Origin: Rhizophagus irregularis
Lineage: Eukaryota > Glomeromycota > Glomeromycetes > Glomerales > Glomeraceae
NCBI RefSeq assembly: GCF_026210795.1
Contig: NC_089433.1
Span: 4,489,001 to 4,553,000 of the forward strand
Length of the DNA stretch: 64,000 nt
Direction of reading: 5' to 3'
Shown: positions 1 to 64,000 of the stretch, piece after piece
Position numbering within the stretch: the first letter of the stretch is position 1
Layout: each line of letters opens with the position of its first letter
Translations under genes and position numbers: made by a program
The notes under the pieces: generated by a model
Seen by the model: the letters and a program-made list of their open reading frames with translations, nothing else
The model's database searches: none
What the model was told of the DNA's origin: nothing

Positions 1-768
1 AATTTTTTTTTTAAAAAATTTATTCCCAGATGAACATAGAGAAAAAAACCAATAAAATTTATAGGATATACATTACATTAAAGAAAATTTGGAAATTATA
101 TCAGAAATGGTTCCGACAAAAAAAAATATTAACTATGACTTAAAGTTCAATTTCGGACCGAATTTGATCAATTATACTTTATGTACTACTTAATTGTTTG
201 TTTCACGCAATCGGTGATACCTTAAAAAATCATAATTAATTTGCGGAATCGTGTAAAAATAGTAACGAATGTCGATGATTTACAAAAAGTAATAATAATA
301 ATAATAAACCTGTAATTATGTATCCATTTTCTGTAAATTGAAAAATGTTTATAAATTTCATGAAATTTGTCAGACATTTTTTTTTAAAATAGGTTTCCGT
401 TTTTAATAGGGGATTCTCCTCTTTAAATATTGTCAGCTAAAATTACATAAACCATTTCCCTAATCCAGTTTCTGAACACAAACCGGATTTTCTTTATCTT
501 TATGAAACTCTATATAAAATTAACCAATTAAAATCCCGATTTTTTGATTGTAATTCCGAAATAGTCTCAAATTTTAAAAAAAATTGCCTATTTGTTATTA
601 ATACTTTGATCGACAAAAACTAATGCGTTTCATTAATTTAATAAAATGCATGCAGTAACTTTATTAAGATTTTCACAAATATAAGAAAATATATAAAGGT
701 CACATCTTTTATCCTGCTAAACAAAAACTTCCAATTTTTATTTGTTGAGCAAATATAAAATAATATCA
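1..768. other. AT-rich intergenic DNA
   Basis: No gene, RNA or repeat family could be recognised here. The stretch has homopolymer A/T runs and short AAT microsatellite-like runs near 290-305. The last 100 bases presumably hold the promoter and 5' UTR of the membrane-protein gene starting at 769, but no specific promoter element can be defended. Confidence 0.5.
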
Positions 769-1725
769 ATGGTTGAAGAAGATTCATTAACAAAATTACT
801 TCAATCATTACAAGATCCCGCACCTCAGTACGTATTAGGTTGCGTACCGGCTATAGCAACAATAGGAGCAGCACCAGATAACGGGTTAACAAATAAATTA
901 TTATGGATATTACGATGTCTTGGTTGTCCATTTACCGGATTATTTTATACCTGCAACATAGGTAGTGACCCAATAGCAATGAGTACATACTGGCTCACAT
1001 CGGACCATTTTATGAAAGACGGATATAAAATTCCCTACAGACCTTTTGGTCATTATACTATGAAAATAGCGATAGATGAACAGGATAATACTGTTGTTAA
1101 ATTACTCAAGGAATGTATAGCGGAAGCATCTGTGCTAGACAGATTATCGTCATTGGCATCCGCGTACTATATATTTCTCGGTATATTTTCAGGAATAACT
1201 AAGGCGATACGTATAGGACAATGCACTGGAGAGGATTGGCCATATCTACCACTGGCATTAGCCTGGACATTTCCAGCAATTTATAGGAGGGTATCTAGAG
1301 GGAGAATGGTAGTCAACGACCCTAGACAAGTATTAGGAAACATGTATTTAGTTGTAAAAGACCTCCCACACAATGAGAGAAGTTCTCAAGATGCTCAAGT
1401 TATAATCACTTTTGTTTTATTCTCAGTGATCATCCCTTGGATGTCAGTACTTCTTGCCTATTTCACCCGTCCAGTGGGATATGGCTGTCGAGCCAAATAT
1501 CTCACAGTATTGTCTTCTATTTGGTCATTTAACAGTTTTATCGCATACATTTCCCATATTTCAGGAGAAAAATTCGTAGGGGGCAATAGATACGTTAATG
1601 GATGGTTTTGCCTTTGTGGTGTTATAATATCTATACTTTTAATTTTACTAGGTCTGCTAAGTCATACAAAATCTTGGTGGGGAGATCTATTTGGAGAAAA
1701 ATGTAGTGTTACATGTATTAATTAA
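769..1725 (+). CDS. multi-pass membrane protein of unknown function
   Basis: This is a single-exon ORF of 318 residues ending in TAA. I chose the ATG at 769; the frame is open further upstream but only through non-ATG codons. The product has at least five hydrophobic segments, at about residues 126-147, 159-172, 211-232, 244-263 and 279-298. A weaker one lies near 43-62. Before them is a mostly soluble N-terminal third. A basic loop (around residues 172-180, RRVSRGR) separates two membrane segments. Base composition is clearly less AT-rich than the surroundings, which supports real coding. I do not recognise the family; such orphan membrane proteins are common in Glomeromycotina genomes (general knowledge). 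It could be a channel, receptor or transporter-like protein, but the sequence shows no diagnostic motif. No introns are needed. No partner genes adjoin it. Confidence 0.8.
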   Translation: MVEEDSLTKLLQSLQDPAPQYVLGCVPAIATIGAAPDNGLTNKLLWILRCLGCPFTGLFYTCNIGSDPIAMSTYWLTSDHFMKDGYKIPYRPFGHYTMKIAIDEQDNTVVKLLKECIAEASVLDRLSSLASAYYIFLGIFSGITKAIRIGQCTGEDWPYLPLALAWTFPAIYRRVSRGRMVVNDPRQVLGNMYLVVKDLPHNERSSQDAQVIITFVLFSVIIPWMSVLLAYFTRPVGYGCRAKYLTVLSSIWSFNSFIAYISHISGEKFVGGNRYVNGWFCLCGVIISILLILLGLLSHTKSWWGDLFGEKCSVTCIN

Positions 1726-2601
1726 TACTTAGATTTTATTTTTATACATACCGGCGGATATGAAATTATGATGGATGCATAGAGCGTTTTCTATCGATTG
1801 AGGATCATTGGAGAAAAAAGACGGTTTTTAGCTCGCTTGTTATTCATAAAAATAGAAAACTAAAACCGATCATTTTAACAATTGAGGTGCCTGAGAACAC
1901 CCATACGCACACATATTGTACATACACATATTTGATTATATATAGCAAATTACCTATTTCACCATCGGTAATAGGTTAGTAAGTGAAGGAACTAATAAAA
2001 AAAACAATCGCTTTTTAATACAAACTTTCTGTATCGATTCACCACACACGATTATATTATGGTGTTATCATCAATCATTTTATATTATGATTTCAATTAT
2101 CGATGTTGGTTTGATTGAGAAAATACTATACATACTATACGTCTATATTACACAATTTTTATTTTACTGGATTAAAGAGTATGCACAGTAGCTACATTAT
2201 AAATGACGTGCTATGAACTTATTGTGCCACATTACATAATGTTTTACGTCAATATTAATCACAAAAATTAAGCAAAAAAAATTGTGGTAGCACCACGTGA
2301 TCGTTCGCTACATCCTTCCCATTATTCATTCAATAATTTTTTCGTTCACTGCTATGGCGACTAGTTTTCCATTAGTCAGTTCGTTCTAACGAAGGGTGGG
2401 TCCGCCGGTTGGATTTTGTACATTTAGTTTTAGATCAATAGTGCATGACTTTTTTGTAAAATTTCAATGTATCTTCGTATCTCACAAATGTATCTACCTT
2501 TCTAAAGTAAAAATAAAAAAATAAAAATAAATAAAACATTCAATAATTTGATAGACACAGCAGCTTTCCTCTTGGAATTAAGTGCTAATGTAATGTTAAT
2601 T
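1726..2601. other. intergenic DNA downstream of the membrane-protein gene
   Basis: AT-rich with several short moderately GC-rich patches (for example around 2285-2420). No open frame with recognisable protein similarity and no RNA gene were seen. Short inverted segments occur around 2040-2065 but are too weak to name. Confidence 0.4.
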
Positions 2602-2862
2602 TAGAGCTTAGAACCGGTCCAAAAAACCTTAACCGGTTAATTAACCAGTTAAACTTAATTCTGGCCGGCATTAAAATTTGACCGGAATTAATGCATTACG
2701 CCCTAATTTCAGCAAGATTAAGCTCCAACTTATAGTTAACTTTTTTTAACACTCGTTGACGTGTAATTTTATTAACTTTTTTCATGCATGATCTGCATTT
2801 TAACCGAATAAATTAACCGGTTAAATTAACCATTTTTAACTGGTTAACCTTGAACGGTAATT
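2602..2862. mobile_element. degenerate AACCGGTTAA-type hAT-like MITE
   Basis: The left end (TAGAGCTTAGAACCGGTCC...) resembles the terminus of the better preserved element at 30767-31505. Copies of TTAACCGGTTAA and AACCAGTTAA occur at 2630-2655, and in inverted order at 2810-2850. The right terminus has decayed and no target duplication is visible. This is inferred to be a worn copy of the same non-autonomous family. Confidence 0.5.
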
Positions 2863-4495
2863 TCTACAAATTAGTATAGCCATCGTACGCCCCAGGTTCC
2901 CATTGGATCCGATGTGGAATTAGCTCGGATTCCATGTAATGACGACAGAAGACATGGATCCGGATGATTACAAATGATTACAAATCAAAAAATTCCAGAT
3001 GTTGATCAATCGGACCCGGTTCACCAGCCAGAATCAATGGAACTAAGGGCCAGCCAATCTGGCAATTCTAGAAATTTAAAAAAATAGGGATTTTTTTTTG
3101 ATCGATGATAGATGCGGTTAAACTATCGTACAAATATAATTCATCAAAATGGTTTTATTTTTAATCAAATATATGATACCACAATAAAAGCGATAAAAAT
3201 TTTTGTTAATTTCGTATATACCGTTGTCTTTTCGTGATTAAACGTATTATAATATTGTAATAATTATAAAAAAAAGCAATTAATATATACATAATAACGA
3301 AGAATAAATTACTTAAATATAAAAGTACACATCAAAATACATGAAATAATAATTTATAAAAAAAAAATATGGTGATAAATAATTAATAAAAAAGAGAAAG
3401 AGGGGTGGACAAACGGACATACTAAAAGGAATATAAAAAAACTGTACGGATGGATAAAAAATAAAAAAAATTCGACCAGTCACACATCAGATATACCCTC
3501 TCGAGTATACAAACAACATTACATTCCTTCCTGAATTCCGTGTGTAAAACAATCGCAAGAAATTTAAGTGACTCTATAACTTGTTATATTTTGAACAAGA
3601 ACAAGAAATCGTTCACGAAGACGACTCTCACTGTCTAATGCCCAGATATAAAAAAAAAAAATAATCGTCCACTCTCAAGAATAAAATCAAAATTATGAAT
3701 ATTATGATATATTGTGCAAGTTGAATAAACGTCAATTTGCGGCAGTTCTTAAATAATTTCCCTTTGTTAGTAGTTGAAATGTAAAATCAAATTATCGCCT
3801 GTGGTAACTATGGTAACTATAGTAACCTTGAAAAAATTTATAATTATAGCCAGAGTGATATTTTTGACATAGCTGTAGCACAATGCAAAAGCTGTTTAAC
3901 GAAAAGAAGCGTAAAAGGAAAGTGAGAAATATAATAATTAATGGACAACTTTTTATATTGTTGCGCCATTTTTTGCATCGCAAAATATGATGATATTTTG
4001 AAATATATTACGTGTTCTTTATTAATTACTGACCCGGTTGTATAAGCACCCAATACAAATGATCGACATAGTCCATAAGCTGAAAGTCTGTGCTAGTAAG
4101 AAATTGCCAGGACTAGTGAGTAGTGATGCAGTTAGAACTGTCCCAATGAACTGGCTGGCATAATGTGCCGTTAAAGTTATTAATGCCGTAACTTTACTGT
4201 GGCCAATGATTCCGTAGAGTATAAATAGCCTAAGTAGATAGCATAAAATAATTTAATAGTATACATGGCTTAACAGTATAAATTTTTTAAATCTCTCCGA
4301 ATTTGTTATAAAAATTAAGTTTTCATACTGATTTAAATAACTTCTTTGATTATAAATTTCATGGAACAACAATTTTAATAGTAATGAAGGAGAAAAAGAA
4401 TGAATAATTAGAATGATATGATATATTATAAAGTATAAAATAAAGTATGTAAATATGGTTTAAGAAAATTTAAATTTAATAAATATTACACACAA
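2863..4495. other. intergenic AT-rich DNA
   Basis: A GC-richer island (about 2880-3065) contains several GGATCC/GGATCCGGAT-like words but no supportable ORF. The rest is A/T-rich with poly-A runs. Open frames on the minus strand between 3792 and 4053 are short, mutually overlapping and look like chance products. Confidence 0.4.
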
Positions 4496-4504
4496 GTTAT
4501 AGTG

Positions 4505-4590
4505 ACTATTTACGGCACATATACCAGTTACGGCAACATATACCAATTACGGCACATACACCAGTTACGGCGCATTTACCAGTTCCAATT
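4505..4590. repeat. short tandem repeat, TTACGGCACATATACCAG-like
   Basis: About four imperfect copies with a period of 20-23 bp of a unit beginning TTACGGC and ending ACCAGT or ACCAAT. Related GCCGTAA words appear just upstream at about 4165-4195 and 4600. Function unknown. Confidence 0.6.
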
Positions 4591-4690
4591 TGCCGTATCT
4601 TAAAGTAAAGAGTTATAACTAGTTATAACTCAGTTGTGAATTGTAATACGGCTCATCCCAATATGTTCGAGTTCCAACTGCATCTCTAGC

Positions 4691-5235
4691 CAGGACCCAG
4701 AAATATATAGGGGACAGGTGGCAAAAATTTTTTTATTATGAGCTGTACGCAGGGACTTTTTATATAAATAGTACGCATAATTGACACCTGATATTGAAAA
4801 ACCTGCAAAAATACGCAAATAAATTCACATTATCATAATTATTTTATCATGGCTTCTATATTATTTATAAAATCAATACTAATGTGAAAAATAAAATTTA
4901 TCCTATTTTATCATTTTTTCAATAATATTTTTCAAAATAGTCAAAATTTCACTTTTCAACCCTTAGAAGTTTCCTTCAATTAATGCTAAATATTACAATA
5001 AATAAATACGTACAGTAAATATATTATATATACTGTATAAGATTAGCAAAATTTAGGCCAAAAATACGCAAACTAATTTTTTACATATAAAAATTTTGAT
5101 AAAAATTGATGACCTAACTATGGACGAAAAAATTTTCAATTGTACACAAATCAAAGCTTCACTCCGTCTAACTCCACTATGATGGCGACGCATCTGTGCA
5201 CCCTACCCTGTATACTGTATATATTCCTGGGTCCT
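4691..5235. mobile_element. TIR element with AGGACCCAG ends
   Basis: The left end reads CAGGACCCAGAAATATATA and the right end, inverted, reads AGGACCCAGGAATATATA. Together they form terminal inverted repeats of about 18 bp around 545 bp of AT-rich non-coding DNA. No convincing target-site duplication is visible. The termini resemble those of the element at 25244-25524 (CAGGACCCGAAATAT), suggesting one family of non-autonomous elements. Confidence 0.55.
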
Positions 5236-5394
5236 AAACTGCCCATGGGCAGATCTTACCATGGAATTTGATTGGCTAATATCTGATTGATCTAAACTGG
5301 CCAAATAAGGAAATTTTATAATTCTAGCAACATGCAAGGACTGCACTGATATGCTTTTTGTACCACCTAAAAACAAAAAAAGAAAGTCTTCTCT

Positions 5395-5765
5395 AGGTTA
5401 TACGGAATCCTCCGAAATTAGGAATCAGTGTGGCTAGAATTAAGGTAATTCCGGCCGAAATTAGGGAATCAGTGTGGCTAGGATTAAAGTAATTCCGTCC
5501 ATTTACTTCTATAAGAACAAATTAATTTTCTTAGGAGTACTTACGTTAATTAAGCCTTCCTTATGGTAATTAATTAGTAAAAAAAGGGTTATAGTCACGA
5601 AATTAGCTGGAAATTCTGACTGAATAAAGTATTATAAACTAGCATGGCTAAAATTAAGGTAATTCTGGCTGAACTTGTTTACTGTCTGAACAAAATTGAC
5701 CATTTACTTCTAAAATAATCAATTAAATTTCTTAGGAATACATGGAAATTCTGACTGAAATTATT
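5395..5765. repeat. dispersed short repeats (GGCTARAATTAAGGTAATTC)
   Basis: Three or four imperfect direct copies of a roughly 20-bp word (near 5432, 5480 and 5645) alternate with a second shared word, CCATTTACTTCT (near 5495 and 5700). No coding potential is visible. Confidence 0.5.
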
Positions 5766-5954
5766 TTGATTTTTGCCATAGTTTTTGTGGCACCAGTGGT
5801 GTGTTTTAGTAAAGCCATTCAAATAATTTATTTAATAAGTACAGTAATAACATTAAACCTAACATCATAAAAGTAATAAATAATAATCATAATAATAATT
5901 GACTCATTAATAATCCCAAATTAATCCAATTCAATCTTACTGAGTCTATTAGAA

Positions 5955-6165
5955 ATGTATTTATATCAATTTTATGATCTCAAAAATGGAAACAAATATT
6001 TATTGGTTATGGAGTATGCTGGTTGTAAATCATTACAATTCCATTTAAAAGAGAATTTTAATAAACTCAAATGAAATGATAAATATAAATTAGTACTTCA
6101 ATTTGCAAATGCTGTAAAATGTTTGCATAATGAGGGAATTATTTATTGTAATTTAGTAATGTAAT
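5955..6165 (+). pseudogene. TKL kinase relic (hinge to catalytic loop)
   Basis: Translation in one frame gives YLLVMEYAGCKSLQFHLKEN, then a stop, then KLVLQFANAVKCLHNEGIIY. This matches the hinge, alpha-D and alpha-E regions of Rhizophagus TKL kinases. The catalytic HxD position and everything after it are lost, and stops are present. The inverted arm carries the same relic at about 58425-58580 on the other strand, so the decay or truncation predates the duplication. Confidence 0.7.
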
Positions 6166-6864
6166 AATTTACTGTATATTGATTTTTTTAATTTGATTAT
6201 ATCAAGCAATAAATTAAATATATATCATTTTAGCATACATAAATGTACTTGTACATCAAAATAGAATAAAGTTAGCAGACTTTATTTTTAATATTATTTA
6301 AATATTTGGTCAATATAGGAATTAAACCAAGGATATTTACTGGATTATATGATGCATTAGTTATTTTTTGATAAATCAAAGTCAACAATATAAATTAAAT
6401 ACAATCAGTTGTTGAAATAAGTATTTTACACTATTCATTTTTAATTTATGTATTGGAAATGGGTTTATATACTTAATATTTGATAATTTATAAAAAAAAA
6501 GGTTTTTTTAAATTATGAACTAAAGAAATTGTAAAATATTTATTACTCTAGTCCTAGTGTTTAAATAATTCTGAAATGAGAATACATATATTTTAATATT
6601 TGAATAGAATATAAAAAAAGGAATTATTTAAATTACAAACTAAGAATCCTTAAAATATTTTATCTAGCTATAGTGTTTAAATAAATTTAAAAAGAATAAT
6701 GAAGAACAATTTTTGTTAAATGCATGATATCAAATATTACTATATCTTTTTTAAGACACAAGTTAATTTTCATTTGTTTTAATATCTAAATGTTAAATAA
6801 ATAAAATTAAAGTTTGTAAAATAATTTATTTATTTTATATTATACTAGCTATATTATATACACT

Positions 6865-9800
6865 TTACATACCTAATTTCTTCAAATTAAATATGCATTC
6901 ATTCAAATCTTCGCTTATTAGCATTTCACTCACTTGTACACTAGTTTGTGAATTTTTACTTTCAAGAATTTCATTCAATTGTTTACTAGTAAAATTAAGT
7001 AAGCGACTTGTATAGCAAGCCTGTGAGTGAGATTCAGTAGCAAGGTTGTTATGCCCAATTGGTGCATTTATAAATTCCATAATATTGCATTTTAATTCTT
7101 CATTAATGTCTTCAATTTTCTTACCAGAAGGAAGAAAAATCCATTCATGAATAATATTTAATACTTCTTTAGAAGATGGTCTTTTTAATGGATCTCCATC
7201 CCAACATTTTTTCATCAAATCAACATAGCATTGCGGAGTATTTTCAATAATTTCAGGACGTTCACCTTCACAAATACTTAAACTAAGTTGAATATCATGT
7301 GCTCTATTATTAAATGGTGGTATTCCAGATGTAAATTCCCACAAAATCATAGAAAAACTATATATATCACTAGCTGGAGTATAAGGTTTGCCTCTTAAAA
7401 CTTCAGGTGCCATAAATGGTACAACACCATAAATCTTATACTCTTTCAAAAATGATTTTACAGGTTGACATAATCCTAAATCACTAATATAAATTCTGTC
7501 TGCTTTATTCTCTTCATCTTTATTATTATTATTATTTAAAATATTGCCATCATGAAAATCACAATGAATAAGATTTAGTCTATGTATATCATCAAGTCCA
7601 GAAATAATTTCATACAACATGTATAATTTATGGTCCCAACCACTTTTAACTATTCTTGTTAAGTTTCTTCTTAAATTACCTTTGTTTGCATAATCCATTA
7701 CTGCCATGTATTTCAAAGTATCTGGATTTTTTGTAAATCCATAAAAATAAATAATATCATATGAATTTGAACAACTTTCATGATATTTCCACTATAAAAA
7801 ATAATAATATATTAATACAAATAAATTATAATTTAAATTAAAAGAAAAAATAAATAATATAATATCATACTTCATTTAAAAATTCATTTAAATTTTCATT
7901 TAAATTATTATGGCATTTAAGAATTACTTCTATATTATTTCCATCATTCTTTAACCAAATAGCTTTGTATATAGTACCAAATCCTCCTTCATTAAGATAT
8001 TCAACATTTTTAAATTTACTATAAGGAATCCATCTTAACTTTTTTTCAAGAATAAATTCATCTATGATTTTATTTCCACTTTTTCCATATCTATAAATTT
8101 AAATAATTAGAAGTTTATAATATAATTTACACTAAAATTTAAAGATTAAAATTAACACTTACTCTAAATTTAAATAGGAATTTAAGATAAAATACGTCAA
8201 AGTTTTGTATAAATATTTATAATAATAAGCTATATTTCATAACTTACCAACTAAAGTAATAGAAATTTAAAATAAAAAAATACAGTTAACAAATAAATAT
8301 TATATATTATATAAAATATAACAATAGAAATAACAACTTACTAGCTATATTAAATAATTTTTTAAATAAAGAATTTAGTTAGTTTTAAATATTATAACAA
8401 ATAAGTAATAATAAAATTAAATAAATACTGTAACTTACACCCTATATTATTTAAATATTTTTTTAAATAAAGAATTTAGTTAGTTTAAATTATATGTAAA
8501 TATTATAACAATAAGTAATAATAGATAATAGAATTAAATAAATAACTTACGAGCTATATTATTTAAATAATTTTTCAAACAAAGAATTTAGTTAGTTTAA
8601 ATTATATGTAAATATTATAACAATAAGTAATAATAGATAATAGAATTAAATAAATAACTTACGAGCTATATTATTTAAATAATTTTTCAAACAAAGAATT
8701 TAGTTAGTTTAAATTATATGTAGATATTATAGCAATATTAAAGTAATAATAGAATCAAATAAATAACTTACACCCTATATTATTTAAATAATTTTTTAAA
8801 TAAATAATTTAGTTAGTTTAAATTATATGTAAATATTATAACAATAAGTAATAATAGAATTAAATAAATAATTTATAACTTACGATCTATTAAATAAAGA
8901 ATTTAGTTATTTAAATTGTATGTAAATATTATAACAATAAGTAATAATAGAATTAAATAAATAACTTACACTCTATATTATTTAAATAATTTTTTAAATA
9001 AAGAATTTAGTTAGTTTAAATTATATAACAATAAGTAAGAATAGAATTAAATAAATAACTTACCCTCTATATTATTTAAATAATTTTTTAGATAAAGAAT
9101 TTAGTTAGTTTAAATTATATGTAAATATTATAACAATAAGTAATAATAGAATTAAATAAATAACTTATAACTTACCATCTATTAAATGAAGAATTTAGTT
9201 AGTTTAAATTACATGTAAATATTATAACAATAAGTAATAATAGAATTAAATAAATAAATAACTTACTAACTAAAAGAAATTACAAAATAATTTTTTAAAT
9301 AAAGAATTTAGTTAGTTTTAAATATTATAACAAATAAGTAATAATAGAATTAAATAAATAATAAAATATTTTTTAAATAAAGAATTTAGTTAGTTTAAAT
9401 TATATGTAAATATTATAACAATGAGTAATAATAGAATTAAATAAATAATTTATAACTTACGATCTATTAAATAAATAATTTAGTTAGTATAAATTATATG
9501 TAAATATTATAACAATAAGTAATAATAGAACTAAATAAATACTATAACTTACACCCTATATTATTTAAATAATTTTTTAAATAAAGAATTTAGTTAGTTT
9601 AAATTATATGTAGATATTATAGCAATATTAAAGTAATAATAGAATCAAATAAATAACTTACACTCTATATTATTTAAATAATTTTTTAAATAAAGAATTT
9701 AGTTAGTTTAAATTATATGTAAATATTGTAACAATAAGTAATAATAGAATTAAATAAATAACTTACCCTCTATATTATTTAAATAATTTTTTAGATAAAG

Positions 9801-11592
9801 AATTTAGTTAGTTTAAATTATATGTAAATATTATAACAATAAGTAATAATAGAATTAAATAAATAACTTATAACTTACCATCTATTAAATGAAGAATTTA
9901 GTTAGTTTTAAATATTATAACAAATAAGTAATAATAGAATTAAATAAATAATAAAATATTTTTTAAATAAAGAATTTAGTTAGTTTAAATTATATGTAAA
10001 TATTATAACAATAAGTAATAATAGAATTAAATAAATAATTTATAACTTACGATCTATTAAACAAATAATTTAGTTAGTATAAATTATATGTAAATATTAT
10101 AACAATAAGTAATAATAGAACTAAATAAATACTATAACTTACACCCTATATTATTTAAATAATTTTTTAAATAAAGAATTTAGTTAGTTTAAATTATATG
10201 TAGATATTATAGCAATATTAAAGTAATAATAGAATCAAATAAATAACTTACACTCTATATTATTTAAATAATTTTTTAAATAAAGAATTTAGTTAGTTTA
10301 AATTATATGTAAATATTGTAACAATAAGTAATAATAGAATTAAATAAATAACTTACCCTCTATATTATTTAAATAATTTTTTAGATAAAGAATTTAGTTA
10401 GTTTAAATTATATGTAAATATTATAACAATAAGTAATAATAGAATTAAATAAATAACTTATAACTTACCATCTATTAAATGAAGAATTTAGTTAGTTTAA
10501 ATTACATGTAAATATTATAACAATAAGTAATAATAGAATTAAATAAATAACTTATAACTTACCATCTATTAAATGAAGAATTTAGTTAGTTTAAATTACA
10601 TGTAAATATTATAAACAATAAGTAATAATAGAATTAAATAAATAACTTACAAGCTATATTATTTAAATAATTTTTTAAATAAAGAATTTAGTTTGTTTAA
10701 ATTATATGGAAATATTATAACAATAAGTAATAATAGAATTAAATAAATAACTTATAACTTACGACCTATTAAATAAAAAATTTAGTTAATTTAAATTATA
10801 TGTAAATATTATAACAACAAGTAATAATAGAATTAATAAATTATTTATAACTTACCATCTATTAAATAAAGAATCTAGTTAGTTTATATTATATGTAAAA
10901 TATTATAACAATAAGCAATATTAGAATTAAATAAATAACTTACTCCCTATATTATTTAAATAATTTTTCAAAGAAGAATTTAGTTAGTTTAAATTGCATG
11001 TAAATATTATAACAATAAGTAATAATAGAAATAAATAAATAAATAACTTACTAACTAAAAGAAATTACAAAATAATTTTTTAAATAAAGAATTTAGTTAA
11101 CTTAAATAATAGATATATAGACGTCATATAACTTACACCCTGTAGTATTATCAATTATTAATTGGTTAGATATAAATTTAATAGAAAAGTATTTACTATA
11201 ATTAATATATCACTTACAATCTATTTATTTAAATTAAAAATATGATTAGTTAGATTATATTAAAATATTAAATATTAATAAATAAACATCATATTAATAT
11301 AATATCCTTAAGGCTTAAGTAATATAACTTACCAGCTGTAAAATTATTAATTAGTTATTTAAATAAAGAATTTAGTTATTTGAATATTATATAAAATAAA
11401 TAAAGTGAAAAACTAAAAATTTAATAACTAATAACTTACAAACTATAGTATTATTAATCATTAAATGAATTATTTAGTTATATATAACATAATAAAAATA
11501 ATAATTAATATTTGCAAAATTGTTTAAACTTTTTATGGGATAATTCTAATTTTATATTCTGTATGATTACCTTTATCAATACATTGATCCAT
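6865..11592 (-). CDS. TKL-type protein kinase with a 31-triplet micro-exon array (left arm)
   Basis: Gene model on the minus strand: exon 1 11571-11592 (ATG at 11592, MDQCIDK plus one base), 31 three-base exons between 11442 and 8248, a one-base exon A at 8163, exon 7871-8090, exon 6865-7791. The total is 1263 nt, in frame, 420 residues. The kinase has a Gly-rich loop (LNEGGFGTIYKAIW), the beta-3 Lys (VILK), a catalytic loop HCDFHDGNIL with Cys in place of the usual Arg of HRD, DLG in place of DFG, an APE motif and a complete C-lobe. Its tail ends in an Ile/Asn-rich segment plus conserved SRLLNFTSKQLNEILESKN. Predicted to phosphorylate Ser/Thr or Tyr; the substrate is unknown. If the triplets are skipped the frame is still kept (G + A + A). 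Exon 1 may extend upstream as part of a longer 5' exon; I chose the only nearby in-frame ATG, conserved in both arms. The kinase domain is certain; the spliced array is a strong inference. Confidence 0.8.
8091..11570 (-). repeat. tandem mini-intron / three-base micro-exon array, left arm
   Basis: Read on the minus strand, each unit of about 85-115 bp begins GTAAGT, contains CTAAC about 20-40 nt from its end, and finishes in TAG or CAG. Between one AG and the next GT there are always exactly three bases. Triplets lie at 11440, 11333, 11218, 11137, 11052, 10944, 10856, 10763, 10651, 10563, 10469, 10357, 10252, 10143, 10051, 9879, 9767, 9662, 9553, 9461, 9267, 9176, 9064, 8970, 8884, 8772, 8663, 8551, 8439, 8342 and 8248. 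A single-base exon follows at 8163. Two junctions are lost, giving fused introns of about 169 nt (9882-10050) and 191 nt (9270-9460). A 590-bp higher-order duplication is visible. Split codons formed across the triplets contain no stop. Confidence 0.9.
9302..10481 (-). repeat. 590-bp higher-order tandem duplication inside the left array
   Basis: Five consecutive micro-exons (9461, 9553, 9662, 9767, 9879) recur at exactly +590 bp (10051, 10143, 10252, 10357, 10469) with the same triplets and nearly identical introns. The repeat includes the same fused double-length intron edge. This is a recent unequal exchange or slippage that added five codons without disturbing the frame. Confidence 0.85.
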
Positions 11593-11599
11593 TACTATA

Positions 11600-11800
11600 T
11601 CAAATTCTTCCTAATTGGAAAGATAAAGTAAATATCTTTTTTTTTCTTTTTTTTTATTATTTATACTAAACGTCTTATTAGTACAGATAAATATGGTAAT
11701 AATATTTATGCAAAATGCATTGTATACAAAATGTTGATCACAAGTACAAGTATTATATGTATGACAAACAAATTTTGCATATCTGGAATGCATATCAATT
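11600..11800 (-). other. candidate upstream Cys-rich exon, left arm
   Basis: The minus strand is open for about 60 codons, with KFVCHTYNTCTCDQHFVYNAF near its start (about 11700-11780). The right arm has a related stretch at 52030-52095 (FCHTCNICDQHFVYNAF). A C-x2-C-like start is typical of N-terminal regions of Rhizophagus kinases (general knowledge). A splice acceptor ATTAG lies about 18 nt before the exon 1 ATG. This may be an extra 5' exon of the kinase gene, or a conserved 5' UTR. No donor site could be fixed with confidence. Confidence 0.3.
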
Positions 11801-11910
11801 ATCTAGCAAAAATCACAAAATAGAGAAACTTTTCTTAATACATATTAAATATACAAAATTTTAAAAGTCATTGAGATTATATTTGGCTACTTTACAAGTA
11901 TGCATTAAAA

Positions 11911-14900
11911 TTATTTACAATTAACAGTTAAGTATACGCAAGATTTTTTGAAATAAAGCTAAAAAATAAGTTTATTAATTATAAAAATATTTAACTTTGA
12001 AATTAAAAGTCATGTAAGGTGAAAATTTTTGGGTGATATTGGAAACAGTATTTATATATATTATTTTTATTTTTTTTTTTTATCAAAAATTGTGGTATAA
12101 GGGCTTTTTTCATTTCATTTTCATTTTTTGGTCTCATTCCTTTTCCTTGGCCTTTTTTGTTTCATTTATTTGGTTTTTCTTATTTTTGACCCCCTCACAG
12201 GAATATAAAATTTAAATTTTTTACTGGTTTTCATTGATCAAATAAAAATTAAAAAATTAACCTGTCAAAGAATTCTGTAAAATCATATATCTGATATTGT
12301 CATATAACGAGTTGTGGATAAATGATAAATCACTATTAAAAACATTTAGCCAATCAATTTTAATTTGAAAATCATATGATAGGGCTGAAACTTATCATTT
12401 TATTATTGTATAAAGCTTAGTTTTGTGGCTATGGAAGTGGCTTTTTATAACCAATTCTCAGCTTTGATGGATATCACTTTAATTGGAATAATTATATGTT
12501 GTATTTTTATTTATATTTGGCTAGAAAATTTAAGTATAAATAAGCCTCAAATTCATGATCCCCTTTGATTTTCTTTTTTCTTTGTTTTTCAAAAATGTAA
12601 TTCAATTATACTACTACAACTTGTTATATTATAAAACACTTATTAGTTTTTTGGAAAAAACAATAAAGCAAACTTAGAATTTTACACTAAATAACTTTCC
12701 TTTTATTACAATCTAATTATAAAATATTTTAACTATATTTAAACACAAATTTCTGTATTAAAAAAATTTTGATGTTTAAAGGATTTTTAAAAGCATTCAA
12801 TGACAATTTAAACAAGTAGCCATAAAATTATTTATGCATCAAATTATTAAATTACATAAATAAAAATTGGCAAATTTAATTTGGATTTGTATTCCTTTAC
12901 TTCAGAGTACAAAAAAACAATATTTCTATTATTGACCTTTAAAGTTAATAAATCAAGATTATAAAGATTGCTCATTGATGAACTTTGATGTAATGATTGA
13001 ATAAACTTCATCCTAAATAATTTAAATATAAGAATAATTAAGCAGTATGTAATGCAGTCAGATGAAAAGAAGCTTTAAATTTGAATATTTACTGTATACT
13101 AGTTGGTTTATTGTCTCAAATCTTCTTGATTTCAGCACACATAATCAAACATAATTATATTGAATTTGTATAGTACTTTATACTTTATAAATTAAATTAA
13201 AAATATTCTAGAAAAGAATATTTTTTACTACAAATATTTGGACTTACCACCAAAAAAATGGAACTTTTGGAAAACTATAAATTATATATAGATAAAGACC
13301 AAATATTGAAACATAATACTTCAGAAATCAAAGCTAAGCAAGTAATTTCTGATGAGATTTATAGTGTTTTTAGAATTTGGCTTATAAAATTCTCAGTATA
13401 CTTCATTGAGTTAATGAGTTCAGTCTTTTTTTAAACAATGGATGAAAAAAAATTGGATGTTAGAAAGATATTTATAAAATTACAGTTAATGATCTTTCCA
13501 AAACACAAAAAGCAAATAATAGCTAGTCTATCTCTTGGATATGAAAATATTCCATATTCTAGTATATTTATATTACAAATGAATTTTCCGTTCAAATACC
13601 CAAAATAATTTTGATAAAATTAAAAAATACAAATCTAAATAATTTGTCTACTTATAATCAGTATTTATTATATTTTTTATAATTTGTAATTAATATAGAG
13701 TAGATCCACTATAGCTCGTAAACCTCATAAATCAAACTAAACAATATTTTACTGTAAATATATTAGAAATTTGGAATATTAATATCACCAAGGAAATATG
13801 AAATTGAAGTTCCAATTTGTAATGGAATTCTCAAAATTTATCAATACTCCTTTTGATAATATTCTCTTGATAAATGTTATCAATACCATCTCCAATATTT
13901 ATCTATTACTTACCTATACATTCTATTTATTTTTTTAATTATATATACAAATCTTTCTTAAAAATATACTTATTTTACTTTTTATTTAATAATTGAATGA
14001 TTAATTATAGTAAATAGTTTCCTTCAATACCTATTAGCCAAATATTGTGTTTACATCAATGGTTAAACAATGCTTAGACTTTATATATTATTTAATGTAT
14101 TAGTCTTTATAAAGAACTTCTATGCGAAGCACAGGTATCATATTTATAATTTAAGTTAATTGGTTTGTCTAAGTTTAATATTTAAATATCAGCAAAATCT
14201 ATTTCAATTCATCAAAAAATGTCATCAACTTCTAAAGATTCAAAGGTGGCATATCAACTCTCAATAAGTGATATCATTTGGATGTTCTTAACAACACATA
14301 TCAATATTCAAGGAGAAGTATTTTGGTACTAATGTTAATTTAAAAAACAAAATCTGAGCTCTAGTAAAAATTTGAAAATAAAAAGACTTCAAAAATACTT
14401 GAAGAACTGGCCAACTTTATATCTTATTTATGAAATTGTTGATAATTCTAACCTTACTTCACATACAACAAAAAACTAATTTTGGTAAATTTGAAAATTT
14501 GGGTGAGATAAATAAATTCTGGTTATATAAAATTACCTTTTATGCTTAATTAAGATTGTTCAGCAAGTAAAACATACCTGTATTTTAATTTTCATGAAGC
14601 TAAGTATGATATTTATACAAAATGAACCTTTACATCCAATTAAAGTAGGCCAACCCTTTGATAGACTGGAAATAGTAGTAAGGTATTCAATAGCAACTAC
14701 AATATATACATATTCCTCTTCTTGTTTTGGGTAGTGGTCCTACAATGTCCAAGTGGCCAGAAGCCCGAGCCATGTTACAGAAAAGCATATTTTTTATAAT
14801 GAGATAAAAATTCAACCCCTTATCAATAGCTTAGATTCTATTGTTATAAATAAACAAGCATTTAACAGAAGAAATGTTAAGTTTCAACAATCTTAGAATT

Positions 14901-15577
14901 GATTATGGAAGACTCCTATGCATTGAATCATTATTTGGCACAATTCAATATAATTTATTATTCATGAATATGTTCTCCAAAAGTATAAAAATAAATAGAA
15001 TTATTTATTTTTCATCTCACCAAAAAGTTTTAAAAAAAATAAGAAAAACAAAAAAATTCTTATTCTTTTAAAATTAAAATTTAATTATGAAACAAATTAC
15101 AAATAGTATTAAATAAATGAATCATGGGTAATTTTCATATTTTGTTGGGTTATATCCTCAATATGTTGAAGAAATAAGTTATAGTATTAAATACATCATC
15201 ATCATGTATGAAAGATGGTAAATGTCAAAAACATTATCCAAAAAACTTTCAAGAAATTAAATGATAATTATCAATTAAAACTTTTGATTGGAATTATGTA
15301 AATCATGAAAAGGAAAAATAAACTACACTATAACTGAAACTGGCATAAGCTATACATCCAGTAGTAGTACATTAGTTTTAATTTCAAATGATAGTAACAT
15401 TTTTTTATATATTCATTTATTAATAGTAAAATGTGATGGAATTTGTTATATAAACATGTTTGAATGATGATTTATCAAAGTAACAAAGTAAAAGTTTTGT
15501 ATGTCATTATTTTGGTCATGGATACAAAGAATGCCAAAATATCGATAAAACCTTTTTATCAAATGATACATGTTTTA
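11911..15577. other. AT-rich relic zone without an intact gene
   Basis: Most of this stretch is AT-rich with poly-T and poly-A runs. A 58-codon open frame at 13258-13434 (MELLENYKLYIDKDQ...) has no recognisable family and may be chance. A Gypsy-like integrase remnant is annotated separately at 14680-14785. A diverged copy of the 185-bp repeat word (GTTCAGCAAGT... TTTTCATGAAG) occurs near 14555-14610. The T-rich frame at 12033-12215 is low complexity and rejected. Confidence 0.4.
14680..14785 (-). pseudogene. Gypsy-type integrase remnant
   Basis: The minus strand encodes DIVGPLPKTRRG, then, after a one-base shift, YIVVAIEYLTT. These match the catalytic-core start of Ty3/Gypsy integrases (family knowledge). 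Directly adjacent, but on the plus strand, 14750-14779 reads SKWPEARAM, the segment that normally follows YLT in the same protein. This suggests a small internal inversion in a dead element. No LTRs, protease or reverse transcriptase were found nearby. Confidence 0.55.
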
Positions 15578-15903
15578 ACTCCCTATAAAAAATATGTATA
15601 CGGTTTTTATACTGTATATACGTATTTTTGATACAGTTTGCATTTTTACATACGGCATATCAGTATAATGTATACTGTTCGCAAAATGTGCTTAGTAAAA
15701 AATACAATAAAGTATACGGTAAACATACTGTGTGATACGGTATATTAAATTCATACGTCTATAACGTATATCATTTCTACTGTATATCAGTATTTTGTAT
15801 ACGGTTCACAAAAATATTGTAAATAAAGGATACGGTATTCGTATTATTCTACAGTATATTAAAATTCATACGTTTATAACATATTTTCTACAGATATATA
15901 CAG

Positions 15904-17835
15904 GTCAAATAAATAAAAATCAGATTTTTGCCCTTTTTAATATGGCTGTCTGATTTTTTGGCAATTTTAATATAATATTTCCGATTTTAATAAATATTTC
16001 TGATTTTAATATAATATTTCTGATTTTTAACATGAAATTGCCGATTTTTGGTTATTTGTAATAGGATTTTTCAATTTTAATATGTAACATGTGATTATGT
16101 ATTACGGTTTAATATTTATTTATTAACTTAGATTTTTTTTTATTTCAGTTATAATTATTTTTTTGCCTTAAAAACTTTACTAAAATACTTTTTAAATACT
16201 TTATAAAATAGAATTAAAATATTTTTTTTCTTAAATATAAATACATTTAAATTAAATAACTCATAATTTAAAATATAAACAAATATTATATTTTTTTTAC
16301 ATATATTTCAAAGTATGGTTTGAGCATTTTGGCTGAAGTAAATCTTATTCTTTTAATTAAAAGTAGTTTAGTAAGTTTAAAACTGTTAAGATCATAAAAG
16401 TACAGTTAATATTTTTGGAATTATTTACATTTTTTATATTATACAGTAGTATTAAGTTACAAATTTTTTTACCTTCAGAGCGTATTTTGAGATCTTTAGC
16501 CAAAGTAAATCAACTTCTTATATTAATTGTAAGTTGTTCGGCAGGTTAAAATCTACTTGGATATTAATTTTCACGAAGGTACAGTTAATACTTGATGAGT
16601 TATTTACAATTTTCACAACAGTACTCATTCACGACTTTTATTTTTTTCATTTTGTCACTCCAGAGCGTATTTTGAGCACTTTATCCAAAGTAAACCAACT
16701 TCTTATATTAATTGAAAGTTGTTTAGCATGTCAAAATCTACTTGAATATTAATTTTCACGAAGGTACAGTTAATACTTGATGAGTTATTCACGATTTTCA
16801 CAATGGTACTCATTTACGAATTTTATTTTTTCCGTTTTGTCACTTCAGAGCGTATTTTGAGCACTTTAGTCAAAGCAAATCGACTTCTTTTATTAATGCA
16901 AAGTTGTTTAGCATGTCAAAATCTACTTGAATATTAATTTTCACGAAGGTACAGTTAATACTTGATGAGTTATTCACGATTTTCACAATGGTACTCATTT
17001 ACGAATTTTATTTTTTTCCGTTTTGTCACTTCAGAGCGTATTTTGAGCACTTTAGTCAAAGTAAATCGACTTCTTTTATTAATTGAAAGTTGTTTAGCAT
17101 GTCAAAATCTACTTGGATATTAATTTTTACGAAGGTACAGTTAATACCTGATGAGTTATTCACGATTTTCACAACAGTACTCATTTACGAATTTTATTTT
17201 TTTCCGTTTTGTCACTTCAGAGCTTATTTTGAGCACTTTAGTCAAAGTAAATCGACTTCTTTTATTAATTGAATGTTGTTCGGCAGGTCAAAATCTACTT
17301 GGATATTAATTTTTACGAAGGTACAGTTAATACCTGATGAGTTATTCACGATTTTCACAACGGTACTCATTTACGAATTTTATTTTTTCCATTTTGTTAC
17401 TTCAGAGCGTATTTTAAGCACTTTAGCCAAAGTAAATCGACTTCTTTTATTAATTAAAAATTGTTCAGCAGCTTAGAATCTACTTGAATATTTATTTTAA
17501 TGAAGGCACAGTTAATATTTGTGGAGTTATTAATTTTTTATAATTGTGCGTATTACATTAAATTACAAGTAAATTTATATTCTTAATGTATTTTGTTTAA
17601 AATTTAATTATTTAACATTAGTTTTTTATTTAATATTGCTTAATAAAATATTTTTTAAATTTTAATTCAATATTATAATATAATTTTTTATAAAAATATA
17701 TATTTCATAATGTATATACAATTTTTTTGTATAGTGAAAAAACTGAAAAATGTGGTTAAGAATTGGTAATACAGCTGTAAAAAGTCACAAATCGGACAAA
17801 TATAGCTAAAATCAGCCAATTTTTATTTATTTGAC
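15904..17835. mobile_element. nested element with GTCAAATAAATAAAAAT inverted ends
   Basis: GTCAAATAAATAAAAAT at 15904 and its inverse (ATTTTTATTTATTTGAC) at 17819-17835 bound about 1.9 kb made largely of a 185-bp tandem repeat. Just inside both ends are degenerate GATTTTTG/GCCGATTTT words (15920-16080). No clear target duplication was seen. It sits wholly inside the larger CCCTATAAA element, so it inserted later or is a constituent of it. Confidence 0.6.
16300..17545. repeat. 185-bp tandem repeat, about six to seven copies
   Basis: Successive copies of CAGAGCGTATTTTGAGCAC start near 16478, 16662, 16847, 17033, 17219 and 17404, with a period of about 185 bp. Outer copies are more diverged. 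Similar short open frames (KSTWILIFTKVQL...) appear in several copies, but they shift and stop at random positions, so they are shadows of the repeat. Diverged single copies occur near 14555 and 23577-23690. Confidence 0.9.
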
Positions 17836-17935
17836 GTGTGATAGAGTAAGTTTTTCTACACTTTAAAGCATCAAACAATACTAGTATCTGCTAATATATA
17901 CTACCCAAAAACTCACTGATGTAAAATCACAATTA

Positions 17936-18840
17936 TTAAAAAATTCACAAGAATTTTTGTTAATACTGTTTAATTTTTAAGTTCAAAGTCCGATTGATAA
18001 TACTAAATTCAAAACTCAATTATAAATCATTTTTATAAATTATAATTTAAAAATTAAGCAGTATTAAGGAAAATTCTCATGAATTTTTCTTAATACTACT
18101 TAATTCTAATTTAACCAATTTAGTATTAAGGTTTTAATTTAAAAATTAAGCAGTATCAAGGAAAATTCTTGCGAATTTTTCTTAATACTGCTTAATTCTA
18201 ATTTAACTAATTTAGTATTAAGGTTTTAATTTAAAAATTAAGCAGTATCAAGGAAAATTCTTGCGAATTTTTCTTAATACTGCTTAATTCTAATTTAACT
18301 AATTTAGTATTAAGGCTTTAATTTAAAAATTAAGCAGTATCAAGGAAAATTCTTGCGAATTTTTCTTAATACTGCTTAATTCTAATTTAACTAATTTAGT
18401 ATTAAGGCTTTGATTTAAAAATTAAGCAGTATCAAGGAAAATTCTTGCGAATTTTCCTTGATACTGCTTAATTCTAATTTAACTAATTTAGTATTAAGGC
18501 TTTGATTTAAAAATTAAGCAGTATCAAGGAAAATTCGCAAGAATTTTTCTTAATACTGCTTAATTCTAATTTAACTAATTTAGTATTAAGGTTTTAATTT
18601 AAAAATTAAGCAGTATCAAGGAAAATTCTTGCGAATTTTTCTTAATACTGCTTAATTCTAATTTAACTAATTTAGTATTAAGGCTTTAATTTAAAAATTA
18701 AGCAGTATCAAGGAAAATTCTTGCGAATTTTTCTTAATACTGCTTAATTCTAATTTAACTAATTTAGTATTAAGGCTTTGATTTAAAAATTAAGCAGTAT
18801 CAAGGAAAATTCTTGCGAATTTTTCTTAATACTGCTTATA
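17936..18840. repeat. 92-bp hairpin satellite, first block
   Basis: About nine copies of a 92-bp unit, each containing AAGCAGTATCAAGGAAAATTC, a TTGC loop, and the near-inverse GAATTTTTCTTAATACTGCTT. Each can form a stem of about 21 bp with at most two wobble or mismatch positions; one copy (about 18420-18470) is a near-perfect palindrome. The units are joined by TCTAATTTAACTAATTTAGTATTAAGG.. linkers. No coding capacity. Confidence 0.9.
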
Positions 18841-19934
18841 TCTGCCAATTCGTGAAATTAGCCAAACATAAAGATTTGCACATTTTAACAAGAATTATGT
18901 TTCACAAGCTTAAATTGTATGTGTTACATAATCAGATGATCTAAATCTATCAAAAAATAAAAAAAATTTTTTAACGTTTATTCAAAAATAACAATGGCAA
19001 CTACTTTCTTTTTCAATCACTTTTCAATCACTTTTCAATCAGATTTTTGTTAGGTGACTTAGAAAAGTTTATAGGCATATATAGCAGGTTTTTTTTAATC
19101 AGTAAGTAAGAAAACAAATATTAATAATTTTATTAATAAGAAAAATCTTTTTTCATTTATTTTTAACCTTATTTCCTTCTTTTTTTTAGTAAAAATATAT
19201 ACAAAATAAAAATGTGAGTTATGATTTAGAGTTTTTGAGATGTTTTTTTTTGTTTTTTACTATACTAATTTTATTCTACTTGTTAATTACTTTTTAAAAT
19301 TGATTTTATTAATTTATTCAATTTAAAACAGAAATGGCAAATAAAAACTTGTTAAGTAAAGTAAAAAGAGCCCAATAATACCTGTAAAGATCATCTTTTG
19401 GTAAGAATTATAATTTTAAAAATTTTTGTGTCAGAGTTTTATTCAATTAACAAAATCGTTAATATCTCGGCGCACATGTATGCTAAACACATATATTTAT
19501 ATTCATATGAAAGCCCAGAATCTACTCTACCTGAACGAAAAAAGATTATTCAAATCGAATTACTAGATGTGAAGATATTAACGATCAAAGTCAAAGGTTA
19601 AAAATAAATATATTGAACGTAATTATTCAGCAACTTGTGATCCAATTCATGTGATATTTGGTTTATGGATAGCTCTTGATTACCTCTTTCTAATGAATAT
19701 AAATTCATTCGTCTAGCACACATACACGTTAAGTTATTCAATATTTTGTCATGACAATTATATTTAAATTTTTTAATTTTAATGATATTATTAAAAAAAT
19801 CAAAAAATAATATAATCAAATCAATTTTATTTATATCAGCGGTGTGAATCTATCATTTTCATGTAAATTGTATTAGCATTTTCTTAATAAAGTTAGTTTT
19901 TTGAATATAAAAACTTAATTCCATAAATCAGCCC
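18841..19934. other. 1.1-kb spacer between the two hairpin satellite blocks
   Basis: AT-rich, with two small convergent open frames (19398-19601 plus, 19598-19819 minus) that are probably the two sides of an imperfect inverted repeat (see the separate entry). No known gene. A CTTTTCAATCA triplicate microrepeat occurs at about 19015-19040. Confidence 0.4.
19445..19745. repeat. imperfect inverted repeat with short open frames on each arm
   Basis: The plus strand encodes MYAKHIYLYSYESPESTLPE and, from about 19735 downward, the minus strand encodes MCARRMNLYSLERGNQELSI. The DNA arms are about 100 bp and align imperfectly. They are either a decayed coding duplication or an element core. Function unknown; a small regulatory RNA or protein is possible but unsupported. 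Confidence 0.35.
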
Positions 19935-20215
19935 ATATGTTAATTCTAATTTAACTAATTTAGTAGTATTAAGGCTTTAATTTAAAAATTAAGCAGTATC
20001 AAGGAAAATTCTTGCGAATTTTTCTTAATACTGCTTAATTCTAATTTAACTAATTTAATATTAAAGCTTTAATTTAAAAATTAAGCAGTATCAAAGAAAA
20101 TTCTCACAAATTTTTCTTAATTCTAATTTAGCTAATTTAGTATTAAGGCTTTAATTTAAAAATTAAGCAGTATTAAGAAAAATTTTTACAAATTTTCTTA
20201 TTAAAAAAAAGAACT
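19935..20215. repeat. 92-bp hairpin satellite, second block
   Basis: Three copies of the same hairpin unit as in 17936-18840, increasingly degenerate to the right. The two blocks flank the 1.1-kb spacer in the same orientation. Confidence 0.85.
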
Positions 20216-21484
20216 TTTAAATTACTAATTAAACTTTAAAAACAATCTGTATGATTTAAATTTTAAAAAAAATACTTCTGCTTTTTAATTTTCGCATTTC
20301 TATATTTAACCAATTAAAATTCAGCTGATCGCCGATCACATGCATTAATAACACGTTATTGTTTATTTTTTGTTTATTTTTTCAAAAATATTCTTTTCTC
20401 TTCTTTTTTTTTAGAAAAAAAAAGACAATAAAAATGAATACCAAAATTATTTTAACATATAATAATAAAAATTAAATAAAAAACTTATTTTGATAATATA
20501 TAATATATATATTTGTACCAAACTACTAATTATACAAAAAGTGATATGCACGTATATCAATTAACAATTACTTTCACTAATATCTCACTGGAATTGTAAT
20601 GGTGAATTTTAACAATATTAATTAAACAACTATATATACACCGTTTTATGTTTTTATTTTTGCATTAATATTATATGTTAACATATATTAATTATATTTT
20701 TTTTTACTTTTATGTATTTTATTTAATTTTTTTAATATATTACTAACATTACTACTATCGTTTTATTACTTTTTTATATCTAACTAATATATTAATAATA
20801 TTACTAACTTTTTATTATTTCTTTTTTATATTTAAAATAATGATAATATTACTAATTAAATTTCTTTTTTTTTACTAACCTTTTATTATTCCTTTTTTAT
20901 ATTTAAAATAATGATAATATTACTAATTAAATTTCTTTTTTTTTGTTTATATTTTGCTAATATTATTTTTTTTACAAATAGTATATTATTTTATACTAGT
21001 TTTTTATTTATATTATTTATAAAAAAATATTTGTATATTTAATATTATTTAATAAAAATTTTATTGATTATAAATGCATTTTAAATTCTGTTTGCAAATA
21101 TAAAATATACGATTTAATTGAATAATATATACTATTTATCAGTACAAAATATGCAGTTTAAACTGGAAAAAAGTACTGTTTATCAGTATAAAATATACGG
21201 TTTATCCTGGAAAAGTATACTGTTCGCAATATAAAATATAAAACAATATACTGTTTATTGGTATAAAACATACGGTTTTTCTACTGTTTACAAGTATAAA
21301 ACATACGGGTGAAACTGGAAAAATATACTGTATGCAAACCGTATATATGATACGGTGTGCAGAATACCGAATATATACAGTATGTGAAAATACTGTAATT
21401 ATACGGTAATAATACTATAAATATACTGTTCGCAAAATACGAAAATACAGTATACTAACCGTATATATATTTTTTATAGGGACT

Positions 21485-24400
21485 GTTGGAAATGAGCAGA
21501 AAATAATTTCAAACAAGATGAGACATTTAATATTATTTAATAATAATATATTATTAGCAATTAAAGTTTAATAGAATTCAAAATCATTTTTGATTTATTT
21601 TTATTATTCCAATGAAAGAAAAATTTGAAAGTCATTGTCAACTTAAAAAATGTCAATTTATATTATTTGGCATTCTAGATTTACAATATACAGAGTTATT
21701 GTTTTCCAGATATGTAAAATGACAGAAAGTTAGAAAGTATGTAATAATAAGAATGATGATAACAATAATAATTATGCAGAATTATAGAGACTAAAGAAAC
21801 ACACAAAGTAGAAGTAGAAGATGAAGCAGAAGCAGATAGAGAATTACAAGAAAGTGAAAAAAGAAGAGGAAGACGAAATAGGAGAAGAAGAAGGCGAAGG
21901 AAATTATTATAGCACAGATAATGATATGAAAGAAAGAAATAGAATGGATTTCTGATAAAACACTACCACCATTTGTTTAATATAAATAAAATAAGCACAA
22001 ACAATTACATTACTACAATCCATAATAATAAATATTTTTATGGAATTAAATTAAAAAAAAATGCAACAAATCCAATGATAGATGCAGCAATTGGATTCAA
22101 ATCTTACAGCATTCTATATGGAAAATAACAATAAATTAAACTAAATAATACACTAAAGACTCAAATGCAGCAAGCTTCCGAAAGCAAAAATGAAGATAAT
22201 GACATATGAGTAATAATCAACAACAAGTAAAACTTAGAAAAAAATTCAAATAATTAAAATAACCAACTTATGTTCTTAATATTTTATATACAGGATGTGC
22301 TATAAAGCTATTACAGTGAGATTACCAAGTTGATTACATGGTAAAAAACCTGAAAATAATTATGACTATACATAGGTTGTGATTGTATAGAAATCTCTTA
22401 ATTAATTATAGGAAGTGTGTGTTATTATATGAGGTTTAACTGTATTCAAATTTAGTATAAATTTGAAGTTTTAAAGTTGACCAGCTTATGAATGTTGAAT
22501 TCTAGCCATAGAAGAAAGATAAAACCATTAAACTGATTAAAGTCATGGTGGAAAATAAATTCTACACAGAAATTTTACTTACTTCACTGGGAATATCCAA
22601 TTTGTCAAATTTGCAGTAGATTATTACACTTTTTCATTTATTTTGGATGATACCCTACCTATCAACAAAATCTTTATTTAAAGTATCATGATGTTAATGG
22701 ACAAATAACACAGCTCACGCTGATAATATAGGATGGCATTTATATATACAAATAAATTTAAATTTCTTGCAGCTTACTTATTCTATTGCAAGGTCAAATT
22801 TTATCATTGTTTAATGCATATTAGCAATATTATTATCAATTCTTCTAAAGTTGCTGAAAGATAGAGTGTGGAAATAAGAGTAACCAATGATGATTCTAAC
22901 ATCATGATATTGTTAAAATATATATTCTTATGATAGCAATGTGATGATTATTAAGTGGCAAGATGAGACTTTCGAAGTTGCTACAGAATGCAGAGAAATG
23001 CCTCATCTATAATTAGTATCAAGGTACACAATATTGAAAAAGACAAATCAAATGATAATACATTAAATGAAAGAATTTTACAAAATGTAATACTAAGGAG
23101 AAGGATAGCAAAGAAAAGCCTGCCAAGAAATGGATAAGGACTTGCTTTTGCATTATTTCAATTTTATATTTACAAAAAAATATTCAAAAAAAAATATCAA
23201 AAAATATAAAAAAATGTAATTTCAAAAAAAAGGAAAAATCAAATCTTACCAAATTATATTAAATAAAAGATATAAAATCAAATTCATAATCAAATAATTT
23301 TTTTTAATAACTCACAAACAATATAATTACTTTGAATATCAAAAATTTTTATTAAATTAACACCATTCTTTGAGATATATTTTTAAATATACTATACATT
23401 GATATAGATGACAATTATAATTTGATGGTAATGATGATGACATATCCCATAGACAAATTTTTTCCCAAAAGCAGTAAGAATCTATAGTTCCAGTTCCAAA
23501 TCCCATAAACAAATTTTCCCAAAAGTTCAACAAGGAATCTGGAAGTTCCAATTTCTCAATTGTATAAATCAATGAAGAAGTTGTTCAGCAGGCTGAAACT
23601 ACTAGTGTTGAAGTTTTCATAGAAAATCAAGATTTTAATAATGGTACCCTATTGAATTTTTCTTTTTTCCAGTTACTAACTTCAGAGTAATCACACATGT
23701 ATTTGCATAGTTAGGACTTAGGATATTAGAAAACATTAACTGAATACTTTATTTATATGGGTTTTCCTATTAAAAGTTCTCATTTATAATTTTTTTTTTA
23801 TATAAGTATTAGCTTTCCTTTATTTTTAGAATGATTTATTACATTAACTTGGGATAAAAGTGCTTAATAATGCATTTATCTTTGAGATTGCTGATTAATA
23901 GTACATAGTCTAATAAATAAATGAGTAATGTTTATGTAAACTATTACTATTTATAGATATTTATATAATTAAAAGCAAAGAGTTTAATTTAATATAAATT
24001 TATTTTGTATTTGTAACAAAAAAGTATTATAAAAATCAAAGTTATTAGCTAAATTTTTGGTCAAATAATTGGTCAAGCAGTAGGATTTAAGGTAGTTAGT
24101 CAAAGTTAATCAATCAAAGTGTCAGTCAAACTGATTCTTTTGAGGTTATTAAAAGACTTTCCTAACAAACAGTATAAAACAATTCTTAAATATTATTAAT
24201 GATTATTCCATATATACTGTAACCTTTGAGAGTAATGAATTTTGGTTATGTAAATTTTTTTTTTTGGTTTTTACAATCATCATAATTGGCATTTAACGCT
24301 TGAGCTGCCTAGTTATATTGGCAAATTGCAAAAATTAAATACCTGAGTTAATTAAATTCAAATATTAGATAGAGTACTTAATATATTATTACAAGAATAT

Positions 24401-25237
24401 TACGATCAAAAAGAAATAAGTCATTATATTTATAGGTTAATAAAAATCTTTTTAAAATATGAAAAATCGACGTATGATTTTTTTTTTAACAAAAAAGTAA
24501 TTCAATTATAAATCGGAAAATCACAAGTTTGAAAAAAGTGAGCAAGTTTGTAATTTTTTTGTAATAACAAAAAAATCACGAGTTTTCTATTTTATAAAAG
24601 AAATAAAATATTTAATTATTTCATCAAAATACACAAATTTTTTTCAAGTTTTAGTCTTAATTTACTATCAATTTTTATATGTTGGAACGTATTTATGAAA
24701 GTAGATTTATAAAAATGTATAAATTATAAAAATGTATAAATTAAATTAAATGAAACAGGACCAAATAGATATGTTAATATTTTGTTTTAGTGCGATAACT
24801 TTTTTTTAGGAAAAAGAGTTTATATACCCCGTTCGTCTCAAGGCAAGATTCAAATAAATATCTGAAATTAAACATTTTTCCATATTTACAATTGAATAAA
24901 TATTTCATCGAAATACGTTACAAATTATTTCTATCTTATTGTCTTTTTATCTTTATTAGAATTATAAATAGTGCTGAAATGTTGATGTTTATAATTTTTG
25001 GATATTTTCTTTATTGAATTATATCGTGATATTTAATTTATCTTTGAAAACCAAATCATAATTAAATAAAATACATATTGTATATGTAGAACAAATAAAA
25101 TATAAACAAAATAAGTTGATTTCATTATGCATAGGCAATAGTTCAGAATAAATCTTCGTTTAAATTTTCTCAAAATCGAAATTTGTGACGCATAATAAAT
25201 TCTAGTCAAAATTAAATAATAATCCAGGTGTAATCTA
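21485..25237. other. long AT-rich region without a recognised gene
   Basis: A purine-rich 44-codon frame at 21817-21951 (Lys/Glu-rich) is open but has no family signal. A diverged 185-bp repeat copy lies near 23577-23690 (GTTGTTCAGCAGGCTGAAAC... CTTCAGAG). Several kinked poly-A/poly-T tracts and possible worn transposon DNA fill the rest. No RNA genes were seen. Confidence 0.4.
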
Positions 25238-25243
25238 TAGATG

Positions 25244-25524
25244 CAGGACCCGAAATATTTTTGTTTTATATTATATTTAGGCTAAAAAAAAAATATTCAA
25301 AAAATGAATCATTCCACATATTATATAGAATATCTAAATATGCAGTACAATCATTTTTTCAGGGCCGGAATTATGATAATTTCGGTCAGTATCCAAAAAA
25401 GGTAATAGCTTCCACTAGGAATTATCTATAAAAGGAAAGATTTCATGATTTTTTTTTTTTGACTGGTTGTAACGTAAATAACGCAAACTCGAACTTGACC
25501 TTTTTATGTATATTTCGGGTCCTG
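25244..25524. mobile_element. 281-bp MITE with CAGGACCCGAAATAT TIRs and TAGATG target duplication
   Basis: Terminal inverted repeats CAGGACCCGAAATAT / ATATTTCGGGTCCTG are flanked by TAGATG on both sides (25238-25243 and 25525-25530). The interior contains TTCAGGGCCGGAATTATGATAA at about 25358, a word shared with 38977-39030. The element codes for nothing and must rely on a transposase supplied in trans. Confidence 0.85.
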
Positions 25525-25530
25525 TAGATG

Positions 25531-26452
25531 CGAATATGACTTTCGATAGTTTAATAAATAAATAATTATGGGGTTATGGAGGCTGATATTATTATTAAAA
25601 TTTAAAATATGTTTACGATCAGTAACGGTACCGAAATGTAACGTAACCGATTTAAGTGCTACCTTAATCATCAGAAATCAGACACCAGATTAATTTAATC
25701 AAAATCAAACGCCAAATCTGCCAAATTTTACTCTCACGGGAAGGCAGTGGAGGCAGTGCTATGCGAGATTTTTAAGCCACTTACGCAATATTAAGCCTTA
25801 TTACTACAAAATATAAAATTTATTAAAAAAAAATAATAAAATCATGTCAGCAACATACTTGTGATGATGTCTACAATATTTTTTTTTTTTTGAAAAATTT
25901 ATATGAAATTTTTTTAATGTTGACATATTCAAATTTTGCCGTTGTACCAGAATTTCTATCAGACCAATCAAAATATCATCAGATAGTTAAATTATAAATC
26001 ATTATGTTACTAAAAAGCTCATGTTAAAATAAATCTGACATGAAAATGATCGTCATTTTAATTTTGGTGATATTTTCTAAATAGAAGGTAAATATTTACA
26101 AGTGTAAACGAAGATGTACTGCTTACAGAAAAAAAAAATCGTTTAATTGTTACCAGCTTAATAAATAGACTTAATAGTGATAAAAGCCATAAGATAAAAA
26201 TAGTAAAATAAAAATAGTGCATTTTCATCCAATCGGTTGGTCCTGTGACCAAAATTACAATATGATGTAATCTAACCATAATAGTGAAAAGCGAATACTC
26301 ACGCCATTATTTTTACGGGGAGTACAGGTTTATCCAAAAATTTAGTAACACCTTTAAAGTGTTACACGACATCATGTAATTTAATAAATATATACGCCAC
26401 GATAATTTTTTTTCTTAAAAAACTCCCGTTGAATTTGTTAAAGATTAACAAA
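25531..26452. other. intergenic region upstream of the F-box gene
   Basis: AT-rich. A short GC patch near 25735-25765 contains GGCAGTGGAGGCAGTG. The minus-strand frame at 26058-26279 is likely chance. The proximal 100 bp presumably hold the F-box promoter, but no element can be named. Confidence 0.4.
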
Positions 26453-27649
26453 ATGCAACTTCCTATTGATTGCCTTAATAATATTTTTGAACATTTAGAA
26501 AGTGATAAAGTTACTTTGTATTCATGTTTATTAGTCAATCGACTTTGGTGTAAACTTTCCGTCAGAATTTTATGGAGTAAAATTAGAAATTACAATACTT
26601 TAATTTCTTGTCTTCCGAATGAATCAAAAGAAATCTTACTTAATAATGGAATTTTAATAACAAATTCAAAACCTCCAATATTTAATTATGCATCATTTTG
26701 TAAATTTCTATCAATTTATGAAGTTAATTATAATATTAAGAATATTCTTAAAAGAAGATATTTTATTTCTGTTCAAAATTTAGACGATAATATTTTTATT
26801 GTATCACAGGAAATATTTAAACTTCTTATGGGACAAATTCCTTCTTTAAGAAAAATAACATTTTTAGGTTGGTCATTAAAACATATTACAAATTTTACTT
26901 CATATTCTGGAGCTAGAGATTGTTTAAAAAATTTAACAGAATTATATTGTTATTCAAGTATTCGTACCGAATTTTTTTATCAATTATCTCAAGTATGTCA
27001 TACTTTAAAAACACTAAAAATAATATACAAAAAAGTCATTTCAAGTGGATTGGTTGATTTAGTATCCGTTCAACAAAATTTAAAATATATGTGTATGTAT
27101 CGATTTGGTCTTCATAAAGATTTGAAAGATACAATTAATTTGATATCAAAAATTCCTAATACTTTAATTTCAATAAATATTTATGGGGGAAGAATGCATC
27201 CAAATATTTCATTATCATTTATATCTAGATTCACTAAATTACAAGAACTTATATTAACATTTTATAGTAATGAACCTTATAGAGATTTTAGTAATTTACA
27301 ATACGATATTTTTCCATATTTACAACGTTTAGAATTTAAAAGAGAATGTCCTGATAATGATTCATTAGTAAATTTTTTGGAAATTAATGGAAAAAATTTA
27401 AAAGAATTTTATGTTAGAAATAGTAATAATTTATTAAATTTAGCTATAATTAAATTTTGTCCAAATCTTAGAAAACTTTCTACTAAATTTAGTAATGATG
27501 AATTAGATACGTTAAAATTTATTCTTAATACTTGTCAATATTTAGAAACTATTGATATTTTTTGTAAAGAATATATGAATGATTTAAATTTAATTGAGAT
27601 TGTTATGAAAAATGTACCTAAAATTCATTATAAAATCATTTTAATATAA
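26453..27649 (+). CDS. F-box protein with leucine-rich C-terminal region
   Basis: A single-exon gene of 398 residues. I start at the ATG at 26453 (MQLPIDCLNNIF) because the open frame upstream begins with non-ATG codons and the F-box starts immediately after this Met. The N-terminal 45 residues show a canonical fungal F-box: LPIDCLNNIFEHL, then SCLLVNRLWCKLSVRILW. The remainder consists of irregular leucine-rich-repeat-like segments (for example LKNLTELYCYSSI, TKLQELILTF, NLRKLSTKF). F-box proteins bind SKP1 and recruit substrates to SCF ubiquitin ligases (family knowledge); the substrate here is unknown. The family is hugely expanded in Rhizophagus. The ORF is intact with typical AT-rich codon use, and no intron is needed. 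Confidence 0.9.
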   Translation: MQLPIDCLNNIFEHLESDKVTLYSCLLVNRLWCKLSVRILWSKIRNYNTLISCLPNESKEILLNNGILITNSKPPIFNYASFCKFLSIYEVNYNIKNILKRRYFISVQNLDDNIFIVSQEIFKLLMGQIPSLRKITFLGWSLKHITNFTSYSGARDCLKNLTELYCYSSIRTEFFYQLSQVCHTLKTLKIIYKKVISSGLVDLVSVQQNLKYMCMYRFGLHKDLKDTINLISKIPNTLISINIYGGRMHPNISLSFISRFTKLQELILTFYSNEPYRDFSNLQYDIFPYLQRLEFKRECPDNDSLVNFLEINGKNLKEFYVRNSNNLLNLAIIKFCPNLRKLSTKFSNDELDTLKFILNTCQYLETIDIFCKEYMNDLNLIEIVMKNVPKIHYKIILI

Positions 27650-29769
27650 ATTAAAAAATTTATTATTAATTAAAAAAAAATTTAGTATTAATATTGATTA
27701 TTATATTATCACTTTTTATAATTCTTTTTTTCGTATTTTTCAGTTAATTTTTTTAAAATAAAAAATATTCTATCGGATGGTAGCCACGACTGACGACTCC
27801 CGAGTTTCACGATTCACAAAATCATTTTGTACTCTATATAAGTAACCAAGTGGCGCATTTTGTAGATCCGAAAGTCATTTGATCATGCCATTTTGCCAAA
27901 TCAATTCTAAACTATTGTTTACAAGCAAGCACCGTTCCATCGCACAAGATACTCGGGTAATACCTGGGTTCGGAAGTTATATTGTACCTTGGAAACACCA
28001 TCTAATATCGAAAGATTAAATTTTTTTTTAACCTTTAAATATGCAGATTTTATCGAATTAAATAAATAAAAAAAAATAATCGTATAAATAAAAAAGTAAA
28101 TTGAAGAAAAATAAAAAAAAGATCGGTAAAATGATATTTCTGTAAATTATCCCCCTTTAATAAGATTTCGGCAAGTTGCGACATTTTTGGTCAAGTGACT
28201 TTCGGTAATACAGGTTCTACAATATTTATTTGTCAAAATGATGAACGAATCATAGAAATTCGTGTAACTATTTTTGGTTGATATTATCTCGTTTTTAAAA
28301 TTTTTTACTTTCTTAAATTACCGTAAATGTAAAGTATTACAAGTAACACTCAAACCACGAAGAATTCTTTGGAATGTAATACAAATAAACTTTTTTTTTT
28401 TTTAATTCGTTAATTCGATAGACAATAATTACAATAATTTAACAATTATAATTAATTGGATGGTATACATAATTCAATTTTGGCGTATATATTAAAAATT
28501 ATTGTTTTTTTCATAATATTTAATATGCTGCGGTTATTGCTTCAGCGGCTTCAGCTAGTGTTGATATGTGAAATCATTATTTGAAACCTAGTAGCGTGGC
28601 CAGTCATTTCTCTAGTCATCGTACGTCCAAATAGATATTAGATTAATTTTTTTCTCAAACCATTGATATTATGTTTGATATTTTATTGATGATTTTGGGT
28701 TGATTAAAGCAATGATAGCCTCAATTTACAGAATTATGTTTAGTTACGACTTACTCAATATCGTATAATTAACTTGTCTGATATATATAATTAGGATTAT
28801 TCTCTATGTATTTATACTGTAAGACCAGTAATATTGTTAAGAGATTTTTTTTAGTTAAAAATTGCTTACATTTACTTTTAAAATAAGAAAATTTTATTTT
28901 TTAATTAGTTAATTGATTAATTAAAAAAAATTAATTGCCCATATATTGTGGAAAGGTACAGTAACTCACCAGATCTTATATTTTAGTTTCAAATAAACAG
29001 CTACTTTTGATATTATCACAATTTCATTTATTATCACATTATTATTATTTATTTTTTATTTTTAATTCACAAAATGAAATAACAATCAATCAACATGGAG
29101 AGAGAAAATTAAAATTACTTGTTTGGAAACCGAGTTACAGTAAAAATTACCGAGTCCTACAGACTAAGACCGAAAGTAATTCGCTAAACTAATAACCAAA
29201 ACACGGCTGTACCTTACAGAAACAGGGTGTTACCACCTTGATTGGAAAAAAAAGAAAGAACAGGAGGGGGATAAACCACCTCCTGAACGAATATCACATT
29301 ATTATTGTTTTTATTATGGGGTCATATGGTCATATGGCCATGTAACACGAATTTCAAAAATTTTTATTTTTATTTTTATAGCCAAGTAACATTACAAACT
29401 AACATGTAACTCAATCAAAAATCGTTGCATAATGCGTGGCTAAATTAATAAAATTCTTCGATCATGTGATCTGTTTTATTTATCACATCGTTACGCCCCG
29501 TCCGAGTTTTTTATCTGAGGGACTTATTTTTTTCTAGTAGATGAAATCCTAATTGCCACATATTATTCATCACAAAATTTTTCGATCATGTGTCAGTGCA
29601 TAACGCCGGCCGAGTTCGATGAATTTTCTGGGTGCCGTTGGGGTAGTTGCTAAATTATGTGAATCACATGATCGAGTTTTTTTTTTTATACAAATAATCC
29701 TTTATCACGTTATCGTGAAAGCTCCTTTGCACAAAAATACACTTATTTAACTTACAATTAATTAAAAAT
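27650..29769. other. intergenic DNA with a 5S-like patch and a degenerate repeat
   Basis: 27921-27995 has weak resemblance to the 3' half of 5S rRNA (CACCGTTCC... CTCGGGTAATACCTGGGTTCGG) followed by an oligo-T run; it is too diverged to call. 29400-29530 and 29560-29670 share TTCGATCATGTG and CCGAGTT words, suggesting a duplicated fragment. The small frame at 29007-29192 has no recognisable product. Confidence 0.35.
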
Positions 29770-30085
29770 TTCGGCTTATATTTTTCTTTTCGCGAAAATT
29801 TATTTATATTTACAACATGTAATACAAAATTGTATTACTCTTATTATGATTGCAAAATTTCAAAAAAGCTTATCTATATTTCCTATCACCCTTATCATGG
29901 TTGCAAAATCGTTTGAAATATTGTAGAAGCTTATCTATGTTTACGCGAGTAATTCAATTGTATTACCCTTATTATGCTATGCTTACAAATCGATTGGTAA
30001 ATTTGACTTTTTTTTTTGCAAAAGCTTATCTATACTTACACACAAGTATAACTTTTATTACTCCTATAAAGGCTATAAAATCGAT
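29770..30085. repeat. degenerate 75-85-bp tandem repeat
   Basis: About four diverged copies, each with an AAGCTTATCTATRTTT-like word (near 29868, 29928 and 30021), followed by TTATTACYCTTATTATG and GCAAAATCGAT. Open frames across it are by-products of the repeat. Confidence 0.65.
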
Positions 30086-30363
30086 TAAAATTTGGCGTCT
30101 TTTTTTTCTGAAAAACAGTTCATAACCTGTTTCTTTGAGATAGTAATTTCAAATCAAGACAACTATGGGGCATGTAATAAATATGATGAACAATATACGA
30201 ATTTATATAATAAGCATTTATTAGTTATTATAATTAGTGAAATTCTTAAAATACACAGAATATCTCAATGTCCAAGGATGAAAGATTATATTAATGTTTT
30301 CATCACATTTTTGATTTTTCACAATAAATTTCTTTAAAAGTATACAAATGTAATTAAAGCTAA

Positions 30364-30690
30364 GAATGGTGTAATCATGTCAAATGGATTATTTTAAAAA
30401 AAATTTTACAAATTGAACAAGTTAAAATAAAAAAAATTGATAATCTTATTCAAGAAATACAATTAAAATCTATTTTTAAAGTCTGATATAATATTTGAGT
30501 GGATATCATTTGATCAAGTTAAGTGATATTCAAAAAATAATAAAGATGATATTTTCTGCGTTATAGAAGAATGGCCCATTATATTATTATAATAGAGAAT
30601 GGACAAGAGAATCAAATAAAACAATTACTTTAAAATATTTATAACTCACAAAGTATTATTGAATTCCTAAACAAGGTATGAAATTTTAAA
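30364..30690 (+). pseudogene. TKL kinase N-terminal relic
   Basis: One frame reads EWCNHVKWIILKKIL, then KIDNLIQEIQLK, then a stop. The next frame continues with IFEWISFDQV. This order (Trp-Cys segment, IDxLIQExQL, FEWIPYDQF) is typical of the region upstream of Rhizophagus TKL kinase domains. Stops and shifts are frequent and no catalytic motif survives. A second similar relic lies beyond the MITE at 30767-31505. Confidence 0.65.
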
Positions 30691-30766
30691 AGAAGTAATT
30701 TTTTTAAAAAAATACTTTCAGTTTTTCTTAATTTTTGTTTGTAAGATTAAGGTAAATTATTTAGTT

Positions 30767-31505
30767 TAGGGATTGGAACCGGTTAATGTTAACCAGATAA
30801 TTAACCGGTTAAAGCGGTAAACCGGTTAAGATAATCCAAAAAATGGTTAAATATGAAGATTGTCATCAGATAATTTTTTAATTCAGAACTTCCGATATTC
30901 CTATATTGGCTAACGGCTAGCTAAAAAAATAAACTGATTGAAACTTTTTTATTGCTCAATTTTTTACGAAATTTTTTTTTAAAATTATTTTTTTATTTTT
31001 TATACAACATGGATGATATTGACTATAGAGACATATAAGAATCTCGATCTGAGTCATCAAGACAACAATCTTCTTTTTATTAAAAGAAATTCAAAGTATT
31101 TAAGTTGTTAGCACTAATAAGGTAAATAAATATCATAATTAAATACTTGAAATGTTATTTATAAAGTCTTTTTAGAGAAAATAGGTTAAGAACAACCAAT
31201 CGTTTTTGTTATTTCAATTTTTATCATTTTTACTAGTATTTATATTTACATTATTCATATAAATTATGTGTTTACAATTTATCAAATATTTATGAATAAA
31301 GTTAAAAATGTGTTTTTATCATAAATGATGCATAATTTTAAGAGTAAAATTGAAATAGATTTATAAAGTATTCAAATGGGCAAAATAAAACTTATAAACG
31401 CGTTAAACGTAAAACTTATATCTTTAACCGGTTATTATCTGGTTAAACGTTCCGATTAACCAGTTTTTAACCGGTTAAGATTTTTTTGGACGGTTCCAAT
31501 CCCTA
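30767..31505. mobile_element. hAT-type non-autonomous element (AACCGGTTAA MITE) with 8-bp target duplication
   Basis: The terminal inverted repeats start TAGGGATTGGAACCG at both ends. Perfect 8-bp duplications ATTTAGTT flank the element (30759-30766 and 31506-31513). The 8-bp duplication and TAGGG-like ends fit the hAT superfamily. Subterminal zones are dense in AACCGGTTAA, AACCAG and their inverses. No transposase is encoded; the hAT relic at 32810-34500 could represent a former source. Related worn copies are at 2602-2862 and 41970-42050. It is inserted between two kinase relics. Confidence 0.92.
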
Positions 31506-31526
31506 ATTTAGTTAATAAATAAAATC

Positions 31527-32260
31527 ATGAAGACTATATTATTATTATTATTATTCCAAACGTATATTGTCAAACATGTGATGAAGAATATAAATTCGCG
31601 TTATTTATTGTATGAATGGTGTGAAATATGTCAGATTAATTATTTAAAGGATAATTTTGCAAATTGGACTAGAGGGAATGGAAAATTACTAGATTGTTTA
31701 ATTCAAGATTTAATTCAAGAAATGCAATCAGAAATCAATTCCTTTTATGATGCAATATTTGAATGACCATACAATCATTTTGATGATACTAAAGAAGTTG
31801 TCTTTACTGAAGAATATTTAGCAACATGGAAGGATAACCCATTAAAATATAACAAAAGAAATGGCAAATATATAAGAAATCCATAATGCCTATCTTAACC
31901 TAAATTATGAAAATAATTATTATATTAAAGAATATTTAAATAAATCTAATAAATTTCATACCTCATTTAAAGATTTCTTTTGTTCTGCTGGAATTTTTTA
32001 AGGCTCCATATACAAAACATTACATTATGGTTCTTCGAAATTATTATAATAATTTATGTGAAAAGTGTAATGGATCATGTCATGCAAATTATTTAAAAAA
32101 ATTATTTATTAATTGGACAAGTGGAAACAAAAAATCGATAATTTAATTCTAAAAATGCAATCAAAATCAATCAACATGTATATACAGTATTTGAATGGAT
32201 TCCATATGATCAGTTAAAAACTTTATTGTTAATATTATAAATTCTATATATGCCACCAAA
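31527..32260 (+). pseudogene. one or two TKL kinase N-terminal relics
   Basis: 31606-31766 encodes YEWCEICQINYLKDNFANWTRGN, followed by LIQEMQSEINSFYDAIFE and a stop. This is the Cys-plus-WTSGN-type N-terminal module of Rhizophagus kinases. Out-of-frame pieces (YNHFDDTKEV, LATWKDNPLKYNK) follow. From about 31990 a second copy reads CNGSCHANYLKKLFINWTSGN across frameshifts, then VFEWIPYDQLK. Both are dead, and no kinase core was found. Confidence 0.65.
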
Positions 32261-32809
32261 AATACTTTAGATGAAAGCCAACATTATGATATCCCAAATG
32301 TACAAATTCAAATTATTTTGTACATTACAAATCTTTTTGTACACCTGCCTCAAATTCTTTTGTAAATCCCAAATTATTTTACTTAATTTTTTGCACATAG
32401 ATTATAGAAATTAAAAAGTAGAAACTTAGAAATTATTTATTTTCAATCAATTCTGTAAATTTAATAACATTTGAATTAATTTGTGTTTCAACAAGCTTTT
32501 CTTTATCATTCTCTACCATTCATTTACTTTATATTTATTATCATTATCATTAAATTCTTCATTTTCATTATTATCTTCAATATCAAAAAGTTAAGAGGTT
32601 TGAGCAATTATGTCTTGTAATTTTTGCTATGATATATCTATAGGTAATTTCAGAATTTGTATTATTTGAATATTTGAAATATAATAAGAATAAACTTTGG
32701 CCATGTTTTGTAATAAATCATAATTGAAACTAGAATTTTAAAAAAAGTTTATTATTAAATATGTTGCATAATAAATAAATTAAAAATTAATAAAATAACT
32801 TACCATAGT
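32261..32809. other. AT-rich DNA between kinase and hAT relics
   Basis: Contains a short TTTTGTACA-rich patch (32300-32400) and a Glu/Asn-rich minus-strand frame fragment near 32500-32600. The latter may be part of the hAT relic's C-terminus but is not assignable. Confidence 0.35.
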
Positions 32810-34500
32810 TGTCTTTTATTCATATACCAACCTAAAACTGAAAAGTCATGGTCACAACTTGCATTATGTAGCTTTATAGCATTGACAATTAATGCCAGTT
32901 GTTGAATATGATACTTTTTTGTTTACACATTAGCCACCAATTTTTGACATTATGAATTCCAGATACAAATTCAAAATCATGAGGTTAAATTTTAAGAGAA
33001 TAGTATGTTAATTGAGCAATTAATTTATTTGCTGAATTGCTTCCTTTTCCTAATACTTTCCAAATGAATAATGCTTTTCACAAATTATTCAAAAAGTAAT
33101 TTTGTTATAAACCTATATCTAAAAATGAACAAAATAATTCTAATTTAATTTTTAAAACTTAAAACAATTATATAATTTTTTTTAAAAATATTTACCTCTA
33201 TAATTTGGATGCAAAAAATATGCGAGTAGGTATAAGTCAAAGTTAAATTCTTGCCACTTTTTATTAAAAATTGGTTACATTTAGAATGAAAATTGATAGT
33301 TCTGATTTGAAGTAATTCTTTTATAGATGCAGCCATAGTTGCAAGACAAATAAAACAATTTGCTAATATAACTTTTTATGTTCAAGTATTATGATAGCTT
33401 TTTTAATTGGATTTAAAATTGAACAAAGATCTTCTATATCATGACCTCCAGAACCACGTACTGATGAACAAGTTCAGGTCCGGCCTCCAGTTGAGCCTTC
33501 TGATGAACAAGTTCAGATCCGGCCTCCAGAACCACGTACTGATGAACAAGTTCAGGTCCGGCCTCCAGAACCACATTAAAATTGCAACAGCAAATAATGG
33601 ATAGTATTTCAGCGCTAAATAGCTGTCTTTCATATTCTGTTAACTAAATAAAAAAAAATATAAATAAAATAAAATATATTAATAAATTATAATTGTTTTC
33701 TTGGCCAAAACTCATTTTTTGCTAATTAGAAAATAAACTATAAATATATACTTACATTTTTTAATTGATTTTATAGCATCAAACAATTGAATCAGTGCAA
33801 TTAAATGCAGTAGTCCATCAAGTTTTAACATGTTTTTTTAAACCACCGCCTGGTACCAAATTTTTAATTATATCTTTTCTTAATAATGCACACTTTTATG
33901 TGAACTAGTAAAAAAAGTAACTATTTTTCTACATTCACTAGTTAGATTAGATATCTATTCCAGGTTCATAATATCAGTGGTTAAAAGATTGATAATTATA
34001 TAGGAATGGTGAGTAATGATCATTTTTTTAGCTAATGCTACATTAGAAGCATGATCTGAGATAACAGTGCAAAATTTTTTAATACCAACATCATCCATTA
34101 TTTGTAAAATTTCATTGCTTAAAAATTCTCCTGTATGTGAATTCTTAAAAAAAATTTTAAAGAGTAAACATATTCTCAGCCTTCATCTGTCATTATTAAC
34201 CAGAGGGTGATATCTATTTATTATCAAAGCCTAAAATAATATATAATAAATATAATTATTATAATAGTAAAGATCAGCAATATATGTTTAATACAAATTA
34301 ATTAGCCTTATGTAAGTTTTGTTTCTTTATCCAATTCCTTACTAATTTCACTAAGTACATAGGTGCACTCTTTATTAACCAAAGTTGTAAAAAGTGCTGT
34401 TCTTTTTGGGAGTTGAAAATTAGGTATAATCTTTTAATAAAGTCAATAAAGAAGGGATTTTCAACTATCCAAAATGGAATACCACAGCAAATAAAAAACT
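32810..34500 (-). pseudogene. hAT transposase pseudogene (DUF659-like core to dimerisation domain)
   Basis: Minus-strand pieces appear in the order expected for a hAT transposase. TGEFLSNEILQIMDDVGIKKF with ISDHASNVALAKKMI is at about 34010-34145. LTSECRKIVTFFTSSHKS, RKDIIKNLVPGGGLKKHV, a stop, then WTTAFNCTDSIV lie at about 33785-33960. A C-terminal dimerisation-like segment, ASCDHDFSVLGWYMNKRQL, is near 32810-32890. Stops, frameshifts and a foreign-looking 39-bp repeat (33447-33574) interrupt it. A short Cys-containing frame at 34298-34510 may belong to it. It cannot encode an active enzyme. Confidence 0.8.
33447..33574 (+). repeat. 39-bp coding-like tandem repeat, three copies
   Basis: Three and a quarter copies of a 39-bp unit that is much richer in G+C than its surroundings. 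In one plus frame the unit reads PPEPRTDEQVQVR / PPVEPSDEQVQIR, and it ends in PPEPH and a stop; a stop also precedes it. It interrupts the hAT relic. It may be a captured piece of a proline/glutamine repeat gene or a locally expanded sequence. Confidence 0.8.
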
Positions 34501-34559
34501 TTCCATACAATGACTTTGCTTATTATCTGATATAGTTAATTTTCAGCATGCTCAGTGAT

Positions 34560-37320
34560 TTTTGTTTTCCATTTTTTTGGTGGTTCAATTATTTTAATAA
34601 ATCTTCTTCATTACTATTTTTACTATTACATAAAATTTCATAATATTTAGCTCTAATTTCGGGTGGTGATTTTGTACAAGATATAAGCAATATGGACAAT
34701 TATATCAGAACTATTTCCACAGATCTATTATTGTTTACAATAATTGCATTTGTCTCCAGGTCATACTATTTGGTAAAAAGTTAAGCTGGCTGTACAAATG
34801 TTAAATTGGCTGAGATTAGATTTAAACAAGTATTTAGCCATGATTAGGGATTGAGCGTCATGAGAAAAAATATTGTTATGAGTGCCTAAACAAAGTTGAG
34901 CCTGTCTACAATAAATTAAAATAGTAGTGTCTGATGGTTATTAATAATATATGCAAAGTGACTTAATTGTTGAGCATAAACCCTTGACCAAATGCTGTGC
35001 AAGTCTAGAATATTTATGTAGTGAAGAAAGGCAGTTGGGAAGCATCTGGGGAGGCCACATTTTTGTTTGGCTAAGAAAATAACAGGTTGATATGTCATTC
35101 CATTCTTGTTCAGATAAAGTAGCTAGTTGACTAATGTAAATGAGTTTTGGTAAAAGAATATGATTCACCAAATATACACTTGTTCTATAGAGATTTTCTT
35201 TTTTTTGTACATTTAATACTTTATTGAGATCAAAAAAAAGAGTGCAATATGGCATAATACAATAACTATCAATCCTAATATTGTGATTTTCTTAAATTGT
35301 AGTGGTTGAAGAAATTCATTAATAATATTGTAGTGATATTTTTATTAAAAGAGGTATAATTATTATTGATATGAAGTGTTGAAAAAATATTATTATCATT
35401 TGTAGAAGAGTTATTATAAGTGCGATATTTGAAGAATATTTTTGTCAGCATAATATAATCCTAGAATAAGTGCATTAATTGATTCAACATGTTGTGTTGA
35501 TTGCATCTCTGCAGGAAATAAATACATGGAGAAATACTCAAGGTGTGACTTCCCAGAGTAGAACATCCATAATATGTGTCCCCATCTGTATTCTATTTAT
35601 ATATGAATAAGCCCATGAATGTTGAGTTGATTAAATAGGATTTCCTTACAAATCAATTTCAAAATCTTCCTTTTCATTGGCTTTTACAAATATTAATATT
35701 ACTTAGTTGAACTGTTATATTAATTATATGTGTGGGGCAATGATGTTATTTTTTTTTAAAGTTAATTTCTTTTTGACTACAGGTATATTTGATGAGTACA
35801 AACACAGCATTGTAACTAACAATTGCAACAATTTTATTTACTCCTACTTTGCAAATAACTTTTGATAAATACTTCACAGTGTGTGAATATCTGCCATAAT
35901 TGCCTTTTTTATATGCCATTTGCATAGTTGAATTTTATTTCATTCCACCCTAATCTATGCCTTGAAGAATCTTGTGCAGTTTGGATTATCCATTTGGTAA
36001 ATAACACTGTTTTGTCTGTTAGTAAAAAGGTTAATTAATTAAAAACATAGTAATATGAAGTGGAATTTTGATTTGTTTGAAAAGCCAACTTTAAAATACT
36101 GATGTCAACCCTGTCATAGGCTTTTGAAAGATCTTGAAGAACTATTTATGGATCTTGTTTTTGGATTCTTGCCTTTAAAGTGTGTAGCATTGTCACATTG
36201 ATTTATGTGAAATCTTTATCTGTAAGATAAATTTTGGATCCAATCTTATATTGCACAATTTACTAAGAAATTTTGAAGAACAGTAGTGCATATTATTAAT
36301 TTAATTAAATGTTAATTTTTGACATTTCCTACTTTTAAATACTCTAGAAACAGTAATTGTCATCTTCTATAATTTGGTATATAATTATATTTTCATAATT
36401 AAAAATGATATGTAATTCATCTTGAATCCAATTGTCCAAAAAATAATTGGTATTTATAGTATTATTCTCCATTTAATTTATACTGTTCTTGTGAGAATGC
36501 TTTCCATTTATTGTTTGAAGATATGTTCATATTCTTATAAGAGAGTAATGACCCTTGTAAAATAAATCTGGATCTAATTAAGATTATATATCTACTTAGG
36601 ATACAAGAGAGCAAATTCCATTACTATGCTGATTTTTTTTAACAAGGTATATGGTTCTCAGCTTATTTAGGGATAATTCCAACATTTTAAGAATATTAAA
36701 TAAATTATTGGAGTGAAAATTAGGAAATGACAAGACATTATAAACTCTTAAAAATTGACTTTAATTGGGAATTATATATAAAAAAAAATAAGTAAAGCAA
36801 TGGAACTTTTTTTTATAAAATAATTAAGTAAACAATGGAACATTTTTAATAATGATAATCTCATAATTAGCCTATAGCCCCTTGTAGATCTTACTTTGGT
36901 TAATTGCACATTCCATTTCTTGTATATCATAAGCCTTTCCTTATTACTTTCAATATAGAGAAAATTTTTGGACTAATCCATTAATTTCTACATATTAATA
37001 ATGAAGCTATTCCTGCATATTTTATTATTATTAAATATCCTGAATATTATAATTCCAATATTAGATAATTGAAAAAAATAAAAGATGCCAGTTATTCTAT
37101 TCTCTGGTTGTAGACAGATTTGCCATTAATTAAAAAATATGAATTTTCAGTATTCCCAAAAAATATATTTACATTTTCTAATTATCTAATTAATTGAATA
37201 TTTTTAAAAAAGATTACTATGTTTTTACATCCAAAATAAGATCAATTCTTTAAGGCCAGTTGCTTCAGCATGGCGTGCAAATCATTCAGTCCCAAATCTC
37301 CAAAAATAGATTCTGATTGA
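34560..37320 (-). pseudogene. non-LTR retrotransposon reverse-transcriptase relic
   Basis: The minus strand around 36085-36150 reads VLQDLSKAYDRVDISILKL. This carries the first catalytic Asp region of LINE reverse transcriptases (D-x-S/K-A-Y/F-D-R/S-V). Further 3', 34941-35255 encodes LNKVLNVQKKENLYRTSVYL and LPKLIYISQLATLSEQEWND, matching the post-RT part of Rhizophagus LINEs by pattern. Many stops and frameshifts separate the pieces. The 5' and 3' limits are not resolved. Confidence 0.65.
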
Positions 37321-37328
37321 GTAATGTT

Positions 37329-37565
37329 TTATAATCCAATATATTCTTCCACAAAAGTCTTACAGAAATTAAACACCACGTGTGAGAAACGAATAACATG
37401 AATATAAGGAAGTTTTATTAAATTTTTAAAAATTTCATTAAGACAATCATCATTAAGTTGATCCGTTATGTTATTCAATACTTTAAAGTCAAAAGCCGAT
37501 GAGGAGGAGGATGAGACTTTGAGTCTTAATTCAAAATCTTTTGAAAAATTTTTGGATATGTTCAA
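37329..37565 (-). pseudogene. possible F-box-like fragment
   Basis: A short frame of 78 residues with LNDDCLNEIFKNLIKLPYIH, reminiscent of an F-box start, preceded by a Ser-rich stretch. It lacks the rest of an F-box protein and ends after 78 residues. It may be a truncated relic or a chance resemblance. Confidence 0.3.
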
Positions 37566-39493
37566 ATGTTTTTACATTTTTAAATTGAAAGAAATAATAT
37601 AAATAAGAAAATTTAAATAAATAAAAAAATCTCAATGTTGTAGGATGATTACAATTTAACTTGAATACATATCATTTTTATGGATGAAAACTCAGAATAA
37701 CTTAGATTAAATACAGTATACTCTATTAAATATCAGTTTATCAGTTTTTCCATAATAACTTAAAAGTTGATTTAAATTTCAATATATTTTAGTTAGTTTA
37801 TTGAATATTAAATCAATGACTTCATTAGGTGTATTCTTTAGTCTGTTAATCTTTATTTCAAGATTCTGGACTAATATCCTCTAAATAAAGGCACTGATGT
37901 TGCAAGCATACATATGTACTTTTGATAGATTAATAAATTCATTGTGTAGATTAATCCATACAAAATGTTAAATTCATTGTATATATAAATATATATAAGT
38001 CCCTTTAATGCAATGATCTTCAATTTCATAATAAAATTAAAAGTAGTTCATTGTGTTTGATAGATTCGGACTGGGCCTATTTCAAAAATATAATAAGCAC
38101 AAATGACCATAATATAGAAATGTTCTGAGATAATATGTTTTATCTCCTTTTTTGCAATGTCTTTTTCCCAATAAGCTGTCCAAGAAAATATGAAAACTGG
38201 AATTTGCTGCAACTTTAAATAAGTTGATATATAAATGATCATAATGAATTCAGCTCTACAACATTGTACTCCCATTTTGGAATAATATGTGTTGAAGGTT
38301 CATAGTGAACTTGATGCTAAACTATTTGAAATAATTTGTGTTTCAATAGTGAGTAAGGGCCTACTAGAAAATATATGGGTGTATATTTCTTGTTCCATAA
38401 TGATGTATGTTTGATAATGGTGTATATATAATGATAAGTGTTATTATCCTCCTGATATTTAGCCAGTAAAGCTTCATGTAAATAGATGAAATTAGTGATT
38501 ATAAATCTTAATACAACGAAATCTTATCAAGCATCTCGATATTTGAAAGTATTTATTTTGAGTTTACTATTAATGGGTCTGTTCAGTATATTTATATTAC
38601 TAGGGTTTCATGATGATTTAAGATGTAGATTATCTTAATCTCCCCTAAGCCCTATGAAATTTTAGATGAACCTGTCGGAACTATATTATTAAAAGCCTGT
38701 CTAAGCTTTTCTAAGCCTACAAATATGCCAAAATTAGAAAAATTCAACCAAAACAAGTTATTTCAGAAAACTTTGCCACCGTTAGGATTATTAGAAAGAA
38801 ACCATTTTGTGGCGCAATAAGACAGGTTTGAAAATTCTGATGATAAATAACGAACCAATGATTAACTGTAATAATACAGTAGATGTCTCGTGCCAATTAC
38901 TGGTACAAGACCCATAAATAACTGTATATAAATCTGACAAAAAAAAAAATTCAACTATTAGCTGTACGTATTTTCAGGGCCGGAATTATGATAAATGTTG
39001 GTCAGTATCTAAATAAGGTAATAAATTTTCAATGTGAAAATCCAAATAGAAAAGATCTACGATATTACGCTTGCGGCCTCTTTATGTGCGTTTTTAAATA
39101 ATTTTTTTTTTAAAAAAAATGGGTTTATGAGACAATTATTTTAGTCGTCATATTCTTTTTTGATATTATCATAAGTACTATGGGCCCTTTATGATAAAAT
39201 AAATCTTAATTCTTTTAGTAATATATTAATTTTCTGGACAACCTTTATGTAAATTTTATGAGAATATCATTATGAGAGAATATTTCGCAATTGTCACATA
39301 TATATTTTTACAAATAAACTATTCCCTAATTGACTTGTTATTTATTACATGAATTTATTGTTATTAAGTACATTTAATTTTAAAAACCAATTAGCGTTTA
39401 TGAAAATGAAGTATATTAAATTCAAACTCCTTGTTGTACTTCTAGAAACCATCAGAATACAATATTATATCAGAATATTATAAATCAAAAAAT
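37566..39493. other. AT-rich intergenic DNA with transposon debris
   Basis: 38977-39030 repeats the interior word (CAGGGCCGGAATTATGATAA... GGTCAGTATC) of the MITE at 25244-25524, so a worn copy of that family is present at about 38950-39090. The minus-strand frame at 38048-38275 has no recognised family. Nothing else is supportable. Confidence 0.4.
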
Positions 39494-39781
39494 TTAATCT
39501 TCATAACCTATATTAAAAATTTTGTAATTAATAATTTTTGCAAGGGAATTTGTTTCGATATTACGTGGAAATTGATCTACATAATATACTTGTATATGTA
39601 AATCGATTTTCGAATTGTGTAGTCGAATTAAAAAAAAAAAAAATAGATTTTCTATATCTCTATTACTAATAATTTTTATCTCTTCAATTTGTAATTCGTA
39701 CAAGATAAGGTACAAATCGATCATCCAACTTGCCCCTGAATGTTTATCGCAGATCATCACGGAAATTTGATATTTTTTCAT
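39494..39781 (-). CDS. hypothetical small protein
   Basis: An intact 95-codon frame beginning MKKYQISVMICDKHSGASW. It lies 98 bp from the divergently oriented hydrolase start, so the two could share a promoter region. The sequence is Ile-rich and contains a poly-Phe stretch from a homopolymer (39628-39642). No signal peptide or domain is recognised. It could be a real small gene, a fragment, or chance; AT-rich DNA often gives such frames. Confidence 0.3.
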   Translation of the reverse strand: MKKYQISVMICDKHSGASWMIDLYLILYELQIEEIKIISNRDIENLFFFFLIRLHNSKIDLHIQVYYVDQFPRNIETNSLAKIINYKIFNIGYED

Positions 39782-39879
39782 GTGATATTAACAAATTTTT
39801 TTTTTTTTTTTTTTTTACAAAATTTTTTTCATATATATATAAAATACGAACAAATTATTGATTTTTTCTCTACGGTACA

Positions 39880-41406
39880 ATGGATCTCATTTTATCCGTA
39901 CTTAGTTGTGCTTTAATCCTAGGTAAAGTATAAAATATTGGAAAGAAATTCACTATTTACATTATATTTAACTTAGGTTTTAACTTTATTTTCTATTCGC
40001 GTATATATAGCATTTAAAATTCCGCTAGTCATTCTTGCATATTTTACGTTTTACTTCTTTAAAAAAGGACATAAATCACCAAATTTATTTCAACGTATAT
40101 CAGCGACCATCTTCAAAACTTTTCAATTATATTTACCCCTATGGCTGATAAGAAAATTATATAACTCATGTGGAACATTGAAAATAATCTCTCATGAACA
40201 AAAAAAGCATTGGGTAAAGAAATTGGATGCAAGTAATGAAAAAAACGGATGGGAAGGATATTTAATTGCTGATGATGTTGAACATTCAGAAATAGGAAAG
40301 GATGTTGATATGATTATTTTATACGCTCATGGTAAGTAGAAAGGAAAGTTTTGGTTAAAACTATTTGATTTGTTGCTACACTTTTGTTTCAATATAATAG
40401 GTGGAGGATACGTTTGCGGTAACGCTTTAATATTCTTATCTACGTTCATCGATTGGATTAAAGCATGGAAATTAAGTTATGGTGCTAGAACACAAATCTT
40501 GTCTCTAGAATACAGTAAGCTAATTAAATATTTTAAATATAGTTGTTTTATTAGCGTACGGTTATAATGAATATTTTAAAATTTAATTTTATAGGATTAG
40601 CTCCTGAGTATTCATTCCCAGCTTCTAGAGAAAATTTGGTGGCGTGCTATCAATGGCTTGTTAATGAAAAGAAAATTAGCCCATCTAAAATTACTTTTGG
40701 TACGTGATTTTATAATTTATTCAAAACTGATATTATATTTAAAACATTTAAAACGATTATATTCAAAAGTAAAATTTTTTTAGCTGGTGATAGTGCGGGT
40801 GGAAATTTGGTTGTAACTAGTGCTATACATCTTGTCAATCAATTACACGTAGTTCCTCCAGCCGCTCTTCTTTTAATATCTCCTTGCGTAAACGTGAGTG
40901 AATTATCTAAATTATTATTTTTCTTATTCCAATTCAATATTTTATTAAAAATTTATTTAATAACTTTACGTGATCTGTTTTAATTATAAGTACAAAAGAT
41001 CTAATACAACACTTTTCGATTTTTTCAGGGATTAACAAGTGCCCAATCGTTTATCAGCAATGATTCATTTGATTGCATAAATATTACTTGGTTCCACCAT
41101 TGTCTAGAATTGTATCTAGGCGACTCAAATCTTCCTCCAACTTGTCCAATGATTTCTCCTATATTCGAAAATAAACTTTCAGGCTTACCGAAAGTATGGG
41201 CTTGTGTAGGAAGTTATGAAGTCTTTTTAGACGACGTTAAATTATTTATTGAAAAACTATTGTCAAATAACGTAAAAGCAGAATTGACAATAGAAGATGC
41301 CAATATTCATGCTTACGCTGTGGAAAAACTATTAAGTAGAAATGGTGCTTATGATAATACCATCAAACGCATTGGAGAGTTTTTGTATGGTGAAAATATT
41401 AATTAA
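39880..41406 (+). CDS. alpha/beta hydrolase of the hormone-sensitive lipase family
   Basis: Six exons: 39880-39922, 40011-40331, 40401-40514, 40595-40699, 40784-40893, 41029-41406. All introns are GT-AG and the frame closes throughout. An alternative acceptor at 39976 for intron 1 would bring in a stop, so I use the one at 40010. The product has an N-terminal membrane anchor (about residues 5-32). It then has the HGGG oxyanion-hole motif spanning the second intron, YRLAPE across the third, and the nucleophile elbow GDSAGG just after the fourth. Candidate catalytic Asp and His are FLDD and the IHAY region near the end. This is the layout of fungal steryl-acetyl hydrolases and arylacetamide-deacetylase-like esterases (family knowledge). 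It probably hydrolyses a hydrophobic ester at the ER membrane; the substrate is unknown. Confidence 0.93.
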
Positions 41407-42755
41407 GTAATTTCAAGTCTTAAAAAATTTGCAACGTTGCAATGTGAAAAAGTAAATTAAGTATGTTTCATATGAATGATATCTTAAATTAAAAAAAAAA
41501 ATATTTTTTTTACCATGTTCTCGAAAATATTCTTTAATAGTTGAATTTTTTTTTATATTTCTTAATGACTTGATTTTGTTTATAAAGAATAAAAAACTTT
41601 CCTTATCATCATTTCTTTCAATATGTTTTAAAAAAAACATTAAATTAGAAAGTGATTTTAAAATATCATTGAAATTATTTCACGTGCTGTCCTATGTCGG
41701 ACGTAAATACCGAAATGAAATTCGAATGAGGGAAATCAATTTACATAATTTGTGACGGGACTGGTTAAGGTATCTCAAAAATCGGAAAATCAACTATGTC
41801 AAATTATCTAATAAGGTCCCGGCAGAGATGTGAAATGTCGTGTCATGTTCTCCAGACTTAAGAATTTTATTAACTTTTTAGTAATAAGTTCGATATGATA
41901 TCTCACTTACAATTAAATATATGAATAAAAACAAATTGGTACAATTTGCATCCAAAAAAATTTTAATTTTAATCGACTAAAGGTTCTTGGTTAGTCGGTT
42001 TTTAGCCAACCTGTTAAAGTTTATTTTTGGTCGGTTCCGATCTTAAGTGAATTATTTATATTAAATCTTAATTGTATATAGTATATGTGAAAAATGATAA
42101 TAATACCATTTTACTTCCGGTTCGATTTACTAAATCAATTAAAACCAATTTTTAATTTATACGTGATTAGGTTTATCAGTTTACAATTTAGTGGTAAAGT
42201 AACGTTTTAAATTTTGGGCATAATAAGTTCATGAAATCATATGTAAAAGCCGTGATTTATATCAATAAGAAGAAAAGAATAAGATAGAAATAATAATTAT
42301 GCACATAGCGATAGCCTTATTTTGTCAAAACAAGTTTATTAAAGATAAATAATACACTTTTTTTTTAAGAAAAAAAATGGGTTTATATAATTCCAAAAAT
42401 ATATAAAAATATATAAACATATTTATATATTGATGGCTTATTTTGTCAACAATCAAATCAGAACAAGTTTATTATACATTTTAATAAAAAAAAATAGGTT
42501 TATAATTCCAAAAAATATAAAAAATATATAAAAGTATATAAATAATTCACAAAATCTTAGGATTCTAAACAAGCTTTTCTTTTCTTTTTTTTGTCCTTTA
42601 TTAGTATTGAGATAATTACAAACGTAACTAATCCCAATATAGATGTTAATATATAATAAATACATCATATCAATAAAGTATCTATCTAATACATAATTAT
42701 TGGCTATACCAAAAATAAAACCTAATTACAGTACAAAAGACTACTCTATTGAATA
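41407..42755. other. intergenic DNA between hydrolase and kinase tail
   Basis: AT-rich. 41970-42050 carries GGTCGGTTCCGATC and TTTTTAGCCAACC words, a worn end of the AACCGGTTAA hAT-like family. Duplicated blocks around 42320-42380 and 42430-42500 (CTTATTTTGTCAA...ACAAGTTTATT...TTTTTTAA..AAAAAATGGGTTTATA) form an approximate 130-bp direct repeat. No gene. Confidence 0.45.
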
Positions 42756-42758
42756 CAT

Positions 42759-43040
42759 TTACTCTTTATCACCATCAGTATCACTAAATTCCCTAGCACC
42801 CTGAGATTGCGCACTACGTTTTTTATTAGCGTTCAAAGTATCATTACCTGTTTCACCTTCTTTACCTTTGCCTTTAAATCCTTCTGTATTACCACTAATT
42901 TCCTTAATTCTATCACTAAATTCCTTATTCAATTTATCAAACTCTTTAACCGGATCCTTATTGTAAGTCGTTGAACCCATTCGACTATCCTTCCAATCAA
43001 AATACCAATTAGCGTTGTTAATTGAAGTCGTATGAGTTCT
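42759..43040 (-). pseudogene. open continuation of the kinase tail after an in-frame TGA
   Basis: Directly downstream of the TGA that ends the kinase (43041-43043) the same frame stays open for about 93 codons to a TAA at 42759. It includes FDKLNKEFSDRIKEI and a Lys/Glu/Gly-rich acidic end. The plus-strand ORF at 63160-63438 is homologous on both sides of the stop (LQLKSQDELIGKDG before; FNKLNEVFSDRINKI after) and has a Gln codon in place of the stop. So this is former coding sequence, now beyond a premature stop, unless read through. An ATG at 42980 could start a separate 73-residue product. Confidence 0.6.
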
Positions 43041-46000
43041 TCACGTTCTAGGCGATCCATCGCTACATATAATTTGATCCTGTGATTTCAATTGTAAATC
43101 TGTTCCTACTAAATCATCTTGCAAAACAAGCTTTTCTATTTTTTAAAAAAAATTTCAAAATTAATACTATATATAATAATTAAGTATTAATGTGATAACA
43201 TCAGATATACTAAAAAAAGTAACTCACCATTATTTTGTATTTCAGTTTTTATCTCTGCAACTTTACACAATGAATTTTGGACTGTAGAATTTATGTCTGG
43301 TAAAGGTGACCTATTATTAAATTAATCACTATCATATTAGCTACATTAATATCTAACTTAATTATTCCTATTTATAATTCAAATTAATACCATTGAGCGT
43401 AATTAATATCAAGTTCAATTTCTCTTGAACTATACTCTAAGAAATATAAGAAATAAGAAATATATAACAATAAGTTTCAATTGAATTCTTAAATTATGTT
43501 TTGTACAATTTAACACATACCTTGTTTTATTGGAAACATTTCATTTAATGGTCTACTAGTATAAATCGCATTTGGGCATTGAATATTATTCACTGAATTC
43601 TGAGTAGTAGAATTTAATTCTGATAAAGATGACCTAAATATAAATATTTTTAAATTATTAATTGCATTAATGTCTGTTTTAATTATTTTGTAATTACATA
43701 TTAATACCGTTTAACATTGTTAATATCAAACTCAAGATCTTTTGAAATATACTCTAAAATATAGAAAATGTAGGATAAATTTTGTATATTATTAATGCTT
43801 AAAAATAATTATAACGTTAAGTATTATAAATAAGATAAAAAAATTAATACCTTGTTTCTTATTAAAAGTTGATGATGATAAACTAATAGATAATGACTCT
43901 GAGTCAGAGATTAAAGGATTTAATAATCTGCTAGTATAAATAGCTCCAGGATGAGAGTTTACGGCAAATCTAGGATCAAGTTTGTTTATCTTTATTAATC
44001 CCAATCGTATTTTTTCAGCTTGATTAAATTCATCATCTTCCATATTTACAGCTTGATTAATATGTGAATGTAAAATATTTTTTATTGCACATCTCCATAA
44101 AGCAATGGTTTTACGAATTTCTTCTATACGAGGTCTTTTTAAAGGATCAGAATCCCAACATTTTTTCATTAAATTACTAAAACATTTAGGAGTATCATCT
44201 GTGATTTCAGGTCGTTTTCCATCAATAATTTTATAAATAAGATCAATGTCATGGTCAAAATCAGCAAAAGGTTTACAACCTATCGTTAATTCCCACATAA
44301 TTATACCAAAACTATAAATATCTGATTCTTTTGAAAATTTGTTACCATCAAATATTTCTGGAGCGATATAAGGTATTACTCCATATATTTCATTATTTGA
44401 TGAAGTAACATTTGCAGGCTGTGATAATCCTAAATCTCCAATGTGCCATTTTTCATCAACTAATAATATATTTCCACTATGTAAATCTCTATGTATAAAA
44501 TTCTCTTTATGAATGCAATCAACTCTAAAAATAAAGTAAACAACTTTGATAGTTAGCCAACCTAATATTAATTGACGAGCACAAATTAAATAAATATAAT
44601 AATCACCCCCTTGAAATTTCCAGTAAAATAGTTAATTTATCTTTCCATGTAATATTTTTAAAATTGTTTTGTAAATAATTATGCAAATCTCCTCCATCTG
44701 CATATTGCATTATTATCATATGATCTTTTGTATTAGGATCTTGTGTAATACCATAATATTTAATAATATGTTCAAATCTATTATGATATTGAATAAATGA
44801 TTTTAACTAACATAAATTATAAGGTAGTTATTGGTTAATTTATTAAATAATAGAAATAAAAGATTAACTTTTTATATATTTACCTCATTAATAAAATATT
44901 TACTGATATTCTGTGATTTCAAAAATTTTTTTACAGCAACAATTTTTCCATTAGGTGATGAATTTATTTTCCAAACTGCTTTATAAATTATACCAAATCC
45001 TCCCTCTGCAATTCTTTTAAAATCTTTAGTTTTGGAATATTCAATCACTTTTATATTTTTCCGACTCGTCTCAATTCTATTTTTAATAAAATCATATATT
45101 TTTAATGGGTCATTGTCTTTATAAGTATTATTCATAAATTTAGAAATTTCATCATTAGTATCAATAGTAGAATTAAGAATTTCATCTATATTATGATTTC
45201 CATTGATACTAATAGGTTTCACTTTTTTGCATTTTATACATTGAGATTGGTTTGTAAATCCAAAAATAATATTTGTTGTTAAACAATATCTACATCCATT
45301 ATAAATTATAAAGCAATGTGAACACCATTTTTGACTGTCAGATTTATATTTTAACTTCTGCCTACAAACTATACAATCACTAAAAGTATCCCACCAAGGT
45401 AAATAAAGTATTGGAATATTTTTTTTGGTTAAGGTTGATTCTGTATATCCAGAAGAAACTGAATAGCAATCCAAACACATGAAAGAAATTTGGTGATTAA
45501 TTAATTTTCCACACTTACAACTTTCACTTTGAATTACCTTACTTTGTTCATTTATATCAAATGAATGATGTGTAATAATCTGTTTAAAGTATGAAATTTC
45601 AGAACAAATAATGCACCATTCTTGTATATTTTTTGTACAAACCCCCAAATTTCTCAGTTTATCATGTTCAGTACATTGAGTATTACTTGTGAATATATGT
45701 ACATCTACCGTATTTTGAGTTGTAAACTTTGCAAACTTAATGTACCAATGTAAGCAATATTTGCAATATTTTTGTTTAAACAGAAGTGTTAATGAATATT
45801 CATTTCTACATTGATGACATATATTCTCATTATTATTAAAAGGAATGAATATGATTGGAATAGAAAAATTTTCTTTACTTTCTAAATTTGAATGGGAAAT
45901 ATATTTTAGGTCAATATAATTAAGCTTACTTATAAATCCATATAATTTTAATAAGTTAGAATTTTTATCATTAACATATTTAACAATCCGATCGTGATTA

Positions 46001-47649
46001 ACAGCATTCATTTTTGTAGAAACAATAAAATTTTCCATAATATTTTTAGTATCAATAGTTATAAATGATCTTCTTTTACATTTTTTACATTTAGATTGAT
46101 TTGTAAATCCAAAAACAATATTCGTTGTTAAGCAATATCTACATCCAATATAAATTGTAAAACAATTTGAACACCATTTTTGACAATCATCTGATGCCTC
46201 AGAGGGTATATCATTTAAGATATGTTTACAAACAATACACTGCTCAATATTATACCACAATGATAAATAAAGAATTAAAATAACTTTTTCAGTTAAAGTA
46301 GATTCTATCCATTCAAAAGAGATTAAATAACATTTTGAACACAAACTAAACTCAGTATTGATTGATAAATTTTGCCGACCACATAGTGTACAATCCTTTA
46401 CATATTTAATTATTTCATTTTGTCTTTCATAATAATAATTCATATCAAATGAATATTTTGTAACTATTTGCTTAAAATATAAAATCTCAGAACAGTTCAT
46501 ACACCATTCTTGAATATTTTGTGTATATGATTCAATATTTTTTGATTCATGTTTAATACAATGAGAATTACTAGAATTATTTATATGCACATCTAAACAT
46601 ACATTTTTGTCACTTAAGTCCTTGTGATACCAATACAAACAATATTTGCAATATTTTTGTTCAAATAAGATTGTTAAAGAATAATTAAGTCCACAATAGT
46701 TACACCTATCCATATTATTACTAAAGGAAATAAATCGAATTTGTCCATTTTCTTTAATAGGATAAGAACGATTATCCGGATTTTGGTATTGTTTGGATAA
46801 TTTGATATTAGACATATACCTATATACTGTATTCACCAAATCTGATTCTTGTTTAATATTATTCATCCGATTAACAAGATTATTCATTTTAATAATATCA
46901 AAATTGTCTAAATTATACTCAATGCATGTAACGTTGATATTAATAACTCTTTTACATTTTCTACATTTAGATTGTTTTGTAATTCCAAAAATAATATTTG
47001 TTGTCAAACAATATCTACACCCTGTGTAAATTACATAACAATGTGAACACCATTTTTGACAGTCAGATTTATATTCTAAATTCATTTTACAAGCCAAAGT
47101 ACAAATACTTGAATTATCCCACCAAGGTAAATAAACAATTGGAATAAGTTTTTTGTCCAAAGTTGATTCTATCCATTCAGAAGAAGTAAAATAGCAATTT
47201 GGACATAAATCAAATAAATTATTGTAATCTTTCTTATATTCACATAATTTACATTTAGTTTCTTTAACTATATTCCATTTATTTTTATTCATTTCATTAT
47301 TTTCAAGAAAATTAAAGTGATCAAATAATATTATGTCTTTTGTAATTATTTGCTTAAAACATAAAATATTAGAATAACCATTGCACCATTCTTGAATAGT
47401 TTGTGTATCTTGAACTTTATTTCTTATGACATCCAAATATATATTGTTGTCAGTCAGTTTCTTAGCATAATCAAATAAGCAATTTTCACAAAATCTTTGA
47501 CAAAATAGTGTCTGAGAATAAAAACTTTTACAGTAAGCACAAACAAACGTATCGTTATCGAAAGGAATGAACAAAATTGGCACAGGACTGGATTTTAATC
47601 TTGGTGTACGATTGAAAGAGTTTTTATCGTTAGTACTTATAAGTTCCAT
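43041..47649 (-). CDS. TKL-type protein kinase with triplicated Cys-rich N-terminal region
   Basis: Eight exons on the minus strand: 44884-47649, 44607-44806, 43851-44524, 43708-43753, 43521-43633, 43391-43436, 43228-43310, 43041-43135. They total 4023 nt, 1340 residues, with all splice phases consistent. Exon 1 codes for three diverged copies (roughly residues 20-255, 300-560 and 595-840) of a Cys-rich module with about nine CxxC-type pairs: YCKSF, then EWC, then CxxC, then YLPWWDN, then QKWCSHCYVIYTGCRYCLTT, then CRKCKR. This is probably zinc-binding (inference). The kinase follows: AEGGFGIIYK (881-890), VAVKK (Lys near 907), IHRDLHSGNIL, GDLGLSQP, APE and a complete C-lobe. The tail is built from two duplicated exon pairs. 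A premature TGA ends the frame relative to a homologue at 63160. Likely cytosolic signalling; the substrate is unknown. Confidence 0.9.
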
Positions 47650-50600
47650 GATATAGTTTATTTTATTGAATAATGAAGGAAGAAAATTTTGAAAAATTAA
47701 AAATTATGAAGATATTTATAATAGAATTTCGGAAAAATATCTCCGTAAAGAATTCCTCCTCAGAATTCCATGATGTATCAGGTATTTAAATAAGGAAATG
47801 ATCTGCAGTAAGTAAGAATTTTTTTTTGCCGATTATTTTTGAATACTGTGAATACTGTAAATAATTTTTATTTCTGACAATTTAATTTAAATTATTGCAA
47901 GAGATTATCATAATCATGTGTTAATCATATTACGCTCATTAATTTTATTATGATATTAAGTGAATTATTTACATTTCATAGTTAAATTTCTCGAAATGCA
48001 TTATAAATCAAAAATCCAGGATGTCGATCATCCGGACTGAAGATAGTTTTTGAACGTAGCTTAATGCCGTAATATACCTAGTAAATTTATTAATTATGAG
48101 GCGTAGTATTATATTTAGAATTAGTGTATAAATTTTAGTATTTAAAATTGTATGACGTTACAAATGCGTCCTACGGATTTGTTTATAGGTGAAGATCAAT
48201 GATCGACATATTGAATAAGATCCAAAAAATAACGTATAACTTGAAATTATTGAACGGGAACTATTGAGATATGAAAAGATACAAAAAGGGATTAAATTTG
48301 ACTTGATAAAATTTCGGGTTACGAATTTTCAAATTACGAAATTTAGAAATTACAAAATTTAAGTTACAAATTTTGAGATTATAAACTGAGATTATAAACT
48401 GAGGTTATAAGCTGAGGTTATGAATTTAGGTTATGAATTTTGGAAAATTGTTTGAATATTTACTTTAAGGATACGAATTTGGAGATTTAATTGAATATTG
48501 GGATATTATTTTATTTATTAGTATTGTTAAACCAAGCATATATTGTATTTATTTATATTATTTTATATTATTAATAAAGTATTACTTTGTTAAGTCCTAA
48601 GGTGGCAAATTTATTGTTGTACGGGCCTTAATAGTAAATTGATAAAGCACCGGACGATCATCGTAATAAAAAATTTGTCTTCATCAAAAAATTTGTCCCA
48701 TGAGAAGAAAAAACGAAAAAAAAATATTTATAAAATATTGAACTCAATTTATAAAAATGCCTACATACATTTAGAAGTACTGTGTAATCATATCAAATAT
48801 ATTCGTCACTATCCGTATTGTAGAAAATAGGAAATAGGTTGCGGGAATATTTGTCAATAGAAAACATCAATTCTTCAGTACTACTTAACTTAAAAATCTA
48901 TCTTACGACAATCACACTCCAATGTTTATATTAAGACCACATAATAATCTATTGGTAATAATTTATATTCGCAACTCTTTAAATCTGATTAATTAACTTT
49001 TTTTAACAAATAAAATATTAGTAAGTTTAATTAGAAACATTTTTTTTTTTTTTATGAAAAATAATCATTTTAATTGGTTACTTAAACGACTATGATACGC
49101 TCTACTTTTTTCTTGCTAATGACGTAACAAATTACTGTACGTGTAATAACAATTTACTCCATATTTTATGGAACAACAAAAAGTAAAAGTTTTGTTCCAA
49201 TTAAAATTGTTGTATTATAATTTCTATAATTTCTTTCAATAATACCATTTACATTAAACTTTAAACTTTTATTCATTCAATCCATCTTTGATCACCGAAA
49301 TTATCATGCATCACGTTGAATGATTATCCTTTCTATTTTATTAAATTGAAAGACACTGATATGCCAGATTGTGCCGTTAGAGAATGAAGCATGGCAACGA
49401 AACAATTTCATATCATGCAATTAATAATTATTTACTATTAATGGGTAAGTATTATAGTATTCATTTTATCACTAGTACATGAAAATGGATTATTTTAATA
49501 CGAAAGGAAATTTTGTGTAACTCTACAGGCACGTAAAGTATTAACGGGTAAGTTCGATGGTTGTTGTCATAATTAACTTCATTATTTAGCTGATATTATT
49601 AACAACGAGCTTTAAATTGTAAATTCGAATATAAGAATTTTCACCAATATTTAATGAAAAAAAAAAAGATAATAATAATAATAATAAAATTGTTTAATCT
49701 AATTAATAGTCTATTCAATGTATCTCAACTTCTACTTAACTCACCGACTGGAGAAATTGGGTCTTAATTATTTTTCATTCATTAGCCAAAATTGTAAATA
49801 TAACATGATCTAGTCAATTTAAAAATCATTCATAATTATTAAAAAGTACCATAATAAACTTTTCTACCCTAATTTTTTTATATGAGACTGTGTCCAACCC
49901 ATTGTCCCACATACTTTACGACATTACTCCAAAATTTAGGAAGAACTTCTTCTATTAACCGATATGATTAACGTAGCGAAAATATACATGCGTTATATCA
50001 TATCTTTATATTCTATACCAGTATACTAGCACCTTATAAATTTGTTTCATCAAATAACTCCTTTCTCTTTTTTTCTTGATTAATAACTACAAAAATAATT
50101 TAAAATTATTTATAATATATGAGAAATTATAAACATTAAATAAATAATGTAAATTACCTAAATGGTACTTGAAATCTTAAAACATTTTTATTTTAATAAT
50201 TTTTATAGAAAATTGTATTTCTTTCATTCCAATATCTATTACACAGATTACACAGATTTAAGATAGCTAAATTTATTTTCCTTGAAAAATTATAAATTCA
50301 AATAAAAGATTTTTTTACATTACACAACTTTCCAGTAAATTCACTCTGCAAGCGTAGTTGACGTTGTCTTCTATTTTTCTCTAATAAATTGTTTCTACAT
50401 CAGTTGAGTATTTGATAATAGCATTGCGTAATCAAATACAAGTTTACATTTTTAGAGTTTGAGCAAACAGTCTATTATTTAGCTGAGTAAAAGTTCTAAA
50501 TAGGTTTGGTGAACTTTGGTTGTTGTGTGTAAACCTCAAAACATGGTTTAAAATATCAAACAAATATTTTAATTTACCATTAATACTGTTAGACTTAATT

Positions 50601-51914
50601 ATTATTTTTTTTTTCAAAAAAAAAAAAAAAATTGCCACTTCTTGGCAAAATTTAGAAATTCGCTCCTTGATCAAGATGCAATAAAAGTGGATAAAGCAAA
50701 ATTTTAACTCTGTGTATCTATTTGTATAAATACTATTTTTCAATAATTTTAATAAATTTAACAAAAAATAAAACATACTTTTAAAAATAAGCCCACTCAC
50801 TGTATCCAAAAGTACACTAGTTAATTTTTTTTTTTATTTTGATACTAGCAGTTTCCTGTTGCTTCGCACCGGGAGTAGTAGTATTACTATATAATATTAA
50901 ATTTTTAGTCACAATTAGAAGCTCACTTTGATTAATAATTAGATTATGAGAGTAATAAAATATAAATTAATTTTAATAAAACAATATGCAGGTAAATATT
51001 GTTATGTATCCATATAATTAAAAACAATCTCATCAAAAAAAATATTTTTATGTGAATTTATTAGTCAGGAAATAATATTGAAAAATTAATCTCAATAAAC
51101 AAAAAAAGTTCTCATTACAAAATTATTAATATTGTTATGTATCTATATAATTAAAAACAAACTAACTAAAAAAAAATTGTTGATATTAAAAAAAAAATTT
51201 TTACACGAATTTATTAGTCAGAACTCAGAAGCAATATCATTGACAAAAAAATCTCATCAACATCAAAAAATTTGTAGGACATAGTTCTAATTTGATTATA
51301 GTTTGATCCGATCTAAACTAAAAAAGAATAGTAATATTCTTTTGGGTTAAAAAAAATTCCAAAAATTTTGATAAATTCCGATTAAAAAAAATCCAATAAA
51401 AATATAATAAAAAAAAGAATAAGAAAAAATTTTGGTTAAAGTTAGTAACCGAAGGGATAAAAAAATTAATAAAAAAGACTAAAAAGGTAGTTTCAGTTTT
51501 TTACGGTAAAATCCGAAAATAAAAAAAAATTATTATTGTCTATCTAATAGAAAGGGTTAGTTGTGGTAACTAAGAGAGTGGTAATAACCGCAATTAAAAT
51601 ACTTTTTTTTTGTTAGTATTAATTTATTAGAATAAAAAAAATTCCAGTTAAAATTTTAATTAACCGGAAATGTATCAGTTTGAAGATTTTCTTAATTATG
51701 ATGATTTAATAAATACGAAATAGATCGGGCGCAAGAATATCACACTTTCAATGTTACACAATACAAATTATTTATATGGGTAATCTAAATATGATAAAAT
51801 TTTTTTAATTTAACTATTATAGATTAAGTATATGCCGATCATTTTCAAGTTGGTTTTAATGAAAAATAAAAGTGATATTTAAAACTATCTTTGCTGTTCT
51901 TTGTCATTCTAAGT
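47650..51914. other. long intergenic region between the Cys-rich kinase and the right arm
   Basis: No supportable gene. 48300-48470 holds degenerate 13-16-bp repeats (RATTAYGAATTT/GAGATTATAAACT-like). 48170-48640 ends in an AATAAAG-like polyadenylation stretch and could be a solo LTR, unproven. 50444-50809 has a minus-strand frame interrupted by a poly-A tract and rejected. Around 50850-50880 is a TTTCCTGTTGCTTCGCACCGGGAGTAG word of unknown origin. The rest is AT-rich. Confidence 0.4.
48300..48470. repeat. degenerate short tandem repeat (GGTTATGAATTT-like)
   Basis: About ten imperfect copies of a 13-16-bp word alternating forms such as AAATTACGAAATTT and GAGGTTATAAGCT. It may be the interior of a solo LTR or a simple expansion. 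Confidence 0.55.
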
Positions 51915-52024
51915 AAATTTGCAAAGTAGCTAAACATAGTCTTAATGACTTTTAAAAATTTATATATTTATTATGTAATAAGAAAATTTTCTCTATTTTG
52001 TGATTTTTGTTACGTAACAATGAT

Positions 52025-52100
52025 TGACATGCAAAATTTGTTTTGTCATACATGCAATATTTGTGATCAACATTTTGTATACAATGCATTTTGAATAAAT
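52025..52100 (+). other. candidate upstream Cys-rich exon, right arm
   Basis: Reads MQNLFCHTCNICDQHFVYNAF and a stop, paralogous to the left-arm stretch at about 11700-11780. Conservation of the Cys, HTxN and DQHFVYNAF residues across a diverged duplication suggests former or present coding function. It may belong to a 5' exon of the kinase. Confidence 0.3.
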
Positions 52101-52209
52101 ATTATTACCATATTTATCTTTACTAATAGGGCGTTTAATATAAATAATAAAAAAAAAGAAAAAAAGTTATTTCTTTATCTTCCCCAATTAAGAAGAATTT
52201 GATATAGTA

Positions 52210-55200
52210 ATGGATCAATGTATCGACAAAGGTAATTATATAGCAGAATATATAATATAAAATTAGAAGTTAATAGGTTATCTTATAATTAAATAAAATT
52301 AATAATAACAGATAATGAAATTAATTATTATTTTTATTATATTCTTATGTAACTAAATAATTTATTTAATGATTAATAATACCATAGATTGTAAGTTATC
52401 AGTTACTTAAATTTTTAGTTTTTTTACTTTATTTATATTCAAATAACTAAATACTTTGTTTAAATAATTTTTTAATACTACAGCTAGTAAGTTACAATAC
52501 TTAATAATATTGTATTTAATATTACATTTATTTATTAATATTTTAATATAACTTAACTAATTATATTTTTAATTTAAATAAATAGATTGTAAGTGATATT
52601 TTAATTTATAGTAAATAGTATTTTTCTATTATATTTATATCTAACTAATTAATAATTGATAATACTACAGGGTGTAAGCTATATGATATCTATATTTCTA
52701 TATTATATAGTAATTTAAGCTAACTCAATTCTTTATTTAAAAATTATTTTGCAATTTCTTTTAGTGGGTAAGTTATTTATTTAATTCTATTATTACTTAT
52801 TGCTATAATAAACTAACTAAATTCTTTATTTAATAGATGGTAAGTTATAAATTAATTAACTAATTCTATTATTACTTATGGACATATATTTACATATAAT
52901 TTAAACTAACTAAATTAAAAATTATTTAAATAATATAGGATGTAAGTTATTTATTCTATTATTTATTGTTATAAGATTTGCATATAATTTAAACCAACTA
53001 AATTCTTTATTTAAAAATTATTTAAATAATATAGGGAGTAAGTTATTTATTTAATTCTATTATTACTTATTGTTATAATATTTACATATAATTTAAACTA
53101 ACTAAATTCTTTATTTAAAAATTATTTTAATAATATAGGTAGTAAGTTATTTATTTAATACTATTATTACTTATTGTTATAATATCTACATATAATTTAA
53201 ACTAACTAAATTCTTTATTTAAAAAATTATTTTATAGAAGGTAAATTAATTATTTAATTCTATTATTACTTATTGTTATACTAATATTTACATATATTTA
53301 AACTAACTAAATTCCTTATTTAAAAAATTTCTTTTAGCTAGTAAGTTATAAGTTATTTATTCAATTCTACTATTACTTATTGTTGTAATATTTAAATATA
53401 ATTCATATTAACTAAATTCTTTATTCAAAAAAATTATTTTGTAATTTCTTTTAGTGGGTAAGTTGTTACTTATTATTATAATATTTACATATAATTTAAA
53501 CTAACTAAATTTTTTATTTAATAGATCGTAAGTTATAAGTTATTTATTTAATTCCATTATTACATATTGTTATAATATTTACATATAATTTTAACTAAAT
53601 TCTTTATTTATAGCTCGTAAGTTATAAGTCATTTATTTATTTCCATTATTACTTATTTTTATAATATTTACGCATAATTTAAACTAACTAAATTCTTTAT
53701 TTAATAGATCGTAAGTTATAAGCCATTTATTTAATTCTATTATTACTTACTATTTTTATAATATTTACATATAATTTAAACTAATTAAATTCTTTATTTG
53801 GAAAATTATTTTGTGATTCTATTAGTTAGTAAGTTATAAGTTATTTGTTTAATTCTATTATTACTAATTGTTATAATATTTATATATAATTTAAATTAAC
53901 TAAATTCTTTATTTAAAAAATTATTTTGTAATTTCCTTTAGTGGGTAAGTTATTTATGTAATTCTATTATTACTTAATTGTTATAATACTTACATGTAAT
54001 TTAAACTAACTAAATTCTTTATTTACAAAATTATTTAAATAATATAGAGTGTAAGTTATTTACTTAATTCTATTATTACTTATTGTTGTAATAATTACAT
54101 ATAATTTAAACTAACTAAATTTTTATTTAATAGCCCGTAAGTTATAAGTTATTTGTTTAATTCTATTACTACTTGTTTTTATAATATTTATATATAATTT
54201 AGCTAATTAAATTCTTTATTTAAAAATTATTTTGTGATTTTTTTTAGTTAGTAAGTTATAAGTTATTTACTTAATTCTATTATTATTTATTATAATATTT
54301 ACATATAATTTAAACTAACTAAATAAAAATTATTTAAATAATACAGGGTGTAAGTTATTTATTTGATTCTATTATTACTTATGGTTATAATATTTACATA
54401 TATAATTTAAACTAACTAAATTATTTAATAGATCGTAAGTTATAAGTTATTTACTTAATTCTATCATTACTTATTGTTATAATATTTACTTATAATTTAA
54501 ACTGACTAAATTCTTTATTTAAAAAATTAACTAAATAATATAGGGTGTAAGTTGTTTATTTAATTATATTATTACTTATAATTACATATAATTGTAACTA
54601 ACTAAATTCTTTATTTAAAAAATTATTTAAATAATATAGGGTGTAAGTTATTTATTTAATTCTATCATTACTTATTTTTATAATATTTTAAACTAACTAA
54701 ATTTCTTATTTAATAGGTCGTAAGTTATAAGTTATTTTTAATTCCATTATTACTTATCGTTGTAATATTTATATAAAATTTAAACTGGCTAAATTTTTTA
54801 TTTTAATAGATAGTAAGTTATAAGTTGTTTATTTAATTCTATTATTGTTATAATATTTACATATAATTTAAACTAATTAAATTCTTTATTGAAAAAATTA
54901 CTATTTATATAGAGTGTAAGTTATTTACTAAATTCTATTATTATTTATTGTTGTAATATTTATATAATTAAACTAACTAAATTCTTTATTATTTTGTAAC
55001 TTTTTTTTAGTGGGTAAGTTATTTATTTAATTCTATTATTACTTATTGTCATAATATTTACATATAATTTAAACTAACTAAATTCTTTATTTAATTTGTA
55101 ATTTCTTTTAGCTGGTAAGTTATTTATTTAATCTATTATTATTACTTATTGTTATAATATTTACATATAATTTAAACTGACTAAATTTTTTGTTTAAAAA

Positions 55201-57640
55201 ATTATTTTGTAATTTCTTTTAGTTGGTAAGCTGTTTATCTAATTTTATTATTACTTATTGTTATAAATATTTACATATAATTTAAATTTAACTAAATTCT
55301 TTATTTAATAGATGGTAAGTTATTTACTTAATTATATTATTACTCATTGTTATATTATTTACGAATAATTTAAACTAACTAAATTCTTTATTTAAAAAAT
55401 TATCTAAATAATATAGAGAGTAAGTTATTTATTTAATTCTATTATTGTCATAGTAATATTTACATATAATTTAAACTTAATTAAATTCTTATTTAAAAAA
55501 TTACTTAAATAATATAGAAAGTAAGTTATTTATTTAGCTCTATTATTACTTATTGTTATAATATTTATATATAGTTTAAACTAACTAAATTCTTTATTTA
55601 AATAATATAGAAAGTAAGTTACTTATTTAATTCTATTATTACTTATTGTTATAATATTTACATATAATTTAAACTAATAAATTTCTTTAAAATTATTTAA
55701 ATAATATAGAGAGTAAGTTATTTATTTAATTCTATTATTACATATTGTTATAATATTTACATTTTAAATTAACTAAATTCTTTATTTAATAGATCGTAAG
55801 TTATAGGTTATTTATTTTATTCTATTATTACTTACAATATTTATATAATTTAACTAAATTTTTTATTTAAAAAATATAGCTCGTAAGTTATTTGTTTAAT
55901 TCTATTATTACTTATTGTTATAATATTTACATAATATCTAAACTAACTAAATTCTTTATTTAACAAATTATTTAAATAATGTAGCTCGTAAGTTATTTAT
56001 TTAATTCTATTATTACTTATTGTTATAATGTTTACATATAATTTTAGACTAACTAAATTCTTTATTTAAATAATATATATAGCTCGTAAGTTATTTATTT
56101 AATTCTATTATTACTCATTGTTATAATAATTACATATAATTTAAACTAACTAAATTCTTTATTTAAAAAAATTATTTAAATAACATAGCTTGTAAGTTAT
56201 TTGTTATTTCTATTGTTATATATTTTATATAATATTTATTTGTTAACTATTCTTTTATTTAAAAATTTCTATTACTTTAGTTGGTAAGTTGTGAAATATA
56301 ACTTATTATTATAAATATTTATACAAAAACTAAGATATATATTATCTTAAATTCCTATTTAAATTTTAGAGTAAGTGTTAATTTTAATCTTAAATATTAG
56401 TTTAAATTTTATTATAAACTTTAATATAATTTTAATTATTTAAATTTATAGATTTGGAAAAAGTGGAAATGAAATCATAGATGAAATTATTCTTGAAAAA
56501 AAGTTAAGATGGATTCCTTATAATAAATTTAATAATATTGAATTTCTTGATGAAGGAGGATTTGGTATTATATACAAAGCTATTTGGTTAAATAATAATG
56601 GAAATAAAGAAGTAATTCTTAAATGTCACAAGAATTTAAATGATAATTTAGTTGAATTTTTAAATGAAGTATGATGTTATGTTATTTTTTTAATTTAAAT
56701 TATAATTTATTTATATTAATATGTTTATTATTTTCTATAGTGGAAATATCATGGAAGCTGTTTAGATTCAAATGATATTATTCATTTTTATGGATTTACA
56801 AAAAATCCAGATACTTTGGAATATTTGGTAGTAATGGATTATGCAAACAAAGGTAATTTAAGAAGTAACTTAACAAGAATAATTGAAAGTGGTTGGGATC
56901 AAAAAGTTTTTATGCTGTATGGAATTATTTATGGACTTGGCTTTATACATGAACAAAATCTCATTCATTGTGATTTTCATGATGGCAATATTCTAAATCA
57001 TAATGAGGATAAAATTTATATTAGTGATTTGGGATTATGTCAACCCATAAAATCATCTTTAGAAGAGTCTAAAATTTGTGGCGTTATACCATTTATGGCA
57101 CCTGAAGTTTTAAGAGGCAAACCTTATACTCCAGCTAGCGATATATACAGTTTTTCTATGATTATGTGGGAATTTACATCTGGAGTACCACCATTTAATG
57201 ATAGAGCACATGATATTCAACTTAGTTTAAGTATTTGTAGAGGTGAACGTCCTGAAATTATTGAAAATACTCCACAATGCTATGTAGATTTGATGAAAAA
57301 ATGTTGGGATGGTGATCCATTAAAAAGGCCATCTTCTGGGAAAATTTTAGAAACTATTGAAAAATGGGTTTTATATCCTAAAGACAAGAAAATTGAAGAT
57401 ATTAACGAAGAATTAAAATGCAATATTATGGAATTTATAAATGCACCAATTGGGCATAATAATCTTGCTACTGAATCTCACTCACAAGCTTGCCATACAA
57501 GTCGCTTACTTAATTTTACTAGTAAACAATTGAATGAAATTCTTGAAAGTAAAAATTCACAAACTTATTATGCAACCCATTCTTCTACTGGTATAACTGA
57601 AGATTTGGATGATTGTATAATTGAAGATACAAGTAATTAG
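52210..57640 (+). CDS. TKL-type protein kinase with a 41-triplet micro-exon array (right arm)
   Basis: Model: exon 1 52210-52231 (MDQCIDK plus G), 41 three-base exons between 52388 and 56283, a one-base exon A at 56370, exon 56452-56668, exon 56741-57640. The total is 1263 nt, in frame, 420 residues. The linker made by the triplets begins DSNWLDGWSK and ends NPPPPFEFGKSG, with no stop. The kinase has LDEGGFGIIYKAIW, VILK (beta-3 Lys), HCDFHDGNIL (HCD instead of HRD), ISDLGLCQP (DLG) and FMAPEVLRGKPYTPASD. The C-terminal tail matches the left-arm paralogue except for its last 25 residues. A 5' exon upstream of the ATG is possible. The 1-nt exon is essential to the frame: without it the kinase is out of frame with exon 1. 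Kinase identity is certain; full use of the array awaits transcript proof. Confidence 0.8.
52232..56451 (+). repeat. tandem mini-intron / three-base micro-exon array, right arm
   Basis: Forty-three introns of about 66-155 nt, each GTAAGT-like at the start, CTAAC or close variants near the end, and AG at the 3' end. The first 41 spacers are exactly three bases, starting at 52388, 52484, 52586, 52671, 52765, 52837, 52939, 53035, 53139, 53238, 53338, 53455, 53525, 53614, 53708, 53826, 53942, 54048, 54134, 54248, 54347, 54432, 54544, 54640, 54717, 54810, 54913, 55011, 55112, 55223, 55312, 55417, 55518, 55611, 55710, 55793, 55880, 55985, 56083, 56189 and 56281. The last spacer is one base (56370). 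All introns in the triplet part are phase 1. Donors deviating from GTAAGT are rare (GTAAGC 52674, GTAAAT 53241). Confidence 0.92.
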
Positions 57641-58424
57641 GTATGTAAAGTGTATATAATATAGCTAGTGTAATATAAAATAAATTAATTACAAATTAAT
57701 TAATTTTATTTATTTATTATTTAGATATTAAAAAAATGAAAATTAACTAATTATTTGTGTTTTAAAAAAGATATAGTTTTTTTGTAATATTTGATATCAT
57801 GCATTTAACAAAAATTGTTCTTCACTTTATTCTTTTTAGGTTTATTTAAACACTAAGGCTAGAGTAGTAAAATATTTAAAAGATTCTTAGTTTGTAATTT
57901 AAATAATTCCTTTTTTTTTTTATATTTTATCCAAATATTAAATACATGTATTCTCTCTTTGAATTATTTAAACACTAGGACTAGAGTAGTAAATATTTTA
58001 CAAATTTCTTAGTTTGTAATTTAAATAAATCTTTTTTTTTCTACAAATTGTCAAATAACAAGTATATAAACCCATTTATACATAAATTAAAAATGAATAA
58101 TGTAAAATTTTTTATACTTATTTCAATAGCTGATTGTATTTAATTATATTGTTGACTTATTTTTAATATTATTCAAATATTTTGGTCAATATAGGAATTA
58201 CACCAAGGATGTCTACTGGATTATATAATGCATTAGTTATTTTTTTATTTTTTTTGATAAATCAAAGTCTGCTTGCTAACTTTATCCAATTTTGATGTAC
58301 AAGTACATTTATGTATGCTAAAATAAATATATATTTTATTTATTGCTTAATGTAATCGAATTAAAAAAATCAATATACAGTAAACTATTATGTTATTAAA
58401 TCTCAATAAATAATTTCCTCATTA
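57641..58424. other. 3' flank of the right-arm kinase
   Basis: AT-rich and clearly homologous (inverted) to 6170-6860, including ATTGTTCTTCACTTTATTC, CACTAGGACTAGAGTAGTAAA and TGATGTACAAGTACATTTATG. An approximate direct repeat (57850-57915 and 57965-58035) is present in both arms. No ORF. Confidence 0.6.
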
Positions 58425-58580
58425 TGCAAACATTTTACAGCATTTACAAATTGAAGTGCTAATTTATATTTATCATTCCATTTGAGTTTATTAAAATTCT
58501 CTTTTAAATAGAATGTAATGATTCACAACAAGCATATTCCATAACCAAATAAATATTTGTTTTCCATTTTGAATTGGATA
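58425..58580 (-). pseudogene. TKL kinase relic, right-arm copy
   Basis: On the minus strand, frames read YLVMEYACCESLHS, then a stop and shift, then LALQFANAVKCLHNEE. Same kinase segment as 5955-6165 with independent lesions. Confidence 0.65.
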
Positions 58581-58965
58581 ATATTTACATGGCAATTAAC
58601 TTCTCATTGCATTTTTAACTATATTTGTATGATATTAGCAGTATACACATATAAATATTACAAACCATTTTTAATATTTTACCTTATTAACAATTTTGTT
58701 AATTGTTAAGTAAATTAAATAGAAATATTAAAGCTATAACAATATAAGAATTTTTACAATTTGTACAAATACATTTTAAACTAAAAGACTCAGTGAAATT
58801 GAATTGGATTAATTTGGGATGATGGTTATGGTTATTATCTATTGCTTTTAAGATGTTAGTTTTAATATTATTACTATACTTATTATAATAAATTAATCGA
58901 AATAACTTCACTAAAACACCATTGGTGCTCAACGACATAGTAGTATGTGTTTTCACAAAAACTAT

Positions 58966-60560
58966 GGTCTAAATAAAGAAGTTGCTTTAATTAAAATTGC
59001 TTAACACCCTCAAAGATGGCCGAAAAAAAGATTTAATTAGTACTATTCTTATTTTTTATGCTACAAATATTGCAAAATAAAAAAATTAGGAAAATATAAG
59101 CAAAGTATATGCTTGCAGCTAAGGTTGAATCTCAACTGTTTTTTAAATAGTTGCAAAATTACAACTATATATAAGACTTAGAGTTGTGGTTGTGAATTAT
59201 GAGTTGTAATTAGTAAGGCCTAGTTGCGACCACATTGCAGCATTAAGTACTATAATGTGAAATATAATTATTACATTAATTTTAACCAGTTTATTAATAA
59301 TATATAATAAAAAGTTAAGGTAACAAATAAAAAATGCATAAATCATTTTTAAGCATAAATAGTTTAAAATAATACTTAATATTGTTAGCATGAATATCTT
59401 TATTATAGTATACAATCAATAATGGACTGTAACAATGGTGAGTATTTAAAATTTTATCAAAAAGTAAATAAAGTGTAAGATGGCCATCTAACTTTTATAT
59501 ATAGTATTGTTACTGAAATATATCGGCAAGTAAAGGTCGATGGTTGGTTAAAATAAGTCGTATAAACACCAGGTTATCAACGGGATTCTTACTCAATACT
59601 ACTTATCAGGTATTATTCGTTAAAAATCGTCAAGATAAATACCTACAAAATACGATAATGATAACACACGTCGAGTAATAAATGAATAATATATCAAAAC
59701 ACACAGAAACAACAATTAACGATACGATGTATAACGGTTTTTATTAATAACATTATGAAGTGATAGGATTAAGGGTTTTACAACAAAGCGATAATAAATG
59801 ATAAAAGTGATAGGAAAAGGATTTTTACTATAGCTGATAAAATACAATCTTCGGTAATGACTACTTTTATCAACGAGTTGGTGAAAGGTATTTATATCTA
59901 TTCTCCATCTCTTTTTCCAACACCATCTATTATCATATCAAAATCTAATCTACCAATAGGTTATAAACACATAACGGAATATGTTTCATGGTAATATGGC
60001 TAATTACTATAATAGTGATAAAAATAACCATTATAAGCCCTCCTTTTGATAAGTTACGAATGACAAATTCTATCAGTTGATTATTATTAATCAAATTATC
60101 CTTCATTAACTCTTATTATAGATCTTATACATCAATATACATCAATAATCTTTAAAAAATACAATTATAGACAATAAATAAAATAATATAATATAATAAT
60201 AATATAAACAATATTGTAATATATGATTATACATATGTAAAACTAATAATAAAAATAATAATAAAATTGATAAAATAAAGAATATTATCTATATGGCTAA
60301 TTTAATGTACACAACCTGCGGTCATAAATCATTATGTAATGATAGAAATCGACATGGACACAAATTATATCGGATCGTCATATAAACATCGAATAACGTC
60401 GAACATCGGATGTGCATTTTATCGCGTAACAGTATATATAATAATTTTTAACTTACACTTTTGTATAAAGGGTTAAAATTTAATGATTATAAAATGATAA
60501 AACTATAATGCTCATTACTTTCTTTACTCACTGGTTCCTCTGGTTCTTTTATTTTAGGTT
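58966..60560. other. AT-rich intergenic DNA
   Basis: No gene found. Recurrent CGATAATGATAA/TTATCAACG-type words at about 59520-59900 hint at a worn element, not resolvable. Minus-strand frames at 58699-58956 and 59197-59415 look like chance. Confidence 0.35.
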
Positions 60561-60582
60561 TGATTTCACTACAACTTTACGA

Positions 60583-61310
60583 AAAAAGAATGTCTGGAAT
60601 TTGTCACCAGAACTGTTTGGAAATTGTCCAGTATACCTACAAAATGTCTGGAAAATGTCCGGAATTATGAAAAAATATGGTGTCCAGAATTTTTTGAAGT
60701 CCAGAATTTGTTCAGATATGAAAAATTCAGGACAATTTCAGATAGACAAAACTGGACAAATTCTGGACAACTTGACAAATTCTGGTAGTTAGATGAGAAA
60801 AAATTCCAGGCAATAAAAAATCAAAAAATGTAAAAAGCAAAAAACTGGTATTTAAAACCTGTGTGTATACTAAGTAAACTTAAAGAGCAAGCAAAAATAC
60901 TATCTATGATGTTAATTTGAACTACTATAAACAGTTACCAGTTACTCAGTTAGGTATTTGTATAAAGGAATATATTATTGATATCATGACTTGCCGATCA
61001 TTTCAGAGAAAATTTTTTTTCCAGACAAATTCCAAATCTGGACAAATTTCGGACAAAAATCAATGTCTGGAAAATGTTCCAAATCTTGCGCATTTTCGTA
61101 TGTTTTCAGGTAGTGGTCCGATCATATTTTTGAAGAGTCATCTGGATTCAATCCGAATCTTTACAGCCAATCCGGATGATAATCCAGATCAATGGATTTA
61201 TCCTTTATTTAGGATCCATCCGGATTAATCCCATCCGATTTTAAGGATCCATCCTTTATTTCGGATCTATTCGGATTTATCCTAATCCGAAATTTAATGG
61301 ATGATCCGTA
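60583..61310. repeat. cluster of TCTGGA/TCCAGAA and GGATCCGGAT words, probable hAT subterminal region
   Basis: 60583-60790 and 61015-61085 are saturated with CTGGACAAATTC, TCCGGAA and TCCAGAA words in both orientations. 61140-61305 is saturated with ATCCGGAT, GGATCCATCC and TTTATCC words. Such palindromic clusters next to a hAT transposase 3' end (61486-61949) suggest transposase-binding subterminal repeats, possibly of two nested elements. Plus frames at 60508-60792 and 60917-61228 are by-products. Confidence 0.55.
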
Positions 61311-61485
61311 TAAATGAATTTATTAATTAATTACTCCTATTATTTATAAAGTTTTCAAGTTTTCAACAAATAAATAATAAAATTGTTAATATATATAATA
61401 TAATTGAATTCATTGAATTAAAGAAATAGTAAAATATTTTATTAGACTAACAAGAAAAAATACATTATGAAACTTAATGAAAAAT

Positions 61486-61949
61486 TTATTCTAATAAAAT
61501 TTCCTGAGTTTCACCATCCCATTCTTTTGCAAAAACTTCCATTGAACGAATATTTCTTTTTAAAAATAATATTTGTCCTACCAAATTTGTATCCAAATGC
61601 GTTCTTTTTACTGTAATTAGATTACTAGCATGCGAGAATAGTCTTTCACTTGACACGGAAGTCGCAGGAATTCCAAGATATTTGCGGGAAATTTGTGATA
61701 ATTTTGGAAAATTTTTGCACGAATTCGCCACCAATCTAGTGGATTTTCCTCCTCCAATGCAACCGGCATTGCTAAATAATTACTGACTTCATCAGTGGCT
61801 GCAAGTGATTTATCTTTTTTACTTTTAGTTTGACGGCGTTGACGGTATCCTTTCTGTGAGCGCAATGATGATTCTGCATCCGAAGAAGGCATAGTTATAT
61901 TTGATGGCTCTACTGCAGGTGAGTGCGGTGTTGAGTTATTGGATTCCAT
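61486..61949 (-). pseudogene. hAT transposase C-terminal fragment
   Basis: The C-terminal dimerisation domain is clear: a NPLDWWR block in one frame (61735-61770), then in the next frame LSQISRKYLGIPATSVSSERLF, with SHASNLITVKRTHLD and VGQILFLKRNI. These frames are separated by a frameshift near 61735. The catalytic part upstream is missing; the minus frame begins at 61949 with a Ser/Pro-rich linker. The element is dead. It differs in sequence type from the relic at 32810-34500. Confidence 0.85.
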
Positions 61950-62046
61950 TTCATTAAACTCATCACGAAGCTTTCGAATTATTTTTTCCTTTTCATCATC
62001 TACGATTTCTTCCTTAACTGATTGGACTGATCAATTCCATCATACC

Positions 62047-62337
62047 ATGTCCCAAAACAGGGCAAAGTCTTCTCATTCTCTGACTAAACGTCAATCTAGA
62101 GACATTCTTAAATCTGAAATGAATAGATTAGTCGCAGCTCACCCTAATATTTTAATTGTTGACAACCAATATCATTGTAATTCTCGTATAGTTTGCAATG
62201 TTAGGGGTAATTTAGTCCCCTTTGATCCTTATACATCAGATGACATGAAAAGTCTTGAAATGTGTTCTTTAAAACGTGATGTAAACATCAATTTGAATCT
62301 TTCTTTGCATCATAACATATCGAAATGGTCCGTCTAG
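62047..62337 (+). CDS. hypothetical protein fragment, 96 residues
   Basis: Begins MSQNRAKSSHSLTKRQSRDI. It includes EMNRLVAAHPNILIVDNQYH, a Cys pair (CNSRIVC), and ends SLHHNISKWSV. Codon use and composition look coding (less AT-rich). The motif 'LVxAHPxxxIVDxxxxxC' resembles a BED-like or zinc-binding N-terminus of a transposable-element protein, but this is only suggestive. It may be the start of the non-LTR or hAT-related unit whose 3' part follows. The frame also extends upstream to 61939 into antisense transposase sequence, so I use the internal ATG. Confidence 0.4.
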   Translation: MSQNRAKSSHSLTKRQSRDILKSEMNRLVAAHPNILIVDNQYHCNSRIVCNVRGNLVPFDPYTSDDMKSLEMCSLKRDVNINLNLSLHHNISKWSV

Positions 62338-62339
62338 AT

Positions 62340-62815
62340 CTTTCCTTTGCTTATGATTCCAAGCAGGTGGGTCTGTCTAATAGTTCTAATACTAATTAAT
62401 TTTCTTTTTTTACAGTATAGAATTTATTACTTTTTCTTTTTGTTTTTTTTTGGAATCCTTTTATACATAGATTTATCTATTTCTGATACTTGTTTTTTTT
62501 TACAAGATAGTTTTTTTTACAATTAGAATAGTGTGAATCACTCCACTTATGACAGTATTTACAGGTGGCGACCTTGTGTCGAAAGAAAAATACGGATCGA
62601 GAAATCTTTTTTTTTTGGTTGTTGGGGTGGATGCCCTATTCCTTTGTTGGTCGTAGCTTAGGAAAAGACTAGGTTCTTTATATAATTAGAAGTTTGGGTC
62701 CGTTAGGTAATGGATGATAGTAAGAAGTAGGATAAAACCCTTTAGAGGGTATATGTTCTGTTTAATTGTCTGTCCAACTTCACATAAAATAAATAAATAA
62801 ATAAATAAATGATAG
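62340..62815 (+). mobile_element. probable 3' end of a non-LTR retroelement with an AAAT tail
   Basis: After the ORF at 62047-62337 comes a non-coding stretch with poly-T/C runs and a GC-richer segment (62570-62760), ending in CATAAAATAAATAAATAAAT-type simple repeats. Such AAAT-like tails are typical of LINE 3' ends. The 5' part is truncated or unrecognised. An alternative is an ordinary 3' UTR of the upstream ORF. Confidence 0.35.
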
Positions 62816-63159
62816 AATAAGAGAAATAGGTTGCGTGGAGAATATGCGAAGTTATAAATATAAGACGGTCAAGGCTAAACTTTGCTTCACAATAATCTAT
62901 GAAGAAATTTATAAGCGAGGGCCAATATAACAATTAAAAAGAACGGTCGTCAATATTTTTTCCGAATGTTTGATTCTAAGTTAACGTTCAGGCGTAAATA
63001 AAAAATTTTGTTGGCAAGAATGCGCAAATTTCTACAGGAAATGAGATAACAGATGGTGAAATTGTGAAAGAACATAACAAAAAATACGGAGCCTTTTTCG
63101 GAAAAGTTATTAGGATCACAAATTAAAATATATCTTAATATACTAACAACAAAAATGAT

Positions 63160-63438
63160 ATGATGAACATGATAACAAATCATAAGTTAGAAAAAGGATT
63201 ACAATTGAAAAGTCAAGATGAACTTATAGGAAAAGACGGTAATTTCAGGTCTCAGAGGATCCACAAGACGAAGCTGAACAACAAGGTATCAGACAAGTCA
63301 AAGGACGAACAAACTCACGATACAAGGAATAGTCTACTAGATCTAAAGGAACTTGGAAATGACAAGGTTACAAATTTTAATAAATTGAACGAGGTTTTTA
63401 GCGATAGAATAAATAAAATTAATGATAATCAAAGGTAA
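63160..63438 (+). CDS. orphan homologue of the kinase C-terminal tail
   Basis: An open frame of 92 residues starting MMNMITNHKLEKGLQLKSQD. Residues 10-30 match the last coding exon of the kinase at 43041-47649 (DLQLKSQDQIICSDG). Residues 70-90 (VTNFNKLNEVFSDRINKIND) match the sequence beyond that kinase's TGA. It is hydrophilic, Lys/Asp/Asn-rich and lacks any kinase core. It may be the last exon of a kinase whose earlier exons are lost or lie elsewhere, or a small independent gene. The ATG is not at the homology boundary, so the start is uncertain. Confidence 0.5.
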   Translation: MMNMITNHKLEKGLQLKSQDELIGKDGNFRSQRIHKTKLNNKVSDKSKDEQTHDTRNSLLDLKELGNDKVTNFNKLNEVFSDRINKINDNQR

Positions 63439-63596
63439 CAACGGGTAAGGTATTAAAAAAAAAGAAAGATGGAGAGATTATAAATGAAAATAAAAACGTG
63501 TTGCGTCTGATCGATTGTGAGAGTGATAGTAGTGAATAAAAATTTTAATATGGTAGATTTAGATTTGTATTATTTATTTCATGGGGAGTTGGAAAT

Positions 63597-63634
63597 AATA
63601 GGGTTTTTTTCCCGAAGGGAAAAAAGCCCTATTG
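63597..63634. other. strong hairpin (AATAGGG...CCC GAA GGG...CCCTATT)
   Basis: Left arm AATAGGGTTTTTTTCCC, loop GAA, right arm GGGAAAAAAAGCCCTATT: 17 paired bases with one bulged G. It is out of character with the AT-rich surroundings, and could be an element terminus or an RNA hairpin near a transcript 3' end. Confidence 0.6.
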
Positions 63635-63639
63635 TTTTC

Positions 63640-64000
63640 CTTCCCAGGAAATAAATGGGTAATCCCCTGGAGCGTGTCACTCATTAAATATTAACTATTT
63701 CAACTATTTTAAACTAAAATTAGTAATTTTCCGGCTATATATATGAGACCGGGAAATAACTAAATAGCTTAGGTCTTTTATAATATAGAATATAGATTCA
63801 AATTTGTATTAGATAGATACTTTATTAACACAATGCATGATTTTGGGGTTGATTACTTTTGTAATTTTCTCTAAAACTAAATAAAGAAAAAAATAAATAA
63901 TTACTTTTGTTTACTGTCTCAATCGTAAAAAACCATTGTCAATTTGCGAAATCTTTTTGTTTTGCCCTCATCCCTATAAAAAATGACCCTCCAGAATATT
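63640..64000. other. terminal intergenic stretch
   Basis: Mixed composition with short GC patches (CCCCTGGAGCG, GAGACCGGG). No gene or repeat could be supported before the window ends. Confidence 0.4.

Follow-up and report, generated by a model that had tools for sequence, protein, structure and literature searches.

Predicted arrays of one-codon exons ahead of kinase exons in the fungus Rhizophagus irregularis

Very small exons in known genes

According to the available portions of the sources cited in this section, the closest described systems are the micro-exon genes of schistosomes, which consist mostly of short symmetric exons (36 bp or less) that can be omitted in frame, and whose proteins carry signal peptides and are reported to show a higher dN/dS (PMC8293314). 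The bicycle and megacycle genes of aphids contain many micro-exons (more than 100 in megacycle), evolve rapidly and encode putative effectors (PMC9168663). A single micro-exon of 3 bp, which is alternatively spliced, has been found in the homothorax gene of Drosophila (PMC7392893), while exons of one nucleotide are represented by APC11 of Arabidopsis, where the exon is needed for the frame (PMC4674806), and by CYP621A of Fusarium, described as the second exon of this kind and the first for a fungal gene (PMC12940212). A literature search for a precedent of one-codon exon arrays gave none among the matches listed, mainly freely available papers.

Within the window, as we call the whole stretch of 64,000 nucleotides of R. 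irregularis DNA analysed here, two genes share with the schistosome micro-exon genes the presence of many short exons with a length multiple of three (41 and 31, respectively). They differ in that each array exon would hold exactly one codon's worth of bases, in that tens of such exons follow in a row between introns forming a tandem satellite, and in that the product is a kinase. Neither a one-codon exon array nor a tandem satellite of introns appears in the available part of the aphid work (PMC9168663), and the homothorax exon matches the triplets in size but is a single exon and not an array. As for the host genome, the kinase repertoire of R. irregularis is known to be expanded (2,533 members; PMC10234402), including the tyrosine-kinase-like genes (PMC4219462). 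Long-read RNA data for strain DAOM197198 are reported in the former paper, the main text of which has 0 occurrences of 'microexon' and, in its available part, describes no one-codon arrays (PMC10234402). The SP7 effector was considered as a possible relative and discarded, as the accessible part of its description mentions no one-codon exons (PMC11333574).

Two inverted kinase genes in the window

The right gene lies on the + strand and starts with an exon of 22 nt (52210-52231, ATG...AAAG) that ends in phase 1, followed by a first intron of 156 nt (52232-52387, GTAATT...TAG). The initial annotation had placed the start of the array at 52232; the array is there, but intron 1 begins at that position. 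Direct reading then gives 41 three-base exons between complete introns (52388-56283), as had been proposed, with the first triplet at 52388-52390 and the last at 56281-56283, all 41 being consecutive + strand units of the form AG-NNN-GTAA(G/A)(T/C), separated by introns of 67-115 nt and free of stop codons at their junctions. In the predicted spliced model they are followed by a one-base exon (A, 56370), located between AG and GTAAGTGTT, and by two kinase exons, at 56452-56668 and 56741-57640, the second of which ends at a TAG stop. The predicted product of 420 aa has no internal stop and an intact kinase frame, scores 139 bits with PF07714 (Pfam gathering cut-off, 23.1) and has a kinase domain of the same general kind as the expanded kinases of this fungus. 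Its N-terminus reads MDQCIDK followed by DSNWLDGWSK, the beginning of the stop-free linker originally suggested, and runs on to NPPPPFEFGKSG. The A at 56370 is also needed, since without it the kinase exon would be entered in a different frame. In this frame-keeping role the predicted one-base exon resembles those of APC11 and CYP621A, which are isolated cases.

A second, inverted paralogue of this gene occupies the - strand of the window and adds 31 three-base exons. Its exon 1 (11571-11592) has the same start as that of the right gene, and direct reading locates the triplets between 8248 and 11442; two long gaps in this array (spacings of 172 and 194 nt) were searched for a hidden exon and none was found. 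The predicted model continues with a one-base exon (A, 8163) and two kinase exons (7871-8090 and 6865-7791), and its spliced product, again of 420 aa, scores 129.7 bits with PF07714 against the same cut-off of 23.1.

A constant three-base spacer in a large family

Because the pattern initially used for the right array presupposed a three-base spacer, the check was redone without that assumption on 704 clustered GTAAGT donors from 29 loci (27 further loci plus both window arrays). The constancy claimed for the spacer was borne out: AG stands exactly 3 nt upstream of 674 of the 704 donors, compared with 60 at offset 1, three at offset 2 and no more than three at each of the offsets 4 to 25, the offset-1 cases being one-base exons and triplets that begin with AG. 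The right array alone has 39 exact GTAAGT donors; 38 show this spacing, and the remaining donor is that of the one-base exon. A larger sample of 37 loci showed the three-base spacer at 957 of 992 clustered donors; 27 of the 35 exceptions read AG-A-GTAAGT, leaving 8 donors outside both the three-base and the one-base rule. In recursive splicing, a long region is removed stepwise through internal paired acceptor-donor (ratchet) sites, where AG lies directly before GT and no base is left. Here, on the contrary, AG abuts GT (offset 0) at only one of the 704 donors, and three coding bases would be retained at each step.

The same preference is seen in the whole genome, where TAG-N3-GTAAGTTAT occurs 3,772 times (reversed-pattern control, 62), compared with 35 for TAG-N2-GTAAGTTAT (control, 55), 40 for TAG-N4-GTAAGTTAT (control, 110) and 224 for ATAG followed by 4 to 12 bases and GTAAGTTAT (control, 158). 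Among the 100 of the 3,772 matches that were listed, all but four singles and one pair fall in tandem clusters.

Going beyond what was first noted for a single locus, the predicted one-codon arrays belong to a large gene family; the genome has at least 151 places that match it, of which a few are broken. A total of 44 arrays were parsed, and those parsed over their length hold 15 to 56 units. In the first two sets of arrays a kinase exon lies downstream of 32 out of 32, 29 of them within the stretch examined; for L007, L029 and L031 this stretch stops before the array does, and the match lies just beyond it; conversely, an array was found upstream of 12 out of 12 kinase exons selected by protein similarity. 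The one-base exon and the kinase phase agree in 28 of the 31 loci for which a kinase exon was matched. At least three kinase loci have no full array: L016 and L018 show a kinase exon without array, and L015 keeps two parsed units. The idea that array-less relatives could reveal an intron-less ancestor was rejected on these three loci, on L008, which has the one-base-exon motif and no recognised kinase exon, and on L021, a chance match in an apparently unrelated gene. A search for processed retrocopies with two spliced-junction patterns gave 0 matches for each. The predicted starts MDQCIDK, MAQSNDK and MGQCIGK do not, by eye, have the look of a signal peptide.

Introns and gaps of the arrays

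GT and AG ends are present in 1,001 of the 1,001 array introns by construction of the parser. The branch motif CTAAC was found in 572 of them, another 358 have a near form, and 71 have none. AG is depleted in the last 40 bases (47 seen, 202 expected from base composition), whereas the intron bodies show hardly any depletion (389 seen, 439 expected). With GT-AG ends, a branch motif and exclusion of AG before the acceptor, these sequences have the features of spliceosomal (U2-type) introns. They do not behave as introners, which are near-identical introns dispersed over many unrelated genes: nearly all of the genome matches listed sit in tandem clusters, and a kinase exon follows each of the 32 arrays of the first two sets.

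Neighbouring units separated by 141-260 nt were treated apart as gaps. When these 57 gaps are read as single introns, stop codons appear in five (1.6 expected), and all five contain an unparsed three-base exon, with GTAGGT, GCAAGT or GTGCGT as donor, the inclusion of which abolishes the stop. A wider donor list, compiled only after the five stop gaps had been inspected, gives a candidate hidden exon in 31 of the 57 gaps, with 62 read-through codons and 0 stops; in the other 26 no candidate was found with that list.

Stop codons at the junctions

Each codon is split by an intron and consequently exists only when adjacent triplets are joined. Stops were counted in the phase-1 codons (phase set by exon 1) of direct neighbours and compared with shuffles within each array. 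The donor list of the parser was fixed after inspection of seven loci and before any stop counting; also before the counts, we dropped spurious TAA/TGA units that lie within a real donor, four bases in, as well as neighbours spaced by fewer than 55 or more than 140 nt and, in the first set, units 3' of the one-base exon.

The pooled result was 0 stops in 1,111 junctions, with around 42 expected. In the first set there were 0 in 735 (shuffle mean 32.8, minimum 18 over 5,000 shuffles), in the second 0 in 266 (mean 4.8, some shuffles likewise giving 0) and in the third 0 in 110 (mean 4.4, with 0 reached in 0.24% of shuffles), which supports the original suggestion that a constant exon length reflects selection on the reading frame. 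Controls in the first set behaved very differently: stops were present at every wider pairing tested, from lag 2 to lag 8 (21/671 at lag 2, 37/619 at lag 3 and 33/570 at lag 4), in 38 of 735 reversed neighbours and in 125 of 735 codons read in phase 2, while the 316 distinct neighbour pairs of this set gave 0 stops forward and 22 reversed. The absence of stops only at direct neighbours taken in order makes it look as if the micro-exons were joined one after the other and translated. A point against this reading is the rarity of triplets that are stop codons in themselves (2/806 in the first set and 4/299 in the second), though those starting with TA or TG are rare overall.

A probable coding array and its alternatives

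Taken together, three-base exons almost exclusively, intact splice signals, stop-free junctions restricted to neighbours and a conserved one-base exon that restores the frame argue for a protein-coding array. We strongly infer from the DNA that the array is spliced; very probably each unit consists of an entire spliceosomal intron and an exon worth one codon, with all triplets kept and joined in order. Splicing would proceed 5' to 3' by intron definition, each donor being used once the upstream exon is already long, so that recognition of an isolated three-base exon would be unnecessary. The expected product is a variable N-terminal segment ahead of a tyrosine-kinase-like domain.

The strongest competitor, although unlikely, is combinatorial alternative splicing, in which triplets would be skipped in many combinations to generate isoform diversity, as has been suggested for the schistosome micro-exon genes. 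With units that are in frame and resemble each other in their splice sites, skipping whole units keeps the frame, and lag-2 stops in the first set are somewhat below expectation (21 against 30.2, sd 4.2), for which reason some single-exon skipping may occur. However, stops are common between a triplet and its second to eighth next, as if skipped forms lacked any upkeep of a stop-free frame, and the signature fits inclusion of all micro-exons, as the main product, better than regulated skipping, a point that goes further than the initial annotation.

Very improbable is that the array is a non-coding satellite within one large intron removed whole, the splice-like motifs being the conserved core of the repeat. 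The region is certainly an AT-rich tandem repeat, and skipping all triplets while keeping the one-base exon stays in frame (22+1 nt before the kinase exon). Nothing in such a satellite, however, would bar stops formed by triplets lying about 100 nt apart, yet direct neighbours have none, in contrast to reversed or distant pairs; nor does it predict the three-base spacer or its AG-A-GTAAGT exceptions.

We give still less credence to the idea that a small number of ancestral intron types, with flanks compatible by chance, left the junctions free of stops as a side effect. Units are related and partly block-duplicated, the left array among them, but shuffles restricted to introns of similar sequence expect 12 to 43 stops where 0 in 1,001 are observed (12 with 578 clusters, the tightest tried, and 31 with 124), and zero was never reached in 1,000 shuffles at any clustering level. 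Moreover, between near-identical introns the third triplet base differs in 32% of 192 same-array pairs and in 70% of 154 different-array pairs, a comparison of introns with triplets that stands in for a test of positive selection and that intron homogenisation could distort. An assembly or base-calling artefact has a negligible probability: tandem repeats are indeed difficult to assemble, but the pattern comes back in diverged units that number in the thousands, across many contigs and throughout the 44 parsed arrays, with a frame logic beyond what errors create.

A possible codon-cassette system

Within the repeat it is the triplets that vary most, and under the coding reading diversifying selection on the N-terminal segment would be the likeliest cause. 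We propose that similar introns across units allow exchanges to gain, lose or swap entire codons and leave the frame intact; as codons are split by introns, every exchange may also create a new codon. More tentatively, R. irregularis could have a codon-cassette system with some 7,000 one-codon exons (an estimate obtained by scaling the 3,772 exact motif matches by the share of the motif among parsed units), distributed over considerably more than a hundred kinase genes, a wider reading that we regard as plausible but slightly short of an even chance. The recombination unit would be an intron with one split codon, and frame-safe shuffling together with diversifying selection would yield a hypervariable recognition segment for each kinase, with a logic comparable to that of other repertoire-generating systems.

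Ordinary spliced aligners and gene predictors are expected to miss these arrays, and therefore kinase N-termini may be misannotated in R. irregularis. Should RNA confirm the model, it would be an extreme of gene structure, with 41 codons' worth of sequence broken up into 41 one-codon exons along 3.9 kb, and this across a large family. Exons as tiny as these are usually expected to be skipped; if the reading is true, a fungal spliceosome would be able to process dozens of three-base exons serially, plus a one-base exon. It would also mean that a satellite array can serve as coding sequence, offering a concrete route to a frame-safe source of protein diversity.

Two kinase genes with predicted arrays of three-base exons

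The right array of the window, initially annotated as 41 three-base exons ahead of a kinase, is upheld: on the plus strand, 41 units of one complete intron and one three-base exon (triplet) follow one another, each reading AG, exactly three bases and then GTAAGT or a close form. Introns between triplets measure 67-115 nt and intron 1 measures 156 nt. Exon 1 (52210-52231; ATGGATCAATGTATCGACAAAG) ends in phase 1, a one-base exon at 56370, set in AG-A-GTAAGT, comes after the last triplet (TTG), and the kinase exons occupy 56452-56668 and 56741-57640. Spliced in silico, the gene gives an uninterrupted product of 420 residues with a PF07714 kinase domain (139 bits). A paralogue inverted relative to this gene (minus strand, 11592 to 6865) carries 31 three-base exons between an exon 1 of similar kind and an identical one-base exon. 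Its kinase frame is intact and its predicted product is likewise 420 residues long; two gaps in its array look like lost exons.

Elsewhere in the window we find two other tandem arrays, at 16473-17531 (185-base unit, about 5.7 copies) and 18043-18838 (92-base unit, about 8.7 copies, 96% match), and short repeats at 33445-33574 and 4510-4584 whose units (39 and 18 bases) are multiples of three, perhaps coding repeats.

The three-base spacer

The spacer was measured upstream of clustered GTAAGT donors, with no length presupposed. For 704 such donors in 29 loci, AG was found exactly three bases upstream in 674 and one base upstream in 60 (one-base exons together with triplets beginning AG), and any single offset from 4 to 25 held at most three. 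Over the first two sets of parsed loci (37 loci) the three-base spacer was present in 957 of 992 donors; 27 of the 35 exceptions have the one-base-exon form AG-A-GTAAGT and eight fit neither rule. Across the 32-contig assembly (146,748,485 bases), whose contig C5 holds the window, the pattern TAG-Nk-GTAAGTTAT occurs 35, 3,772 and 40 times for k of 2, 3 and 4, compared with 55, 62 and 110 for the reversed-pattern controls; the one-base-exon motif TTTAGAGTAAGT(A/G)T(A/T)A occurs at 48 places, against 5 for its reversed control. A few apparent six-base exons of two codons (such as AGAGTA before GTAAGT), seen at positions 2893 and 3035 of locus L007 and in some ATAG-N6 matches, may be merged units.

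Codons across the junctions

Because exon 1 ends in phase 1, each codon takes one base from the end of a triplet and two from the start of its successor, and is split by an intron of roughly 100 nt. If triplets were not joined to their direct neighbours, one ending in T would be free to precede one starting AA, AG or GA. The first set comprised 29 loci (at least 15 units in 24, two units in one and none in four), whose 806 triplets form 735 direct neighbour pairs without a single junction stop; shuffling within arrays gave a mean of 32.8 and a minimum of 18 in 5,000 trials. The same triplets gave 125 stops in phase 2 (shuffle mean 107) and 38 when neighbours were reversed, while pairing each triplet with the second to eighth next one gave 21, 37, 33, 22, 23, 22 and 27 stops (30.2, 28.1, 26.2, 24.6, 22.8, 21.0 and 19.7 expected). 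Among 316 distinct neighbour pairs there were no stops, versus 22 upon reversal. Of the 806 triplets 2 are themselves stops, but triplets starting TA or TG are rare overall.

Under the same, fixed parsing rules, eight further regions (second set) had no stop in 266 junctions, with 4.8 expected and some shuffles also at zero; phase 2 had 41, reversed neighbours five, and 4 of 299 triplets were stops. A third set of twelve loci was hand-picked from 151 kinase-exon matches, with array motifs ignored and previously fetched loci left out. All twelve had an array immediately upstream of the kinase exon, with no stop in 110 junctions (4.4 expected; 0.24% of shuffles reach zero), 13 in phase 2 and four in reversed neighbours. 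The three sets together thus contain 0 stops in 1,111 junctions.

Relatedness of the units could in principle account for this absence. We therefore clustered by sequence the 1,001 introns from sets one and two and shuffled the upstream base only within clusters, yet 42.8, 31.4, 21.9 and 12.0 stops were still expected with one, 124, 360 and 578 clusters, and none of 1,000 shuffles reached zero at any clustering level.

Joining of direct neighbours also made a prediction for the 57 gaps of 141-260 nt that the parser had left between neighbours. Read as single introns these gave five stops (1.6 by chance), and all five stop-bearing gaps held a three-base exon midway whose donor was outside the parser's list (GTAGGT and GCAAGT in two gaps each, GTGCGT in one) and whose inclusion removes the stop; the prediction came true. 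With the donor list widened, only after those five were resolved, 31 of the 57 gaps contained a candidate hidden exon, with no stops among the 62 codons through them, and the other 26 contained none. Array introns whose donors are non-standard, such as GCAAGT (GC-AG type), GTAGGT and GTTAGT, yet still bound three-base exons occur in gaps of L002, L013, L028 and L029 and also of L001, L009 and L026.

From exon 1 to the kinase frame

A kinase exon was matched in 31 loci, of which 28 enter it in the same phase with the one-base exon found upstream, including two without a full array (L015 and L018). L019 keeps the kinase phase with the one-base exon further upstream; in L004 an AG within the exon appears to have set the frame wrongly, and L003 seems to be disrupted. 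Of 12 loci inspected by eye, ten have an exon 1 of 22 nt and one (L022) an exon 1 of 13 nt, each leaving phase 1; in L001 no exon 1 was recognised. In some genes a second short exon precedes the array, and in the two for which its length was worked out (L005 and L017) that length is divisible by three. Some family members (L002, L003, L017) start with MGQC or MGQS at exon 1, which we take to resemble N-myristoylation or palmitoylation starts; others start with MAQS, MAHS or MDQC.

The first two sets include 32 arrays of 15 or more units. For 29 of them a kinase-exon match lies within the fetched stretch; the stretches of L007, L029 and L031 end inside the array, with a same-strand match just beyond each. 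In L031 (C7:2569000-2578999), 50 parsed units cover almost 10 kb, the array is still running at the stretch end, and the match lies about 1.3 kb beyond. Among the kinase loci fetched, L016 and L018 (no units) and L015 (two) lack a full array. The first kinase exon has at least 151 matching places in the genome (150 of 3,734 candidates scored), and six of the matches listed contain a stop. As TAG-N3-GTAAGTTAT matches 571 of 1,105 parsed units, its 3,772 genomic matches scale to some 7,300 units, a rough figure extrapolated from a non-random sample.

Variation of the triplets

Between the invariant AG and GT, in arrays whose introns are about 91% A+T, the third triplet base is near-uniform (T 297, G 289, C 276, A 243; 2.00 bits; 1,105 units). 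We compared introns of equal length that were identical on half of their blocks; divergence on the held-out blocks is 1.8% for the 192 pairs taken within arrays and 4.8% for the 154 taken between arrays. Mismatches at the third triplet base affect 32% of the within-array pairs and 70% of the between-array pairs. For the first base the figures are 18% and 34%, and for the second 15% and 42%. Within-array diversity, by which the contrast between triplet and intron is smaller, is 0.72 at the third triplet base and about 0.2-0.56 at most intron positions off the splice sites; in 22 of 32 arrays that base is the single most variable position. From these comparisons we read the triplet variation as diversifying selection plus exchange between units, and intron homogenisation could contribute to the contrast.

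Novelty and possible meaning

One-base exons (PMC4674806 and PMC12940212), an isolated three-base exon (PMC7392893) and genes with many micro-exons (PMC8293314 and PMC9168663) are already described. No precedent for a tandem array of one-codon exons was found among the literature matches listed. We judge the architecture new for its repeat unit, which joins one intron to a single codon; spliceosomal introns and micro-exons as such are known.

At the level of genomic sequence, complete introns, three-base exons, their joining in order and the kinase frame are supported. Splicing would proceed 5' to 3' and be intron-defined, so that no isolated three-base exon need be recognised, and the main form would include all units. 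Exchange within the shared introns may gain, lose or swap codons without harm to the frame, and the selected product would be a hypervariable N-terminal segment, which may, at a guess, serve for docking or recognition in front of the kinase.
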